The position numbers and the translations under genes were made by a program. A stretch of 64,000 nt of DNA from Novosphingobium sp. 9 (GTDB lineage: Bacteria; Pseudomonadota; Alphaproteobacteria; Sphingomonadales; Sphingomonadaceae), in contig NZ_CP022708.1 of NCBI RefSeq assembly GCF_025340265.1, positions 1,321,076 through 1,385,075 of the forward strand. The letters run 5' to 3'. The stretch's first letter is position 1; every line of letters begins with the position of its first letter. Positions 1 through 64,000 of the stretch are shown here, in pieces. Below the pieces are notes generated by a model. It saw nothing but the letters and a program-made list of their open reading frames with translations, was not told the origin of the DNA and did not search any database.

Positions 1-3284
<3,284 letters not shown>

Positions 3285-3303
3285 GATTTAGGAAGACAAG
3301 ACT

Positions 3304-4736
<1,433 letters not shown>

Positions 4737-4760
4737 TCCCTGTCAGCTTAGCCGACACGA

Positions 4761-4791
4761 AAAGGGCGCCGTCATCGCGGCGCCCTTTTTT
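4761..4791 (+). terminator. Rho-independent terminator of gltBD
   Basis: A perfect 8-bp stem GGGCGCCG (4764-4771) and CGGCGCCC (4778-4785) with a 6-base loop is followed by six T. It starts 27 bp after the gltD stop, and AAA before the stem pairs with TTT after it, so it may work in both directions. Confidence 0.9.
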
Positions 4792-4792
4792 C

Positions 4793-5516
4793 GTCGTAGT
4801 CTACCGATTTCCCGATCCGCTCATGTCGAGCAAAGTCGAGACATCCCGCGCTACCGTGCCTCAACTGCGCTCGACACGAACGGATGAATGGATGAGACCA
4901 CGCCTGATCCGATTAGCCCGCATGAACAAATGCGGACTTTCGATCAATGGAGAGCGCAGCCCGAAAGCTGCTATAAAATTGGCGCATCGGTCGAATTAAT
5001 CGACAACAAAGATCACGCGATCTTCTGCCTCTTCTCCACTGGTGCCGTGAATTGAGATGATCTCGACTAGCCAGTCAAACACGGTCAGACCAGCGCCTCG
5101 GCGAGCATCGGACAAATCACGTTGCACGGCATCACGATTGGAAGGATGAGCACCGCTCAAGCCGCAATTCTAACTGCCTGACAGTTTCAGGATATCCCAG
5201 CGATGCACTCGCGAGTTCTGAATTATGCCATCGAAAAACGAACCCTTCGACGGCGTTCCGAAGCCCCCTAAGAACGCGTTGAATGCGTCAAGATTCTGGC
5301 TCCATCACGCCTCCAAGAACCCTACATCGCTAAATTGCTTGAAGAAGCTTTCTAGCGAGGGCGTGCGTGCGCCATCGAAAACATATTCGCTTGCCATGGC
5401 GGATCAGATAATGGGTGATTTTCCCGTTCGCTACCGCAGCATTTTTATCCAGCCTGACCAGAAAGCGGATCGTCCGCTCACCACCCATAACAGACCTTAA
5501 ATCTCGACGCAGAGCT
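4793..5516. other. AT-richer intergenic tract with gene relics
   Basis: About 720 bp without a convincing intact gene, visibly poorer in G+C than the flanks. Protein-like fragments occur in several frames. On the minus strand, 4996-5160 reads as a coherent 54-codon frame (listed separately). On the plus strand, a frame from 5203 contains MHSRVLNYAIEKRT and, after an in-frame stop, VKILAPSRLQEPYIAKLLEEAF (positions 5287-5352). A plus-strand frame near 5392-5450 reads MADQIMGDFPVRYRSIFI, faintly recalling the N-terminus of UDP-diacylglucosamine pyrophosphatase-like metallophosphatases. No start with a good ribosome site goes with any of them. I read this as a graveyard of decayed genes. Confidence 0.5.
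4996..5160 (-). pseudogene. Small coherent reading frame, possible 3' relic of a gene
   Basis: A 54-codon frame ends at TAA (4996-4998). It can only start at a TTG (5160) or a downstream GTG with no ribosome site, and is closed upstream by TAG at 5170-5172. Its composition is protein-like rather than random, with segments such as RDAVQRDLSDARRGAGLTV, FDWLVEIISIHGTSG and RVIFVVD. I do not recognise the family. The lack of a start signal and the decayed surroundings suggest the C-terminal remnant of a larger gene, though a very small real gene cannot be excluded. Confidence 0.3.
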
Positions 5517-6269
5517 TCAACTCAGGCCCGTCATGTGCCGTGCGAGGTCGACCCACCACACAGGTTTGGCGAACCACAGCACCATCGAGGTGAACTCCAC
5601 GCCGACGATCAGCGGTACGCCCCAGCGGTAGACTGCATGTACGCGACCCGTCGTCACCTTGTCGTGGATCATCCCGGCGGCATAGAGCGGCAGGTTGGAG
5701 AGGTAGAAGTAGGTTCCCGCGCCGGGGATCGGAATGCGGCCGAAGCCTGCCTCGGCGATGGCGGCGGTGGCGAGATACATCAGGCGGCGGTGATAGTCGG
5801 GCCGCTTGCGCAGCGCGATGCCAAGCCAGGCGCAAGGCGTGAAGATCACCATGTCTGCCAGCGGCGTCGCCACAAAGGCCAGGTCGTTGGCCACCTGTGT
5901 CGAATGAAACGCCAGAATGTCGAACCGGCGCATGACCAGCGCGGTCGCCACGCCCAGCGGCGGCATCACCAAGGCCAGTGCCGCGCCCAGCCAGCCCAGC
6001 GTCATATGCAGACGTCGCTTGCGGACCTGAATCAGCAGCACCTGCGCGCAATAGACCACGAACCAGCTGACAAACACCGCCGAGTGCACTGCCAGCAGTA
6101 CCGGGCGATGCACCTTGGGGTGGATCACATAGGCCGGAAATTCATACCCGAAGCCGAGCACCATGCCACCGGCGATGATAATCGCCATGGCCGTATGAAA
6201 ACGAATCCAGCGCCCACGCAAAAGCGCACGCCAGTTCCATCGCCCAGCCGTTGTCGCCTGTGTCGCCAT
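5517..6269 (-). CDS. Conserved integral membrane protein, function unknown
   Basis: A 250-residue membrane protein, starting at the ATG at 6269, which has GGAGCAAGGCGGG upstream. The frame also stays open to 6329, but without a ribosome site. Hydrophobic helices are seen around AMAIIIAGGMVLGFGYEF, LLAVHSAVFVSWFVVYCAQV, LGWLGAALALVMPPLGVA, a fourth near the LADMVIFTPCAWLGI segment, and a last one near the WGVPLIVGVEFTSMVLWF stretch. Histidines sit near membrane edges (VHSAVF, FHSTQ, YHRR), which could bind haem or metal, but that is speculation. It stands alone between AT-rich tracts, without an evident operon partner. I cannot name the family with confidence. Confidence 0.75.
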   Translation of the reverse strand: MATQATTAGRWNWRALLRGRWIRFHTAMAIIIAGGMVLGFGYEFPAYVIHPKVHRPVLLAVHSAVFVSWFVVYCAQVLLIQVRKRRLHMTLGWLGAALALVMPPLGVATALVMRRFDILAFHSTQVANDLAFVATPLADMVIFTPCAWLGIALRKRPDYHRRLMYLATAAIAEAGFGRIPIPGAGTYFYLSNLPLYAAGMIHDKVTTGRVHAVYRWGVPLIVGVEFTSMVLWFAKPVWWVDLARHMTGLS

Positions 6270-6329
6270 TCCCGCCTTGCTCCATGAAGAAGCACCCACA
6301 AGCGGCCTTATACCATCAAGCCTAAGCAC

Positions 6330-6740
6330 ACGTTAATCCTGATGGAGGCGGCAAGTCCTGCACGTTCAGGACACCTTTGCGACATCACGATAAGTCTGAC
6401 ATTTTATCTCGACCAGCAGATCGGGAGACCATCTCCTGCGAGACCTGAACAAACGGTCGGGTAGCACGCTCCATCGCATGCGATTGCGCACAGCGGCGGC
6501 AGCACATCGCCCCTTACGTTGAAATTTTATTGCCATAAAATACGCGACATTGCGATTTTTCTGCTCACGATGTACTCCGACAAGAAAGGCGCAACAGAAT
6601 ATGGTGCTGCCGCCGGGAGAGTATACCTTGAACACCAGACAATCACGCTGGGCCACACATCGCTTTTCACCTCCTTTCACAGCGATTTTTCAGGGCTGCA
6701 AGCGAGCGCCGTCCCCATTCCTTTTGCCTGACAATAATCC
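6330..6740. other. Intergenic region upstream of the GH43 genes
   Basis: About 410 bp of AT-richer sequence carrying the divergent promoters of the membrane protein and the GH43 gene pair. It holds short palindromes, for example GGAGA-CCA-TCTCC at about 6430. A minus-strand stretch near 6390-6500 encodes protein-like residues (ERATRPFVQVSQEMVSRSA) ending in a stop, probably a relic. I see no RNA gene and cannot place the promoter precisely. Confidence 0.4.
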
Positions 6741-8480
6741 ATGAAGCCTTGCCCCATCCCGATGAGCATCCCCGAAAAGAGCCATGCCTCTGTCCATCCG
6801 CGTGCAGGCCTTCTGGCACTGACCATGTTCGGTACTCTCATGGCACCGATCCATGCCAAGGCCGCTTCTGCCCCATCTTCGCCAGCCGAGAGACAACCGA
6901 CAGCGACAGCGGCTCTCGCCCTCCGGGTTGCCGATGCGATCCGCAACGATCCTGCGCTGTCGGCGCCGATCCGCGGCAGTATCACGCTCTACGATACGGG
7001 GGCCGCAATCCCCTCGCTCGCAGACGTTGAAGGCGCCGGAGCGGCACGGATCACATGGCGATCCTCCGCCCCGGCGATCCTCAGCGATACCGACCGCAGG
7101 AACGGCGCCGACGTCGTCCGGAAAGGCGTCGTCACGCGGGGTTCGCGCGATCGCGCCGTCACCCTCACCGCGACGATAACGGTGCCGGGCAGCAAGCCGA
7201 TCCGCGTTCCCCTGAAACTGAGCGTGCTTCACCGCGCCACGCTGTCCGCGATGAACGCCTACATGTTCGTCTATTTCACCGGCAACAGCGAGGACGGCGA
7301 GAAGCTGCGCTTCGCCACATCCGATGGCAACAACGCCCTCGAATGGAAGCTTCTCAACGATGGGCAGCCGGTCCTTACATCGTCCAAGGGCACGCGAGGC
7401 CTGCGCGACCCCTTCATCATGCGTTCGGTCGAAGGAGACCGCTTCTTCCTGCTGGCCACCGATCTGTCGGCGGCCCGCACCGGGTGGACACACGCAACCG
7501 ATCAGGGAAGTCACTATCTGGAAATCTGGGAATCGACCGATCTGGTCCACTGGGGCAAACAGCGCCACGTAAAGGTTTCGCAGCCCACTGCCGGCATGAC
7601 CTGGGCTCCGGAAGCCTCTTACGACCCGACAATCGGGGCCTATGTCGTGTACTGGACATCCACGCTGTTCGCCGATGCCGCCCACACCCGCCCGGACGGA
7701 AACGGCCCGCAGATCCTGACCTCGATCACGCGCGATTTTCGCAGCTTCACGCCGCCCCGGCCCTGGTTCAAGGCGGCAGACCTGCCGGAACTGGTCAAGG
7801 ATCGCGGCATGATCGACACCACGGTCATGCGGGTCGACAACGCCTTCTACCGCTTCACGAAAGCGACGCAGGCTCAGGGGTGTCCATCGGCGGACATCAT
7901 CGGCCAGCGCTCCACTTCGCTTCGCGCCTCGATGGCATCGGGCGCCTGGTCGATGGTGAGCCGGTGTATCGGTCGCCATGCCGGAACACCGGAAGTGGAA
8001 GGCCCAAGTGCCTTTCCCGCCAATCCTGGCGACACCAGTGGTTTCAGATACTTCCTGTGGGTCGATAACTATGGCGGCATCGGATACATCCCGCTGGCGA
8101 CAAGCTCGCTGGCAGGAGACGTGCACTGGACCTACCCGCAGACGTTCCACCTGCCGCCTTCGCCGCGCCACGGCACCGTGATGTCGATCACCGCCGCCGA
8201 ACGCGACCGCCTTGCTGCACAGTGGAATCCGGCGCTCCTCGTCACTTCGGTCACGCCGGTCGCCCTGTCGGCCCCGTCTGCCTCGCATATTCCCCCGTTG
8301 CTGCAAACCGTCACCGCACAGTTCAAGGACGGACACAGCGAACAGGTCGCCGTCCGCTGGCATCTGCCCAATGCGTCGCAGCTTGCCCGTGCCCGTAGCC
8401 CGATCCGGATCGAGGGGCAGCTTGCGAACTCGGCTGCGACACCGGCCACGGCGACGATCGCCATTCGGGCGCCGCAATGA
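6741..8480 (+). CDS. Secreted GH43-family glycoside hydrolase with Ig-like domains
   Basis: A 579-residue exported protein. The signal peptide is the basic N-terminus plus LLALTMFGTLMAPIHAKA. Residues ~45-155 form an immunoglobulin-like module of the atrophied bacterial Ig type (ITLYDTGAAIPSLADVEGAG). Residues ~170-500 are a five-bladed GH43 propeller with the three expected acidic positions: RDPFIMRS, a central Asp in GMIDTTVMRV, and the EGP general-acid motif in EVEGPSAFP. A short beta-rich domain closes the protein. The family removes arabinose or xylose from plant polysaccharides, acting here in the periplasm or outside. A second GH43-like gene follows 86 bp downstream. The substrate cannot be told from sequence. 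An alternative start is the ATG at 6762. Confidence 0.85.
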   Translation: MKPCPIPMSIPEKSHASVHPRAGLLALTMFGTLMAPIHAKAASAPSSPAERQPTATAALALRVADAIRNDPALSAPIRGSITLYDTGAAIPSLADVEGAGAARITWRSSAPAILSDTDRRNGADVVRKGVVTRGSRDRAVTLTATITVPGSKPIRVPLKLSVLHRATLSAMNAYMFVYFTGNSEDGEKLRFATSDGNNALEWKLLNDGQPVLTSSKGTRGLRDPFIMRSVEGDRFFLLATDLSAARTGWTHATDQGSHYLEIWESTDLVHWGKQRHVKVSQPTAGMTWAPEASYDPTIGAYVVYWTSTLFADAAHTRPDGNGPQILTSITRDFRSFTPPRPWFKAADLPELVKDRGMIDTTVMRVDNAFYRFTKATQAQGCPSADIIGQRSTSLRASMASGAWSMVSRCIGRHAGTPEVEGPSAFPANPGDTSGFRYFLWVDNYGGIGYIPLATSSLAGDVHWTYPQTFHLPPSPRHGTVMSITAAERDRLAAQWNPALLVTSVTPVALSAPSASHIPPLLQTVTAQFKDGHSEQVAVRWHLPNASQLARARSPIRIEGQLANSAATPATATIAIRAPQ

Positions 8481-8566
8481 TGTTTCTTGGGACGCTTCCA
8501 GATCGGCAAGCCCCCCTTCCGGCTGCCTGGCCCACGTGTCGCCGCCACGATCGAAAGTTCCGAAAA

Positions 8567-10875
8567 ATGTCCGATACCCGCAGTACCATAGCCGCCCTTG
8601 CACTGGCCTGTCTGGGATCGTCGCTGCCGGCAACGCCCGCTCATGCCGAGCATGCGCCTTCCACGACCCCAACCGCGACCACACTCCGTCTTGCCCCCGC
8701 CCGGCTGGCCAGCGAGACATGGATCGTGCCGCCGGTCGTCATGCCGGGTACGCGTCTCCCCACACCGCCGGGTTATTCCGTTTCCTGGATGCTGGACGGC
8801 CAGCGCCTGCGAACCTCCGTGCTGCAGAACGCCAGCAGCAAGGCAAAGGCCGTACAACTCACCGGCACCATGACCTTGCCAACCGGCGAAGCGATCACCA
8901 AGCGCTTCAAGGTGCTGCTGCTTGGCAACGACGCGCATCGGCTGATCGCCTACGCCCGTATCCCGACGGGGGCGCAACAGGCCAACCAGCCGCTGATCGC
9001 ACGCAGCGTGCATCTGGCACTCGGCATTCCGGGAAAGAAACCACAACCGCTCAATGGCAACTACGGCGTACTGTTCGCCAGCGGTGACTATGTCGGCATC
9101 GACCGCGTCGACCAGCGCGGTATCGCCAACCCAGCGCTGTTCTATTTTGCCGACGGCAGTCTGGGCATCATCGCCACCCGCGTGACCATGGCAGGTACGC
9201 CCGTGCCATCGCAATCGTCCAGCGCCCTGATCTACAAGGCGGATCCGCACCACCATGCGAACTTCACCGAACTGGGTCTGCTCCATCTGGATGCCGCTGG
9301 CGAGGTTCGGTATCCGCAAGCCGTATGGGATTCATCCGCCGGGCACTACGTGGTATCCTGGAAGGACCAGTCCGGCGCCCCACACTGGGCGACAGTGGAG
9401 GATCTGGCCCGAACGGAGATGGTCCCAACGCCGTACTTCCCTTTCGCCCACGGGATGCGTTCGCAGATTGCCGTGCGGGGAAATCTCAGCGCAACTCATG
9501 AGGGACCGCTCGCAAGTGTCGACACAAGGTCAGGCGATACGGGTCTGGGGGCATTGCCGATGCCGGGGTGGCCAGCAGCCTGGCGATCAGCGGTAGCGTC
9601 GCCAAGGCGCTGACCAACCGCTTCGGCCGCATCGTGAACACGAAATCCTGGGTCGATCCGCGAACCATCGTGGCAGGAGACGTCGCCGCCTTGGGCACCG
9701 CCCGCGTCCATCTGCTCTATTCGGATGGCTCCACTGCAACGCGCGCCATCGACTGGAACAAGGCCGATCTCCGCCGCCTCGCGGCAGCGCGGACCGGGAC
9801 TTTCACGATCAGGGGACAGGTTCGGCAACGCGCCTATCCGGAGATTTTCGCCTACAACCGCGCCGATCCGGTGATCTACCGCTACGATCATGCCGGCACC
9901 ACCAAATACCTGTTCGTCGCCACCGATGACACAGGCAATCATAACGTGGCCTCGCCCCATCTGGCGATCCGCGTCGCCGACAGCATCAGCGAACTCGCCG
10001 ACGCCAATGGCGGCCTTGCCCGCGAGGTCGACTTGCTCAATCGCCGCACGCGCCATGATCGAACCGTTGAAGGCAAAGTGATCGCGGGGTGTTACTGGGC
10101 TCCCGAACTGCACGAAATCGGCGGTCGGCTCTCCCTTCTTTTCGCGCCCTGCTTCAATCCTGACGACAACCAGAAGAACGAAGGTGGACTCTGGTCCACC
10201 GTCGAATCGCACATCATGCAACTGCGCGAAGGCGGCGATCCGGCAAACCCGGCGGACTGGTCGAAACCGGCGGCCGTGCTCAAGGCCGACGGCAACCCGC
10301 TGGGGCGCGAGGGCTTCGCGCACAACATCAGCCTCGACATGTCCTATTTCGAAGTGCGCGGGCAGGGATACTATATCTGGTCGCAACGCTATCTTCCGGG
10401 CGCCACACCGATGGGCGATCCCCTGACATGGATCGCCAAAGTGGATCCGGCCCAGCCGACCCGGCTGACATCGCCTCCCGCCCCGATCATCGCCCCCGAT
10501 CTCTCGGTCGAGGAAAACCTCGCAGAAGGCGGGTTTGCGCTGGTTCATGATGGCCGTGTAACGATCATCTATTCAAGTTCGAGCGTGAGTCCGACATATG
10601 TCGTCAGCGGGCAATGGGCCAACGCGGATGCCGACCTGACGAATATCGACAACTGGCACAAGTGGGGTGCCCCGCTTCAGAAGAGCGCGCCGATGCCGGC
10701 AGGTATCACGGACTATCAGCATTATCAGCAGGGGCCCGGCCACGGCGCCTTCACCACCGACGAAGACGGCAACACGCTCTACATCTACCATACCTGGGGC
10801 AATGGCGTGGGGGGGACGGACGCGATGCCCGAGTTCGACGCGTCCATTGGGTTGCCGATCAGCGCCCGATCCTAG
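8567..10875 (+). CDS. Large secreted GH43-like glycosidase, frameshifted as read
   Basis: Start chosen at the ATG at 8567, which opens a signal peptide (STIAALALACLGSSLPATPAHA). An Ig-like module, a first propeller-like region with little catalytic signature, a second Ig-like module (around VHLLYSDGSTATRAIDW) and a C-terminal GH43 domain follow. The GH43 domain shows ADPVIYRYDHAG near residue 430 and AGCYWAPELHEI, typical of the family. The frame breaks in the five-G run at 9547-9551. A sixth G joins DTGLG to GIADAGVASSLAIS and gives 769 residues. It probably works with the preceding gene on the same polysaccharide. The two-propeller layout is unusual. The 7-G run at 10809-10815 in this gene is read in frame. 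Confidence 0.75.
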
Positions 10876-11043
10876 ACATGAGTTCCGATGAGGAGGTCGC
10901 ACCCGCCAATCGCACCGTAACGATGCGCGTTACGATCAAGCCGCGGTCTTGATGCACAAGCCGTGCCTGCCGGCAAAAGTGCACAGGGCAGGCGCGTCAT
11001 AAACAGCGGTCATGCAAGACCGATCAGGTGCACTACCTGCAAG

Positions 11044-11078
11044 ACAAAGGCCGACGGAACGGATCCGCCGGCCTTTGT
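11044..11078 (-). terminator. Terminator hairpin downstream of recA
   Basis: ACAAAGGCCGACGG and CCGCCGGCCTTTGT form a 14-bp stem with one A-C mismatch and a 7-base loop, about 35 bp past the recA stop. T-rich sequence flanks both sides, so it may also end transcription from the GH43 genes. Confidence 0.7.
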
Positions 11079-11110
11079 TGTTTATCCTGCGACCTGCCGG
11101 TTGAGAGGCC

Positions 11111-12180
11111 TTATTCGTCTTCCGCCGAGGGGCCGACCATCATCTCTTCGGCAAGACCTTCGGTCTTCGTGCGGATCGCCTTTTCGATGCGATCGCAAAT
11201 CTCGGAATTTTCCTTCAGGTAGGTCTTCGCGTTCTCGCGGCCCTGACCGATGCGGATCGAATCGTAGCTGAACCACGAACCCGACTTTTCGACGATGCCG
11301 GCCTTCACGCCAAGGTCGAGGATCTCGCCGATCTTCGAGATACCCTCACCATACATGATGTCGAACTCGACCTGCTTGAACGGCGGGGCGACCTTGTTCT
11401 TGACCACTTTCACGCGGGTGGCGTTGCCAACGATATCGTCCCGGTCCTTGATCTGGCCGGTGCGGCGGATGTCGAGGCGGACCGAGGCGTAGAACTTGAG
11501 CGCGTTGCCGCCCGTCGTCGTCTCCGGGTTGCCGTACATCACGCCGATCTTCATGCGCAGCTGGTTGATGAAGATCACCATGCAGCGCGAACGGCTGATC
11601 GAACCGGTCAGCTTGCGCAACGACTGGCTCATCAGACGGGCCTGCAGGCCAACGTGGCTGTCACCCATCTCGCCCTCGATTTCGGCGCGGGGACGAGCGC
11701 GGCAACCGAGTCCACCACCAGCACGTCGATCGCGTTCGAGCGGACCAGCGTATCGGTGATTTCCAGCGCCTGTTCGCCGGTATCTGGCTGCGAGACGATC
11801 AGTTCGTCGATATCAACACCCAGCTTCTTGGCGTAGACCGGATCAAGCGCGTGTTCGGCGTCGACGAAGGCCGCGGTGCCGCCCATCTTCTGCGCTTCGG
11901 CGATGACGTGCAGCGCCAGCGTGGTCTTGCCCGAGCTTTCGGGGCCATAGACCTCGATCACGCGGCCACGCGGCAGACCACCGATGCCCAGCGCGATGTC
12001 GAGCCCGAGCGAGCCGGTGGAGATCGCCTCCACCTGCATCGTCTCCTTCGAGCCGAGCTTCATCGCGGAACCCTTGCCGAACGCCTTGTCGATCTGGGCC
12101 AGCGCGGCCTCTAGGGCCTTCTGACGGTCCATGTTGTCCTTTTCCTTGCCTTCCTGGATCAGCTTGAGCTGAGCAGCCAT
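11111..12180 (-). CDS. recA: Recombinase A, frameshifted as read
   Basis: RecA coats single-stranded DNA, drives homologous pairing and triggers LexA self-cleavage. The Walker A motif [11 protein letters not shown], the LVVDSVAAL strand and the [22 protein letters not shown] loop region are all visible, and the acidic C-terminal tail is present. The ATG at 12180 is preceded by AAAGGGGTAAG; the frame extends to 12237 but that start has no better site. The frame breaks at the GGGG at 11689-11692. One more base restores [18 protein letters not shown] and a 356-residue protein. A broken recA in an otherwise healthy genome is unlikely, so I treat this as a base-calling loss. Confidence 0.95.
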
Positions 12181-12257
12181 GTCACTTACCCCTTTGCTAC
12201 CGGCCTGACCGGAAAGGTCAATGTCGCGAAAGCTCATGTATCGCGTTTGTTCTAACG

Positions 12258-12272
12258 GAACAAGGGGTGAAC
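12258..12272 (-). promoter_or_regulatory. LexA (SOS) box of recA
   Basis: Read on the minus strand, the site is GTTC-ACCCCTT-GTTC, an exact match to the direct-repeat operator GTTC-N7-GTTC established for alphaproteobacterial LexA. It lies 78 bp upstream of the recA start, in the gap between cckA and recA, so recA has its own SOS-controlled promoter. Confidence 0.88.
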
Positions 12273-12291
12273 AGCGGCGAATTTCCGTTTT

Positions 12292-14796
12292 TTAACGCCG
12301 CTTCGCCGTGGTACTCAGAACTTCCCCCACTTTTTCGGAGAGCTGCTGCACCGAGAACGGCTTGGGCATGAACCAGGCATCGGCGATGCTGATCTCGCGC
12401 CGCAGCTGCTCCTCGGCATAGCCCGACATGAACAGGACCGGCAGCCGGGGGGCGATCTTGCGGATCTCGCGCGCCATCGCCGGACCATCCATCGTCGGCA
12501 TGACGACATCGGTAACGACGATATCGAACCTCTCGCCCGCCCGCACGATCTCCAGCCCTTCCTCGCCGTCGCGCGCGCTCTTGACGGTGTAGCCCTGCCG
12601 GGTCAGCGCGCGTTCGGCGACGATGCGCACCGGGTCCTCGTCCTCGACCAGCAGGATCGAGCCGCCGCCTGCCCACTGCACGGGCGCGGGCTCGGCGCGG
12701 GTGGGAACGGCAGTGACGGCCTCGCCCGGCGCGGCGTGGTGGACGGGAAGATAGACGCTGAAACTCGTCCCTTTCCCCACCACCGAATCGGCGAAAATGA
12801 ACCCGCCCGACTGCTTGACGATGCCGTAGACCGTCGAAAGGCCAAGGCCGGTGCCCTTGCCCTGCTCCTTGGTGGTGAAGAACGGCTCGAAGATCTTGGC
12901 GAGATGCTCGGGCGCGATTCCGGTTCCGGTGTCCGACACGATCAGCGCGGTATAATCACCCGCCGGAATGATCTCGCTGCGCATCGCGCGCACGTCGGTG
13001 GTGCTGATGCGCTTGGTCGCGAGCGTCAGCGTACCACCCGCCTCGCCCTTGCGGCCTGAACTGAGCATCGCGTCGCGCGCGTTGACGGCGAGGTTGACGA
13101 TGACCTGCTCCAGCTGCGTCGGATCGGCGCGGACCGGCCCCAGATCGCGATCGTGCGTGACGACCAGCTGGATCTTCTCGCCGATCAGGCGGCGCAGCAT
13201 CTGCGAGACGTCGGCCACCACATCAGGCACCTGCAGCACTTCGGGGCGCAACGTCTGCTGGCGCGAGAAGGCGAGCAGCTGGCGGGTCAGCGAGGCCGCG
13301 CGGTTCGAGTTCGCGCGGATCTGCTGGATGTCGTCATAGTCCGAATCGCCGGGCGTATGGCGCATCAGCATGAGGTCGCAGGTGCCCAGAATCGCGGTGA
13401 GCACATTGTTGAAATCGTGCGCGACGCCGCCTGCCAGCTGGCCGACCGCCTGCATCTTGGTGGCCTGCGCGACCTGCCGCTTGAGGCGGGCCTCTTCGGT
13501 GGAATCGGTAAGGCCGAGCAGCACCGCCGCCTCGCCAAGCCCGCGCACCCCGGCAAGGCTGAGCGAAACCGGGTCCTCGGGCTGGGCGAGCAGGCGCACG
13601 GCCAGGTCTCCGGCAGCGGCAGGGCCTTGCGCGAAGCGGCGGATCGCCTCGGACAGCGCGCGCTTGTCGTCGCGCACCACCAGATCGGTGGGATAGGTCG
13701 GCGGCTCCAGCCCCTCGCGCCCCGCCGCGCGCATGAAGGCGGGGTTGGCGAACAGCACGCGCCCGTCGCGGTCGGCCATGGCGAGACCGAGCGGAAGCTG
13801 GCCGAGCATCGCTTCGAGATGCGGCGCGGCGGTAGTGCTGCCCTCGCCCGCGCCGATGCCGCTGCCCGCCTCGACGACCAGCATCAGCGAGGGCGTGGTG
13901 TCCGGGTCGGGCTCGACCGGCAGATCGGGATCGGCGACGGGAACGTGATAGATCGTCAGCGCGCCGGGGCGGGTCGGCGCGTTGCCTTCGGGCACTTGCG
14001 CCCAGTAGACGCGATCGCCCTCGTCCTGCCGGAGATAGCCGACGAAATCGGTGCCGGTGAGGTCTGCCGCGCCATCGCCCACCGCGCACTGCGCGAAACC
14101 GGCGCTGGCGGCGCGCAGCGAGCCGTCGGGATCGACCAGCGCTGCGGCGATCCCGGCGCGGGCAAGCGCGCGGCCCAGCTTGCCGTCGAGCGCGCGGACA
14201 AGCGCGCCGACCGGATCGTCGATCCCCTGCCGGGTCGCGCGCCAGACGAGGAAATCCTCACCCCGGCCACAGCGCGTGGCTTCCATGCGCCAGCGCCGGA
14301 CGAGGCCCGAGGCGGCATCGTGGCTTTCAACATCGGCCAGCCCGCTGCCATCGCGCCAGGCGGCGCGCGCCGCTTCGGCAAGACGCTCGGCAGAGGCGCC
14401 GTCCACCGGCAGGCGTGGCGGCGCGGCGTATGTGCCGAACCACGCCCCGAACGTGGCGTTGGCGCAAGTCAGCCGCCCGGCGCGGTCAGTGATGGCGACG
14501 CCTTCGTCAGGCCGCTCGACCGCAGCGACCGTCACCGACCAGTCGGGCTCGGCAAATTCGCTGGCCACTTCGGCAGGACGCCTGCGGGCGAGCGCGAAGG
14601 CTGCGCCGCCCAGAACCAGCACGGCGGCAAGGAACACACCCGAAAGCAGCATGTCGCGGCTGATCAGCCAGACGAGCACCACGCCCAGCAGCAGCGCCGG
14701 GGCGACCACCCGCAAGTCGGAGAAGGTGAGCACGGGCGATCCGATGCGGTCGTCGGGCTCGCCGGAAGTCTGGCCCAAATTCAGGCCCGGTATCAA
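12292..14796 (-). CDS. cckA: Cell-cycle hybrid histidine kinase CckA
   Basis: CckA starts the phosphorelay to ChpT and CtrA/CpdR that controls the alphaproteobacterial cell cycle. Two membrane helices lie near the N-terminus ([16 protein letters not shown] and [20 protein letters not shown]). PAS-like domains follow, then the H-box [16 protein letters not shown] with His460, the ATPase lobe ([19 protein letters not shown]) and a C-terminal receiver with phospho-acceptor Asp763 in [13 protein letters not shown]. From the TTG at 14796 it is 834 residues. This TTG overlaps the TGA of the DUF2062 gene, indicating translational coupling. A GTG at 14733 is the alternative start. The frame is open much further upstream, but that part is the shadow of the DUF2062 gene. 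Confidence 0.93.
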
Positions 14797-15359
14797 GCGG
14801 CGTCCCGCTGCGCGTGGAGCGCGGCGCGGTGGCGGAGCTTGTGGGCGATCCACAGGCGCCAGCCGACAGCGGCGGCAAAGTAGCTCACGAAGGTCGCCAC
14901 CAGCGATTCGATCAGCAGCCCCAGCACGATGGCCGGCGCGGTGTCGGACCACAGCCAGCGCCACCACACGTCCACGCCCGCGCCCTCTTTCACCATCATC
15001 CGCACGGTATCGACATCGGCATGGAAGCCGAAGGCGTTGCCGATGGCAACGGCAACCGGGAGGATGATCAGCAGCGTCGTCAGCGGATTGGAGATGAACG
15101 TCACCGCTGCCGCGATCGGGATATTGGCGCGGAACGGCACGCACATCAGCGCCGAACCGACGATCTGCACGCCGGGGATCAGCGCGAAGATGCCCACGAA
15201 CATGCCCACCGCCACACCGCGCGGGACCGAGCGGCGGGTGAAGCGGAACAGCGCCGGGCGACGGGCCAGCGGCGCCGTGAAGCGATTGGCGGCAAGCTGC
15301 TCGTGCGTCGGCATCTGGCGGTGCGCCCATGCCATCAGGCGCTGCGACAGCGTGCTCAT
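14793..15359 (-). CDS. DUF2062 inner-membrane protein
   Basis: A 188-residue protein with the DUF2062 pattern: [21 protein letters not shown] and [20 protein letters not shown] in the first half, and two or three further membrane helices ([38 protein letters not shown]). Its molecular role is not established. The ATG overlaps the smpB stop (ATGA at 15356-15359), and its own stop overlaps the cckA TTG start. The three genes are therefore one translationally coupled unit. Confidence 0.88.
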
Positions 15360-15838
15360 CCGTGGTCGCGCATCAGGCGGCCCTGCTCGCGCTTCCAGTC
15401 ACGTTCCTTGATGGTATTGCGCTTGTCGGCAGCGTTCTTGCCCTTGGCCAGCGCCAGTTCGACCTTGGCCCGCCCGCGCGAGTTGAAATAGACCGAAAGC
15501 GGCACCAGCGTCATGCCCTTGCGCTCGACCGCGCCGTGCAGCTTGTCGATCTCGCGCTCGTGCAGCAGCAGCTTGCGCGGGCGCTTGGGAACATGGTTGA
15601 AGCGGTTGCCGTGGCTGAATTCGGGCACGTTGGCATTGACCAGCCACGCCTCGCCGCCGCGAATCTCGGCATAGGCCTCGGCAATCGAGCCTTCGCCGAA
15701 GCGCAGCGACTTCACTTCCGTTCCGGTCAGCGCGATGCCCGCCTCGAACACATCCTCGATGTGATACTCGAAACGCGCCCTGCGGTTTTCGGCGACGGTT
15801 TTCTTCTTGTCGAACGTGGAGTGCTGCGGTCTTGCCAT
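15356..15838 (-). CDS. smpB: SsrA-binding protein SmpB
   Basis: SmpB binds tmRNA and delivers it to stalled ribosomes for trans-translation. The 160-residue product has the OB-fold signature [20 protein letters not shown], then [20 protein letters not shown], and the basic C-terminal tail [20 protein letters not shown] that reads the empty mRNA channel. The start is the ATG of MARPQHSTF at 15838. The frame stays open further upstream without protein likeness. It heads the unit smpB, DUF2062, cckA. The tmRNA gene itself is not in the window. Confidence 0.95.
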
Positions 15839-16037
15839 GATTATGGCCCATGTAGGCGTTGACCGCCAAAAAGGAAATGGCGTGAATCGCGAGTTTCGCT
15901 GCTCCATCTGCGATAAGGCGTCGTTACGGACTGCAGCTTGTATTGTTGCCAATCTGTAAGTTGCAACCCAGCTCCCACAGTGTTTCAATGTCCCGCTCGA
16001 CTGGGGGCAGTCGATTGAAAGTACGGGGAATACGACA

Positions 16038-17984
16038 TTGACATTCACGCGAAAGGTCTCGCTTTTGGCGGCGATGACCGGGCTTGCCATGGCAACGATC
16101 GGTCACGCAGCGCCGCCAGCACCGCCACCACTGGCCGCCTACGGGAATCTTCCGGCTCTTTACGAGGTCGCGATCTCTCATTCTGCGAAGGCCATGGCCG
16201 GGATCATCCGTCAGGGCAATGTCAGCGTGCTGATGGTGCTGGACATGCAGCTCAAGCCGATCCTCTCGCAGAACCTGGGCGATCTGAAAGTGCGCGGGCT
16301 GGAGTTTGCAGGGGACGAGATCGTGCTGGTACACTACAGCACGACGGCCCGGCTCGAAGGTTTCACGACACCCAAGGCGGAAATCGGTGCTGCGCTTATC
16401 GTACCGCTGAACGGTGGCAAGCCGGATGTCACTTTCAACGGCAGCCGCGATTTCCAGAAACTGACGATGGGCACTTACGGCCTGCGCCAGATCGATGGAC
16501 GCTGGAAGGCCTATCTCGGCGCCATGTCGACCCACGATCGCGGCAACCAGGGGGATCTGAACACCAGCCCGGCACTGGCCGAGCTCGACCTTGCCACCAA
16601 CAAGGCGCGGCTCATCGCCTCTGCTGCGGTAGGCAATACCTCTCATGACTGGGTGCTGGACAGCGCGGGCAAAGTGACCGCCGAACTGACCCTCTACCAG
16701 AACAGCGGTTCGTGGAAAATCGCCAATCCGAAAGGGCAATTGCTGGCGCAAGGCACTTCCAGCACCGGCGATGTATCGCTGCTGAGCCTTGGCCGGGACG
16801 GCACGACGCTGATCTACTGGATCCGGGACGAGGACGGCGAAACGCACTTGATGGAAACGTCCTTGACCGGTGGCGCCGCTCCGAAAGAGCTGCTTCCCGA
16901 TGAAGCCATCGGCCAGGTGTATATCGACAGCGCCAGTTCGCGCCTGCTCGGCTATCTCAGACAAGGCGACAAACCGCAGCCTGTGTTTTTCGATCCTGCC
17001 CAGCAGGCAGCCATGAGCAAGATCTACCAGGCTTTCAACAAGTCCCATCTGGAGCTGATTGATTATACCCCCGACTTCCAGCACGCGATTGTCGAAACCA
17101 GCGGAACCGGCGATGCGGGAACCTACTATCTCGTCGATGTGCACAACCTAAAGGCCAGCCCGATCAGCAGTGAACGCCCGGCCATCGCTCCCGAACAGGT
17201 GGGTGCTGTTTCCGTCGTTGAATACAAGGCCGCAGACGGTCTGGCGATGGATGGCATTCTGACCCTGCCGCCGGGCCGTGAAGCGAAGAACCTGCCGGTC
17301 ATCCTGTTCCCGCACGGCGGGCCACATGCCGCCGACGAGGCTCAGTTCGACTGGTGGGCCCAGGCTTTCGCATCGCGAGGCTATGCCGTCTTCCAGCCCA
17401 ATTTCCGCGGGTCGACCGGACGCGGCGATGCCTTCCGCAATGCCGCCTACAACGAATGGGGACGCAAGATGCAGACCGACATCTCGGACGGTCTGGCAGA
17501 GCTAGCCAGGCGCGGTATCGTCGATCCCAAGCGCGCATGTATCATGGGCGGCAGCTACGGCGGTTATGCCGCGCTGGCCGGCGTCACGCTGCAACAGGGC
17601 CTATACAGATGTGCAGTAGCCGTCGCTCCCGTCTCCGATCTGTCGATGATGTATCGCTCGGAAGTCTACGCCAGTGCCGATGCGCCGATGTCATGGCGCT
17701 CGATGCGCAAGTTCCTGGGCGATCCTTCGACGTATGACGCCAATTCGCCGCGTCAGCAGGTCGCAAAGGCCGATGCGCCGATCCTGCTCGTTCATGGCAA
17801 GGACGATACGGTTGTCCCTTTCCAGCAATCGGAAGTGATGGCCAACGCATTGAGCCATGCGGGCAAGCCCTATGAAATGGTGGTTCTCAACCACGAAGAC
17901 CACTGGCTTTCCAACAGCGACACGCGGTTGCAGATGCTGACGGCGGCGACCGCTTTCGTCGAAAAGTACAACCCCGCGAATTGA
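16038..17984 (+). CDS. Secreted S9-family prolyl oligopeptidase-like peptidase
   Basis: A 648-residue serine hydrolase with a signal peptide ([18 protein letters not shown]). A beta-propeller occupies residues ~30-390, and an alpha/beta-hydrolase domain residues ~400-648. The nucleophile is Ser506 in GGSYGGYAA. The acid is in [13 protein letters not shown] (residues 589-590), and the histidine in NHEDHWLS (619 or 622). The [19 protein letters not shown] oxyanion region is typical of acylaminoacyl and dipeptidyl peptidases. It probably trims peptides in the periplasm. The TTG start at 16038 has GGGGAA seven bases upstream. It is transcribed away from smpB and converges on dapA. Confidence 0.88.
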
Positions 17985-17995
17985 ACGCGAGAATC

Positions 17996-18027
17996 CCCCT
18001 GGCTACAGCACGATGCCTGGCCAGGGG
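17996..18027. terminator. Hairpin between the S9 peptidase and dapA
   Basis: CCCCTGGC (17996-18003) pairs with GCCAGGGG (18020-18027) in the 59-bp gap between two convergent genes. There is no clear T-run, so it is a weak candidate for a shared terminator. Confidence 0.45.
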
Positions 18028-18043
18028 CAGGGATCGGCTGGAC

Positions 18044-18925
18044 TTACAGCAACCCGGCGTGGACCAACGCCTTGTCCACGGCATCGCGGGCGGTCTGGTT
18101 GCAGGGCACCAGCGGCAGGCGCAGCTCGTTCTGGATACCCTCGAACACCTTCGAGAGTGCATACTTGCACGGCCCCGGCGAGCTGTCCTCGAACATCGCG
18201 TAGTGCAGCGGATAGAGCAGGTCGTTGAGGCGACGCGCCTCTTCCAGATCGTTCGCCGCGCAGGCCGCCTGGAACTGCGCGCACAGCGCAGGCGCCACGT
18301 TCGCCGTCACCGAGATGCAGCCAACGCCCCCCGCCGCGTTGAACGGCAGCGCCAGCTCGTCGTCGCCGCACAGCTGGGTGAACTGCTTGGAAATGCCCAT
18401 GCGATGGTCGGTCACGCGCGACAGGTCGCCGCTGGCGTCCTTGATCGCAAGGATCTTGTCGGGGAAGCGGCGTGCCAGCTCGCACACCGTCTCGGGCTTG
18501 AGATCGGACACCGTGCGTCCCGGCACGTTGTAGAGGATCAGCGGCAGATCGACCGCTTCGGCAAGATAGGAGAAGTGCGCCAGCAGGCCTTCCTGGCTCG
18601 GCTTGTTGTAATAGGGCGCGACGACCAGCGCGGCGGCCGCGCCGCATTTCTTCGAGAACGTCATGTGCAGCACGGCATTCATCGTGTCGTTGCTGCCGCA
18701 GCCCGCGATCACCGGCACACGGCCCGCAGCCTGCTCGATGCAGACCTCGATCACGCGGTGGTGTTCGGCGTTCGACAGGGTGGAGCTTTCGCCGGTCGTG
18801 CCGCAGGGCACCAACGCCGACGATCCCGATTCGATCTGCCAGTCGACCAGCCGCCGGAAGGCCTGCTCATCGAACGCTCCGTCGCGAAACGGCGTGACAA
18901 GTGCGGGAATGGAGCCCGAGAACAT
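18044..18925 (-). CDS. dapA: 4-hydroxy-tetrahydrodipicolinate synthase
   Basis: DapA condenses pyruvate with aspartate semialdehyde, the first step of the lysine and diaminopimelate branch. The 293-residue TIM-barrel shows the GTTGESSTL phosphate-side motif, Tyr132 in LYNVPGRT and the Schiff-base Lys162 in AIKDASGD, at positions expected for the family. The ATG at 18925 has AGAGG upstream. It is divergent from the lytic transglycosylase gene, so both diaminopimelate supply and peptidoglycan turnover start from one intergenic region. Confidence 0.96.
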   Translation of the reverse strand: MFSGSIPALVTPFRDGAFDEQAFRRLVDWQIESGSSALVPCGTTGESSTLSNAEHHRVIEVCIEQAAGRVPVIAGCGSNDTMNAVLHMTFSKKCGAAAALVVAPYYNKPSQEGLLAHFSYLAEAVDLPLILYNVPGRTVSDLKPETVCELARRFPDKILAIKDASGDLSRVTDHRMGISKQFTQLCGDDELALPFNAAGGVGCISVTANVAPALCAQFQAACAANDLEEARRLNDLLYPLHYAMFEDSSPGPCKYALSKVFEGIQNELRLPLVPCNQTARDAVDKALVHAGLL

Positions 18926-19080
18926 GGACTTTACCTCTGCTGACGTTCAGATGTTCAATTCGACGTGACACCAACAAGGGGCAAGGAGCCCCCGCGCCGG
19001 ACCACGGTTCAGCGCCTGATAAGGAGCCTTTTCCCAAAATGTCCAGCGTGCTGCGCATCACAAAAGGGACGAGGAAGCAG

Positions 19081-21336
19081 ATGACGGGCATTTCTTCGGC
19101 AAGAATCGCAATGTTTTCCGCGCTGATGGCGGCAGGATCGTGCGCTGCGCTGGTCGCGACTTCGGCGCAGGCCCAGAGTGCCTACCCGTCGGGCAGTGCG
19201 ACCGGGCAGCCGACCAGCCTGCTGCCGGGCGCCTATCCCAGCCAGACGACACAGCGCACCGCGAACGGCACGCCGATCGTCTCGCAGCCGGTGGTCGAAG
19301 GGCAAACCGCGACCTATCCGGCATCGACCTATCCGGCGCCGACGACCTATCCCTCCTCCACCTATCCGGCACAAACCTACCAGCCCGCGCCCAGCGCCTA
19401 CCCCGCCAGCAGCTATCCTGCCCCGACCAGCGGCGGCGCACCGGTGATGGCGGCCTCGGACTGGGATGCGGCGCGTGCGCAGGCGGCGCAGGACCATGAT
19501 CTGTCCGCGCACCAGTCGGTCGACCGCTGGCGCCAGCTGACCTCCAGCCCGAACATGGGCTTTGCCGCCTATGCCGGGTTCCTCATCAGCTATCCCGGCT
19601 ATCCCTTCGAGGAACGGCTGCGGACCTATGCCGAGAACGCGCTGAACACCGAACAGCCCAGCGCGCAGTCGCTGGTCAGCCTGTTCGACCGTTTCCCGCC
19701 GCTCACCAGCAAGGCCGCCGGGCGCTATGCCGTGGCGCTGACGCTGATGAACCGCTCGGACGCGCGCCAGAAGGCCGTCGATGCATGGCGGCAGGGCTCG
19801 CTGCTGCCTGCCGACGAGGCGATGATCCTCCAGCGCTGGGGATCGGCGCTGACGCAGGCCGATCATGACGAGCGTATGAACCAGCTGCTGTGGCAGGGGC
19901 AGACCGATCAGGCCTCGCGCGAGATCGCCTATACCTCGCCCGCCAAGCGCAACCTGTTCATGGAGCGGCTGTCGATCGTGCAGGGCTCCTCGCCCGGCAC
20001 GCTGGGCCTGCAACTGGGCGGCGATCCGATGCGCGACGGCGGCTATGTCTATGCCCGCGCCGTGCAGGCGCGCAAGCAGGGCAATATCGCGGGCGAGATT
20101 TCGCTGCTCGCCAACCGCCCGCAGCTCTCCGCGCCGGTCGCCGAGCCGGACCAGTGGGTCCACGAGCTGCTGATCGCCGCCAAGGGCGCCGACGATTCGA
20201 GCGCGGTGCGCATCGCCGCCTCGATCGACGACGGCTTCGCGCCCGGCACCGATGTTTCCCGGCAATCGTTCAAGGTGCGTGACGACTACACCTCGCTGAT
20301 GTGGCTGGGCGGCACCAAGGCGCTGTGGAACCTCAATGATCCGCGCCGGGCCGCGCCGCTGTTCTATCGCTATGGCGCCGCGGCACAAACACCGGGCACG
20401 CGCTCCAAGGGGTTCTACTGGGCCGGACGCGCCGCCGCGCAGGGTGGCGACAGCTCCGGCGCAATGCGCTATTTCGAGATGGCCGCGCGCTATCCCGAAT
20501 ACTTCTACGGCCAGCTTTCGCTCGAACGGATGGGGCGCTCGATGCCCAATCTCGCCACCGTCTCGCACGCCAGCCCCAGCGATGCCGAGCGCCGCGCGTT
20601 CTATGCCAAGCCGATCACCGCCGCCGTGCGCGACGTCGCCCGCGATGGCGACTGGCAGACGACGGTGCGGTTCTTCCGCGAGATCTCGAACCAGGCGCAG
20701 GACGAGGATGACTACTCGCTGGTTGCCGACCTTGCCCGCCAGACCGGACGGCGCGACCTTGCGGTAATCATGGGCCAGTCGGCGCATACCGAAGGGCTCG
20801 GCAGCTTCGGGCGGATCGCCTATCCGCAGATCCCGGTGCCGCAGGGCGCCAACTGGACGATGGACCATGCGCTGATCCGGCAGGAGAGCCAGTTCGCGCA
20901 GAACGCGCTCAGCCATGCGGGCGCGCGCGGGCTGATGCAGCTGATGCCCACCACTGCGCGCGAGCAGGCGGGCAAGCTCGGCCTCAGCTACGATCAGGGC
21001 CGTCTGGTCTCCGATGCGCAGTACAACATCCAACTGGGCGATGCCTATTTCGGGCGCCTGATGGACTATTTCGGCGGCTCCACTCCGCTTGCCGTCGCCG
21101 CCTACAATGCGGGCGCTGGCAATGTGAACAAGTGGCTGCGCGCGAACGGCGATCCGCGCACCGGGTCGGTCGACTGGATCGACTGGATCGAGAAGATTCC
21201 GATCTCGGAAACCCGCAACTACGTCCAGCGGGTGATGGAAAACGCGATCGACTACGACAACATCTACCCCGATCGCGCCGAGTATCGCGGCAGCAACCCG
21301 CTCAGCCACGCCATCGGCAAGCGCTCGCCGGGGTAA
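19081..21336 (+). CDS. Soluble lytic murein transglycosylase (Slt family)
   Basis: A periplasmic enzyme of ~751 residues that cleaves peptidoglycan glycan strands. The ATG at 19081 has GAGGA five bases upstream and opens a signal peptide (IAMFSALMAAGSCAALVATSAQA). The frame is open to 18901, with another ATG at 19039, but codons there are rare ones. Residues ~30-115 are a linker rich in repeated TYP/AYP units. A long helical repeat superhelix follows, then the C-terminal catalytic domain with Glu602 in IRQESQF, GARGLMQLMPTTAREQAG and VAAYNAGAGNVNKWL. The YP-rich linker is unusual for the family. greB lies 86 bp downstream past a hairpin. Confidence 0.92.
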   Translation: MTGISSARIAMFSALMAAGSCAALVATSAQAQSAYPSGSATGQPTSLLPGAYPSQTTQRTANGTPIVSQPVVEGQTATYPASTYPAPTTYPSSTYPAQTYQPAPSAYPASSYPAPTSGGAPVMAASDWDAARAQAAQDHDLSAHQSVDRWRQLTSSPNMGFAAYAGFLISYPGYPFEERLRTYAENALNTEQPSAQSLVSLFDRFPPLTSKAAGRYAVALTLMNRSDARQKAVDAWRQGSLLPADEAMILQRWGSALTQADHDERMNQLLWQGQTDQASREIAYTSPAKRNLFMERLSIVQGSSPGTLGLQLGGDPMRDGGYVYARAVQARKQGNIAGEISLLANRPQLSAPVAEPDQWVHELLIAAKGADDSSAVRIAASIDDGFAPGTDVSRQSFKVRDDYTSLMWLGGTKALWNLNDPRRAAPLFYRYGAAAQTPGTRSKGFYWAGRAAAQGGDSSGAMRYFEMAARYPEYFYGQLSLERMGRSMPNLATVSHASPSDAERRAFYAKPITAAVRDVARDGDWQTTVRFFREISNQAQDEDDYSLVADLARQTGRRDLAVIMGQSAHTEGLGSFGRIAYPQIPVPQGANWTMDHALIRQESQFAQNALSHAGARGLMQLMPTTAREQAGKLGLSYDQGRLVSDAQYNIQLGDAYFGRLMDYFGGSTPLAVAAYNAGAGNVNKWLRANGDPRTGSVDWIDWIEKIPISETRNYVQRVMENAIDYDNIYPDRAEYRGSNPLSHAIGKRSPG
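19310..19432 (+). repeat. Short imperfect tandem repeats in the transglycosylase linker
   Basis: Repeats of roughly ACCTATCCGGC occur about every 15-20 bp and encode Tyr-Pro units (TYPASTYPAPTTYP and onwards). They lie inside the coding region after the signal peptide. Repeat number may vary between strains. Confidence 0.7.
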
Positions 21337-21362
21337 GAAGGCCCGGACAAGCGGGATACGGA

Positions 21363-21392
21363 CAGGGGAAGCACGCCCATCGGCTTCCCCTG
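21363..21392 (+). terminator. Hairpin between the transglycosylase gene and greB
   Basis: A perfect 10-bp stem CAGGGGAAGC / GCTTCCCCTG with a 10-base loop sits 26 bp after the transglycosylase stop. No long T-run follows, so termination may be partial. Confidence 0.55.
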
Positions 21393-21422
21393 CCACCGCT
21401 TTCCTGCCATGAGCGCCGCCGC

Positions 21423-21926
21423 ATGAGCCTGCCTTCCAAACCCGCCGGACCGCCGATCACCCCTGCCGGCATGGCCGCGCTGCGCGCGCGCTACGACCAC
21501 CTGCTGGGCACCGAGCGCCCCGCCATCGTCGAGATCGTCTCGTGGGCGGCGGGCAACGGCGACCGGTCGGAAAACGGCGACTACCTCTATGGCCGCAAGC
21601 GCATGCGCGAGATCGACCGCGAGCTTGCCCACCTCGCGCGCCGCATGAAGGCGCTGCGCGTGGTCGATCCGTCGCACCAGACCGAGCGCGGCAAGGTATT
21701 CTTCGGCGCCACCGTGGAATTGGCCGACGAGGACGACGAGCGCATGACCCTGACCATCGTCGGCGATGACGAGCAGGACGCCTCTGCCGGGCGGATCGGC
21801 TGGAGCGCACCGATCACCCGCGCCCTGCGCGGCGCGTCCGTGGGCGACCTGCGGATCGTGCGACTGCCTTCCGGCGAGAAGGAATGGGAAGTGATCACAA
21901 TCGCTTACCCGCCCCTCCCGGCCTAA
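21423..21926 (+). CDS. greB: Transcription elongation factor GreB
   Basis: GreB enters the RNA polymerase secondary channel and stimulates cleavage of backtracked transcripts. The 167-residue protein has the N-terminal coiled coil with the acidic tip (GNGDRSENGDYLYGRKRMRE) and the FKBP-like C-terminal domain ending in GWSAPITRALRGASVGD. GreB is chosen over GreA because of the YLYGRKRMREIDRE stretch. The start is the ATG at 21423; the longer open frame upstream is a shadow of the transglycosylase gene. Confidence 0.93.
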   Translation: MSLPSKPAGPPITPAGMAALRARYDHLLGTERPAIVEIVSWAAGNGDRSENGDYLYGRKRMREIDRELAHLARRMKALRVVDPSHQTERGKVFFGATVELADEDDERMTLTIVGDDEQDASAGRIGWSAPITRALRGASVGDLRIVRLPSGEKEWEVITIAYPPLPA

Positions 21927-21985
21927 TTCCCCATCCAGTCGTTAAGTAAAAAATCGCAAAAATCAGCCCCTTGCCTAGAGACTTG

Positions 21986-21993
21986 TTAACCAT
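21986..21993 (+). promoter_or_regulatory. CtrA half-site candidate upstream of the diguanylate cyclase
   Basis: TTAACCAT matches the half-motif described for the cell-cycle regulator CtrA. Further TTAA tetramers lie near 21942 and 22014. An eight-base match alone is weak evidence. Confidence 0.35.
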
Positions 21994-22017
21994 AATCCCT
22001 TAGAGGCATTGCGTTAA

Positions 22018-22161
22018 GGGGTTGATCGACATTCAGAAGATGACGAGCCGAAAAGGGTGATTTTCCGAGACCCGGAGCGCAGCGTACTTCCTGTACGTGA
22101 GCACCGGAAGCTTGGAAAATCGCCATTTGCAGGCCGTCAGGGCTGAATGTCGGTCAACCCC
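22018..22161 (+). promoter_or_regulatory. 144-nt long stem-loop in the leader of the diguanylate cyclase gene
   Basis: The outer arms GGGGTTGATCGACATTCAG (22018-22036) and CTGAATGTCGGTCAACCCC (22143-22161) pair over 19 bp with one wobble-type mismatch. Inside, 22056-22069 (GGTGATTTTCCGAG) pairs with 22111-22124 (CTTGGAAAATCGCC). At the centre GTAC-TTCCT-GTAC (22084-22096) forms a small hairpin. Nested pairing at three levels indicates a structured RNA leader or small RNA. It ends 28 bp before the cyclase ATG. It does not show the known c-di-GMP riboswitch core as far as I can tell. Confidence 0.7.
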
Positions 22162-22189
22162 AGGGACACAGTGGGGTGACGCAGGCAGC

Positions 22190-23365
22190 ATGGCGACAAC
22201 GGTGAATCTGGGACTGCTTTATGCAGGACTGTTCGCGTCGCTTTCGTTGCTTTGCCTGTGCGTGTTCCTCTCGATCCGGGGCCAGCGCGCAATCGCATGG
22301 CTGGCAGGCGCCCTGCTCTGCGCCGCGCTGGAGACCTGCACTCTGGTATTTTCCCATGGCACCGGGTTCGAACAGATCGGCGGGATCTGCGCCCTTCCCG
22401 CCGCCTACCTGTGTTTCGCGCAGGCCGTACGCCTCGCGACCGGCGGCGCGGACTGGGACCGGAAGCTGGCAGGGGTGGTGGCCGGGCTCACCGCCATGAC
22501 GCTGGCGCTTCAGGGCAGCGCTGTCCCCTTCGTGGTGCAGGCGATCCCGTTTCAGGTCGGCTGCGCGCTGGCGCTGTTCGATGCCGGAGCGCGGCTCTGG
22601 CGACGGCCCGACAGGCACCTGAGCGACGCGATCCTGTCCGTCATCGTCGCCTCGCTGGCGGCGATCTTCATAACGCGCATCGTGCTGTTTCCCTTCATCT
22701 TTCCGCACGGAGCAGACTATTTCGCGGTCAAGAGCGCGAAAGTCGAACGGATGCTGATGCTGCTCGTCGGCACGCTCACCCCACCCTGCGTGTTCCTGCT
22801 GCTCGCCCGCATCATCGGCGGCCAGTTGAGCGAATATCGCCGCCGGGCCGAGCGCGACGGCCTGACCGGGCTCTACAACCGCGAGACCTTCGAGCGCCTC
22901 GCCGCCGCAAGGCGCGGCACCGCAGGCTGCATCGTGATCTGCGACATCGACCGCTTCAAGGCGGTGAACGACCGCTTCGGCCATCTTGCCGGTGATGGCG
23001 TGATCCGCAGCTTTGCCACCTTGCTGGCAGCCGGCACGATGCCCGCAGCGCGCATCGGCGGCGAAGAGTTTGCCCTACTGCTTCCGGGCGTCCCGCTCGC
23101 CGAAGCCAGGGCGATCTGCGACCGCCTGCGCATGGACTTTGCGCAGAGCAACCATTCCGAACTGCCCGGCGATCAACGCGTCACCGCCAGCTTCGGGCTT
23201 GCCGCCTACGCGGGAGCCGAACCGCTCGACATCGCCTGGCGTCAGGCAGACTCGGCCCTCTATCGGGCCAAGCGCTTCGGTCGCAACCGGGTGTGTCTGG
23301 CAGGAGAGGCGCCGATACCCCACAGTGCGGCCCTGTACACAGCAGACGGCAGCGGCGCAGCCTGA
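22190..23365 (+). CDS. Membrane-anchored diguanylate cyclase (GGDEF)
   Basis: A 391-residue protein with about six predicted membrane helices in residues ~5-205 (first: LGLLYAGLFASLSLLCLCVF), followed by a GGDEF domain. The active-site motif is GGEEF at residues 290-294, and DIDRFKAVNDRFGH is the conserved nucleotide/metal segment. It should make cyclic di-GMP at the inner membrane, with the membrane part as sensor. The position five residues before GGEEF where an inhibitory RxxD site would lie reads AGTM, so product inhibition at that site is probably absent. The ATG at 22190 follows the structured leader. It converges on glpK. Confidence 0.9.
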   Translation: MATTVNLGLLYAGLFASLSLLCLCVFLSIRGQRAIAWLAGALLCAALETCTLVFSHGTGFEQIGGICALPAAYLCFAQAVRLATGGADWDRKLAGVVAGLTAMTLALQGSAVPFVVQAIPFQVGCALALFDAGARLWRRPDRHLSDAILSVIVASLAAIFITRIVLFPFIFPHGADYFAVKSAKVERMLMLLVGTLTPPCVFLLLARIIGGQLSEYRRRAERDGLTGLYNRETFERLAAARRGTAGCIVICDIDRFKAVNDRFGHLAGDGVIRSFATLLAAGTMPAARIGGEEFALLLPGVPLAEARAICDRLRMDFAQSNHSELPGDQRVTASFGLAAYAGAEPLDIAWRQADSALYRAKRFGRNRVCLAGEAPIPHSAALYTADGSGAA

Positions 23366-23395
23366 CGCCGCAGCCGCCGTCGTCAGACGTGGTCG

Positions 23396-24892
23396 TCAGG
23401 GATGGCTGAGCGTACGACGCACCGCGTCGTGCCAGCCGGCGATCAGCGTGTCGCGTTCGGACTTGCCCATTTTCGGTTCGAACAACTGGCCCTGCGTCCA
23501 GGTTTCCGACAGTGCCTTGAGATCGGGCCACACGCCCGTGGCAAGGCCTGCGTGGAAGGCCGCGCCCAGCGCCGTCGTTTCGAGATGGACAGGGCGCTCG
23601 ACGGGAGCCTCCAGCATGTCCGCCAGGAACTGGCAGAGCCAGTCGTTCGCCGCCATGCCGCCATCGACGCGCAGCTTGGCCGGTGCCTCGCCGCCGTCCG
23701 AGACCATCGCCTTGGCAAGGTCCATCGTCTGGTAGGCAACCGCTTCCAGCGCCGCACGGGCCAGGTGCGCCGCGCCTGCGCCCAGCGTCAGCCCGAAGAT
23801 CGCGCCGCGCGCGTCCGGGTCCCAGTGCGGCGCGCCGAGGCCGACGAAGGCCGGGACCATGTAGACGCCGTGGCTGGAGGGGACTTGCGTTGCCATGTCG
23901 TTGGTTTCGCGGGCATGGGTGATCACCCCGATGCCGTCGCGCAGCCACTTCACCGCCGCGCCCGCCACGAAGATCGAGCCTTCGAGCGCATAGGTCATCT
24001 CGCCATTCAGGCGATAGGCGGGCGTCGTCAGCAGGCGATTGTGCGAATCCAGCGCTTCGGAGCCGGTGTTGAGCAGCATGAAGCAGCCGGTGCCGTAGGT
24101 GGACTTGGCCATGCCCGACTCGAAACAGGCCTGCCCGAACAGTGCGGCCTGCTGATCGCCCGCGACGCCCGCGATGGGAATTTCGGCGCCCAACAGTGCC
24201 TTGTCGGTCACGCCGAAGCGATGCGAGTTGTCATGCACTTCGGGCAGCATCTGCATCGGCACACGCAGCAGACGGCACATTTCCTCGTCCCAGCGCTGCT
24301 CGCGGATGTTGTAGAGCATCGTGCGCCCGGCGTTGGTGACGTCCGTCGCGTGGACCTTGCCGCCCGTCAGGCGCCAGATCAGGAAGCTGTCGATGGTGCC
24401 AAAGGCCAGCTCGCCCTTCTCCGCCCGTGCCCGTGCGCCGTCCACGTTATCGAGAATCCAGGCGAGCTTGGTGCCCGAGAAATAGGGATCGACCAGCAGG
24501 CCGGTGCGCTGGCGCACTTCGCTCTCGACGCCATCCTGCGCCTTCAACTCCGCGCAGACCTTGGCGGTGCGACGGTCCTGCCAGACGATGGCGCGGTGGA
24601 TCGCCTTGCCGGTCTGACGATCCCAGACGACCACCGTTTCGCGCTGGTTGGTGATGCCGATCCCGGCAATGCCCGCAACGCCGACGCCGCTCTGCTCGAT
24701 GGCGTCCTTCGCCACCTTCACGGTATCGCGCCAGATATCCTCGGGCTCATGCTCCACCCAGCCGAGGTCGGGATAGTGCTGCTCGAACTCGCACTGCGCC
24801 GTCGCGACCGGGTGCGCGGCGCTGTCGAACACGATGGCCCGCGTCGAGGTCGTGCCCTGATCGATGGCGAGGATATGCTGGGGCTGGGACAT
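23396..24892 (-). CDS. glpK: Glycerol kinase
   Basis: GlpK phosphorylates glycerol to sn-glycerol 3-phosphate with ATP in the cytoplasm. The 498-residue FGGY-family kinase opens with [17 protein letters not shown], has the substrate-loop region [12 protein letters not shown] and the C-terminal signature [20 protein letters not shown]. It is the second gene of glpFK, 49 bp after glpF. A TTTCGTTTCG repeat lies in that gap. Confidence 0.97.
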
Positions 24893-24911
24893 GAGAGACT
24901 CTCCGAGGGGA

Positions 24912-24929
24912 TTTCGTTTCGTTCGTTCG
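24912..24929. promoter_or_regulatory. TTTCGTTT-type repeat between glpF and glpK
   Basis: TTTCGTTTCGTTCGTTCG matches the element repeated four times upstream of glpF and glpD. It is a candidate internal GlpR site or an overlap with the glpK translation start region. Confidence 0.45.
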
Positions 24930-24941
24930 AGTATTTTCGGA

Positions 24942-25769
24942 TCAGGCGCCGATTTCGGCGTCCTGATCCGCTGCCTTGCGGTTGCGACCCGAGGGCAGGT
25001 AGGGCTTTACGGCAATCTGGTACAGCCCCGCGCCGAGCACGCCGCCGAGCAGCGGCGCGGCAATCGGCACCCACCAGTAAGCGCCGGGGCTGGGGAACGC
25101 GGACTGGTCCCACCCGGCCACGAACGCCAGCAGGCGCGGGCCGAAGTCGCGCGCGGGGTTCAGTGCCCAGGCTTCGAGATAGCCTGCCGAGGCTCCGATC
25201 GCGGCCACAAGCAGGCCGACCATCAGCGCGCTGGAATTGGCCTTCGGGGCGACTTCGTTGAATTCATCGGTGATCGCGAAAATGCCGAGCAACAGCATGC
25301 CGGTGAGGATCACCTCGTCCCAGAACGCGTGCATGACCGAGACATGTTCGCCCGGATGCGTGAAGAACACGCCCGCTGCGCCGCCTGCTTCGCGGGTGAC
25401 GTGGTGCAGCGCGTTGTAGGCGTCGATTACCGGATGATAGAGCTGGAGCACCAGCGCGGCGCCGATAAAGCCGCCCACGACCTGCGCGATCCAGTAGGGC
25501 AGCACCTTGCTCTTGGGAAACCCGCGATAGAGCGCCAACGCCAGCGTAACGGCGGGGTTGGCATGCGTGCCCGAAACCGAACCCGTGACGTAGATCGCCA
25601 TGGTCACGCCAAGGCCCCAGGCGATGCACACGCCCCAATAGGCCTGCGCGTAAGGGCTGGGATCGTAGAGCGTGATCATGGCAGCGGCGCTGTCGCCGAT
25701 CAGGATGATGATCGCGACGGCCAGAGCTTCGGATATCAGCTCGCCGATCAGCGCGCGGTGCTTGTTCAC
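24942..25769 (-). CDS. glpF: Glycerol uptake facilitator (aquaglyceroporin)
   Basis: A 275-residue channel of the major intrinsic protein family, letting glycerol cross the inner membrane. Six helices and the two half-helix signatures are visible: [14 protein letters not shown] and [15 protein letters not shown]. The Asp after the second NPA arginine (NPARD) is the mark of glycerol facilitators rather than pure water channels. It is co-transcribed with glpK, which traps the glycerol by phosphorylation. It is divergent from glpD across a 210-bp region full of TTTCGTTT sites. Confidence 0.96.
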
Positions 25770-25801
25770 TTTCGGTCCTCTCTCAACGATTCGACGTCGT
25801 T

Positions 25802-25899
25802 TTTCGTTTCACGCGGATGCCATCTGCACACGCTTTCGAATTTGCGTCAACTCTTTCGTTTGCATTTTCGTTTTGGCGAGCATATTTTCTGAAACGAAA
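25802..25899. promoter_or_regulatory. Cluster of four TTTCGTTT sites, probable GlpR operators
   Basis: TTTCGTTT occurs at 25802-25809, 25854-25861 and 25866-25873, and its complement AAACGAAA at 25892-25899. All lie between the divergent glpF and glpD starts. The GlpR-type repressor gene lies just after glpD. The spacing of 12 bp between the second and third copies would fit a dimer on one face of the helix. Assignment to GlpR is inference from position. Confidence 0.6.
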
Positions 25900-25979
25900 G
25901 TGGAGCCTTCGAGTTCCATCAGAGTCGAAACCTGACAGCGATGACGCGCCCGGACGGTCGCACCATGGGAGAAGATCGA

Positions 25980-27533
25980 ATGCAGCCGCCAGTTCCCAGC
26001 TCTTCACAGGCCGAACAGACCTACGACCTGCTGATCGTCGGTGGCGGCGTGAATGGTGCAGGGATTGCGCGCGACGCCACCGGGCGCGGCCTTTCGGTGC
26101 TGCTGGTGGAGCAGGACGATCTGGCCAGCTACACCTCGTCGTCCTCGACCAAGCTGATCCACGGCGGCCTGCGCTATCTGGAATACTACGAGTTCCGGCT
26201 GGTGCGCGAGGCGCTGATCGAGCGCGAACGGCTGCTGGGCATGGCGCCGCACATCATGTGGCCGCTGCGCTTCGTGTTGCCGCAGTCGCTTTCGCCGCGC
26301 CCGGCATGGATCGTGCGGCTTGGCCTGTTCCTTTATGATCACCTCGGCGGTCGCAAGGAACTGCCCGGCACCGAGACGATCGATCTCGACCGCAGCCCGC
26401 GCGGTGCAGGCCTCAAGCCCCAGAAGGGCGCGCGCAAGGGCGCACACAAGGGTAAAGCCTTCGTCTATTCGGACGGCTGGGTGGAAGACAGCCGCCTCGT
26501 TGCGCTCAACGCCATGGACGCCGCCGCGCGCGGTGCCCGGATCGAGACGCGCACGCGCATGACCGATGCCGTCAGCGAGAACGGCGAATGGCTGGCGACA
26601 CTGGAAACGAAAGCGGGCGAGACCCGCAAGGTCCGCGCAAAGATGATGATCAACGCGGCAGGGCCGTGGGTCGACAAGGTGCTCGGCCGGATCGGGCGCG
26701 CCAAGAACGATCGCGGCGTGCGGCTGGTCAAGGGCAGCCACATGATCCTGCCCAAACTCTACGAAGGCGATCACGCCTTCATGCTGCAGAACCCGGACCG
26801 CCGCATCGTCTTCGCGATCCCCTACGAAGGCGAGTTCACGCTGGTCGGCACCACCGATGAGCCGTGGACCGAGGAGCCCGGCAAGGCCGAGATCAGCCAG
26901 CACGAGATCGATTACTTGTGCGAAACCGCGAACCGCTATTTCGATAAGCAGGTGACGCCAGCCGATATCGTGTGGAGCTATGCCGGTATCCGCCCGCTCT
27001 ATGACGATCACGCCGCCAATGCCTCTGCCGTGACGCGCGACTACGTGCTCGATTTCGAGAAGGCGGAGGACGGAAAGGCCCCGCTGCTCAGCATCTTCGG
27101 CGGCAAGATCACCACCTATCGCAAGCTGGCCGAGCACGCGATGCAGCATGTCGCGGAAGTCTTCCCCAAGGCCGATACGGCCTGGACCGCAGGCGCAGTG
27201 CTGCCCGGCGGTGATCTGCCGGGCAAGGACTTCAAGCGCTTCGTCGCTGACCTTTCCGTGCGCTATCCGGGCTTTCCGGAAAAGCTGCTGCGCCGCCTCG
27301 CCCGCGCCTATGGCACCTGCGCGATGGAGATCCTTGGCGATGCCAAAACGCCCGAGGATCTCGGCCACCACTTCGGCGGCGGGCTTCATGCCACAGAGGT
27401 CGATTATCTGGTCCGTGCCGAATGGGCGCGCAGCGGTGAGGACATTCTCTATCGCCGCTCGAAGCTGGGCCTGCACGTTCCCGCAGGTACGCAGGACGCC
27501 ATCGACGCCTACCTTGCGGGCCGCAGCAACTGA
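25980..27533 (+). CDS. glpD: Glycerol-3-phosphate dehydrogenase (FAD, respiratory)
   Basis: GlpD oxidises glycerol 3-phosphate to dihydroxyacetone phosphate and passes electrons to quinone at the inner membrane. The 517-residue protein has the N-terminal FAD fold LLIVGGGVNGAGIARDATGR, the STKLIHGGLRYLEYYEF signature and a C-terminal helical cap domain. The ATG at 25980 is preceded by GGGAGAAGATCG. Two earlier in-frame ATGs (25941, 25965) have no good site. It is divergent from glpFK and followed by glpR. Confidence 0.96.
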   Translation: MQPPVPSSSQAEQTYDLLIVGGGVNGAGIARDATGRGLSVLLVEQDDLASYTSSSSTKLIHGGLRYLEYYEFRLVREALIERERLLGMAPHIMWPLRFVLPQSLSPRPAWIVRLGLFLYDHLGGRKELPGTETIDLDRSPRGAGLKPQKGARKGAHKGKAFVYSDGWVEDSRLVALNAMDAAARGARIETRTRMTDAVSENGEWLATLETKAGETRKVRAKMMINAAGPWVDKVLGRIGRAKNDRGVRLVKGSHMILPKLYEGDHAFMLQNPDRRIVFAIPYEGEFTLVGTTDEPWTEEPGKAEISQHEIDYLCETANRYFDKQVTPADIVWSYAGIRPLYDDHAANASAVTRDYVLDFEKAEDGKAPLLSIFGGKITTYRKLAEHAMQHVAEVFPKADTAWTAGAVLPGGDLPGKDFKRFVADLSVRYPGFPEKLLRRLARAYGTCAMEILGDAKTPEDLGHHFGGGLHATEVDYLVRAEWARSGEDILYRRSKLGLHVPAGTQDAIDAYLAGRSN

Positions 27534-27603
27534 CCCGATCCCCCTTCCCCCCGCGCACACTGGTTCTAGGAGCAGGACGATGCGCGGGATCAGGGGAGCG
27601 GGA

Positions 27604-28401
27604 ATGACGACAGCAACCGAACAGCCGGACGGCGATATCGTCGCGGCCCGGCGCGCGCGCATCCTGGAGATCGCGCGCAGTGCAGGCAGCGTCATGGTCG
27701 AGGATCTGGCCGAGCGCCTCGCCGTCACCCCGCAGACCATCCGCAAGGATCTGAACGTCCTCGCCAAGCAGGCGCTGCTCTCGCGCGTGCATGGCGGCGC
27801 GCTGGTGACCTCGGGCGTCGACAACCTTGCCTATGGCGCGCGACAGGCCGTGGCGTCGGACGCCAAGGCGCGGATCGGCGCCGCCGCCGCCGCGCTGATC
27901 CCCGATGGCGCTTCGCTGTTCGTCAACATCGGCACCACCACCGAGGCGGTCGCCGCGAACTTCGCGCATCACCGCAACCTGATGGTGATCTCCAACAACC
28001 TGAACGTGGTGGACACGCTTTCGGGGCACAAGGCGATGGAACTGGTCAGCGTCGGCGGCAAGGTGCGCACCGGCGACCGCGCGGTGGTGGGCGCGCTGGC
28101 GATGCGCTTTATCGAGAACTTCCGCGTGGACTATGCCCTGATCGGCATTTCCGCGCTCGACACCGACGGCAGCCTGCTGGACTTCGCGATCGACGAGGTG
28201 GAAGTCTCGCAGACCATCATCCGCAATGCCCGCAAGGTGATCCTGGTGGCGGACAGCACCAAGGTCGGCCGCTCCGCCCCCGTGCGCGTATGCGGCATGG
28301 AAGCGATCGACTTCTTCGTGACCGACCATATCGAAGATCCGACCTTGCGCGCCGCCTGCGAACGCCACGGCGTCAACCTGATCGAGACCGAGCAGGGCTG
28401 A
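27604..28401 (+). CDS. glpR: DeoR-family repressor of glycerol metabolism
   Basis: A 265-residue DeoR-family regulator. The N-terminal winged helix (MVEDLAERLAVTPQTIRKDL) binds DNA. The C-terminal sugar-phosphate-sensing domain carries DGASLFVNIGTTTEAVA and ISALDTDGSLLDF. By position, directly after glpD and beside glpFK, it is GlpR, expected to be released by glycerol 3-phosphate. The ATG at 27604 has GGGGAGCGGG upstream. The frame is open much further upstream as a shadow of glpD. Its sites are probably the TTTCGTTT repeats. Confidence 0.9.
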   Translation: MTTATEQPDGDIVAARRARILEIARSAGSVMVEDLAERLAVTPQTIRKDLNVLAKQALLSRVHGGALVTSGVDNLAYGARQAVASDAKARIGAAAAALIPDGASLFVNIGTTTEAVAANFAHHRNLMVISNNLNVVDTLSGHKAMELVSVGGKVRTGDRAVVGALAMRFIENFRVDYALIGISALDTDGSLLDFAIDEVEVSQTIIRNARKVILVADSTKVGRSAPVRVCGMEAIDFFVTDHIEDPTLRAACERHGVNLIETEQG

Positions 28402-28419
28402 GGTCCGGCAATCGGGCGC

Positions 28420-28469
28420 GCATCTGTTGCCGCAAAGGCGCGGTGCTGCATTGCGGTAACGCAGATGCA
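28420..28469 (+). terminator. Inverted repeat after glpR
   Basis: GCATCTG-TTGCCGCAA and TTGCGGTAAC-GCAGATGC (about 28420-28435 and 28450-28468) can pair with small internal loops, 20 bp past the glpR stop. It is a probable terminator, though no T-run is visible. Confidence 0.45.
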
Positions 28470-28541
28470 ATGCTTTCCGATTGCCAACGCGCGCGAACGC
28501 GGTAGCCTCGCAGCCGTTCCTTCTTCCGGAGACACTCGCCG

Positions 28542-29948
28542 ATGCTTTCCCGCCTGTCCTTGCTCGCTGCCACGCTCATCGCCTCGACCACGCTTGCCGG
28601 CGGCGCGCAGGCGGCCTCTTCGCATGCGGCAGCCGATGCGCAGGCGCTCGATCTGGCGAAGAAGGCCATCGCCATCCGCTCGGTCGAAGGCCCCGACAAC
28701 AAGACCATCGATGCCGACAACCTGTTTCGCGACGCGCTGATCGCGGGCGGCTGGGCCGCCTCCGACATCGAGGTCGTGCCGGTGGACGATACCGCCTACA
28801 TGATTGCGACGTGGAAGGGCTCGGACCCGTCGCTCAAGCCGCTGGTCATCTCAGGGCACCTCGATGTGGTGGCCGCGAACCCCAAGGACTGGGAGCGCGA
28901 TCCGTTCACCCCGGTCGTCGAGAACGGCTACCTGTTCGGGCGCGGCGCGAGCGACATGAAGACCAGCGCCGCCGTCACCGCCGCAGCACTCATCGACCTG
29001 CGCAAGTCGGGCTACAAGCCCAGGCGCACGATCATTCTGGAATTCTCGGGCGACGAGGAAACCAGCATGAAGACCAGCGCAATCATTGCCAAGAAGCTGT
29101 CGAACGCGAACCTCGTCATCAATATCGACGGCGGCGGCGGCATGCTCGACGAGAAGACCGGAAAGCCGCTGTTCTGGAACTGGGACGGCGCCGAGAAGAC
29201 CTATAACGACTACACGCTGACCGTCACCAACCCCGGCGGCCACAGCTCGATGCCGCGCCCGGTGAATGCCATCGTCGAAATGGCACAGGCGCTCGAACGG
29301 ATCGGCGCCTATCGCTTCGCGCCCGAGCAGAACGCGATCACCAAGGCCTATTTCGAGAATGCCGCCAAGTTTGAGCCCGATGCGAAGACCGCCGCCGCAA
29401 TGAAGGCGATCGCCGCCAATCCGAACGACGAGGCCGCGCTCGCCGTGCTGCGCGCCGAGCCGGAAAACGTCGGCAAGGTCTCGACCACCTGCGTTGCCAC
29501 CATGGTCAACGGCGGGCACGCGCTGAACGCCCTGCCGCAGAGCGTCACTGCCAATATCAACTGCCGCATCTTCCCCGGCCATACGCGCGAGGAGATCATG
29601 GCCGAGTTGCAGAAGGTCGTCGCCGATCCGGCGATCAAGGTGACGGACGCGACCGGCGATTTCTCGGTCGCCTCGCCCGCCTCGCCGATGCGCAAGGACT
29701 TCACCGCGGCAGTCGACAAGGCGATGGCCAAGGCCTGGCCGAACGTGGCGATCTTCCCGGTGCAGGCCTCGGGCGCCTCGGATTCGATGTGGTTCCGCGC
29801 GCTTGGCGTAGACAGCTACGGCGCCAGTCCGTTCTTCATCAAGGCCTCGGACGATTTCTCGCACGGGCTGAACGAGCGCCTGCCGCTGGTCGATATCACG
29901 CCGGGCGTCACCTATTTCCTGACGCTGATCCCCGAGCTGTCGAAGTAA
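28542..29948 (+). CDS. Secreted M20-family metallopeptidase
   Basis: A 468-residue exported zinc peptidase with a signal peptide (LSLLAATLIASTTLAGGAQA). Metal ligands and the catalytic base are visible: HLDVV in LVISGHLDVVAAN, the bridging Asp in GRGASDMKTS, the Glu-Glu pair in FSGDEETSMK, and a C-terminal His in DFSHGLNERLPL. A dimerisation domain is inserted at ~residues 220-340. The family includes carboxypeptidases and dipeptidases, so it probably frees amino acids from peptides in the periplasm. A TPR-sulfotransferase gene follows after 22 bp and then a TonB receptor. Confidence 0.88.
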   Translation: MLSRLSLLAATLIASTTLAGGAQAASSHAAADAQALDLAKKAIAIRSVEGPDNKTIDADNLFRDALIAGGWAASDIEVVPVDDTAYMIATWKGSDPSLKPLVISGHLDVVAANPKDWERDPFTPVVENGYLFGRGASDMKTSAAVTAAALIDLRKSGYKPRRTIILEFSGDEETSMKTSAIIAKKLSNANLVINIDGGGGMLDEKTGKPLFWNWDGAEKTYNDYTLTVTNPGGHSSMPRPVNAIVEMAQALERIGAYRFAPEQNAITKAYFENAAKFEPDAKTAAAMKAIAANPNDEAALAVLRAEPENVGKVSTTCVATMVNGGHALNALPQSVTANINCRIFPGHTREEIMAELQKVVADPAIKVTDATGDFSVASPASPMRKDFTAAVDKAMAKAWPNVAIFPVQASGASDSMWFRALGVDSYGASPFFIKASDDFSHGLNERLPLVDITPGVTYFLTLIPELSK

Positions 29949-29970
29949 GCCGTAACATCGTTCGCATCGC

Positions 29971-31575
29971 ATGACCGTATCCTCGCCCGCACCGGCACTC
30001 GCGCCCCATCGCTACGATCCGCGCCTGCTTGCGGCGGGGGCGGCCATGCATGCGAACGACCTGCCCCGCGCCGAGCCGCTGCTGCGCGCACTGCTGAAGG
30101 ACGATCCCTTCGACGTACGCGCGATCCGGCTGATGGCCGAACTCGCGGGCCGCATCGGGCGCTATACCGATGCGGAGAACCTGCTGCGCCGCGCGTTGGA
30201 GATCGCGCCCGGCTTCACGCCTGCGCGCGCCAATCTGGCGCTGGTGCTCTATCGCACCAACCGCGCGAGCGAGGCGTTGGAGGAACTGGCGCGCGTCAAT
30301 CTGGAAGAGCCCGGCGAAGTCGGCCACGCCAACCTGCAAGCCGCCGCGTTCGGGCGCCTTGGGGCCTTCGAGGACGCGCTCGCGCTTTACGAGCGGGTGC
30401 TGCGCGAAATTCCCGATCAGCCGCGCGTGTGGATGAGCTACGGCCATATGCTCAAGACGGTCGGGCGGCAGGACGAAGGCGTTGCCGCCTACCGCCGCGC
30501 CATCGCGCTGCACCCGGCATTGGGCGAGGCGTGGTGGAGCCTTGCCAACCTGAAGACCGTGCGCTTCGACGAGGACGATCTGGCCGCGCTGCGTAGCGCC
30601 CTTGCGCAGCACGACCTGACGGCGGAGGACCGCTGGCACCTCGATTTCGCGCTCGGCAAGGCGCTGGAGGAACGCGGGCAAGCGGACGCGGCTTTCGCGC
30701 ATTATGCTGCGGCCAATGCGCTGCGAAGAAAGCGTATTCCCTACAAGGCCGAGGAGACGACGGCACAGGTCGACCGCACCATCCCGCTGGCCACGCCGGA
30801 GCTGCTGGCGCAGGCCAGCGAGGCCGGATGCCCGGCGCCCGATCCGATCTTCGTGCTGGGCATGCCGCGTGCAGGATCGACGCTGGTGGAGCAGATCCTC
30901 GCCAGCCATTCGCAGGTGGAGGGCACTAGCGAACTGGCGGACATCGCCATGCTGGCCCGACAGGTGCCCGACTATCCCGCAGGTCTCGCCGATCTTTCGC
31001 CCGAGACACGACGCGCTCTAGGTGCGGACTATCTCGCCCGTGCCGGGGTGCAGCGCCACACCGACCGGCCGCTGTTCGTCGACAAGATGCCCAATAACTG
31101 GGTCCACGCGCCGTTCATCCGGCTGATCCTGCCGAACGCGAAGATCATCGACGCACGCCGCCACCCGATGAGCTGCGGCTTCTCCAACTTCAAGCAGCAT
31201 TTCGCGCGCGGTCAGGGCTTCAGCTATGACCTTGCCGACATGGGAAAATACTACGCCGACTATGTGCGGCTGATGGCCCATCTCGATCGCGTGGCGCCCC
31301 AGATGGTGCACCGCGTCATCTACGAGCGCATGGTGGACGATACCGAAGCCGAAGTGCGCGCCCTGCTCGCCTTCTGCGGCCTGCCGTTCGAGCCCGCGTG
31401 CCTCGCCTTCCACGAGACGCAAAGAGCCGTCAGAACCGCCAGTTCCGAGCAGGTTCGCCGCCCGATTTATCGTGAGGGAACACAAGGTTGGCAGACCTTC
31501 GCACAGCACCTAGAACCCTTGCGGAGCGCCCTTGGTGATGTTTTGGAATATTACCCAGATGCACCACAAACGTGA
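29971..31575 (+). CDS. TPR-repeat sulfotransferase family protein
   Basis: A 534-residue cytoplasmic protein. The first ~250 residues are TPR repeats (for example AENLLRRALEIAPGFTPARA). The rest is a sulfotransferase domain with the 5'-phosphosulfate-binding loop FVLGMPRAGSTLVEQIL at about residues 294-310 and FVDKMPNNWVHAPFI. It would move sulfate from PAPS to an unknown acceptor. It follows the M20 peptidase by 22 bp and precedes a TonB receptor by ~105 bp. I recall the same TPR-sulfotransferase/TonB-receptor pairing from other sphingomonads and Caulobacter, but its purpose is unknown. Confidence 0.88.
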   Translation: MTVSSPAPALAPHRYDPRLLAAGAAMHANDLPRAEPLLRALLKDDPFDVRAIRLMAELAGRIGRYTDAENLLRRALEIAPGFTPARANLALVLYRTNRASEALEELARVNLEEPGEVGHANLQAAAFGRLGAFEDALALYERVLREIPDQPRVWMSYGHMLKTVGRQDEGVAAYRRAIALHPALGEAWWSLANLKTVRFDEDDLAALRSALAQHDLTAEDRWHLDFALGKALEERGQADAAFAHYAAANALRRKRIPYKAEETTAQVDRTIPLATPELLAQASEAGCPAPDPIFVLGMPRAGSTLVEQILASHSQVEGTSELADIAMLARQVPDYPAGLADLSPETRRALGADYLARAGVQRHTDRPLFVDKMPNNWVHAPFIRLILPNAKIIDARRHPMSCGFSNFKQHFARGQGFSYDLADMGKYYADYVRLMAHLDRVAPQMVHRVIYERMVDDTEAEVRALLAFCGLPFEPACLAFHETQRAVRTASSEQVRRPIYREGTQGWQTFAQHLEPLRSALGDVLEYYPDAPQT

Positions 31576-31681
31576 TAATTATGTCACTTTGATTGCCGAT
31601 TATAACGCATAATTAGCAGCCCCGATTGACGATTGTTGCGGTGCGAGAGACCTTCGCCCCACAGCATTTCAGGGGGCTTTG

Positions 31682-34236
31682 ATGCGGGTTTCGGTGTCGC
31701 GTGCAGTCAAGTTCGTCATCCTTGCCAGCTCGGCGCTGACCGCGCCCGCCGCGTTCGCCCAGCAGGCGCCGGCAAGCGCGGCCGCCAACTCCCCCACCAA
31801 TTCCGACGCCAGCAATACCGTCATCATCGTCACCGCGCAGAAGCGCAGCGAAAACCTGCAGAACGTGCCGATCTCGATCCAGGCACTCTCCACGCAGAAG
31901 CTGGACGAGCTCAACGTCTCGAATTTCAACAGCTACGTCCAACAATTGCCCTCGGTGACGTTCCAGTCGCTGGGCGGGACGCCGGGCACCAATGTCGTCT
32001 ACATGCGCGGCGTTGCCTCGGGCGGGGACGGCAACCACTCGGGCTCGCTGCCATCGGTGGGCGTCTATCTCGACGAGCAACCGGTCACGACTATCGGCGG
32101 CAATCTGGACGTCCACATCTACGACGTCGCCCGGATCGAGAGCCTGTCCGGCCCGCAAGGCACGCTCTACGGCGCCTCGTCGGAAGCGGGCACCATCCGC
32201 ATCATCACCAACAAGCCCGATTTCAAGGGCTTCTATGGCCGCGTCGATGGCGAGGTGAACTCTGTCGATCATGGCGGCGTGGGCGGCAAGCTGGAGGGCA
32301 TGATCAATGCCCCGCTCACCTCCAACGTGGCGCTCCGCGTGGTCGGCTGGTATCAGCGCGACGCCGGATACATCAACAACGTGGCGGGCACGCGCACCTT
32401 CTGTGGCACCGCCACCACCGATGCCGACGGCAATGTCGATGGCTGCCTGAAGGACGGGATCAGCGTCAACAACGACCAGTTCATCAAGAAGAACTACAAC
32501 GATACAGAGATCTACGGCGGCCGCGCTGCGCTGAAGATCGATCTGGACGAGAACTGGACCGTGACGCCCACGGTGATGTACCAGATGACCAAGAGCCACG
32601 GCTCCTACGGTTACGATCCTTCGGTCGGCCCGCTGGAGACGCAGCGCTTCTTCGACGAATATCGCAACGATCACTTCACGCAGGCCGCGCTGACCGTGGA
32701 AGGCAAGATCGGCTCGTGGGATCTGACCTATTCGGGCGCCTATCTCGACCGCCGCGACCTGCAGGTCAGCGACTATACCGATTATGCCGAGGCCTACGAT
32801 TCGCTGTACCAGTCGGTCGGCGGGCTCGCGAACTACTTCTATTATCAGGATGCCGCCGGGAACACGATCGACCCGCGCCAGAAGGTGGTCGGCACCGACC
32901 ACTTCCGCAAGCTGAGCCAGGAACTGCGCATCGCCTCGCCCGCGGACGCACCGCTGCGCTTCGTCGGCGGGCTGTTCTACCAGCGCCAGTCGAACTTCAT
33001 CCATCAGGACTACCAGATCGAAGGCCTCGCGCCCGATCTTTCGGTCAACGGCTGGCCGGGCACCTTGTGGCTGACCCAGCAGAAGCGCGTCGACCGTGAC
33101 TATGCCGCGTTCGGTGAAGTCAGCTACGACGTGACGCCCACGGTCACGCTGACGGCGGGGGACGCGTGTTCCGCTATGACAACTCGCTGATCGGCTTCTA
33201 CGGCTTCGGCCGCAATCCGGGCGACGACTATACCGCCTCGCCCTACAACGGCGCGGGCTCCTCGAAAACCGGCGCGGTACAGTGCTTTACCGACGATGGC
33301 GGTCGCCTCTACGACAACCTCGCCGCCGGCAGCGGATCGACCACGCTGCTGCCGGGCGTCGTCTCGGGCAGCCCCTGCACCAACCTCGGCGTCTACGACA
33401 ATGGCACGGTGAAGCCCGTCACCGCCAAGGGCAACGGCGTGACCTACCGCTTCAACGCGCAATGGAAACCCAGCCGCGACGTGATGCTCTACGCCACATG
33501 GTCGAAAGGCTACCGGCCCGGCGGCATCAACCGGCGCGGAGACTTCGGATCGTACAAGCCCGATTATCTCGTGAACTACGAACTGGGCTTCAAGACCACG
33601 CTGCTGAACGGCCTCGTTCGCCTGAATGGCGCGATCTATCAGCAGAACTGGGAGCATTTCCAGTTCAGCTACCTTGGCCCCAACAGCTTCACGATCATCA
33701 CCAACGGCCCCAACGCGCGCATCCGGGGCGCCGAACTGGACGTGGCGGCGGGCAACGGGCCGCTGACGGTCAACTGGTCGGCCGCCTATACCGATGCCAA
33801 GACGCGCCAGAACCTGTGCTCGACCTTCGACGCCACCTTCACCTGCGCAGGCGATGGCAACTCGATCGACGCGCCTGCGGGCACGCGCCTGCCGATCACC
33901 CCGAAGTTCAAGACCAGCGCAACCGCGCGCTATACCGTGCCGATGGGCGCGGCGAAGGTCTACGGCCAGCTCAACGGCATGTTCCAGACCTCGGCCACGC
34001 CGGACCTGCGCGTCGCCTATGCCGAGGCAGAGGGCAAGCTCAAGGCCTATGGCCTCGTCAATCTGGCGGTGGGATCGGAGTGGTCGAGCTATTCGCTGGA
34101 ATTCTTCGTCTCCAACCTGTTCGACGTGCGCGGCGACCTGTCGAAGTACATCGCCTGCGGCGTCTGCACCCAGCGCACCTATATCGTGCCCACCACGCCG
34201 CGCATGATCGGCATCCGGGCTGGCGCGAAGTTCTGA
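31682..34236 (+). CDS. TonB-dependent outer-membrane receptor, frameshifted as read
   Basis: A receptor of ~851 residues with a signal peptide (KFVILASSALTAPAAFA), a TonB-box-like segment and plug (IIVTAQKRSENLQNVPISI; IYDVARIESLSGPQGTLYG), a 22-strand barrel and an aromatic C-terminus (MIGIRAGAKF). The frame breaks in the five-G run at 33157-33161. A sixth G restores TLTAGGRVFRYDNS. The ATG at 31682 has AGGGGG upstream. The ligand is unknown; no FecI/FecR-type regulators lie nearby. The M20 peptidase and sulfotransferase upstream may belong to the same uptake function. Confidence 0.87.
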
Positions 34237-34269
34237 TCGCCGTATCTGATCGCTGACCCCGGCTTCCTT

Positions 34270-34306
34270 CCGTCTCGCGCATCTTCTAGGGATTGATGCG
34301 AGACGG
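34270..34306 (+). terminator. Hairpin after the TonB receptor gene
   Basis: CCGTCTCGCGCATC pairs with GATGCGAGACGG apart from a 2-base bulge, 34 bp past the receptor stop and ending just before the RNase H-like gene. No T-run follows. Confidence 0.45.
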
Positions 34307-34320
34307 CAGGGGCGTGAACG

Positions 34321-34704
34321 ATGACGCGGCGCAGGGTAAAGGTGTTCTTCGACGGCGGCGCGCGCCCCAACCCCGGACCGAGCGAAGCCGCCGTGGTGGT
34401 GCGCGGCGAGGTCCATCTGTTCGATGACCCCACGCGTGTCGACAACAGCGATGCCGAGTGGCGCGCGCTCCTCCATGCGCTCGAACTCTCGCAGAAACTT
34501 GGCCTGACCGACGTGGAACTCATCGGTGACGCCCGCGAGATCATCGACAAGGCGAACCTTGCACTCACCACCGGCATCGCGACGAACCCGCATGCCGCCC
34601 GGCTGCTGGCGCTCGCCGCCGAGAGCCCACCAGCCCGCATCGGCTGGATCAAGCGCGAGCAGAATCTCGCCGGCATCGCGCTGGCCAAACGGCATCCGCG
34701 TTAG
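34321..34704 (+). CDS. RNase H-like domain protein
   Basis: A 127-residue protein with a single RNase HI-type fold. Acidic residues expected at the active site are seen in VFFDGGARPNPGPSEAA (Asp), SDAEWRALLHALELS (Glu) and ELIGDAREIIDKAN (Asp). It is shorter than RNase HI and lacks its basic protrusion, resembling the small family often annotated as reverse transcriptase-like proteins. Nuclease activity on RNA/DNA hybrids is plausible but untested. An unknown gene starts 9 bp downstream, suggesting co-transcription. Confidence 0.8.
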   Translation: MTRRRVKVFFDGGARPNPGPSEAAVVVRGEVHLFDDPTRVDNSDAEWRALLHALELSQKLGLTDVELIGDAREIIDKANLALTTGIATNPHAARLLALAAESPPARIGWIKREQNLAGIALAKRHPR

Positions 34705-34713
34705 GAAATCAGA

Positions 34714-35367
34714 ATGCATGAGCAGGAAATGCGAACGACTGTTAATGCCGCGATGCTTGTCGCAGCATTCCCGGCCACCTATGAAATTCCGGCTCAGGAA
34801 GCCGGTGCCGTAGCGGCAGAGCTCTTCGCACCTCGCCAATGGACGGAGTTCATTTCGCTTCGTTGCGGGACGGAAACGATCGCGATTCCAGCACGCCTGC
34901 ATTTCATCAGGGCTGACGACGGTCCGCTATCCACAAACGGCTCCACAAACGACGAGGCTTGGCTTCTTCTGCGCGCCTTGCAAACGCGCAGCAACGATGG
35001 GTTCGAGCGCCAGCGCGCGACACGCGATCTTCTCGCGGCTCCTCAACCCTGGGCAGCGCCGTTCCTCCTCCTGCTGATGGGGGAATATATCGTCGAGATA
35101 CTGGAAGACATATTGAACGCCATGTCGCCGGAACTCGAACAGATGTTGCGTGCCTGCATCGCCGAGAACGAAACGTTCTGGGCCACGATCAAACGGAGGA
35201 TCGCCAGCTACTGGAACGTATACTACCGCCATGCTGCCGGGAATCAGGGGCGCAAACACTGCCTTTGGGCCGACTATCCCGGCTTTCACCTGATCCGCCT
35301 GCTGGAAGCGCGCCCTTTCGCCACGCGCGCAGGTCTCCTCACTGCTTCATCGACAGGTTCCAGCTGA
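34714..35367 (+). CDS. Hypothetical protein
   Basis: A 217-residue protein that I do not recognise. The ATG at 34714 has TTAGGAAA upstream and lies 9 bp after the RNase H-like gene. No signal peptide is seen. Segments include an amphipathic helix (PAQEAGAVAAELFAPRQW), a hydrophobic stretch (AAPFLLLLMGEYIVEILEDI) and a Tyr/Trp-rich C-terminal part (IASYWNVYYRHAAGNQG). Codon use is less G+C-biased than in the neighbours, hinting at recent acquisition. Its 3' end overlaps the end of the convergent transporter gene by 29 bp. It may work with the RNase H-like protein. Confidence 0.6.
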   Translation: MHEQEMRTTVNAAMLVAAFPATYEIPAQEAGAVAAELFAPRQWTEFISLRCGTETIAIPARLHFIRADDGPLSTNGSTNDEAWLLLRALQTRSNDGFERQRATRDLLAAPQPWAAPFLLLLMGEYIVEILEDILNAMSPELEQMLRACIAENETFWATIKRRIASYWNVYYRHAAGNQGRKHCLWADYPGFHLIRLLEARPFATRAGLLTASSTGSS

Positions 35368-37021
35368 CCAGCACGCGCCAGTCGTTGTCGAAGCCTGCCA
35401 CCGGCAGGTTCCACGGCTTGGCGAGTTCGAGGCCCAGCTTCGCGCGGCGGTTCCAGTCCACGCGCACGCCGCCGCCCCAGCTGCCCAGCGTCAGCCGCGT
35501 CCTGAGGTAGGGGTAGCGCTCCAGATACGTGGTGCTGCCATAGTCGATGAAGGCATAAAGCTCGCTCGCGCCGAAGGCCTTGGAGCTTTTCTGCAAGGGC
35601 AGCCACGCCAGTTCGCCGGACCCTGCATAACCGCGATCGCCGTTCAGCAGGCCATCGTCGAAAGCGCGCCCGAACGTGTCTCCGCCCAGCGTGAAGCGCT
35701 GCGCGGCGGGCAGCGGATCGCCGGTCCAGCGCGCCTTGCCCGAAACCCGCACGACCACTGCCTTGCCGACCACGCGCACAGCCTCTCCGGCCACGTCGTA
35801 GTACCGGAAATGATCGGTGCCGACGAGCGGGTCGACATGGGCAGAGCCGGGATCGAACCCTTGCGTGATCGCGGCCTGTATCGCGAGCACCGAGTGCGTC
35901 TCGTTCATCCGCCACAGCGCCGAGGCCTTGGCCGCGAACGTGCGTTCCGCCGCGATGGTCGAGCCGAAGCTGGCATTGTTGGAATCGAGGAAGTCGACAC
36001 CGCCCGCCAGTGTCAGGTTGCGCCGCGCGGAGCGGATCAGGGGATAGCTCAGTTGCACGCCCGCCGCATCGGCGTTGCCGGTGATGTCGGTGCCCTTGGG
36101 TTTGGTGTCGAGATGGGCATAGGTCACGCTGGCGGTCAGCCCGTCGGCCCCGATCGGTGCGGAGTAGGCCGCCGTGCCATAGCGCAACTGCCTGAAATCG
36201 GCCGAGGCCGTGGCATTCACCGTCAGCGCATCGCCCGGCGTCAGCACGCTGTAGGCCCGCCCGGTGCCGGTGAACACGCCGTCCTTCACATATGTCGCGG
36301 TGCGGCTGGAAAACCCGAAGCCGAGCGTGGGGCGGGCCGGGATCAGATCGAGATCCAGCATCACCCCGCCCGGATCGCTCGCGCGCGTCAGCGACGAGTT
36401 GGCCTTCAGGCCCGGAATGTCCTGCACCAGCCCCATCGACCGCTCGAAGCGCGCGCGCGTCAGCGGACGGGCGTGCGGCAAGGGCTCGACGATGCGCTTG
36501 ACGAGGTCAGTAGGCCGACCGCCGACCTTCCCACCGCGCATCTTGCCCCGGATCGTGACCCCGGAAATATGCCCCTCGGCGATGGCGATCTTCACCACGC
36601 CGCCTGCAAAGTCCTGCTGCGGAATGGCCAGCGTGAACAGCGCAACGCTCGATTTCGCATAGGCCTTGCTCATCGCCGCCGCGAGGTCCTTGAGCGTCGC
36701 GGTAGAGGCCGGGCGGCCAACGAAGCCCTGCGCCGTGTTCGCCACGCTGCGCGGCACGCCGGGGCCGATGAAGCGGATCTCGCGGATCGTCACGTCCGGG
36801 CGGCCACCGGATTCCACATGCTCGGTCGGCTTCGGCGTCGCATCGGGCAGCGGCGTCTGCGGAACGTCGATACGATCGCGACCGGTCGGGGCGAGCGGTC
36901 CGGGCTGGGTCATCGCCCCGCCGGGCTGGAGGGCTGCCGCAGCGGTGGCGGAATGCGGCGCGGTCAGGAGCAGGCCGCCTGCCACGCAGAGCGCGGCGCG
37001 GTGCCGGTAAGGATAGAGCAT
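35339..37021 (-). CDS. Two-partner secretion outer-membrane transporter (ShlB/FhaC/HecB family)
   Basis: A 560-residue TpsB-type Omp85 protein: a signal peptide (AALCVAGGLLLTAPHSATAAA), a proline-rich linker, a POTRA domain (about residues 75-150, VTIREIRFIGPGVPRSVANT), a second POTRA-like region, and a 16-strand barrel ending in DWRVLVSWNLSMKQ. Barrel signatures such as RFTLGGDTFGRAFDDG and ERYPYLRTRLTLGSWGGG fit the ShlB family. Such transporters export one cognate protein. No filamentous TpsA gene is nearby. The gene just upstream in the same direction encodes a collagen-like lipoprotein, which is the obvious candidate partner. Confidence 0.85.
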   Translation of the reverse strand: MLYPYRHRAALCVAGGLLLTAPHSATAAAALQPGGAMTQPGPLAPTGRDRIDVPQTPLPDATPKPTEHVESGGRPDVTIREIRFIGPGVPRSVANTAQGFVGRPASTATLKDLAAAMSKAYAKSSVALFTLAIPQQDFAGGVVKIAIAEGHISGVTIRGKMRGGKVGGRPTDLVKRIVEPLPHARPLTRARFERSMGLVQDIPGLKANSSLTRASDPGGVMLDLDLIPARPTLGFGFSSRTATYVKDGVFTGTGRAYSVLTPGDALTVNATASADFRQLRYGTAAYSAPIGADGLTASVTYAHLDTKPKGTDITGNADAAGVQLSYPLIRSARRNLTLAGGVDFLDSNNASFGSTIAAERTFAAKASALWRMNETHSVLAIQAAITQGFDPGSAHVDPLVGTDHFRYYDVAGEAVRVVGKAVVVRVSGKARWTGDPLPAAQRFTLGGDTFGRAFDDGLLNGDRGYAGSGELAWLPLQKSSKAFGASELYAFIDYGSTTYLERYPYLRTRLTLGSWGGGVRVDWNRRAKLGLELAKPWNLPVAGFDNDWRVLVSWNLSMKQ

Positions 37022-37140
37022 ATCAGGGGTATCCCGTTGTTCGGGAAAGAGAATGTGCGACCGGCCCTGGCGCGGGCGGGATGGGGGGTGAAGGGCCCGT
37101 GAAAGGACCGGTCGCAGCAGGAAACGTCAGGCAGCAGGCC

Positions 37141-38189
37141 TCAATGGCTGCCGCTGAGCGCCCCCAAGGTGTTGCCGACAGCCGTGCCGACGGTATTGAG
37201 TGTCGTGCCGACGAGGCCGGTTCCGGTCCCTGTCGTGGTGCCGCTGGTTGCGGTCAGGCCGCCGGTCACGCCACTGAGCGTACCCGTCAGCGATCCGGTG
37301 GCCGAAGTGCCGCCCGCAGAGGCGCTGCCGCCCGCTGTCGCGCTGGTTCCCGACAGGCCGGAGGTGAGCGTGGAGGTTACGCCCGTCACCGCCGTCAGCA
37401 CACCGCCGACCGGGTTGGTCGTGCCCGACGCACTGCCCAGCAGCGTGCCCGATTGCAGGTTGGTGCCCGGCGCGATGGTGAGCAGGCTGCCGTTGCTGGC
37501 AACGCCCACCGTCAGCAGCGAACCGTTCGCCTGCGTGGGCGAAAGCAGGCTGGCCTGGATCGCGGGGTAACGTTGGCGGAGCCGATCGCCGCAGTCTGGC
37601 CGATCGTCACGTTGACAAGCTGCCCCGGTGCGGCGGTCAGCCCGTCGACCAGATATTGCTGGCCTTGCCCGGTCTGCACCAGCGCCACGCCGGTCTGCTT
37701 GACCACCCCGATCACCGTGCCGACCAGATTGCTGCCGGTGGGATCTGCGGCATCGACGACTTCGGCCAGCTTCAGGCCCTGATCGGCAACCACGTTGACC
37801 AGTTGGCCGGTTTTCACCTCGACCGTGGAAATCACCGGATTGATGTTGCTGGGATCGCCGGTGTTCGCGAGCAGCCCCGTACCGGCGACACCGCCAGAGC
37901 CGACCAGACCGCCGGTCGCGATCACGTTGGTCAAGGCAAGGCCAGTCCCGTTCGATCCATTGGAGCCGTTAGATCCGTTGGAGCCGTTCGAGCCGTCGGA
38001 CCCATTCGAGCCGTTAGATCCATCCGATCCGTTGGAACCGTTAGACCCATCTGAGCCGTTCGAGCCGGTCGCGCCGGTAGAACCGACGCTTGCGACACGG
38101 TAACTTCCCGAGGATTCGCAGGCCGACAGCATAAGGCAGGCCGCGCCGAGAAGCAGGACGGCACGGGGTGCAATTCTTGGCGTCATCAT
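37141..38189 (-). CDS. Collagen-like repeat lipoprotein, frameshifted as read
   Basis: A protein of ~349 residues starting at the ATG at 38189 (GAGAGGAC upstream). The lipoprotein signal ends in CLMLSAC with lipidated Cys24. Residues ~36-80 are Gly-Ser-Asn/Gly-Ser-Asp triplets (GSNGSDGSNGSNGSDGSNG), a collagen-like Gly-X-Y pattern without proline. A central domain follows (TGQLVNVVADQGLKLAEV; GTVIGVVKQTGVALVQTGQG), then a Ser/Thr/Gly-rich tail. The frame breaks at the GGGG at 37564-37567. One more base restores NVTPAIQASLLSPTQANGS. It lies 119 bp upstream of the TpsB gene, likely in one operon. The role is unknown; surface display or biofilm adhesion is a guess. Confidence 0.75.
37946..38083 (-). 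repeat. 9-bp tandem repeats encoding Gly-Ser-Asn/Asp triplets
   Basis: About fifteen imperfect copies of a 9-bp unit (on the plus strand of the type GAGCCGTTC, GATCCGTTG, GACCCATTC) lie inside the lipoprotein gene. Units differ mainly at wobble positions, which shows selection on the protein. Length variation by slippage is expected. Confidence 0.8.
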
Positions 38190-38529
38190 CGCTTTTGTCC
38201 TCTCAACTGAACCACTGGCCCCACCCCCGTGACGGAATGTCCACAGCACACACTAGGGAAACAGCATTGGAGCGCGATTAAGCCTGCAAAGGGGCGCAAA
38301 TGAGGGTTTTGCGTGGCTCCAGCGCTCTGGGCATCGCGCTGCAATCCTCTGCGACAGGCCGCAACATGCACTTTTGAACGCTCCATTTCGGAGTGTTCCC
38401 GATTTTACGCAGATTGCCGCGGTGCCGGGCCGGGATCGGCGCGCCCGACTCATCGTGCCCCGCCTTCGCTTGGCGCGACGCGCTGCGTCGGCTAGAGGCG
38501 CGCAACCCGTTTCCAAGATCGAGCCTTCC

Positions 38530-39123
38530 ATGCAGCCAGCCAAAGACCTCCTCCAGCTCAGCCAGCGCGTCGCGGCAAGCCATGGCTGGGCAGCGGCGAA
38601 AGCGTTCAAGGGCTGGCGCTGGAGCGAGGCCGATCAGGCCACGATCGCCAGTACTGCGACCGCGCTGCTCAAGGTCTTTCCCGGCAGCCATGGTCACGAA
38701 GCCGCGCTGAGCGCCGCGCTCGCCGTGCAGCTGGAACGCCAGCTGGGCGCGCCGGTGCAACTGGTCGCAGGCACGCTCAGCCTCGATGGCGTGCCGGTGA
38801 TCGGCGATCGCCAGACGTTCGACGGCCCCGCTGTCTTTTCGCAGGACGAACCCGACTTTGCAGGGCATCTGTGGGTCATGGCGGGCGGCCATGTCATCGA
38901 CATCGCCCTGTTCCGTCTGGCCGCCTCGCCCGAATGTCCGCCCGAGCTTGCCCGCCATGTCCATCTGGCGTTCGGTCAGGGCAAGGGCCTCTATGCCGAC
39001 CGCTGGCGCGGCGCGAAGCGCTCCGGCCTCTCGTGGGAGCCGCAATACGTGCTGAGCGAGGCGGAAGTCACCGGGCTGATGGGCACCGCCTTCCGCCTGA
39101 TGACGGCGGCGAAGGAAGGCTGA
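38530..39123 (+). CDS. Hypothetical protein
   Basis: A protein of about 197 residues from the ATG at 38530 (an earlier in-frame ATG at 38374 lies in poorly coding sequence). The middle contains FDGPAVFSQDEPDFAGHLWV followed by GGHVIDIALFRL, a His-Val-Ile-Asp pattern that resembles papain-like or transglutaminase-like folds where a Cys, His and Asp cooperate. However, no obvious catalytic Cys is placed before it, so this is only a hint. It has no signal peptide. A GST-like gene begins 2 bp after its stop, so the two are one transcription unit. Confidence 0.65.
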   Translation: MQPAKDLLQLSQRVAASHGWAAAKAFKGWRWSEADQATIASTATALLKVFPGSHGHEAALSAALAVQLERQLGAPVQLVAGTLSLDGVPVIGDRQTFDGPAVFSQDEPDFAGHLWVMAGGHVIDIALFRLAASPECPPELARHVHLAFGQGKGLYADRWRGAKRSGLSWEPQYVLSEAEVTGLMGTAFRLMTAAKEG

Positions 39124-39125
39124 GC

Positions 39126-39763
39126 ATGACGCTGCCGGTGCTCTACAGCTTCCGCCGGTGCCCTTACGCAATGCGGGCGCGGCTGGCGCTGGCGGTTTCC
39201 GGCTTCGCCTGCGAACTGCGCGAGATCAAGCTATCGGCCAAGCCCGAGGCGATGCTGGCGGCCTCTCCCAAGGGCACTGTGCCGGTCATGATCTTGCCCG
39301 GTGGCGCGGTGCTCGAACAGAGCCTCGACATCATGCATCACGCGCTCGAAGCCCACGATCCCGAGCGCTGGCTGGAACGCCGGGACGAGGCGCTGATCGC
39401 CCGCAACGACGGCGCCTTCAAGCACGACCTCGACCGCTACAAGTACCCCGAGCGGCACGATGCCGATGCCGCGACGCATCGCGCTGGGGGCTGGCCTTCC
39501 TGTCCGATCTGGAAGCCCGGCTCGGCACCGCACCCTTCCTCGACGGCGGAACGCGCGGGTTCACCGATGCCGCGCTGATGCCCTTCGTGCGCCAGTTCGC
39601 CGCCGTCGACACCGCATGGTTTGCCGCGCAAGCCCTTACGCAAGTCCAGCGCTGGCTGAACGACGCCCTCGCCGCGCCTCTGTTCGCCACCGTCATGCTG
39701 CGCGTACCGGCATGGGCGCCGGGCGACGAAGCTGTGATCTTTGCGGGCCCTCAGGCGGCGTAG
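39126..39763 (+). CDS. Glutathione S-transferase-like protein, frameshifted as read
   Basis: A protein of ~212 residues with a thioredoxin-fold N-terminus starting VLYSFRRCPYAMRARLALAV, where CPYA is an omega-class or glutaredoxin-like active site. KGTVPVMIL supplies the cis-proline, and a helical C-terminal domain follows. The frame breaks in the five-G run at 39486-39490. A sixth G joins THRAGG to LAFLSDLEARLG. It probably conjugates or reduces glutathione mixed disulfides. It is co-transcribed with the preceding hypothetical gene. Confidence 0.82.
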
Positions 39764-39835
39764 ACAAGGTGGCGTCCGCTGGGTGAGCGAGATGGGTGGA
39801 TTCCGGAACGACCACTTTCAGAGGCCGGATGGACG

Positions 39836-40186
39836 TTAACTGACGTGGCGCGGACCATCCCGATAGGTCCATGTTCGTAGTAGAGCAAAAGCTAGGGCGA
39901 CGAGGAACAAGCCCATTATAAGATACCCGATCCATGAAGGCACGTTTGATCGAGTGTTCAAAAGCCAGACTACAAGGTTCGCCGAGGACCAAAGCAACAA
40001 AGAGGGGAATGACATTCCTCTAAACACGGAAATCCAACCGGCACGTTCGCCGATGTAGATCGCAATGAGAGGGACGAGAGCAAAGCAGAGCCATGGGCTT
40101 GCAAGGTCATGGACACCTAGTTCGTCTAGAAGAAAGACCCCTCCTGCATAAACGCAGGCTAGCCCTCCCAACTTAAGTCTGTTCAT
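39836..40186 (-). CDS. Small membrane protein of unknown function
   Basis: A protein of ~116 residues with three or four membrane helices (LGGLACVYAGGVFLLDELG; WLCFALVPLIAIYIG; SFPSLLLWSSANLVVWLL; IGYLIMGLFLVALAFALL) and a basic C-terminus. The start is uncertain: ATG at 40186, or GTG at 40294, which would add 36 unremarkable residues. Neither has a strong ribosome site. Base composition is AT-richer than the neighbours, which suggests a foreign origin. Confidence 0.5.
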   Translation of the reverse strand: MNRLKLGGLACVYAGGVFLLDELGVHDLASPWLCFALVPLIAIYIGERAGWISVFRGMSFPSLLLWSSANLVVWLLNTRSNVPSWIGYLIMGLFLVALAFALLRTWTYRDGPRHVS

Positions 40187-40317
40187 CCAACTGGAATGCA
40201 CTGCAGCCTCTTGAGTCACATACTGTATCGTTGGAATGACAGCTGTGGAGAGACCCTGCAATCTGGAAAGATGTCCGATAGGGGGCGTTTGCACATCTAC
40301 ACTGCCTTAGCTCACCC

Positions 40318-41709
40318 CTAGCCGCACACCTCGGACAAAGCCGTCGCGATCACACCCAGCGCGTGATCGCTGGTCTGGGCGACATTGAAGCGCGCAAAGC
40401 CGCCGGCGCTCTGGCTGGGGCTGAACACGTTGCCCGGTGCCAGGATCACATCGTGCGCGAGGCAGGCGCGGGCGAGCGCGGCACCGTCGGTGCCGGTCGG
40501 CAGACGACACCACAGGGCATAGCCGCCACCCGGATCGCCCTGCGACGCAATGCCGATCTGCGCCAGCCTCGCCGCCATCTGCCGTCGCGCGGGGCCAAGC
40601 CTGCGGCGCAGGTCCTCCATGTGCCGCCGATAGCTGCCGCTGGCCAGCACATGGCTGACGACGCCCGATGCCAGCGCATCCGGCCCGCCGAAGCTGGTCG
40701 CCAGCTGGAGGTCGGTCAGCGCCGCGATCCATTCGGGCCGCGCGGCGATATAGCCGCAGCGCAGCGCCGCCGAGAGCGTCTTGGAAAAACTGCCGATGCG
40801 GATCACGCCCGAAAGCCCGTCAAGCGCGGCCATCGTCGGCGCGCCGGGGGCGAAATCGGCGTAGATGTCGTCCTCGACGATAACCATGCCGTGCGCCGCC
40901 GCAATCGCCGGAAGACGGTGCGCGGTGACAAGACTGAGCGTGCCGCCGGTCGGATTGTGCAGGCTGGAATTGGTGATGTAGAGGCGCGGCCGCTCGCGCG
41001 CGACGATCTCCTCGAACACCTCTGGATCGGGGCCGGTCGCGCCGAACGGTACGCTGACCGTGCGAACCTTGTGGACCGCGAGAAGCGCCTGAAAATTGAA
41101 GTAGCACGGATCGTCGAGCAGCACCGCATCGCCGGGGCGCAGCAGCAGGCGGCATATCAGGTCGATGGCGTGGCTGCCTGATCCGGTCAGCAGGATCTGC
41201 CCCGGATCGCAGACCAGCCCCTCGCCTGCGAACCGCAGCGCGATCTGGCGACGCAGCACCGGATCGCCCGCCGTGGTGCCATAGGCGGCCAGCGCACCGG
41301 GCTGTCGGCTCACTTCGCGCAAAGCCTTCTGGAGCGCCCCGTGCGGCAGCCAGTCTGCCGGCAGCCAGCCACAACCGGGACGGTCGCTGGCGGCCGGACT
41401 GTCGAGCGACTGGCGCGAAACCCAGAACGGATCGATGGCATGGTCGCGCCCCGCCGTCTGGGCGGACGGGCTCTGCGGCGCGGTGGCAAGGTGGCTGACG
41501 AAAAAGCCCGAACGCGGCACCGCCTCGATCAGCCCTTCGGCAACAAGCCGGTCGTAGGCCTCCACCACCGTCGCCGGAGAGACGCCGAAGCTCTCCGCGC
41601 TGCGCCGGACCGAAGGCAGGCGATCGCCCGCGCACAGCAGCCGCGTGGCGATCCGCGAGCGGATGCCCGCCATCACCCGGCCCGTCTGCGTGCGGTCTTG
41701 CATGGCCAT
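40318..41709 (-). CDS. MocR/PdxR-type transcriptional regulator (GntR head, aminotransferase body)
   Basis: A 463-residue fusion of a GntR winged helix (RLPSVRRSAESFGVSPATVV) with a fold-type I aminotransferase domain. The latter shows ILLTGSGSHAIDLICRLLL, DDPCYFNFQA, NPTGGTLSL, an Asp in VIVEDDIYADF, and the PLP lysine in RIGSFSKTLSAALRCGY. Such regulators sense amino-acid or pyridoxal compounds rather than catalyse. The ATG at 41709 has GGAAGGGA upstream. It is divergent from an EamA exporter, its probable target, across 107 bp holding an inverted repeat. Confidence 0.88.
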   Translation of the reverse strand: MAMQDRTQTGRVMAGIRSRIATRLLCAGDRLPSVRRSAESFGVSPATVVEAYDRLVAEGLIEAVPRSGFFVSHLATAPQSPSAQTAGRDHAIDPFWVSRQSLDSPAASDRPGCGWLPADWLPHGALQKALREVSRQPGALAAYGTTAGDPVLRRQIALRFAGEGLVCDPGQILLTGSGSHAIDLICRLLLRPGDAVLLDDPCYFNFQALLAVHKVRTVSVPFGATGPDPEVFEEIVARERPRLYITNSSLHNPTGGTLSLVTAHRLPAIAAAHGMVIVEDDIYADFAPGAPTMAALDGLSGVIRIGSFSKTLSAALRCGYIAARPEWIAALTDLQLATSFGGPDALASGVVSHVLASGSYRRHMEDLRRRLGPARRQMAARLAQIGIASQGDPGGGYALWCRLPTGTDGAALARACLAHDVILAPGNVFSPSQSAGGFARFNVAQTSDHALGVIATALSEVCG

Positions 41710-41730
41710 CTGTATCCCTTCCTGCACCAG

Positions 41731-41750
41731 TACAGAACATGATATCTGTA
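41731..41750. promoter_or_regulatory. Inverted repeat TACAGA-N8-TCTGTA, candidate MocR operator
   Basis: A perfect 6-bp inverted repeat with an 8-bp spacer lies in the gap between the divergent regulator and exporter genes. CTGTATC also recurs at 41710-41716 and 41746-41752. The link to this regulator is inferred from position. Confidence 0.45.
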
Positions 41751-41816
41751 TCGCACTGTGTCTGGCCTGCAAAGCTGCAAAGCAGGAAAAGCGCCCCGTT
41801 GAAGAGGACGCGAGCC

Positions 41817-42754
41817 ATGCAGAATACCGCACAGACACCAGTTCATCGGGCAACAGGCCATCGGGCAACAGCCCCGCTGGCGACATCCCCCGGACATCAT
41901 CCCGTCAGGGCCTGCTCAACGGGCTGCTGGCGGTGGTGATCTTCAGCGGCTCGATGCCGGGAACGCGCGTGGCGGTGCTGGGCTTCACGCCCTTGCTGCT
42001 GACAAGCCTTCGCGCGCTGATCGCGGGAGCGCTCGCCGCGCTGATGCTCGCGCGGTTTCGCCAGCCCGCGCCCGACGCGCGCCAGTGGCGCCAGCTGGCG
42101 GTGGTGGCGCTGTGCTGCGTGATCGGCTTTCCACTGATCTCGGCACTTGCGCTCCAGCACATGTCCGCCGCGCGATCGCTCGTGTTCATGGGCCTTCTGC
42201 CGCTCAGCACCGCGACCTTCGGGGTGATCCGCGCGGGCGAGCGCCCCTCCCCCGCGTTCTGGCTGTTCGCGCTGACGGGCGCGGCGGCAGTGGCCGGTTT
42301 CGCGCTGACGAAGAACGCCGAATCCTCGCTGCTCGGCGATGCGCTGATGATCCTGTCCATTATCGTGTGCGGCCTCGGCTATGCCGAAGGCGCGATCGTC
42401 ACCCGGTCGCTCGGCGGCTGGCAGGTCATCAGCTGGGCGCTGGTGATGTGCATTCCACTGGCGCTGGCAGGCGTGATCGCGTTCTGGCCCGCGCAGGGAC
42501 TTGGCCCCGTACCGCTGCAAAGCTGGATCGGCCTTGGTTATGTCTCGGTATTCTCGATGCTGATCGGCTTCATCTTCTGGTATCGCGGACTGAGCCTTGG
42601 CGGCATTGCCAGCGTCAGCCAGTTGCAGCTGCTCCAGCCGTTCATGGGCCTGGGTCTTGCCGCGCTGTTGCTGCACGAGCAGGTCGGCCCGGCGATGCTG
42701 GGGGTGATGGCACTGGTCGTCGGCAGCGTGGCGGGCGCCAAGCGCTTCGCCTGA
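41817..42754 (+). CDS. EamA-family exporter, frameshifted near its start
   Basis: A ~312-residue, ten-helix drug/metabolite transporter made of two EamA repeats (LLNGLLAVVIFSGSMPGTRV opens helix 1; the second repeat begins at SLLGDALMILSIIVCGLG). The ATG at 41817 has GAAGAGGA upstream. Its frame joins the transporter frame only if the five-C run at 41887-41891 is really six C, giving TSPRTSSRQGLLNGLL. It probably exports an amino acid or related metabolite under the divergent MocR regulator. Confidence 0.85.
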
Positions 42755-42756
42755 CC

Positions 42757-44099
42757 TCAACTCCGCTTCCTCAGCAGCGACCAGAGCACCGCCATCCCCG
42801 CCAGATCGAGCGCACCCAGCGCCGCGAACAGCGGGGAATAGCCGAACAGGTCCGCGCTCTGGCCGATCAGCAGCGTGAACAGCATGCCGCCGATCCATGC
42901 GCAGGTGCCCGCCATGCCGCTGGCGGTGCCGACCGTCCGGCTCTCGAAGGCATCGGCGCACAGGGTCAGCAGCGCGCCGTTCAGCATCTGGTGCGCAAAG
43001 CCGCCGACGCAGAACAACGCCACCGCCATCCCCGGCGACGTGGCAAGACCAAGGCACGCAGGGCCGATCATGCACAGCGCCCCGATCGACATCGTGAGCT
43101 TGCGCGAGGTCAGCACGTCAGCGCCGCGGCGCATCAGCACCAGCGGCAGCAGCCCCGCCGCCAGCGAACCGAGATCGGCGGCCAGGAACGGCATCCACGC
43201 CCACAGCGCGATGCTCTGCAAATCGAGGTGCCACACCGCCACGAGATAGAGCGGGATGAAGAAGTTGAAGGTCTGCCATGCAGGCTCGGCAAAGAAGCGG
43301 GGGATCGCGATGGCCCAGAATGCCCGGCTGCGCAGCACCGCCATCCGCGTGGCCGGACGCTCGCCCGGCGCATCCTCACCCCGCCCTGCCGCGATGGCAG
43401 CGCGCTCCTGCTCGCCCAGCCGCGCGTGGCGTGCGGGCGTCTCGTAACCCCACCACCACAGCCCCGCCCACAGCAGGCTGAGCGCGCCGGTGACGAGAAA
43501 CGCCGACTGCCAGCCCCAGGTCAGGATGCAGAAGATCGCCAGCGGCGGCGCGGCAACCGCGCCAAGGCTGGTGCCCATCTGGAAAGCGCTGGTCGCCAGC
43601 GGGCGCTCGGCGGCGGGGAACCACTCGGAGACGGTCTTGGCCCCCGCCGGGATCGCCGCCGCCTCGCTCGCGCCGAGCAGTCCGCGAAACAGCGCAAGGC
43701 CCTGCCAGTTCACGGCCAGGCCATGGCCCATGTTGGCCAGCGCCCAGCCGACCGCGAACAGGAAGAACCCCAGCCGCGTCCCAGCAGATCGAGCACGCTG
43801 CCCGCCACCGTCTGCATCACCGTATAGGCAAGCTGGAACACCATCACGACATAGCTGTACTGCGCCGTCGACATGTGCAGTTCGGCCCGCAGCGTGGGCG
43901 CCGCCACCGACAGCGTCGAGCGCGCCAGATAGTTGAGCACCGTGCCCAGCGTGACCAGCCCGATGATCCACCAGCGCAAGTGCCGGATCGGGCGGCGACG
44001 GCCTGCCGTCGGACGCGAAGGCGCCGCCGCAATCGCAACCTCAGTCGCAGTCGCAGGGCAGGAGGAAGCCGCATCTCCGGCGACGGATTCAGGTTGCAC
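42757..44099 (-). CDS. MFS transporter, anion:cation symporter family (hexuronate-like), frameshifted as read
   Basis: A 12-helix carrier of ~447 residues, with WWIIGLVTLGTVLNYLARST, GASEAAAIPAGAKTVSEWFP and GWQSAFLVTGALSLLWAGLW typical of the ACS family that takes up hexuronates. The GTG at 44099 has ACGGGAG seven bases upstream. The frame breaks at the CCC at 43780-43782. One more base restores VLDLLGTRLGFFLF. It is divergent from manD, which degrades the uronate-derived D-mannonate, so it probably imports glucuronate or mannonate. Both promoters hold a shared GGCCTKACCAA motif. Confidence 0.85.
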
Positions 44100-44162
44100 A
44101 GGCCAACTCCCGTTTCGGGGCCACCTTGCGCGGGCGACCATCTTGTTCGGCGTGCTAAAAAT

Positions 44163-44175
44163 GGCCTTACCAAAA
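44163..44175. promoter_or_regulatory. Candidate GntR operator, transporter side
   Basis: GGCCTTACCAAAA differs at two bases from the site at 44372-44384. It lies 64 bp upstream of the transporter start. The assignment to the GntR regulator is inference. Confidence 0.45.
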
Positions 44176-44371
44176 TCAATCTGTCAATGCGCAAGATGGA
44201 GACATCTTCGCGACAGAACCGCAGCGCATCGCTGCAATGCATTGCAAAGCCATCGAAAAACGCTTGCAGATCCGGTGGATGAGCCACGCGCAATGCCGCA
44301 GACTGCCGATCGTGCCAGCTCCGAGGCCCAAGACGCGTTCAGGTAATTCATCTGGCATATTGCAAATATCT

Positions 44372-44384
44372 GGCCTGACCAATA
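44372..44384. promoter_or_regulatory. Candidate GntR operator upstream of manD
   Basis: GGCCTGACCAATA lies 57 bp upstream of the manD start. It contains CTGACCAA, whose complement TTGGTCAG recurs before the regulator gene. Confidence 0.5.
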
Positions 44385-44440
44385 TACCAGCCAAAACACC
44401 ATGACGGCTCGACATGCGCCGCCCCCTGAGGAGACACTTC

Positions 44441-45649
44441 GTGAAAATCACCGGCGCCCGCGTCATCGTCACTTGTCCGGGCCGCAATTTCGTGACGCTG
44501 CGGATCGAGACCGATCAGGGCGTGCACGGGATCGGCGATGCCACGATCAATGGGCGTGAGAAGGCCGCCGTCGCCTATCTCGAAGATCACGTGACCCCCT
44601 GTATCCTGGGCATGGACCCGCGCCGGATCGAGGATATCTGGCAATATCTCTATCGCGGCGCCTACTGGCGGCGCGGCCCGGTAACGATGCGGGCGATCGC
44701 CGCCGTCGACATGGCGCTGTGGGACATCAAGGCCAAGATGGCGGGCATGCCGCTCTACGATCTGCTCGGCGGCAAGAGCCGCGAGCGGGTGATGGTCTAC
44801 GGCCACGCCAACGGTGCCGACATCGCCGAAACGGTCGATGCCGTGGGCCACTACATCGACATGGGTTACAAGGCGATCCGCGCGCAGACCGGGGTGCCGG
44901 GCATCAAGGACGCCTATGGCGTGGGACGCGGCAAGCTCTATTACGAACCGGCCGACGCCGCACTGCCCTCCGTCACCGGATGGGATACGCGCAAGGCGCT
45001 GAACTATGTGCCCAAGCTGTTTGAGACGCTGCGCAACACCTATGGCTTCGATCACCATCTGCTGCACGACGGCCACCATCGCTACACTCCGCAGGAGGCC
45101 GCAAATCTGGGCAAGATGCTGGAGCCCTACCAGTTGTTCTGGCTGGAAGACTGCACCCCGGCCGAAAATCAGGAGGCCTTCCGGCTCGTGCGCCAGCACA
45201 CCGTCACGCCGCTGGCGGTAGGCGAGATCTTCAGCACGATCTGGGATGCCAAGGACCTGATCCAGAACCAGTTGATCGACTATATCCGCACCACCGTGGT
45301 CGGTGCCGGCGGCCTGACGCACCTGCGCCGCATCGCCGACCTTGCCGCGCTCTATCAGGTGCGCACCGGCTGTCACGGCGCGACCGACCTTTCGCCCGTG
45401 ACGATGGGCTGCGCGCTGCACTTCGACACCTGGGTGCCCAATTTCGGCATTCAGGAATACATGCGCCACTCCGAGGAAACCGACGCCGTCTTCCCGCACG
45501 ACTATCGCTTCGAGGACGGCCACCTGATCTGCGGCGAGACTCCCGGCCACGGCGTCGACATCGACGAGAAGCTTGCCGCGAAGTACCCTTACAAGCCCGC
45601 CTACCTCCCCGTCGCCCGGCTGGAGGACGGCACGATGTGGAACTGGTAA
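44441..45649 (+). CDS. manD: D-mannonate dehydratase (enolase superfamily)
   Basis: ManD removes water from D-mannonate to give 2-keto-3-deoxy-D-gluconate in uronate breakdown. With the GTG at 44441 (GAGGAG upstream) the protein has 402 residues. Counting from it, Tyr159 (KDAYG), Asp210 and His212 (LLHDGHHRY), Glu236 (WLEDC) and Glu262 (AVGEIF) fall at the numbers reported for the crystallised Novosphingobium aromaticivorans enzyme. This supports both the start and the activity. The frame is open to an ATG at 44414, without a good site. The divergent transporter and downstream GntR regulator complete a catabolic unit. Confidence 0.95.
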
Positions 45650-45685
45650 GCCCGCGCGCCGGGATCGACTGATCGGCAGGTCAAA

Positions 45686-45693
45686 TTGGTCAG
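45686..45693. promoter_or_regulatory. Candidate autoregulatory GntR site
   Basis: TTGGTCAG, within GGTCAAATTGGTCAG, lies 42 bp upstream of the GntR gene and is the complement of CTGACCAA in the manD promoter. Confidence 0.42.
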
Positions 45694-45734
45694 CAGGATT
45701 GTCTTACCGCCCGCTTTGTGGGATCGTGACCCTC

Positions 45735-46499
45735 ATGTCGGAACGTATCAAACTTTACCAGCGCGTCGCCCAGCAGCTTGAGCAGTTCATCCGCGATGGC
45801 CGCTATCAGCCGGGCATGCGCCTTCCGGCCGAGCGCGACCTTGCAGAGCAGTTCGAGGTCAGCCGTCCCACCGTGCGCGAGGCGGTGATCGCGCTGGAAA
45901 TCCGCGAGCTGGTCGAAGTGCGCCACGGCTCGGGCGTCTATGTCAGCGAAGTGCTGCCCGCCAGCCCGCAGCCGACCGAACTCAACGTCGGCGCGTTCGA
46001 GCTGATCGAGGCGCGGATCATGTACGAAGGCGAGGCCGCCGCGCTCGCCGCTTCGGTGATGACCGAGGAGGAACTGGCCCAGCTTGGCCGGATTCTGGGG
46101 GAGATGGATCGTTTCGACCCGGCCTCCGCCGAGGAACTCGCTGCCGATCGCGCCTTTCACCTCGCGATTGCCGAGGGCACGCGCAATTCGCTGGTCGCGC
46201 AGTCGATCGAGCACTTGTGGGACTTGCGCGAACAGTCGCCGCTGTGCAGCCACATGTTCGCACAGGCACGGCGCGAGGGCGTCAATCCCCGCCCGGACGA
46301 GCATCGCCAGATCTACGACGCCCTGCTGGCCCGCGATGCCGACGCCGCACGCAGCGCGATGCGCGCCCACCTCACGCGCGTTTCCGAAGACCTGCTGGTC
46401 GTCACCGAACTCGAACTGATCGAGAAGGCGAAGCAGGAAATCACCGAGAAGCGCCGCCGCCTCGGCGGCTCCCCCGCACGCGAGGCCATGGCGCGCTAA
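45735..46499 (+). CDS. FadR-subfamily GntR regulator, probably of mannonate catabolism
   Basis: A 254-residue regulator. The N-terminal winged helix is RDLAEQFEVSRPTVREAVIA with the wing VRHGSGVYV. The helical FCD domain carries conserved metal/ligand residues (DRAFHLAIAEGTRNSL, and DEHRQIYDALLARDADAARS with the usual His). The start is the ATG of MSERIKLYQ at 45735. It lies 85 bp after manD on the same strand. Sequence and context resemble UxuR/ExuR-type control, with a sugar acid as likely inducer. Confidence 0.88.
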   Translation: MSERIKLYQRVAQQLEQFIRDGRYQPGMRLPAERDLAEQFEVSRPTVREAVIALEIRELVEVRHGSGVYVSEVLPASPQPTELNVGAFELIEARIMYEGEAAALAASVMTEEELAQLGRILGEMDRFDPASAEELAADRAFHLAIAEGTRNSLVAQSIEHLWDLREQSPLCSHMFAQARREGVNPRPDEHRQIYDALLARDADAARSAMRAHLTRVSEDLLVVTELELIEKAKQEITEKRRRLGGSPAREAMAR

Positions 46500-46513
46500 G
46501 GCGTCTTGGAGAC

Positions 46514-46701
46514 TGATTTCAAAATGCCTGCGGGGCATTTTGATGCGGCACCGGCCCGCGCCCGTCCCGATGACCACGAATATGTCCGGGGGACATATTC
46601 GCTGAGGGGGCCTGCCACCCAACGATAGTATCCTGCGGGTGGTAGGGTGGGGGCGCGGGCCGGTGCCGCAAAATTCGCATTGCGCGAATTTTCAAACGAA
46701 C
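46514..46701. repeat. Composite palindromic repeat element, copy 1
   Basis: It begins with a near-match to the terminal repeat (GATTTCAAAA, 46515-46524) and ends TTTTCAAACGAA. In order it holds: hairpin AAAATGCC-TGCGG-GGCATTTT (46521-46541); the left arm GCGGCACCGGCCCGCGCCC (46545-46563); hairpin GAATATGTCC-GGG-GGACATATTC (46578-46600); CCACCC...GGGTGG (46615-46642); the right arm GGGCGCGGGCCGGTGCCGC (46651-46669), a perfect 19-bp complement of the left arm; and hairpin AAAATTCGC-ATTGC-GCGAATTTT (46670-46692). It fills the gap between convergent genes and its right end starts at the first bases after the Lrp stop codon. A second copy lies at 53933-54103. Confidence 0.85.
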
Positions 46702-46703
46702 TT

Positions 46704-47210
46704 TTACGGCACCACGATCTCCGCGCCCGCCTTCACCCGATCGAGCGCGATGAAGCTGCGGAAGGCGGCGACTGCCTCGTTATCGGCAAACAGGCGCCGG
46801 GTGATCGCTTCGTAGGCGACCATGTCCTGCGTCACGATCACCAGCATGAAACTGATGCCGCCGGTCACGTAATAGCACTGCTGCACTTCGGGCGCGGCGA
46901 GGAACAGCGCCTTGGCGCCATCGACCGTGCGCGGGCGCTCGTCCACCAGATCGACCTCGACGATCGAGGTTATCGTCATCCCCAGCGCGCGGGTATCGAG
47001 GATGGCGACATTGCGCTCGATGATCCCTGCCGCTTCCATCGCCGCGATCCGCCGCTGCACCGCCGCCGTCGAGAGGTTCACCGCCTCGGCGATCCGGCGC
47101 TGGGGCATATGGCTGTCGCGCTGGACGATGCGCAGGATCGCGCGGTCGAACGAATCGAGTTCGCGGCGCGATCGGGCAGATTCGGGGCTTTTCGTCGTCC
47201 TGGCGGTCAT
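46704..47210 (-). CDS. Lrp/AsnC-family transcriptional regulator
   Basis: A 168-residue regulator with the N-terminal AsnC helix-turn-helix (RRIAEAVNLSTAAVQRRIAA) and the RAM ligand-binding domain (TSIVEVDLVDERPRTVDGAK; YYVTGGISFMLVIVTQDM). The start is taken at the ATG at 47210; the open frame reaches a GTG at 47282. It is divergent from an EamA exporter, a common Lrp-exporter pair for amino-acid efflux. Its stop codon touches the composite repeat element. Confidence 0.87.
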   Translation of the reverse strand: MTARTTKSPESARSRRELDSFDRAILRIVQRDSHMPQRRIAEAVNLSTAAVQRRIAAMEAAGIIERNVAILDTRALGMTITSIVEVDLVDERPRTVDGAKALFLAAPEVQQCYYVTGGISFMLVIVTQDMVAYEAITRRLFADNEAVAAFRSFIALDRVKAGAEIVVP

Positions 47211-47293
47211 GAACGGGTTTTTGTTGCATCGAAGGGCATAATCAAGAGCGCAAAACCCGTCCGAGGCAGGGTAGTTCTTCACCAGACGCCGCC

Positions 47294-48304
47294 ATGGAGC
47301 CCGATGTGACGCAGACCTTTGCCAAAAGCGCCCGCTCGGGCGGCGCCTCTACAAGCCAGACGACAAGCAGGACCGGCTTGGGCATCGCCTGCGGTATGGG
47401 CGCCGGGGCGCTGTGGGGCCTCGTCTTTCTGGCGCCGGAGCTGGTGCGCGCGTTCACCCCGCTGCAACTGGCGATCGGGCGCTATCTTGCGTACGGCCTC
47501 CTTGCCGCTGCCTTGCTCTCCCCGCGCTGGGGACGGCTGCTGCGCGTGCTCGACCGGTCGGAATGGCGGGCGCTGGTCTGGCTCGCGCTGACCGGCAACA
47601 CGATCTACTATGTCCTGCTCTCCAGCGCGATCCAGCTGGGCGGCATTGCCATGACCTCGCTGGTGATCGGCTTCCTGCCCGTCGCCGTCACCATCATCGG
47701 CAGTCGCGATCAGGGCGCGGTGCCGCTGCGCAAGCTCGCGCCCTCGCTGGTGCTGTGCATGGGCGGCGCGCTATGCATCGGCTGGCAGGCGCTATCCGCC
47801 CCCGCCTCCGGTTCGACCGCGACACAGATCACCGGCCTCGCCTGCGCCATCGGCGCGCTGGTCTCGTGGACGACTTATGCGGTCTGCAACAGCCGCTGCC
47901 TTGCCCGGCTGGAGCATGTCTCCGCCCACGACTGGAGCCTGCTGACCGGGATCATGACCGGCGCGCAGGCGCTGCTGCTGATCCCCGTCACCGTGCTGTT
48001 CGAGCCACTGCGCCACTCCGGTACGGCATGGCTTCAGTTTACCGGCGTCTCGCTGGCGGTGGCGATATTCGCCTCGATCGTCGGCAACGGGCTGTGGAAC
48101 CGGATGAGCCGCCTGCTGCCGCTGACCATGGTCGGCCAGATGATCCTGTTCGAGACGCTGTTCGCGCTGCTTTATGGCTTCGCGTGGGAGCACCGCCTGC
48201 CCACGCTGCTGGAAGCAGGCGCCTTCGCGCTGGTGGTGCTGAGCGTGACGAGCTGCATCTCCACTCATCAGCGCGCCGCAAAAGTGCTCGCGGCCGTGGA
48301 GTAA
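47294..48304 (+). CDS. EamA-family exporter
   Basis: A 336-residue, ten-helix drug/metabolite transporter with two EamA repeats. The first begins at GIACGMGAGALWGLVFLAPE, and the second at QITGLACAIGALVSWTTYAV. The proline/glycine-rich helix ends (IQLGGIAMTSLVIGFLPVAV) are typical. It is divergent from the Lrp-type regulator with an 83-bp gap, which makes control by that regulator likely. The substrate is unknown. It converges on the sensor kinase gene. Confidence 0.88.
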   Translation: MEPDVTQTFAKSARSGGASTSQTTSRTGLGIACGMGAGALWGLVFLAPELVRAFTPLQLAIGRYLAYGLLAAALLSPRWGRLLRVLDRSEWRALVWLALTGNTIYYVLLSSAIQLGGIAMTSLVIGFLPVAVTIIGSRDQGAVPLRKLAPSLVLCMGGALCIGWQALSAPASGSTATQITGLACAIGALVSWTTYAVCNSRCLARLEHVSAHDWSLLTGIMTGAQALLLIPVTVLFEPLRHSGTAWLQFTGVSLAVAIFASIVGNGLWNRMSRLLPLTMVGQMILFETLFALLYGFAWEHRLPTLLEAGAFALVVLSVTSCISTHQRAAKVLAAVE

Positions 48305-48312
48305 GTGCCCGC

Positions 48313-49675
48313 CTAGCCCGCCCGGCGCAGCCAGAGCGTGGCCCGCAAGCCGCCTTCGGGGCGATTGACCAGCGTGAGGATGCCGCCGAAACGATGCGCC
48401 AGTGCCTCGACGATCGAAAGGCCGAGCCCGACCCCGCCGGTCGAGCGTGCCCGCGAGGTTTCGAGGCGCAGATACGGCTCGGTAAGGCTGCCAAGCTGCG
48501 CCTCGGGTACGCCGGGGCCGCGATCGTCGACCATCACGGCCCAGCCCTCCTGCCCGTCCTCACCCGCCGCCTGCATGAGCGCGACATGCGCCTGGCCGCC
48601 GCCATAGCGCATGGCGTTGTCGAGCACATTGGCGAGCATGCGGTGCAGGGCCACCGGCGTCGCGCGGGCCTGCGCGCGGCGCGGCAGTCGGGCGAGCGTC
48701 ACCGCCTCGCCGCTCTCGCGGCGCAGGCGAACGACGGTTTCCAACTCGCGCACCAGATCGACACGCGCGGCGCCATCGTCAGGCACCGCGCCGCCCTCGC
48801 CCGCCCCCTGCTGCGCGAAGGTCAGCGTATCGTCGAGCAGCAGGCGCATTTCGGCGAGGTCGGCACGGGTGGCCTCGCGCTGGTATTCGTCCTCGATGAA
48901 GTCGCTGCGCAGTTCCAGCCGGGTCAGGTAGGTGCGGTAATCGTGGGCGACCGCCGCGATCATCCGTGTGCGCTCCTCCAGCAGCCGGTGCAGCCGCGCG
49001 CGCATCTCGTGGAAGGCGCGGCCCAGTTCGCGCAACTCGTCGGCACCGCGCACCAGCAGGCCTTGCGCATCGTCGGCACGGACCGCGCGCACCAGCCGCT
49101 CGACCGGCACTGTCGTCTGCGCGGCCAGTGCGAAAATCACCAGCACGTCGAGCACCAGCAACCCCAGCACCAGCATCGGGAAATGGTTCACGAACGCCGC
49201 CATCCGCTTGACTGTGGTACGCTGGATCTCCACCGCACCGCCGCCATGCAGTGCCACGGCGACATGGATCGGCGCGGTCGAAAAGCCGTTCTGCGTGTCC
49301 AGCCAGCCATAGGCGATCCGCCCCTGCGCGCGAAAGCGGAACGCGCGCCCCGCCAGCGCTTGCGCATAACCGCGCACTTGCGGGGGCTCGGCTGGAGACT
49401 GGCAGCGGGCGGCGGCAGCGCGGCGATCAGGCGAACGTCCTGCCGGTCGTTGTTGAGCGCGGCCACCACTTCGCCCCGCGCAGGCGGCGGCACGGTCTCC
49501 AGCGCATGGACGATGGCGCTCACCCGCTCGACGGTGGGCACCAGATAGAGCGCATCGTCCTGCCGCTGGCCGGTCTCGACCACCGCCACCGTCAGCGCGC
49601 CGAGCAGCAGCGCATGAAGCACGACGATCGCGCCGATGCGCAGCCGCAGCCCCCAAACAGGCTGCTTTTCAGCAC
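48313..49675 (-). CDS. Two-component sensor histidine kinase, two frameshifts as read
   Basis: An inner-membrane kinase of ~454 residues. The GTG at 49675 overlaps the stop of the response regulator gene (coupled translation). Helix 1 is LRIGAIVVLHALLLGALTVA and helix 2 FPMLVLGLLVLDVLVIFAL, with a periplasmic sensor loop between. HAMP and the H-box MIAAVAHDYRTYLTRLELR follow; here HDYRTY replaces the usual HDLRTP. The ATPase shows MLANVLDNAMRYG and STGGVGLGLSIVEAL. Two breaks occur, in the five-C run at 49650-49654 and the five-G run at 49382-49386. Adding one base to each restores SLFGGLRLRIG and QPSPPQVRGYAQ. Confidence 0.85.
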
Positions 49676-50457
49676 CGGCGGACCTGCGGCGCGAAGAGAT
49701 AACCGTCGCCGCGCACGGTGCGGATCATTAGCGGCTCGCGCGGGTCTTCGCCCAGCTTGCGGCGCAGGCGGCCGATCTGCACGTCGATCACCCGGTCCAC
49801 CGGATTGGCGATGCCGCCGCGCGTCGCATCGATCAGCAACTCGCGCGAGAGCACCTGTTGGGGATGGAGGACGAGGACGTGCAGCAGGTCGAACTCGCTG
49901 GTGGTGAGCGTGACCGGCTGGCCTTGCGGATCGGTAAGGTCGCGCGCGCCGGGGCTGAGCCGCCAGCCGTTGAATTCGAACGCTTCCGGTTCGGACGAGA
50001 GCGCCGCACCGGCAGCGGCGGTAATGTCGCGCGTGCGGCGGATCACCGAGCGGACGCGAGCGAGCAATTCGCGCGAGTTGAACGGCTTGGCGAGATAGTC
50101 GTCGGCCCCCAGTTCCAGCCCGACGATACGGTCGATGGCATCGCTCTTGGCTGTCACGATCAGGATCGGCAGGCGCGGCCACTGGGCGCGCAGGGTGCGG
50201 CAGATGACAAGGCCATCCTCGCCGGGCAGCATGAGGTCGAGGATCAGGCAATCGAGCCGCGCGAGAACGGCAGGATCGCTGACCGGTGCGGAGGACGCGG
50301 CGGCGAGCACCTCGAAGCCCTCCCGCTGCAACAGTGCGGCGACGAGTTCGCGAATGCCGGGATCGTCCTCCACCACGGCGATGAAACCGGCGCTGGAGGC
50401 GGCGCCGGACGCGGCATCGGTCGCGCTCAGGCGGTTTTGTGTCGGGTTGTGCTGCAT
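49669..50457 (-). CDS. OmpR-family response regulator
   Basis: A 262-residue regulator: receiver domain with acidic pocket (AVVEDDPG), phospho-acceptor Asp in LILDLMLPGEDGL and Lys in LAKPFNSRELLARV, then a winged-helix output domain (LTTSEFDLLHVLVLHPQQVL; VDVQIGRLRRKLG type signature, read here as IDVQIGRLRRKLG). It forms an operon with the overlapping sensor kinase. Targets and signal are unknown; an EF-hand protein gene lies 115 bp upstream on the same strand. Confidence 0.93.
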   Translation of the reverse strand: MQHNPTQNRLSATDAASGAASSAGFIAVVEDDPGIRELVAALLQREGFEVLAAASSAPVSDPAVLARLDCLILDLMLPGEDGLVICRTLRAQWPRLPILIVTAKSDAIDRIVGLELGADDYLAKPFNSRELLARVRSVIRRTRDITAAAGAALSSEPEAFEFNGWRLSPGARDLTDPQGQPVTLTTSEFDLLHVLVLHPQQVLSRELLIDATRGGIANPVDRVIDVQIGRLRRKLGEDPREPLMIRTVRGDGYLFAPQVRRC

Positions 50458-50498
50458 CTGGGGGCTATTCTACCCGCCTGGCCCCGGATGGCAAAGCG

Positions 50499-50541
50499 GC
50501 GCGCCGGTCCCGCGTCAGGAAGGGGGAGCGGGACGGCGCGC
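50499..50541 (-). terminator. Hairpin downstream of the EF-hand gene
   Basis: GCGCGCCGGTCCCGC (50499-50513) pairs with GCGGGACGGCGCGC (50528-50541) with one bulged base. It is a strong GC stem 30 bp past the EF-hand stop and before the response regulator gene. It lacks a T-run. Confidence 0.5.
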
Positions 50542-50572
50542 CGACGGCCGGGACCGGGCGTGGTATGCGCGA

Positions 50573-50854
50573 TCAGTGGCCGAATTTCGCCATCGCCGCC
50601 TGCATTTCCGCCAGCGTGATTGCCCCGTCATGGTTGGCATCGATATAGTTGAAGCCGCGCTCGCGGCGTCCCGCTGCCTGCCATTCGGCGAGCGTGATCT
50701 TGCCGTCGTGGTTGGTGTCGGCGGCGTCGAACATCGCCTTCATCTTGTCGGCGGAAGCCTGCGCCATGGCAGGCGCGGCACCGAACGAAAAGCCGGAAAT
50801 CAGCGCCACACCGAGCACGGCGCCGAGGCGGGCAGGGATTTTACGAAGGGTCAT
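50573..50854 (-). CDS. Small periplasmic EF-hand calcium-binding protein
   Basis: A 93-residue protein with a signal peptide (LGAVLGVALISGFSFGAAPAMA) and two canonical EF-hand loops, DTNHDGKITLAE and DANHDGAITLAE, each with Asp/Asn/Asp ligands and a final Glu. It should bind calcium in the periplasm. The ATG at 50854 is chosen because it opens the signal peptide. A calcium buffer or sensor role is inference. A GC-rich hairpin (50916-50947) lies in its leader or promoter. Confidence 0.85.
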   Translation of the reverse strand: MTLRKIPARLGAVLGVALISGFSFGAAPAMAQASADKMKAMFDAADTNHDGKITLAEWQAAGRRERGFNYIDANHDGAITLAEMQAAMAKFGH

Positions 50855-50915
50855 CGCAGGGCATGTCCTTGTCTGCGGGACGCATGATCGCATCCCCGGA
50901 ATGCCCAACGAGTAG

Positions 50916-50947
50916 CACCGCCCCCACAGTGAAGTTGGGGGGCGGTG
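50916..50947 (-). promoter_or_regulatory. GC-rich hairpin upstream of the EF-hand gene
   Basis: CACCGCCCCCA pairs with TGGGGGGCGGTG, with one extra G, around a 9-base loop, 62 bp upstream of the EF-hand start. It may be a 5' leader structure or a barrier to readthrough from the aldehyde dehydrogenase gene. Confidence 0.4.
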
Positions 50948-50985
50948 TTCGGTTATGTAACAGATTGTGAACACACAAAGGACAT

Positions 50986-51064
50986 CCGGCGCGGATGCTG
51001 CCTGAGCCGGGAGAGGCCGCGGCATCCGCGCCGGACCGGGAGCACCCGCGAAGTCGGTGCTCCC
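50986..51064 (-). terminator. Two strong hairpins downstream of the aldehyde dehydrogenase
   Basis: GGGAGCACC / GGTGCTCCC (51038-51064, 9-bp stem) lies 12 bp past the stop. A second perfect 13-bp repeat CCGGCGCGGATGC / GCATCCGCGCCGG (50986-50998 and 51022-51034) follows. Neither has a T-run; together they probably stop transcription or protect the mRNA 3' end. Confidence 0.55.
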
Positions 51065-51075
51065 GAGGCGCAAAC

Positions 51076-52599
<1,524 letters not shown>

Positions 52600-52717
52600 G
52601 GCGGGGGATTCCTCTCTAAGAATGCGGCAGCGCGTGTCACTCGCGCCTTGTCCGTGGCCTAGAGATGCGCCTGTTCGCCGGGGGATGCGAGAGGGGCGAC
52701 GTGCTCGTTTACGCGAA

Positions 52718-52737
52718 GTGTTCCAGCGGCGGGACAG
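52718..52737. promoter_or_regulatory. Candidate AcoR-like operator upstream of the aldehyde dehydrogenase
   Basis: GTGTTCC-AGCGGC-GGGACAG matches 12 of 14 arm positions, with the same 6-bp spacer, of the perfect palindrome upstream of the regulator gene (53891-53910). It lies about 119 bp upstream of the dehydrogenase start. Confidence 0.55.
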
Positions 52738-52762
52738 GCGACGGAACGGGGGCGTTCACAGG

Positions 52763-53749
52763 TCAGTGAAGGTCGCCGCCCATGCCAACGCGGTCCATGC
52801 GGCGGTACATCGTCGAGCGACCGATGCCGAGCAGGCGCGCGGCAGCCGCGACATTGCCGCCCGAGCGGGCAAGGGCACGGCGCAGGGCCGCGCGTTCGGC
52901 TTCCTCGAAACCGCCCACGCCCTCGCGGCGCTCTCCGCCATCGAGCACGTCGGACAGCGGACGCGGCGCAAAGCTGGGCTCGCAGCCAAGGCCAAGACGC
53001 TGGCGGGCGAGGCGCGTGGCGCCGATCACCAGATCGTCGCGATCCACCGCCAAGAGCGCCGGACGCGAGCCGAGGCCCGAGCCCTCGCTGCCCGCCAGCA
53101 CAATGCGCGCGCCGGAAAAGCGCTGGCGGAAGAACTCGCGCTCGATGGTACGCGAAGCCTCCTGCACCAGCGCGGCGACCATCGCCGCCGTCGCATCGCC
53201 CAGATCGGCGCGGCAGCTGGAAACGTCGAGCGCGGCGACAAGGCACCCCTCGGGATCGAACACCGGCGCGTCCATGCAGGCAACGCCGATATTGCGGCTG
53301 GCGAAGTGCTCGTTGCGCAGCACGGTGACGGCGCGTTGCTCGACAAGGCAGGTGCCGATACCGTTGGTGCCTTCTGCCGCCTCACTCCACGCCGCGCCTG
53401 CGACGAGGCCGATCGATTCGAAAAGCTCGGTATCGCCGCTGCGCGAGCGCTGTTCGAGGATCACGCCTTCGGCATCGGAGAGCAGCACCGAGCATCCCGA
53501 GGCGCCGACGCTGCCGAACAGCGAGTCGAGAACGGGAGAGGCGACGCGCAGCAGCTCGCCGTTGCGTTCGCGCAGCATGCCAAGGACATTGCCGCCCGCG
53601 CGCCGATCCGCGCGGTCCTGCGCAGGGTCGAGGCCGTGGTGGAGTGCCGAACGGCACCACGATGCCGCCAGCGCCGATTGCGCCGCCGCCTGTCCGGAAT
53701 GCACCGCGCGCAGAACGCGCTCGTTATGGTCGTGTACGCTACCCGCCAT
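52763..53749 (-). CDS. AcoR-like regulator with GAF and Fis domains but no AAA+ domain
   Basis: A 328-residue protein. The N-terminal AcoR-type region (RSALHHGLDP, and the GAF segment SEAAEGTNGIGTCLVEQRAV) senses a small molecule. The C-terminus is a Fis-type helix-turn-helix (AAARLLGIGRSTMYRRMDRV). Full AcoR proteins have ~620-670 residues with a sigma-54 AAA+ domain between these parts; here no Walker motif or GAFTGA loop is present. It must act as a sigma-54-independent regulator. The ATG at 53749 has GGAGAGGAA upstream. The adjacent aldehyde dehydrogenase is the likely target. Confidence 0.85.
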   Translation of the reverse strand: MAGSVHDHNERVLRAVHSGQAAAQSALAASWCRSALHHGLDPAQDRADRRAGGNVLGMLRERNGELLRVASPVLDSLFGSVGASGCSVLLSDAEGVILEQRSRSGDTELFESIGLVAGAAWSEAAEGTNGIGTCLVEQRAVTVLRNEHFASRNIGVACMDAPVFDPEGCLVAALDVSSCRADLGDATAAMVAALVQEASRTIEREFFRQRFSGARIVLAGSEGSGLGSRPALLAVDRDDLVIGATRLARQRLGLGCEPSFAPRPLSDVLDGGERREGVGGFEEAERAALRRALARSGGNVAAAARLLGIGRSTMYRRMDRVGMGGDLH

Positions 53750-53889
53750 CGTTCCTCTCCTTCGCCCGTCCTTATCGGACGGCACGGGGACATTGGGGCG
53801 ATCCTAGCAGATGGGATCGCGTTCTCCGATGGAAAGTTTGGGAGGCGATGGGACACACGCCAAGTCCCCGCCCCGCGGCAGACTATCGA

Positions 53890-53911
53890 GGTGTCCCGGC
53901 AGCGGGACACC
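53890..53911. promoter_or_regulatory. 22-bp perfect palindrome upstream of the AcoR-like regulator
   Basis: GGTGTCCCG-GCAG-CGGGACACC, 9-bp perfect arms, 141 bp upstream of the regulator start. A half-site GGGACAC lies at 53850-53856. The same motif, imperfect, precedes the dehydrogenase gene. It is probably the regulator's own operator. Confidence 0.6.
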
Positions 53912-53932
53912 TTGGGGTCAGTGCTTAGATAG

Positions 53933-54103
53933 CGTTTGAAAAATGCCTGTGCGGGCATTTTTAGGACGGCACCGGCCCCTTTTGCTTTTGGCGCCCCACC
54001 CACCACCCGACGAGAGTATCCTAAACGGGTGGTGGGTGGGGGCGCCTAAAATTACTTTGGGGCCGGTGCCGCTAAATTCGCATTCCGCGAATTTTCAAAC
54101 GAA
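53933..54103. repeat. Composite palindromic repeat element, copy 2
   Basis: It starts CGTTTGAAAA (53933-53942) and ends TTTTCAAACG (54092-54101), a perfect 10-bp terminal inverted repeat. Inside are: hairpin AAAAATGCC...GGCATTTTT (53939-53962); the left arm CGGCACCGGCCCC (53967-53979); a 20-bp stem GGCGCCCCACCCACCACCCG (53990-54009) against 54026-54046 with one bulge; the right arm GGGGCCGGTGCCG (54059-54071); and hairpin AAATTCGC-ATTCC-GCGAATTT (54074-54094). The order and end sequences match copy 1, while the central stem sequence differs but keeps its pairing. The right end abuts the OPT transporter stop codon. Confidence 0.85.
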
Positions 54104-54106
54104 CTC

Positions 54107-56101
54107 TCAGTCCGCCGTCACCAGCTTGCGGGTGCGGGCATAGAGCACCTGGAGCAGCGCGACGAACAGCACCACGCCGATCACCAGCGCCGGGGTCTCG
54201 AAGCCGTCGCCCACCAGCGCCAACGGCGCATCCTTGCCGCTCACCGCGACGATGCCCGCGAAACCGACGCCCCACAGGCTCTCGCCCACGATCAGACCGG
54301 TGGCGGTGAGCACGCCCATGCGGTGCGCGAATTCAGGATCGCGCTGGCGCCCTGCCCAACGGTCATAGAATGTGCCGAGGATCGAGCCGATCACCGTCGG
54401 CAGGATCAGGCTCATCGGCAGATAGATGCCCATGCCCACGGCCAGCGGCGGCAGGCGCAGACGCTTGAGCACGCCCAGCACTTCGTCGAGCACGATGAAG
54501 GCCACGCCTGCCAGCGCGCCCCAGCCGATCATCGCGGTGTTGAGGTTGCCGCCGAGCACGCCCTTGGCCAGTGCCGAGATCAGCGCCGCCTGCGGGGCGG
54601 GCAGCGCGTTGGGTCCGGCACCGGGCACGCCCTGAAAACCGAACGCCGTGTTCAGCAGGTCGAGCACCGGCGGGATCACCAGCGAGCCGAACACCACGCC
54701 GATCACCAGCGCGACCTGCTGCTTCCACGGCGTCGCGCCGATCAGCTGGCCGGTCTTGAGATCCTGCAGGTTGTCGTTCGAGATCGTCGCCACGCCAAAG
54801 ACGATGCCGGTGACGATCAGCGCATAGGCGACGAGCGCGGCGGTCACGTCCGGCGTCTGCTCACGCCCGAACAGGCCCGCCAGCATCAGCGCGGCGGCGA
54901 CCACAGAGAGGATGCCGATGCCCGAAACCGGCGAGTTCGACGCGCCGATAAGCCCGGCCATATAGCCGCAGACCGCCGCGATCAGCAGGCCGATCACCAG
55001 CACGAAGACCAGCGCGCCTGCGATCAGCAGCATTTCCGAACCCGCCAGCGGACCGTGGCCGACAACGCTCCACAGCAGGTAGGCGATCGGGACCAGCGTG
55101 GCCAGCGTCCCAAACAGCACCCACGCGATCGGCATGTCCTGCTCTTCGATGGCCAGCGCCTCGCCCGCGTGCCGCGCGCGGCTGGCGGCCATGGCGGAGC
55201 GTACGCCGCCCACCACCGGCCCGGCGATCTTGAGCAGAGTCCAGATCGCGGCGACGCCGATCACGCCTGCGCCGAAGAAGCGCACGTCCTTGGAGAAGAT
55301 GGCCGAGGCCCAGTCGGACACGTCGCCCGCCATCGGGTGCATCGCCGTCAGCATCGGCAGCAGCACGAACCAGCCGGTAACGAGGCCGACCAGCATCGCC
55401 ATGCCGACAGACAAGCCGACAAGGTGCCCGACGCCGAGCAGCGCCATGGAAAGGCTGCCCGAAACGCCGGTCGCGCCCGAGCCTGCGCGGAACCACGTCC
55501 CGGCTTCGGAAACGGCGAGTTTGGTCTGGGTCAGGATCGCAAAGCCCATCGAGGCGAGCGAATTCCACACCAGCACCGACAGGCCCTTGGCGCTCTCCGC
55601 CGCGCCTTCGCGCGAGCCGGAGCCGACGCGCAGCACTTCCGCTGCCGCATGGCCTTCGGGATAGGGCAGCGGGGTGTCGACCACCAGCGCACGGCGCAAG
55701 GGGACCGAGAACAGCACGCCCAGAATGCCGCCGGTGCCGGTGATCGCCGCCGTGGTCCAGTAGGGGAAGCCCTGCCAGTAGCCGATCATGACAAGACCCG
55801 GCAGCACGAAGATGATCGCCGCCAGCGTGCCCGCCGCGCTCGCCACGGTCTGGACGATGTTGTTCTCGAAGATCGTCGAGTCCCTGAACCCGCGCAGGAT
55901 CGCCATCGAGATGACGGCGGCGGGGATCGAGGTGGCGAAAGTCAGGCCGACCTTGAGGCCGAGGTAGACGTTGGCAGCCGTGAACAGCAGGGTGATGATC
56001 CCGCCCAGCAGCACGCCGCGCAGCGTCAGTTCCCGCAAGCCTGCGGCCCGGCCCGTTACCGCGCCCGTTTCACCCGTCGAAGCCCCCGCTTGCGCTGTCA
56101 T
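54107..56101 (-). CDS. OPT-family oligopeptide transporter
   Basis: A ~664-residue inner-membrane carrier with about 15 helices. Typical OPT stretches are LTLRGVLLGGIITLLFTAAN, ANVYLGLKVGLTFATSIPAA and LPYPEGHAAAEVLRVGSG. The family imports small peptides or metal-chelate conjugates using the proton gradient. The ATG at 56101 has GGGAAGGG upstream; the open frame reaches 56131. The gene fits with the nearby secreted peptidases as a peptide-use function. Its stop touches the second composite repeat element. Confidence 0.9.
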   Translation of the reverse strand: MTAQAGASTGETGAVTGRAAGLRELTLRGVLLGGIITLLFTAANVYLGLKVGLTFATSIPAAVISMAILRGFRDSTIFENNIVQTVASAAGTLAAIIFVLPGLVMIGYWQGFPYWTTAAITGTGGILGVLFSVPLRRALVVDTPLPYPEGHAAAEVLRVGSGSREGAAESAKGLSVLVWNSLASMGFAILTQTKLAVSEAGTWFRAGSGATGVSGSLSMALLGVGHLVGLSVGMAMLVGLVTGWFVLLPMLTAMHPMAGDVSDWASAIFSKDVRFFGAGVIGVAAIWTLLKIAGPVVGGVRSAMAASRARHAGEALAIEEQDMPIAWVLFGTLATLVPIAYLLWSVVGHGPLAGSEMLLIAGALVFVLVIGLLIAAVCGYMAGLIGASNSPVSGIGILSVVAAALMLAGLFGREQTPDVTAALVAYALIVTGIVFGVATISNDNLQDLKTGQLIGATPWKQQVALVIGVVFGSLVIPPVLDLLNTAFGFQGVPGAGPNALPAPQAALISALAKGVLGGNLNTAMIGWGALAGVAFIVLDEVLGVLKRLRLPPLAVGMGIYLPMSLILPTVIGSILGTFYDRWAGRQRDPEFAHRMGVLTATGLIVGESLWGVGFAGIVAVSGKDAPLALVGDGFETPALVIGVVLFVALLQVLYARTRKLVTAD

Positions 56102-56215
56102 CGTCGCAACCCTTCCCGTCACCTTGCACAAGAGCGCGGCATGGCACAGCCGAAGCGATCAGGCCAACAGCATATGACAGGCCAAGGACATTTTTTTACG
56201 CCGCCGCGCATGAAA

Positions 56216-56249
56216 CAGACACTTGGGCATGCCCATGCCCAAGTGTCTG
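56216..56249 (-). terminator. Perfect 16-bp hairpin after the DUF3857 gene
   Basis: CAGACACTTGGGCATG and CATGCCCAAGTGTCTG with a two-base CC spacer lie 15 bp past the stop of the minus-strand gene and are followed on that strand by TTT. This is an unusually long perfect stem for a terminator. Confidence 0.7.
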
Positions 56250-56263
56250 GCCGCAGACGAAGA

Positions 56264-59200
56264 TCAGAACGATCCCCAGTATGTGCTCGTGCCTGCGAAA
56301 TCGACGGGACGACCATATTCGAGCAGCTTGGCCTGAACCGCAGGCCGAGCCCGCGCCGCTGCCATTATCGCATCCATCTGCCGGCTCCAGGCCGAGGCAT
56401 TGGGCGAAGGACGGAAGTGGACAAGGCCGATAAGCGCGGAATCGCGCTGGCCGGGATCAGCCAAACGGGCCAGAATTTGCGCCTCAATAGCCGCACCATC
56501 GTTGCGGCAAGCTGCCGCCATGGTCACAGCGGCGCGGTTTTCATCGGGCTTTTCCATCAGTTTCGCTTCGATCGGCACCGCCTCCGCGCCACGATCCAGC
56601 GCCCGCAAGGCGCAGGCCTGACCGCTCCATATCCACATCTTGCCGGTCAGACTTGCGTAGTCCGCACCGTCCTTCTCGACCGCGTTATAGGCCGCCAGTG
56701 CAGCTTGTGGCTGGCCCGCTTCCAGCATCATCGACGCCCGGTTTATCGCCTGCGAAATCAGCATCGGATTATTCGCCAGTCCCAAGGACATAAGGCCGTC
56801 CATCTGCGCCAGCCCATCGTCCGTACGGCCGACATCGGCGAGCGCATAGGCATAAGCGTTCACCAGCCAGAACGCCGGTTCACCGTTTGCTTCCACAAGC
56901 GCGCGGTTTTCGGCAAGGCTGCGTGCCGCTTTCACGGCGTCCTCCGAACGCCCTGCCGTGCGCAGCGCCATGACATAGCGCTGCATGACCTCCATGTCCT
57001 GCGGCGCGGCATCGACCGCCTTCTTCGCCTCGCGCACATCGGCGTCGAGCGCACTGCGGAAGGCATCGGCCCGCGCCTTCTCGATATCCGGCCACACGGC
57101 GGCATCGCGGCGGTTAACCGCCAGGGAGAGCATGTCGGTGGCCTTTATGCCTTTGGCCAACAAGGCTTTGGCCCCGGCACTGTCGCCTGCGTCCAGGCGC
57201 GCCTCGATCGCACAGGACAACATCTCGTCTCCGCCTGCGGTCCTTGGATCGAGCCCCCAGCCGCTGTCGGCCATCACCGTGCAGAGACGGTCATTCGCCG
57301 CTTTCCGCTCGGTCGATGGCAAGGCATGGAGCTTGTAGGAAACCGCCCGCAGATAATCCTGCGTCAGCTTCCGGATCACCGAAGGCTGATGGTCGCGGGT
57401 CAACTCAAGCGACTGGAGGATGTCTGCGGGTTTGCCCTGAGTGATCTCCAATTGCAGCAGGAGATCGAACATCTCCGGCGTATCCTGATATTGCTGCGTG
57501 CTGCTGACCATCGCCGTCAAAGCCGCCGAAGACCGCCCCATCTGCGCCAGCAGCGCGCCTCTCATGCCATCGATCAGGCCTGCCCCCTTGCTGGGCCGCG
57601 CAACTTTGTCACCCAGCGCATTCAGGATCGACAGCGCCTCGACCAATGTCGCCGGCGCAGCATGTTCCTGCGTCATCAGCTTGCCCGCCTTGGCCAGATC
57701 GTCGCGATAGGGCGCCAGTTCGGGAAGGTCGAGCGGCGAGGAGGTCTTCGCCTGGGCCGGCGACTTGTCGAGATAAAGATCTATGCCCGAAGCATCGTCG
57801 ATCCGGTCGGCGATCTTGTAGACCGCTTCGGCATCCCCCGGCGCGACGACCCGGCGCGCGTCGGTATCGAGGTGATACGTCATCGTCACCGTATCACCCG
57901 CCTGCTTGCTGATGCGGGTAAAGTGGATACCCTGTCCCGACATGTCGACATCGTCGAGCGTGCCCGGCGCATGATCGAGGGCTTTCAGCACGATCGTCTG
58001 GTTGCGGCTGACGTTGGCGATCAGGGCCAGAGGGTCGTGGCGCGGCGTATTCTGCCGGTCGGGCAAGATATCGATCACGGCATAGGCGCTCGTCTGAAAG
58101 TCGGAATCCAGCTTGTCCTTGTCGAAATCGGCTTTGGAGAGCGCGTAGTCCTCCACCATGACCATACGATTGGCGTCACGGTCGTCGCGCCATTCGATCG
58201 GCTTCGCCTCGACCAGACCTGCAAAACGCTTGTGGTAGAAATCGAGGTTGCCGCGCGCGATATTGGCACTGCCGCGCGACGCGACGCGCCCGCGTATCCA
58301 GTCGGCCTGGGCATCGGTGTACGTCGTCTCGACATGCAGCGTCATCGCGGTCGCCGCCTTCTCGTCGACCGCGAAAGTCTCGGTCACGTCCATCGTCCCG
58401 GCGCGTCGATCGCCCATGCGCTCCAGCGCGCGCTGGTCGGCGCGGATCGGCAAAGCATAGCCGAAATCGGACGACACGATGCCAGCCCCGCGCCCACCGC
58501 GATGGGTCGCCGTGGCATCGAGCCAAAGGATCTTGTCCGCCAGCCTTGCCCGCACGATCACATGATCGAACATCAGCGGCGATGGCAGGCGATCGGGCAG
58601 ATCGAAACCCGGCCTGGTGGAAACAAGCGCCGGCACCGCCTCGATCCCCAGGTGCTTCAGGCTGACCGCAAGCAGCAGCGCCTTGTCCTTGCAATCGCCA
58701 TATCCGCGCGCCAGAACCACTGCAGGGCGGCGCGGGACATACGATCCCTCGCCCATTTCCTCGCCGACGTAGCGGATCGAATCCTGCACCAGACGGGTCG
58801 TCTCGGTCAGCCGGTCGGCCGGATCGCTCCAACGCTGCGCGATCCCGTCGAGCTTGGCGGCGTAATCCGCCGGCAGCGTCTCGTCGCCCGTGTATAGCGT
58901 CGACGCCCAGCGCGCGACCTGCCCCCAGTCCCGCATGCTGGACACATCGATCATCCCCCAGGTGGGATACCAGTCAGGCACGTTATCTTCCGCAGGGGCG
59001 GAGGCCGGATTGCGCCCGGTGTACGCCCATTCGTGCATATCGCCCAGCGTGCGCTCGGTAAAATGCAGATCCGTGTTCGCGGCCTTGACGGTCAACGGCT
59101 GCGAGGAAGGCCACAGGATGCGCAGCGAGCGCGATGCAATGGGATCGGAATAGCGCCCGTAATAGCTCGCAAAGAACTGCCCCGGCCATAGCGCGGAGCG

Positions 59201-59845
59201 AACATGGCGCGTGAAGGCATAGTCCACGGTATCGCCAACGCGCACGTCCTTGAGGTTGGCGATCGCCTTGAGCGTACCGCTGACAATCCCCTCGTCGAGA
59301 TCGTCCTCACGCTCCACCACCGAGAAGCGGGCATCGGCGGTATGGTCGATCACCTTGCCGTCGCGCACGATGCGAATGAAATTGATCGTCACGTCCTCGG
59401 CGCGTGGATCGAACTCGATACTCACCTGTCCGGCGCTTTCCAGCCCGCTGCGATCCAGCACCTGCATCGCCGTGCGGGAAACCTCGTCATAGCCTTTCGC
59501 ACTGCCACGAACCTGCGAATCGATTAGCAGATAGGCTGCACCGCCCTCGACATGGGCGCGGTCGCCGTCCGGCAGCGGCGGGATGGTACGCGCGACGATC
59601 CAGTCCGGCAGCGCCTCCCGCGCGATAGTCACGTCCGGCCGGGTCTTGGCCGTACCGGAAGCTGGCACCGTCTCCTGTTCGGAAGCGTTCCCCGACGTCA
59701 CCGCACCCGATGTCGCTGCCCCCGATGTCGCTGCCGTTGCCATTGCGCAGGTCAGCCCCGCGCTTGCGACCATTACCCCTGCCAGCGCCAGCAGCCCCAC
59801 GCCGGCGCGCATCATGCCCGCCGTCGACACATATCTGAAATGCAT
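56264..59845 (-). CDS. Large secreted DUF3857 / transglutaminase-like protein
   Basis: A ~1,193-residue exported protein. The signal peptide is VGLLALAGVMVASAGLTCAMA, followed by a short Thr-Ser-Gly-Ala repeat. The DUF3857 domain (GYDEVSRTAMQVLDRSGLES; FTRHVRSALWPGQFF) spans residues ~90-300. A transglutaminase-like domain follows with a Cys-His-Asp triad in ARGYGDCKDKALLLAV, SPLMFDHVIVRARL and KILWLDATATH. The C-terminal third is helical and TPR-like (AYAYALADVGRTDDGLAQMD). The role is not established; protease-like or scaffolding work in the cell envelope is possible. The start is the ATG at 59845, or the GTG at 59857. Confidence 0.85.
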   Translation of the reverse strand: MHFRYVSTAGMMRAGVGLLALAGVMVASAGLTCAMATAATSGAATSGAVTSGNASEQETVPASGTAKTRPDVTIAREALPDWIVARTIPPLPDGDRAHVEGGAAYLLIDSQVRGSAKGYDEVSRTAMQVLDRSGLESAGQVSIEFDPRAEDVTINFIRIVRDGKVIDHTADARFSVVEREDDLDEGIVSGTLKAIANLKDVRVGDTVDYAFTRHVRSALWPGQFFASYYGRYSDPIASRSLRILWPSSQPLTVKAANTDLHFTERTLGDMHEWAYTGRNPASAPAEDNVPDWYPTWGMIDVSSMRDWGQVARWASTLYTGDETLPADYAAKLDGIAQRWSDPADRLTETTRLVQDSIRYVGEEMGEGSYVPRRPAVVLARGYGDCKDKALLLAVSLKHLGIEAVPALVSTRPGFDLPDRLPSPLMFDHVIVRARLADKILWLDATATHRGGRGAGIVSSDFGYALPIRADQRALERMGDRRAGTMDVTETFAVDEKAATAMTLHVETTYTDAQADWIRGRVASRGSANIARGNLDFYHKRFAGLVEAKPIEWRDDRDANRMVMVEDYALSKADFDKDKLDSDFQTSAYAVIDILPDRQNTPRHDPLALIANVSRNQTIVLKALDHAPGTLDDVDMSGQGIHFTRISKQAGDTVTMTYHLDTDARRVVAPGDAEAVYKIADRIDDASGIDLYLDKSPAQAKTSSPLDLPELAPYRDDLAKAGKLMTQEHAAPATLVEALSILNALGDKVARPSKGAGLIDGMRGALLAQMGRSSAALTAMVSSTQQYQDTPEMFDLLLQLEITQGKPADILQSLELTRDHQPSVIRKLTQDYLRAVSYKLHALPSTERKAANDRLCTVMADSGWGLDPRTAGGDEMLSCAIEARLDAGDSAGAKALLAKGIKATDMLSLAVNRRDAAVWPDIEKARADAFRSALDADVREAKKAVDAAPQDMEVMQRYVMALRTAGRSEDAVKAARSLAENRALVEANGEPAFWLVNAYAYALADVGRTDDGLAQMDGLMSLGLANNPMLISQAINRASMMLEAGQPQAALAAYNAVEKDGADYASLTGKMWIWSGQACALRALDRGAEAVPIEAKLMEKPDENRAAVTMAAACRNDGAAIEAQILARLADPGQRDSALIGLVHFRPSPNASAWSRQMDAIMAAARARPAVQAKLLEYGRPVDFAGTSTYWGSF

Positions 59846-60058
59846 TTCGTGCCCCACTTCGCCAACCGATCAACGGTCAGCCCACCCTGGGCGGGTATCT
59901 CGCCAAGCCGCCCCCAAGGGACCTGTGATGCCCAAATATTCATGCCTGTGCAACCAGTTATCGGCCAGGCTTCAACGCTGCAGCAGCAGCGAATACAAAG
60001 ATTTAACCGCGTCCTTATCACGCCCGACGCGTCGGCAATTACACAGCGGACATGACAA

Positions 60059-60082
60059 GGCCCGGAAGCACGCCTCCGGGCC
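60059..60082 (-). terminator. Terminator hairpin of the dipeptidyl-peptidase gene
   Basis: GGCCCGGA / TCCGGGCC, an 8-bp stem with an 8-base loop, lies 29 bp past the stop and is followed on the minus strand by TTGT. Confidence 0.6.
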
Positions 60083-60111
60083 AAATCATATCAGCCGAGC
60101 CTTGGCGCCTT

Positions 60112-62363
60112 TTACTTGGGCGGCACCACGCCGTGGCGGTCGAGGAAGTTGAAAATCGTGTTCCACACATGCGGGCTGATCTTCGGTCCGCGCACCGCGT
60201 GGGTCTTGCCGGGTAGAGCATCATCTCGAACGGGCGCTCGTTCTCCTGCATCGCCGCGATCAGTTCGGTGCTGTTCTCGAACACCACGTTGTCGTCCGAC
60301 ATGCCGTGCAGCAGCAGCAGCGGATCGCTGATCTTCGTGGCATCGGCGATGGCATCGGCCTTCCTGTAGGCTTCCGGGTCCTTGTTCGGATCGCCCATGT
60401 AGCGCTCGGTATAGTGGGTGTCGTAGAGTTCCCACTTGGTCACGGGCGCGCCCGAGATGCCTGCTGCGTAGAGCCCCTGATCGGCCTCCAGCATCTTGAG
60501 CGTCATGTAGCCGCCGTAGGACCAGCCGTAGATCGCGATCTTGTTAGGATCGACGAAGTCCAGCGTCTTGAGGTACTTCGCGCCGGCACGCTGGTCGGCC
60601 ACTTCGGCCTCGCCCAGATTGTGCCAGATCGCGCTCTCGAAGGCGACGCCGCGGTTGTCGCTCCCGCGGTTGTCGATCTCGAAGTAGATATAACCCTTCT
60701 CGACGATGGCCTGCGAAAGACCGCCGTTCCAGCCGCGCGTCACGGTCTGCACATGCGGGCCGCCGTAGTGCTCGAAGAACACCGGATAGCGCTTGCCCGG
60801 CTGCATGTTCGCAGGCTTGATCATCTTCCAGTGCAGCACCGTGCCGTCATCGCCCGTGATCGTGCCGAACACCGGTTCCTGATGATCGGCGATATAGGGC
60901 GCGTAAGGATGCGAGCCGTCGATCTTGTTTTCTTCCACCCAGGCGAGGCGCTTGCCGTCTTCATCGGCGATATAGCTCTGCGGCGGCTGCGACACTGACG
61001 AACGGCCAATCACCAGCGTGCGACCGTCCTTGCTGGCGCTGGCGCCGTTGTCGAACGTCAGGTCGGTCAGCCGCTCGGGCTTCGCGCCCTTCTTGAGGTA
61101 ATCGAGGGCATAGACCTGCGAGGCGAGCACGTCGTCCTTGTTGGCGGTGAAGAACAGCCGCCCCTTCGCCTCGTCCACGCCGACCAGATCGCTGACCGCC
61201 CAGTCGCCCGAGGTGAGCTGGGTGAACTTGCCGTTGGCGAAGTGATAGAGGTGGCCGAAGCCCGAACGCTCTGACCACCAGATCAGGCTGCCGTCCTTCA
61301 GGAAGCGGTAGTTGTCCGAGAGGTTGATCCAGCTCTTTTCGCGCGATGTCTCGGTGAACAGCACCTTGGCCTTGCCGGTCAGCGGGTCGACTGCCAGCAT
61401 GTCGAGCTTCGTCTGCTCGCGGTTCTCGCGCTGGACGTAGAGCGTTCTGCCGTCCTTCGACCAGTTCACGCGGGCAAGGTAGATGTCGGGATCGCTGCCC
61501 ATGTCCACCTGCACGCGGCCCGAACCATCGGGCTTCATCACCCACAGCGACACCACGACATTGGGCGTGCCCGCCGCCGGATAGCGCTGTTCGTAAGTCT
61601 TGGTGCCGCTGGCGCCGATCGCCGCGCGGGTGACGATCTTGACCGGCGCTTCGTCATAACGCTCCACCGCGATACGGCTTTCGTCCGGCGCCCACCAGTA
61701 GCCGGTCAGCCGCGCCATTTCCTCCTGTGCGACGAACTCTGCTTCGCCCCAGTGGACGGTTTTCGCGGTTTCCTCAGGCGAGATCGGCGCTTGCGCGTTC
61801 TCGCTGGGCTTGCCCACCCACAAGCGCTGGTCGCGCACGAACGAGACGTAGGTGCCCCTGGGGCTGAGCACGGCGTTGAGTTCGTCGTCCTTGGAATTGG
61901 TCAGGCGCGTAACCGAACCGTCCAGCCCGGCAAGGTAGAGATCGCCGTCGAGCGGCACGAGGATGGACTTGCCGTCCTCGTTCCAGTCATAGCTGACGAT
62001 ACCTTTCAGGTCGCCGATGCGCAGGCGCTCGCGCTGCATCTTCTCGGCCTCGCTCAGTTCGCGGTTGGAGCCGAGCTTGAGCGAATCGACCAGCATGCGC
62101 CACTGCCCCGTCTCGCGGTCGTAGCCCCACAGGTCATAGCGCTGGCGATCGTCGGTGCGGTTGCGCAGCAGCGTGAGATAGCGCCCGTCGGGCGAGATCT
62201 TCACGCCGCGCGGCTGCGGCCCGTCGAGCGAGGGGCTGGCGAAGACGCGCTCGAACGTCAGCGGTTGAGAGGGAACGCCGGGTGCTGCGGGGCTAGCCGC
62301 CATCGCCGACATGGCGGGTAGGACGGCGCAGGCGGCCGCCAGAAGCATGGGAAGCTTTGTCAT
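60112..62363 (-). CDS. Dipeptidyl-peptidase IV-type S9 peptidase, frameshifted near its end
   Basis: A secreted protein of ~750 residues with a signal peptide (LLAAACAVLPAMSAMAA). An N-terminal eight-bladed DPP-IV propeller includes the double-Glu helix AEFVAQEEMARLTGYWW that holds the substrate N-terminus. The catalytic domain has Ser in YGWSYGGYMT, Asp in LLHGMSDDNVVFEN and His in GKTHAVRG. The frame breaks near 60209-60213. One more base joins MMLYP to GKTHAVRGPKISPHVW, giving the normal C-terminus RHGVVPPK. It releases X-Pro or X-Ala dipeptides in the periplasm. Confidence 0.9.
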
Positions 62364-62442
62364 TACGGGCAGCTAAGCACAAAGATTGCAGCCACTCCAG
62401 CCATCTGCGCAGAGCACCGTTCCATCGCGTGGAAAACCGCAT

Positions 62443-62480
62443 AAAAAAGCCCGGTCTGTACGCGAAGGCACAGACCGGGC
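62443..62480 (-). terminator. Rho-independent terminator of the TonB receptor gene
   Basis: On the minus strand, an 11-bp perfect stem (GCCCGGTCTGT / ACAGACCGGGC, 62449-62459 and 62470-62480) with a 10-base loop is followed by six T, 29 bp after the receptor stop. Confidence 0.9.
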
Positions 62481-62508
62481 AGTCAGGGTTAACTTGTGAG
62501 ACAGCGGC

Positions 62509-64000
62509 TTAGAGCGTCACGCTGGCCGTGATGTTGAACGAACGGCCACGCGGGTCCGCGACGCGCGGCTCCCAGTCGCTGCCGCTGCCATAGTTGCTGT
62601 CGTACGAGATCGCGAACGGCGGATCGGTGTTGAACAGGTTGGTGATGCCCGCCGTCAGGCGCAGGTGGTCGATCCCGGTGTAGCTGGCCGAGAGGTTGTA
62701 GAGGATATAGGGCTTCACGTTCGTCACGTCGCAGCACGGATCGAACGTCCCCGCCGCCACACCCGGCAGCACCTGGTTCTTGTAGCCCGAGCGGAAGATC
62801 TGCGTCAGCGTGACCGACCAGTCCGAGGTCGAATAGCTGACATAGGCGTTGTGCTTCCAGCGCAGGCCCAGATCGTCGGCCAGCGAATAGACGCCCAGTT
62901 CGTCGATCGAGGCCGAACCGGCAGCGACCTTCTCCTTCTTTTCCAGCAACCAGGTGCCATCGAGGCCAACGTCCACCTGCCCGTGCGCGCCGATCGGCCA
63001 GGCGCCGTGGAAGGTGAAGTCGATGCCCTGCGTGGTGGTGCCGCCGGTGTTCACATAGGTATCGTCGACCAGCGTAAGGTTGCCGTTGGCGTCGTAGTGG
63101 AACTGGTCCTTGAACAGGTCGTAGTTGGTGAACAGGTACTGGAGCGCCAGCGTCTGGATCGTGTTCTTGCGCTTGATCAGCCACCAGTCCGCCGAGAACG
63201 AGATATTGTTCGCCGGCTGGAGCACCACGCCCGCGCCCCATTCGTCCGCCGTCTCCGGCCCCAGGTCGGTACGGCCGCCGTACTTGACCGAGAAGGTGTT
63301 GCCGTTGGTGCTCGACAGCGCCGGGCAGCCCGCCGCCACGTTCACTACGCCGCCTGCGCACTTGGCAGGATCGGCATAGTCGGCGCCGGTATAGACACTT
63401 TCATACGAGGCGTTGAACAGCTGGTTGAACGAGGGCACGCGGAACGCCGTGCTGTAGGACGCGCGGAACATGATCGGCTGCCACGGACGATACTTGATCG
63501 AGACCTTGGGATTGGTGGTGGTGCCAAAGCCCGAATAATCGTCGATACGACCCGCCGCGTCGACTTCCATGCCCTTGATGATCGGGATCAGGACTTCGGC
63601 ATAGGCCGCCTTCACCGTGCGGTGCACACCGTCGAGCGCGTTGCCGTTGTCGAACGGCGCGGAGTAGATCGTCTCCTGATCGACGCGGGTATCCCCGGTG
63701 AACTCGTACCCCTCGCGCCGCCAGTCGAGGCCGACCGCAGCCTTCACCGTGCCGGCCGGAAGATCGAACAGCGAACCGGTGACGGACGCACTGCCGTTCC
63801 ACACCGAATACTTGCCGTTATAGAGCGAAACGCCCGCCGCCGAAGCGGACTGCAACGCCGCCAGCCCCTCGGCGGACTGGGTTTCGCCCGCAAACAGGAA
63901 CGGATCGACATACCCGAGTTCAGCGCGCTCACGAGCTTGTCGGTATAGTAATAGCCCTGCCCCAGCACCGAGCCGGACTTGCTCTGGGTGTAGAGGCCGC
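62509..64000 (-). CDS. TonB-dependent receptor, C-terminal part, frameshifted as read
   Basis: The gene runs off the right edge, so the signal peptide and plug are missing. The visible ~498 residues form the beta-barrel, with alternating aromatic strands (IKYRPWQPIMFRASYSTAFR; FNQLFNASYESVYTGADY) and the C-terminal strand RSFNITASVTL ending in Leu rather than Phe. A disulfide-like Cys-Cys pair lies in GTFDPCCDVTN. The frame breaks at the CCC at 63913-63915. One more base restores SALNSGYVDPFLFAGET. The DPP-IV gene follows downstream; together they may serve uptake and use of peptides. The ligand is unknown. Confidence 0.85.
   Translation of the reverse strand, partial: RPLHPEQVRLGAGAGLLLYRQARERAELGYVDPFLFAGETQSAEGLAALQSASAAGVSLYNGKYSVWNGSASVTGSLFDLPAGTVKAAVGLDWRREGYEFTGDTRVDQETIYSAPFDNGNALDGVHRTVKAAYAEVLIPIIKGMEVDAAGRIDDYSGFGTTTNPKVSIKYRPWQPIMFRASYSTAFRVPSFNQLFNASYESVYTGADYADPAKCAGGVVNVAAGCPALSSTNGNTFSVKYGGRTDLGPETADEWGAGVVLQPANNISFSADWWLIKRKNTIQTLALQYLFTNYDLFKDQFHYDANGNLTLVDDTYVNTGGTTTQGIDFTFHGAWPIGAHGQVDVGLDGTWLLEKKEKVAAGSASIDELGVYSLADDLGLRWKHNAYVSYSTSDWSVTLTQIFRSGYKNQVLPGVAAGTFDPCCDVTNVKPYILYNLSASYTGIDHLRLTAGITNLFNTDPPFAISYDSNYGSGSDWEPRVADPRGRSFNITASVTL

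Follow-up and report, generated by a model that had tools for sequence, protein, structure and literature searches.

The available passages of PMC5082802 describe Br-REP1 of Bradyrhizobium as three adjacent stem-loops, of which the central one is repeated at about 200 sites. It may stand by itself or have palindromes on its flanks, its sites lie between convergent genes and in transcribed 3' UTRs, and the paper calls it fast evolving in related alphaproteobacteria (PMC5082802). The element treated here is like Br-REP1 in its triple stem-loop layout, its repeated centre, and its 3' placement between convergent genes. However, the Br-REP1 centre, CCGGAATCTCGAGATTCCGG (20 nt), is unrelated to the ~78-nt core of this element when the two are compared by eye; moreover, terminal repeats, target duplication and a transposase go unreported in those passages of PMC5082802, and the main subfamily of the present element (type I) has the first two. 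Bacterial MITEs, as outlined in the accessible part of PMC10969869 (which also names the CIR repeats of Caulobacter), are short, non-coding and mostly intergenic, and carry terminal inverted repeats, target duplication, and IS-like ends. All of these features are present in type I elements. These elements are unlike MITEs that are plain deletion derivatives of an IS, in that a conserved hairpin body with covarying stems fills their interior and has a core that spans the class, and unlike MITEs in that no mobilising IS is found in their own genome.

REP/REPIN sequences, as portrayed in the available text of PMC3733652 and PMC3116915, are likewise many-copy intergenic palindromes near gene ends. 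The element differs from them in that its copy number does not follow the Y1 transposase, and in that the tetranucleotide tag of the GTAG/CGTC type, which in REPs ends a hairpin of 20-40 bp, is absent from the foot of its hairpin (the core stem has 31 bp). The element resembles IS5-family insertion sequences in ends like GAGNCNGTTTG and in a TNA duplication, found in five loci; these encode a transposase, whereas the element is without one. Caulobacter CIR are inverted repeats tied to CcrM sites (GANTC). They too are alphaproteobacterial, intergenic, inverted repeats, but in the present element GANTC occurs in 4 of the 140 cores and, among type I ends, in 13 of 68.

Two composite elements in the window

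The window, that is the whole 64,000-nt stretch of Novosphingobium sp. 9 DNA that was analysed, contains two copies of the element, at about 46509-46703 (copy 1) and about 53928-54106 (copy 2). A sequence-only reading had placed them correctly, with slightly narrower limits (46514-46701 and 53933-54103), and had them start one base past the stop codons of an Lrp and an OPT gene; the genes are the right ones, but it is the right ends of the elements that directly adjoin the stops. The genes on either side of copy 1, GntR/FCD (stop 46497-46499) and Lrp/AsnC (stop 46704-46706), converge on it; copy 2 stands between the 3' end of the OPT gene and the 5' end of a gene for a GAF/Fis-type regulator.

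Copy 1 begins on the plus strand with a degenerate terminal repeat, GAGACTGATTTC (46509..46520), which was recognised by comparison with the ends of other copies; the triplet before it is TTG, at a position that reads TNA in many of them. The repeat is followed by an ATGCC-type left hairpin (side B, 46519..46543), a core palindrome of a 121-nt subtype (46547..46667) with a nested hairpin within its left arm (46577..46601), a TTCGC-type right hairpin (side A, 46670..46692), and, on the minus strand, the right terminal repeat (reverse complement AAGTTCGTTTGAAAA, 46689..46703), which adjoins the Lrp/AsnC stop. (Hairpins and cores are given without strand.) The 121-nt subtype is present at 4 places in the own genome, copy 1 included (one of them is 135 nt), and at 6 in genome G005, where the nested stem has a different sequence and yet is mostly paired. 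Copy 2 has a left terminal repeat, GATAGCGTTTGAAAA (53928..53942, plus strand), with TTA before it at 53925-53927, a left hairpin (side B, 53939..53962), a core palindrome with ~16-nt inserts in both arms (53968..54070, with the inner stem and loop at 53994-54041), a right hairpin (side A, 54074..54094), and a right terminal repeat (reverse complement GAGTTCGTTTGAAAA, 54092..54106, minus strand) that adjoins the OPT stop at 54107-54109 (TCA on the plus strand). The perfect terminal inverted repeats ascribed to copy 2 are there as the pair CGTTTGAAAA/TTTTCAAACG. The flanking triplets are TTG/TTA for copy 1 and TTA/TCA for copy 2, each one base off an exact duplication.

As had been proposed, the parts stand in the same order in both copies: the hairpins, the arms GGCACCGGCC/GGCCGGTGCC, and the end motif TTTTCAAACGAA after each right hairpin. 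The further proposal that the middle stems differ in sequence while remaining fully paired is borne out as covariation only across many copies; full pairing does not hold for the window pair, since copy 1 has the nested hairpin and the inserts of copy 2 are only partly complementary (an internal loop in the fold). Both copies fold at an energy far under that of shuffled sequences (z -8.1 for copy 1 and -11.1 for copy 2, with none of 200 shuffles reaching so low a value for either). No Rfam match above the gathering cut-off is found in the window, and at 6 loci there are only sub-threshold matches, mostly to microRNA hairpins, which are read as matches to generic long hairpins.

The core, its fold and its spread

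The element is mapped at 36 places in its own Novosphingobium genome, far above chance, and core matches are found in 32 of the 36 other genomes of the genus, in 36 of the 61 genomes searched and in 33 of the 385 genomes sampled across the class Alphaproteobacteria (own genome included in both of the last counts). Within the genus, some genomes have 0 copies and others dozens; two-strand matches reach 73 in G005, 58 in G009, and 47 in G013. The covariance model finds the core in 22 families of the class, and a by-eye reading, which covered 19 of the other class genomes among the 33 with a match, finds it in 14 families besides the own family. (The G005 and G009 cores are from among the matches listed, with 26 of the 27 cores listed for G009 covered.) The complete element is roughly 140-200 bp, multicopy, and without a transposase gene (small peptides left aside), as is expected of a short non-coding MITE. 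The literature searched, a scope outside which preprints and most subscription papers fall, contains no paper describing it; apparently, as the sequence-only reading had suspected, this is a repeat family undescribed so far.

The ~78-nt core stands between two hairpins and consists of a near-perfect palindrome of 31 bp, closed by an asymmetric loop that measures about 16-20 nt. Over 39 chosen cores (alignment A2), 116 two-sided stem changes are counted vs 26 in shuffles. (A2 omits 11 of the 29 single-genome loci L040-L068, namely L040, L049, L051, L053, L055, L056, L060, L061, L063, L066, and L067, as well as L322 of L308-L326.) Most C/G-run pairs are fixed, and the spacers and outer arm covary: among 16 core pairs that are invariant in the own-genome alignment, the 5 outside the C/G runs show two-sided change in 4-14 of the 39 A2 cores and the other 11 in 0-1 of 39, although the fixed runs are partly favoured because the model used to collect cores also scores sequence. 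The letters of the central part have changed and its fold has persisted, which suggests that the fold matters in itself. Template-switch correction was considered as the cause of the covariation. When 29 distinct 78-nt cores are joined in a spanning tree (8 of 38 cores with <28 Watson-Crick pairs dropped beforehand), two-sided and one-sided changes are similar in number (34 and 25; 5 and 9 on the shortest edges), so that neither selection nor template-switch correction is singled out.

Among 85 elements from the own genome and G005, 40 could be scored for how the loop stands relative to the flanks, and they divide 20 to 20 between the two orientations. A G-quadruplex motif is present in 208 of 280 arms vs 7.7% of right halves whose letters were shuffled. 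In the own copies, many loops contain GTAG, placed inside the loop rather than at the hairpin foot. Mismatches (6 G-T vs 8 A-C) show no strand preference.

Ends, target duplication and IS5-family insertion sequences

Type I elements have ends like GAGTCCGTTTGAAAA / GAGNCNGTTTGAAAA and a 3-bp TNA target duplication. Both ends are recognised in 34 of the 133 elements examined, and 7 more from G170 bring the end pairs to 41. TNA is present at both ends in 21 of the 41, and in 17 of these 21 the N is identical (permutations average 5.7, and 0 of 20000 reach 17); 56 of the 82 single ends read TNA. Exact 3-mer pairs are a minority (17/41). A target-site duplication, as seen in MITEs, is a property of type I elements, with the window copies each one base away from it.

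Most class-wide copies outside G170 are without type I ends. The outward motif TCAAAC occurs in 13 of 14 flanks in G170 and 5 of 14 in G477, in 0 of 52 in G009, in 1 of 12 in G339, and in 1 of 32 from sixteen other class genomes. In G009 the same core lies between ends of the GCACCCAACAAA or CTGTTTCAG types, which are unlike type I and with which no duplication is seen; the G477 core has TAATCAAAC-type ends, and short hairpins of 6-7 bp are present in 3 of 12 flanks in G339.

Insertion sequences with matching ends were found through loci with a PF13340 match (an IS5-family domain). Five of the 42 loci checked, in four relatives, carry ends closely similar to type I: L246 (1243 bp, flanks TCA/TCA), L259 (905 bp, TAA/TAA), L297 (TGA/TGA, apparently a second copy of the IS at L259), L299 (TTA/TTA), and L302 (TCA/TTA). 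The transposases match NF033580, IS5 family (3.9e-71 for L246 and 4.1e-68 for L259), and the insertion sequences belong to a subgroup that we take to be IS427/IS1031-like. In the relatives, the terminal repeats closely resemble those of a transposase-bearing element, as is asked of a MITE. The other 37 of the 42 loci are without such ends. None of the 3 PF13340 loci of the own genome has such an end pair, a search there with the terminal-repeat pattern (<=1 mismatch) gives no pair about 1 kb apart, and the genes between closely spaced cores (own-genome pairs, by eye) include nothing transposase-like; G009 and G013 have many cores and no PF13340 match. The sequence-only reading mentions neither the duplication of TNA nor the link to IS5, and it has no word of a core found across the class or of a loop that can stand in either orientation.

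Placement at gene ends and competing explanations

Around 111 elements, the neighbouring genes are convergent in 48 cases, tandem in 52, divergent in 5, and unclassed in 6, vs 5 convergent, 49 tandem, and 22 divergent among other gene pairs in the same loci (P 2.5e-9 and 9.5e-6); these counts are approximate because the genes were called with a simple model of codon use, for which the window was the training sequence and which misses some genes (among them the GntR gene left of copy 1). Among 151 sides that face a gene 3' end, 70 have a recognised type I-like end; at 23 of these the stop codon follows as the very next triplet, and at 38 it lies within -2 to +1 nt (raw counts). Few copies lie between divergent genes, and many adjoin stop codons. 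A comparison of empty and filled orthologous sites, as had been suggested, is possible at xthA-sleB, where both kinds are seen: among the 30 genomes with loci read (of 117 with an xthA match), the spacer is readable in 28, and the element is present in 3 (one mostly deleted), plus in G036. This site is common to the own genome, G005, G072, and G036. Only 2 of the 36 own sites clearly have the same neighbours as one of 49 G005 sites, with one further weak partial match. For copy 2 the comparison is uninformative, because OPT-gene loci from named genomes (n=80) have no synteny beyond OPT; none has a core beside it.

Judged from sequence comparison, the element is probably a non-autonomous, IS5-mobilised, MITE-like palindrome whose survivors stand at gene 3' ends and may form RNA hairpins there. 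It would have the class-wide core at its centre, usually flanked in the own genome by two smaller hairpins and type I terminal repeats, and an IS5-family transposase acting in trans would insert it at TNA, duplicating the TNA. As TAA and TGA stop codons are themselves TNA sites, the duplication would restore the stop, so that insertions at gene ends would be tolerated and survive. In adjoining copies the long hairpin would begin about 11 nt past the stop codon, where the 3' UTR of one neighbour or of both is expected, and might serve as a 3'-end barrier against exonuclease, or against read-through between convergent genes. Against this reading stand the inexact triplets around the window copies, the minority share of exact 3-mer pairs, the lack of an IS with such ends in the own genome and at 37 of the 42 IS loci, the many cores of G009 and G013 without a PF13340 match, the different ends of most class-wide copies, and the outer hairpins that the terminator scan leaves uncalled, with their short T runs. 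The earlier suggestion of a REP/BIME or MITE-like family survives in its MITE-like half, with terminal inverted repeats, and the terminator role proposed with it is a candidate one; a strict REP/BIME is unsupported, because Y1/RAYT transposases do not track copies.

Indeed, a REP/REPIN family moved by RAYT, a Y1 tyrosine transposase, is very improbable. The element is palindromic, intergenic and multicopy, with GTAG in many own loops, and Y1_Tnp matches exist in some core-bearing genomes (5 in G010, 4 in G042 and 1, with an internal stop, in the own genome). But high-copy G005, G009, and G013 have none, core-less G003 and G025 have 3 and 1, and over 61 genomes PF01797 matches do not follow copy number, for which reason RAYT mobilisation was rejected; in addition, the GTAG lies in the loop rather than at the foot, and TNA-type target duplication fits DDE rather than Y1 chemistry. 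An improbable explanation is a purely cis-acting RNA, with the copies as selected, vertically inherited, non-mobile bidirectional terminators or 3' stabilisers. It would account for the 3'-end placement with avoidance of divergent pairs, the compensatory changes in the stems, and the few common sites such as xthA-sleB, but it is at odds with the TNA duplication and the insertion sequences with matching ends, the few sites held in common with G005, the spread of copy number in the genus, and the mismatches without strand preference. The T tracts are also short: at 38 recognised own type I hairpin sides, core-facing T runs are of 3 (11 sides), 4 (17), 5 (9), or 6 (1), and a terminator scan (threshold 5 T in 8) gives no site in copy 1 and a single one, inside the core, in copy 2, with no outer hairpin called in either window copy. 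That the pair are two chance GC-rich terminators, an outcome that the sequence-only reading had tied to a lack of further copies or of conserved pairing in relatives, has practically no probability, because further copies are found in the own genome, genus, and class, the paired arms are kept in relatives, and folding is far under shuffles.

It is possible, if rather unlikely, that the class-wide core is itself the functional or selfish unit, recognised by some protein or as a G-quadruplex or hairpin through its C/G runs and loop, with IS5-type ends as a mere carrier in some lineages and several unrelated mobile ends overall. The other flanks around the same core in G009, G339, and G477, the fixed C/G-run pairs beside five pairs that change on both sides, the frequent G-quadruplex motif, and the evenly split loop orientation are in its favour; yet no candidate protein was found, the fixed runs are partly favoured by the sequence-scoring model, and the outward TCAAAC that recurs in G170 and G477 fits one kind of end there. 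A broader proposal, likewise rather unlikely, makes the core, with its base-specific G/C runs and freely turning loop, a common module of mobile repeats in many alphaproteobacterial families, mostly outside the own order; with different ends and some host or transposition factor that binds hairpin, G-quadruplex or duplex, it would gather at stop codons and near replication origins, so that unrelated genomes would come to share one signal for 3' ends and chromosome position.

If the analysis is right, its covariance model would allow genomes to be annotated for an apparently undescribed repeat family, and an RNA-like covarying fold would be linked to IS5-type transposition. C/G runs that stay fixed next to spacers that covary freely would point to a specific binding partner, one that could be fished out. 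The stop codon as insertion site could let a transposon become a regulatory part of gene 3' ends, a possibility that is testable.

The paired core and the two window copies

Copy 1 of the element (about 46509-46703) lies between convergent GntR/FCD and Lrp/AsnC genes, and copy 2 (about 53928-54106) is flanked by an OPT transporter gene, whose 3' end faces it, and by a GAF/Fis regulator gene, whose 5' end faces it; in both, the minus-strand gene ends with its stop codon directly at the right end of the element. The parts that the sequence-only reading had described were found in each copy, and the paired structure is supported by folding well beyond that of shuffles (z -8.1 and -11.1). Its statement of full pairing in the middle stems holds in part: copy 1 contains a nested hairpin and copy 2 has partly unpaired inserts. 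(The stretch that separates copy 2 from the start of the GAF/Fis regulator gene contains a perfect 10-bp inverted repeat, AGGTGTCCCG/CGGGACACCT, at 53889-53912, a possible operator for this gene.)

Among the 22 distinct cores of this genome, standard pairs make up 98.4% of the paired cells, and two-sided changes number 31 versus 12.5 in shuffles. A larger alignment of 39 chosen cores (3 from this genome and one each from 36 others) is 97.5% paired. Its 116 two-sided changes, in 15 pairs, exceed the 26.3 of shuffles and the 3-12 of slid controls, and the proposed covariation of the paired stems is thus borne out in the cores. Sixteen pairs are invariant in the own set. Five of these, outside the C/G runs (own-genome alignment columns 2, 3, 4, 8, and 20), show two-sided change in 4-14 of the 39 cores and the remaining 11 in 0 or 1, so conservation extends both to the fold and to most pairs of the C/G runs. 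A canonical G-quadruplex motif is present in 208 of 280 arms versus 7.7% of letter-shuffled right halves, an excess that is biased upwards because the cores were collected with a sequence-aware model. Relative to the flanking hairpins, the loop is oriented one way in 20 of the 40 scorable elements and the other way in 20. Mismatched cells in 29 distinct 78-nt cores (8 of 38 cores having been dropped beforehand for poor pairing) comprise 6 G-T and 8 A-C with no strand preference; consequently, selection on one RNA strand is not favoured. This genome and the core-rich genome G005 both have a 121-nt subtype that contains a nested hairpin, the nested stem differing between them.

Copies in the genome, the genus, and the class

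Further copies, as the sequence-only reading had anticipated, are present in the complete genome: a DNA search gave 48 matches, and a covariance model of the core, built from 23 cores, gave 71 two-strand matches, from which 36 places were mapped, 2 of them inside the window. The model matched 36 of 61 genomes (this one, 32 of the 36 other Novosphingobium genomes, and 3 of 24 labelled as of the same order). Across the class, Alphaproteobacteria, it matched 33 of 385 genomes, this one included (24 of 277 genera, 22 families); the label 'same class', taken as outside the own order, applies to 31 of the 33, and in 19 the cores were read and are plainly the same motif. Since at most 12 candidates per genome were scored in the class-wide search, its copy numbers are lower bounds; G339, a class genome, has 119 two-strand matches by itself. 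In viral-contig records the core pattern was seen in 81 stretches (L384-L463), which may be either true phage carriage or the flanking host DNA of proviruses.

Copies are unevenly placed round some replicons, as judged by Rayleigh tests: P is 0.018 for own contig C1 (31 copies), 0.0015 for own contig C2 (5), 0.038 for contig C1 of G005 (44), and <5e-5 for G339 (55, among the matches listed); the test was not significant for G170, which belongs to a different family of the class (P 0.51, 14 copies). The switch from - to + skew, read from skew samples as the origin, falls at 0.52-0.75 Mb in own C1, at 20-170 kb in own C2, and at 1.97-2.1 Mb in G339, and in all three the dense side is the origin side. 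(There is a DnaA-like motif at the start of own C1.) The 5 copies on own C2 are all at most 105 kb from the contig ends, own C1 has none of its 31 in 1.75-2.25 Mb (the terminus by GC skew), and the 55 G339 copies among the matches listed centre on 1.71 Mb, the skew origin being at about 2.0 Mb. This distribution may reflect old backbone versus accessory DNA.

Ends, flanking hairpins, and the candidate mobiliser

The core is bordered by hairpins of many kinds: 37 distinct stems in the 57 hairpin flanks of this genome (72 flanks in total), 43 in 77 in G005 (98), and 26 in 31 in G009, also rich in cores (52). By script motifs, one TTCGC/TCCGC-type and one ATGCC-type hairpin accompany 18 of 36 own and 26 of 49 G005 elements. 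In G009, the stems of GCACC-type hairpins (L086, L214, L229, and others) vary by copy, and the loop sequence, in the direction away from the core, is GGAT or GGAG in most. Outward TCAAAC is found in 13/14 flanks of G170 and 5/14 of G477, and in 0/52 of G009, 1/12 of G339, and 1/32 of other class genomes.

Outward of the own and G005 hairpins there are typically TTTTCAAACGGACTC-like ends and then TNA, read as a target duplication. Both ends were recognised in 34 of 133 elements, with TNA at both in 16 and N equal in 13 (permutation mean 4.2); adding 7 elements of G170, which has the same kind of ends, gives 41, 21, and 17 (permutation mean 5.7; none of 20000 permutations reached 17). Insertion sequences of the IS5 family whose ends closely resemble these, with a TNA duplication, occur in G024, in G007, and twice in G005, and one in G002 has similar ends but unequal TNA; in all, 5 of 42 insertion-sequence loci checked have closely similar ends, the IS5 assignment having been tested for two. 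These ends underlie the preferred reading, a non-autonomous, MITE-like element mobilised by IS5-family transposases. Counted against this reading are the triplets beside the window copies (TTG/TTA and TTA/TCA) and the low counts of outward TCAAAC in G009, G339, and the other class genomes. Also against it, a search of the own genome found no insertion sequence with element-like ends, and G009 and G013 have many cores, yet no match to the IS5-family domain PF13340. The REP-type Y1 transposase as mobiliser, and with it a REP reading in the strict sense, is not supported, because the occurrence of these transposases does not follow copy number. A search of the literature found no description of the family; judged from the available parts of the papers, Br-REP1 (PMC5082802), with three stem-loops at convergent 3' ends, is nearest in architecture, and IS-derived MITEs (PMC10969869) are nearest in mechanism. 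Apparent deletion derivatives are a 94-bp element that has similar terminal repeats and lacks the full core (L264:1062-1155; own C2:1033461-1033554) and a half element (L263 near 1518; own C1:2385817).

Placement, site turnover, and a possible 3'-end role

The 105 classed elements of this genome, G005, and G009 occupy 48 convergent, 52 tandem, and 5 divergent spacers, versus 5, 49, and 22 for other neighbouring gene pairs of the same loci. A recognised type I-like end (the main-subfamily terminal repeat) is present on 70 of 151 gene-3'-facing sides; in 23 of these the stop codon is the next triplet, and in 38 it lies within -2 to +1 nt. TAA and TGA are themselves TNA sites that the duplication would restore, so insertion at TNA followed by loss of gene-breaking insertions could yield such adjacency.

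Empty and filled orthologous sites, whose comparison had been proposed, both exist in the xthA-sleB spacer (30 loci were read, from 117 genomes that gave a match, and 28 were readable): it is filled in this genome, G005, and G072, also in G036, and lacks the element in the other 25 (24-290 nt). In the G072 copy (L270) the core palindrome is mostly deleted and both outer hairpins are kept. Between the 36 own and 49 G005 sites, 2 clearly have common neighbours (with differing flank stems) and 1 is a weak partial match; with so few sites in common, turnover looks fast. Other palindromic repeats, of a CCCGCGAAAGCGGGG type and a GCGAAGCGAAGCAACCCAGGG-like type, lie downstream of xthA in or near the spacer of other species, at L290 (G106), L280 (G029), L285 (G032), and L267 (G035), as though palindromes of several families gathered in such spacers.

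The outer hairpins have short T runs and were not called in a terminator scan. In copies adjoining a stop codon the hairpin begins about 11 nt past the stop. PMC5082802 sums up reports that ribosomes stall at REPs lying no more than 15 nt from a stop codon, and that REPs can also stop 3' exonucleases or serve in termination. The element may plausibly have a 3'-end role.
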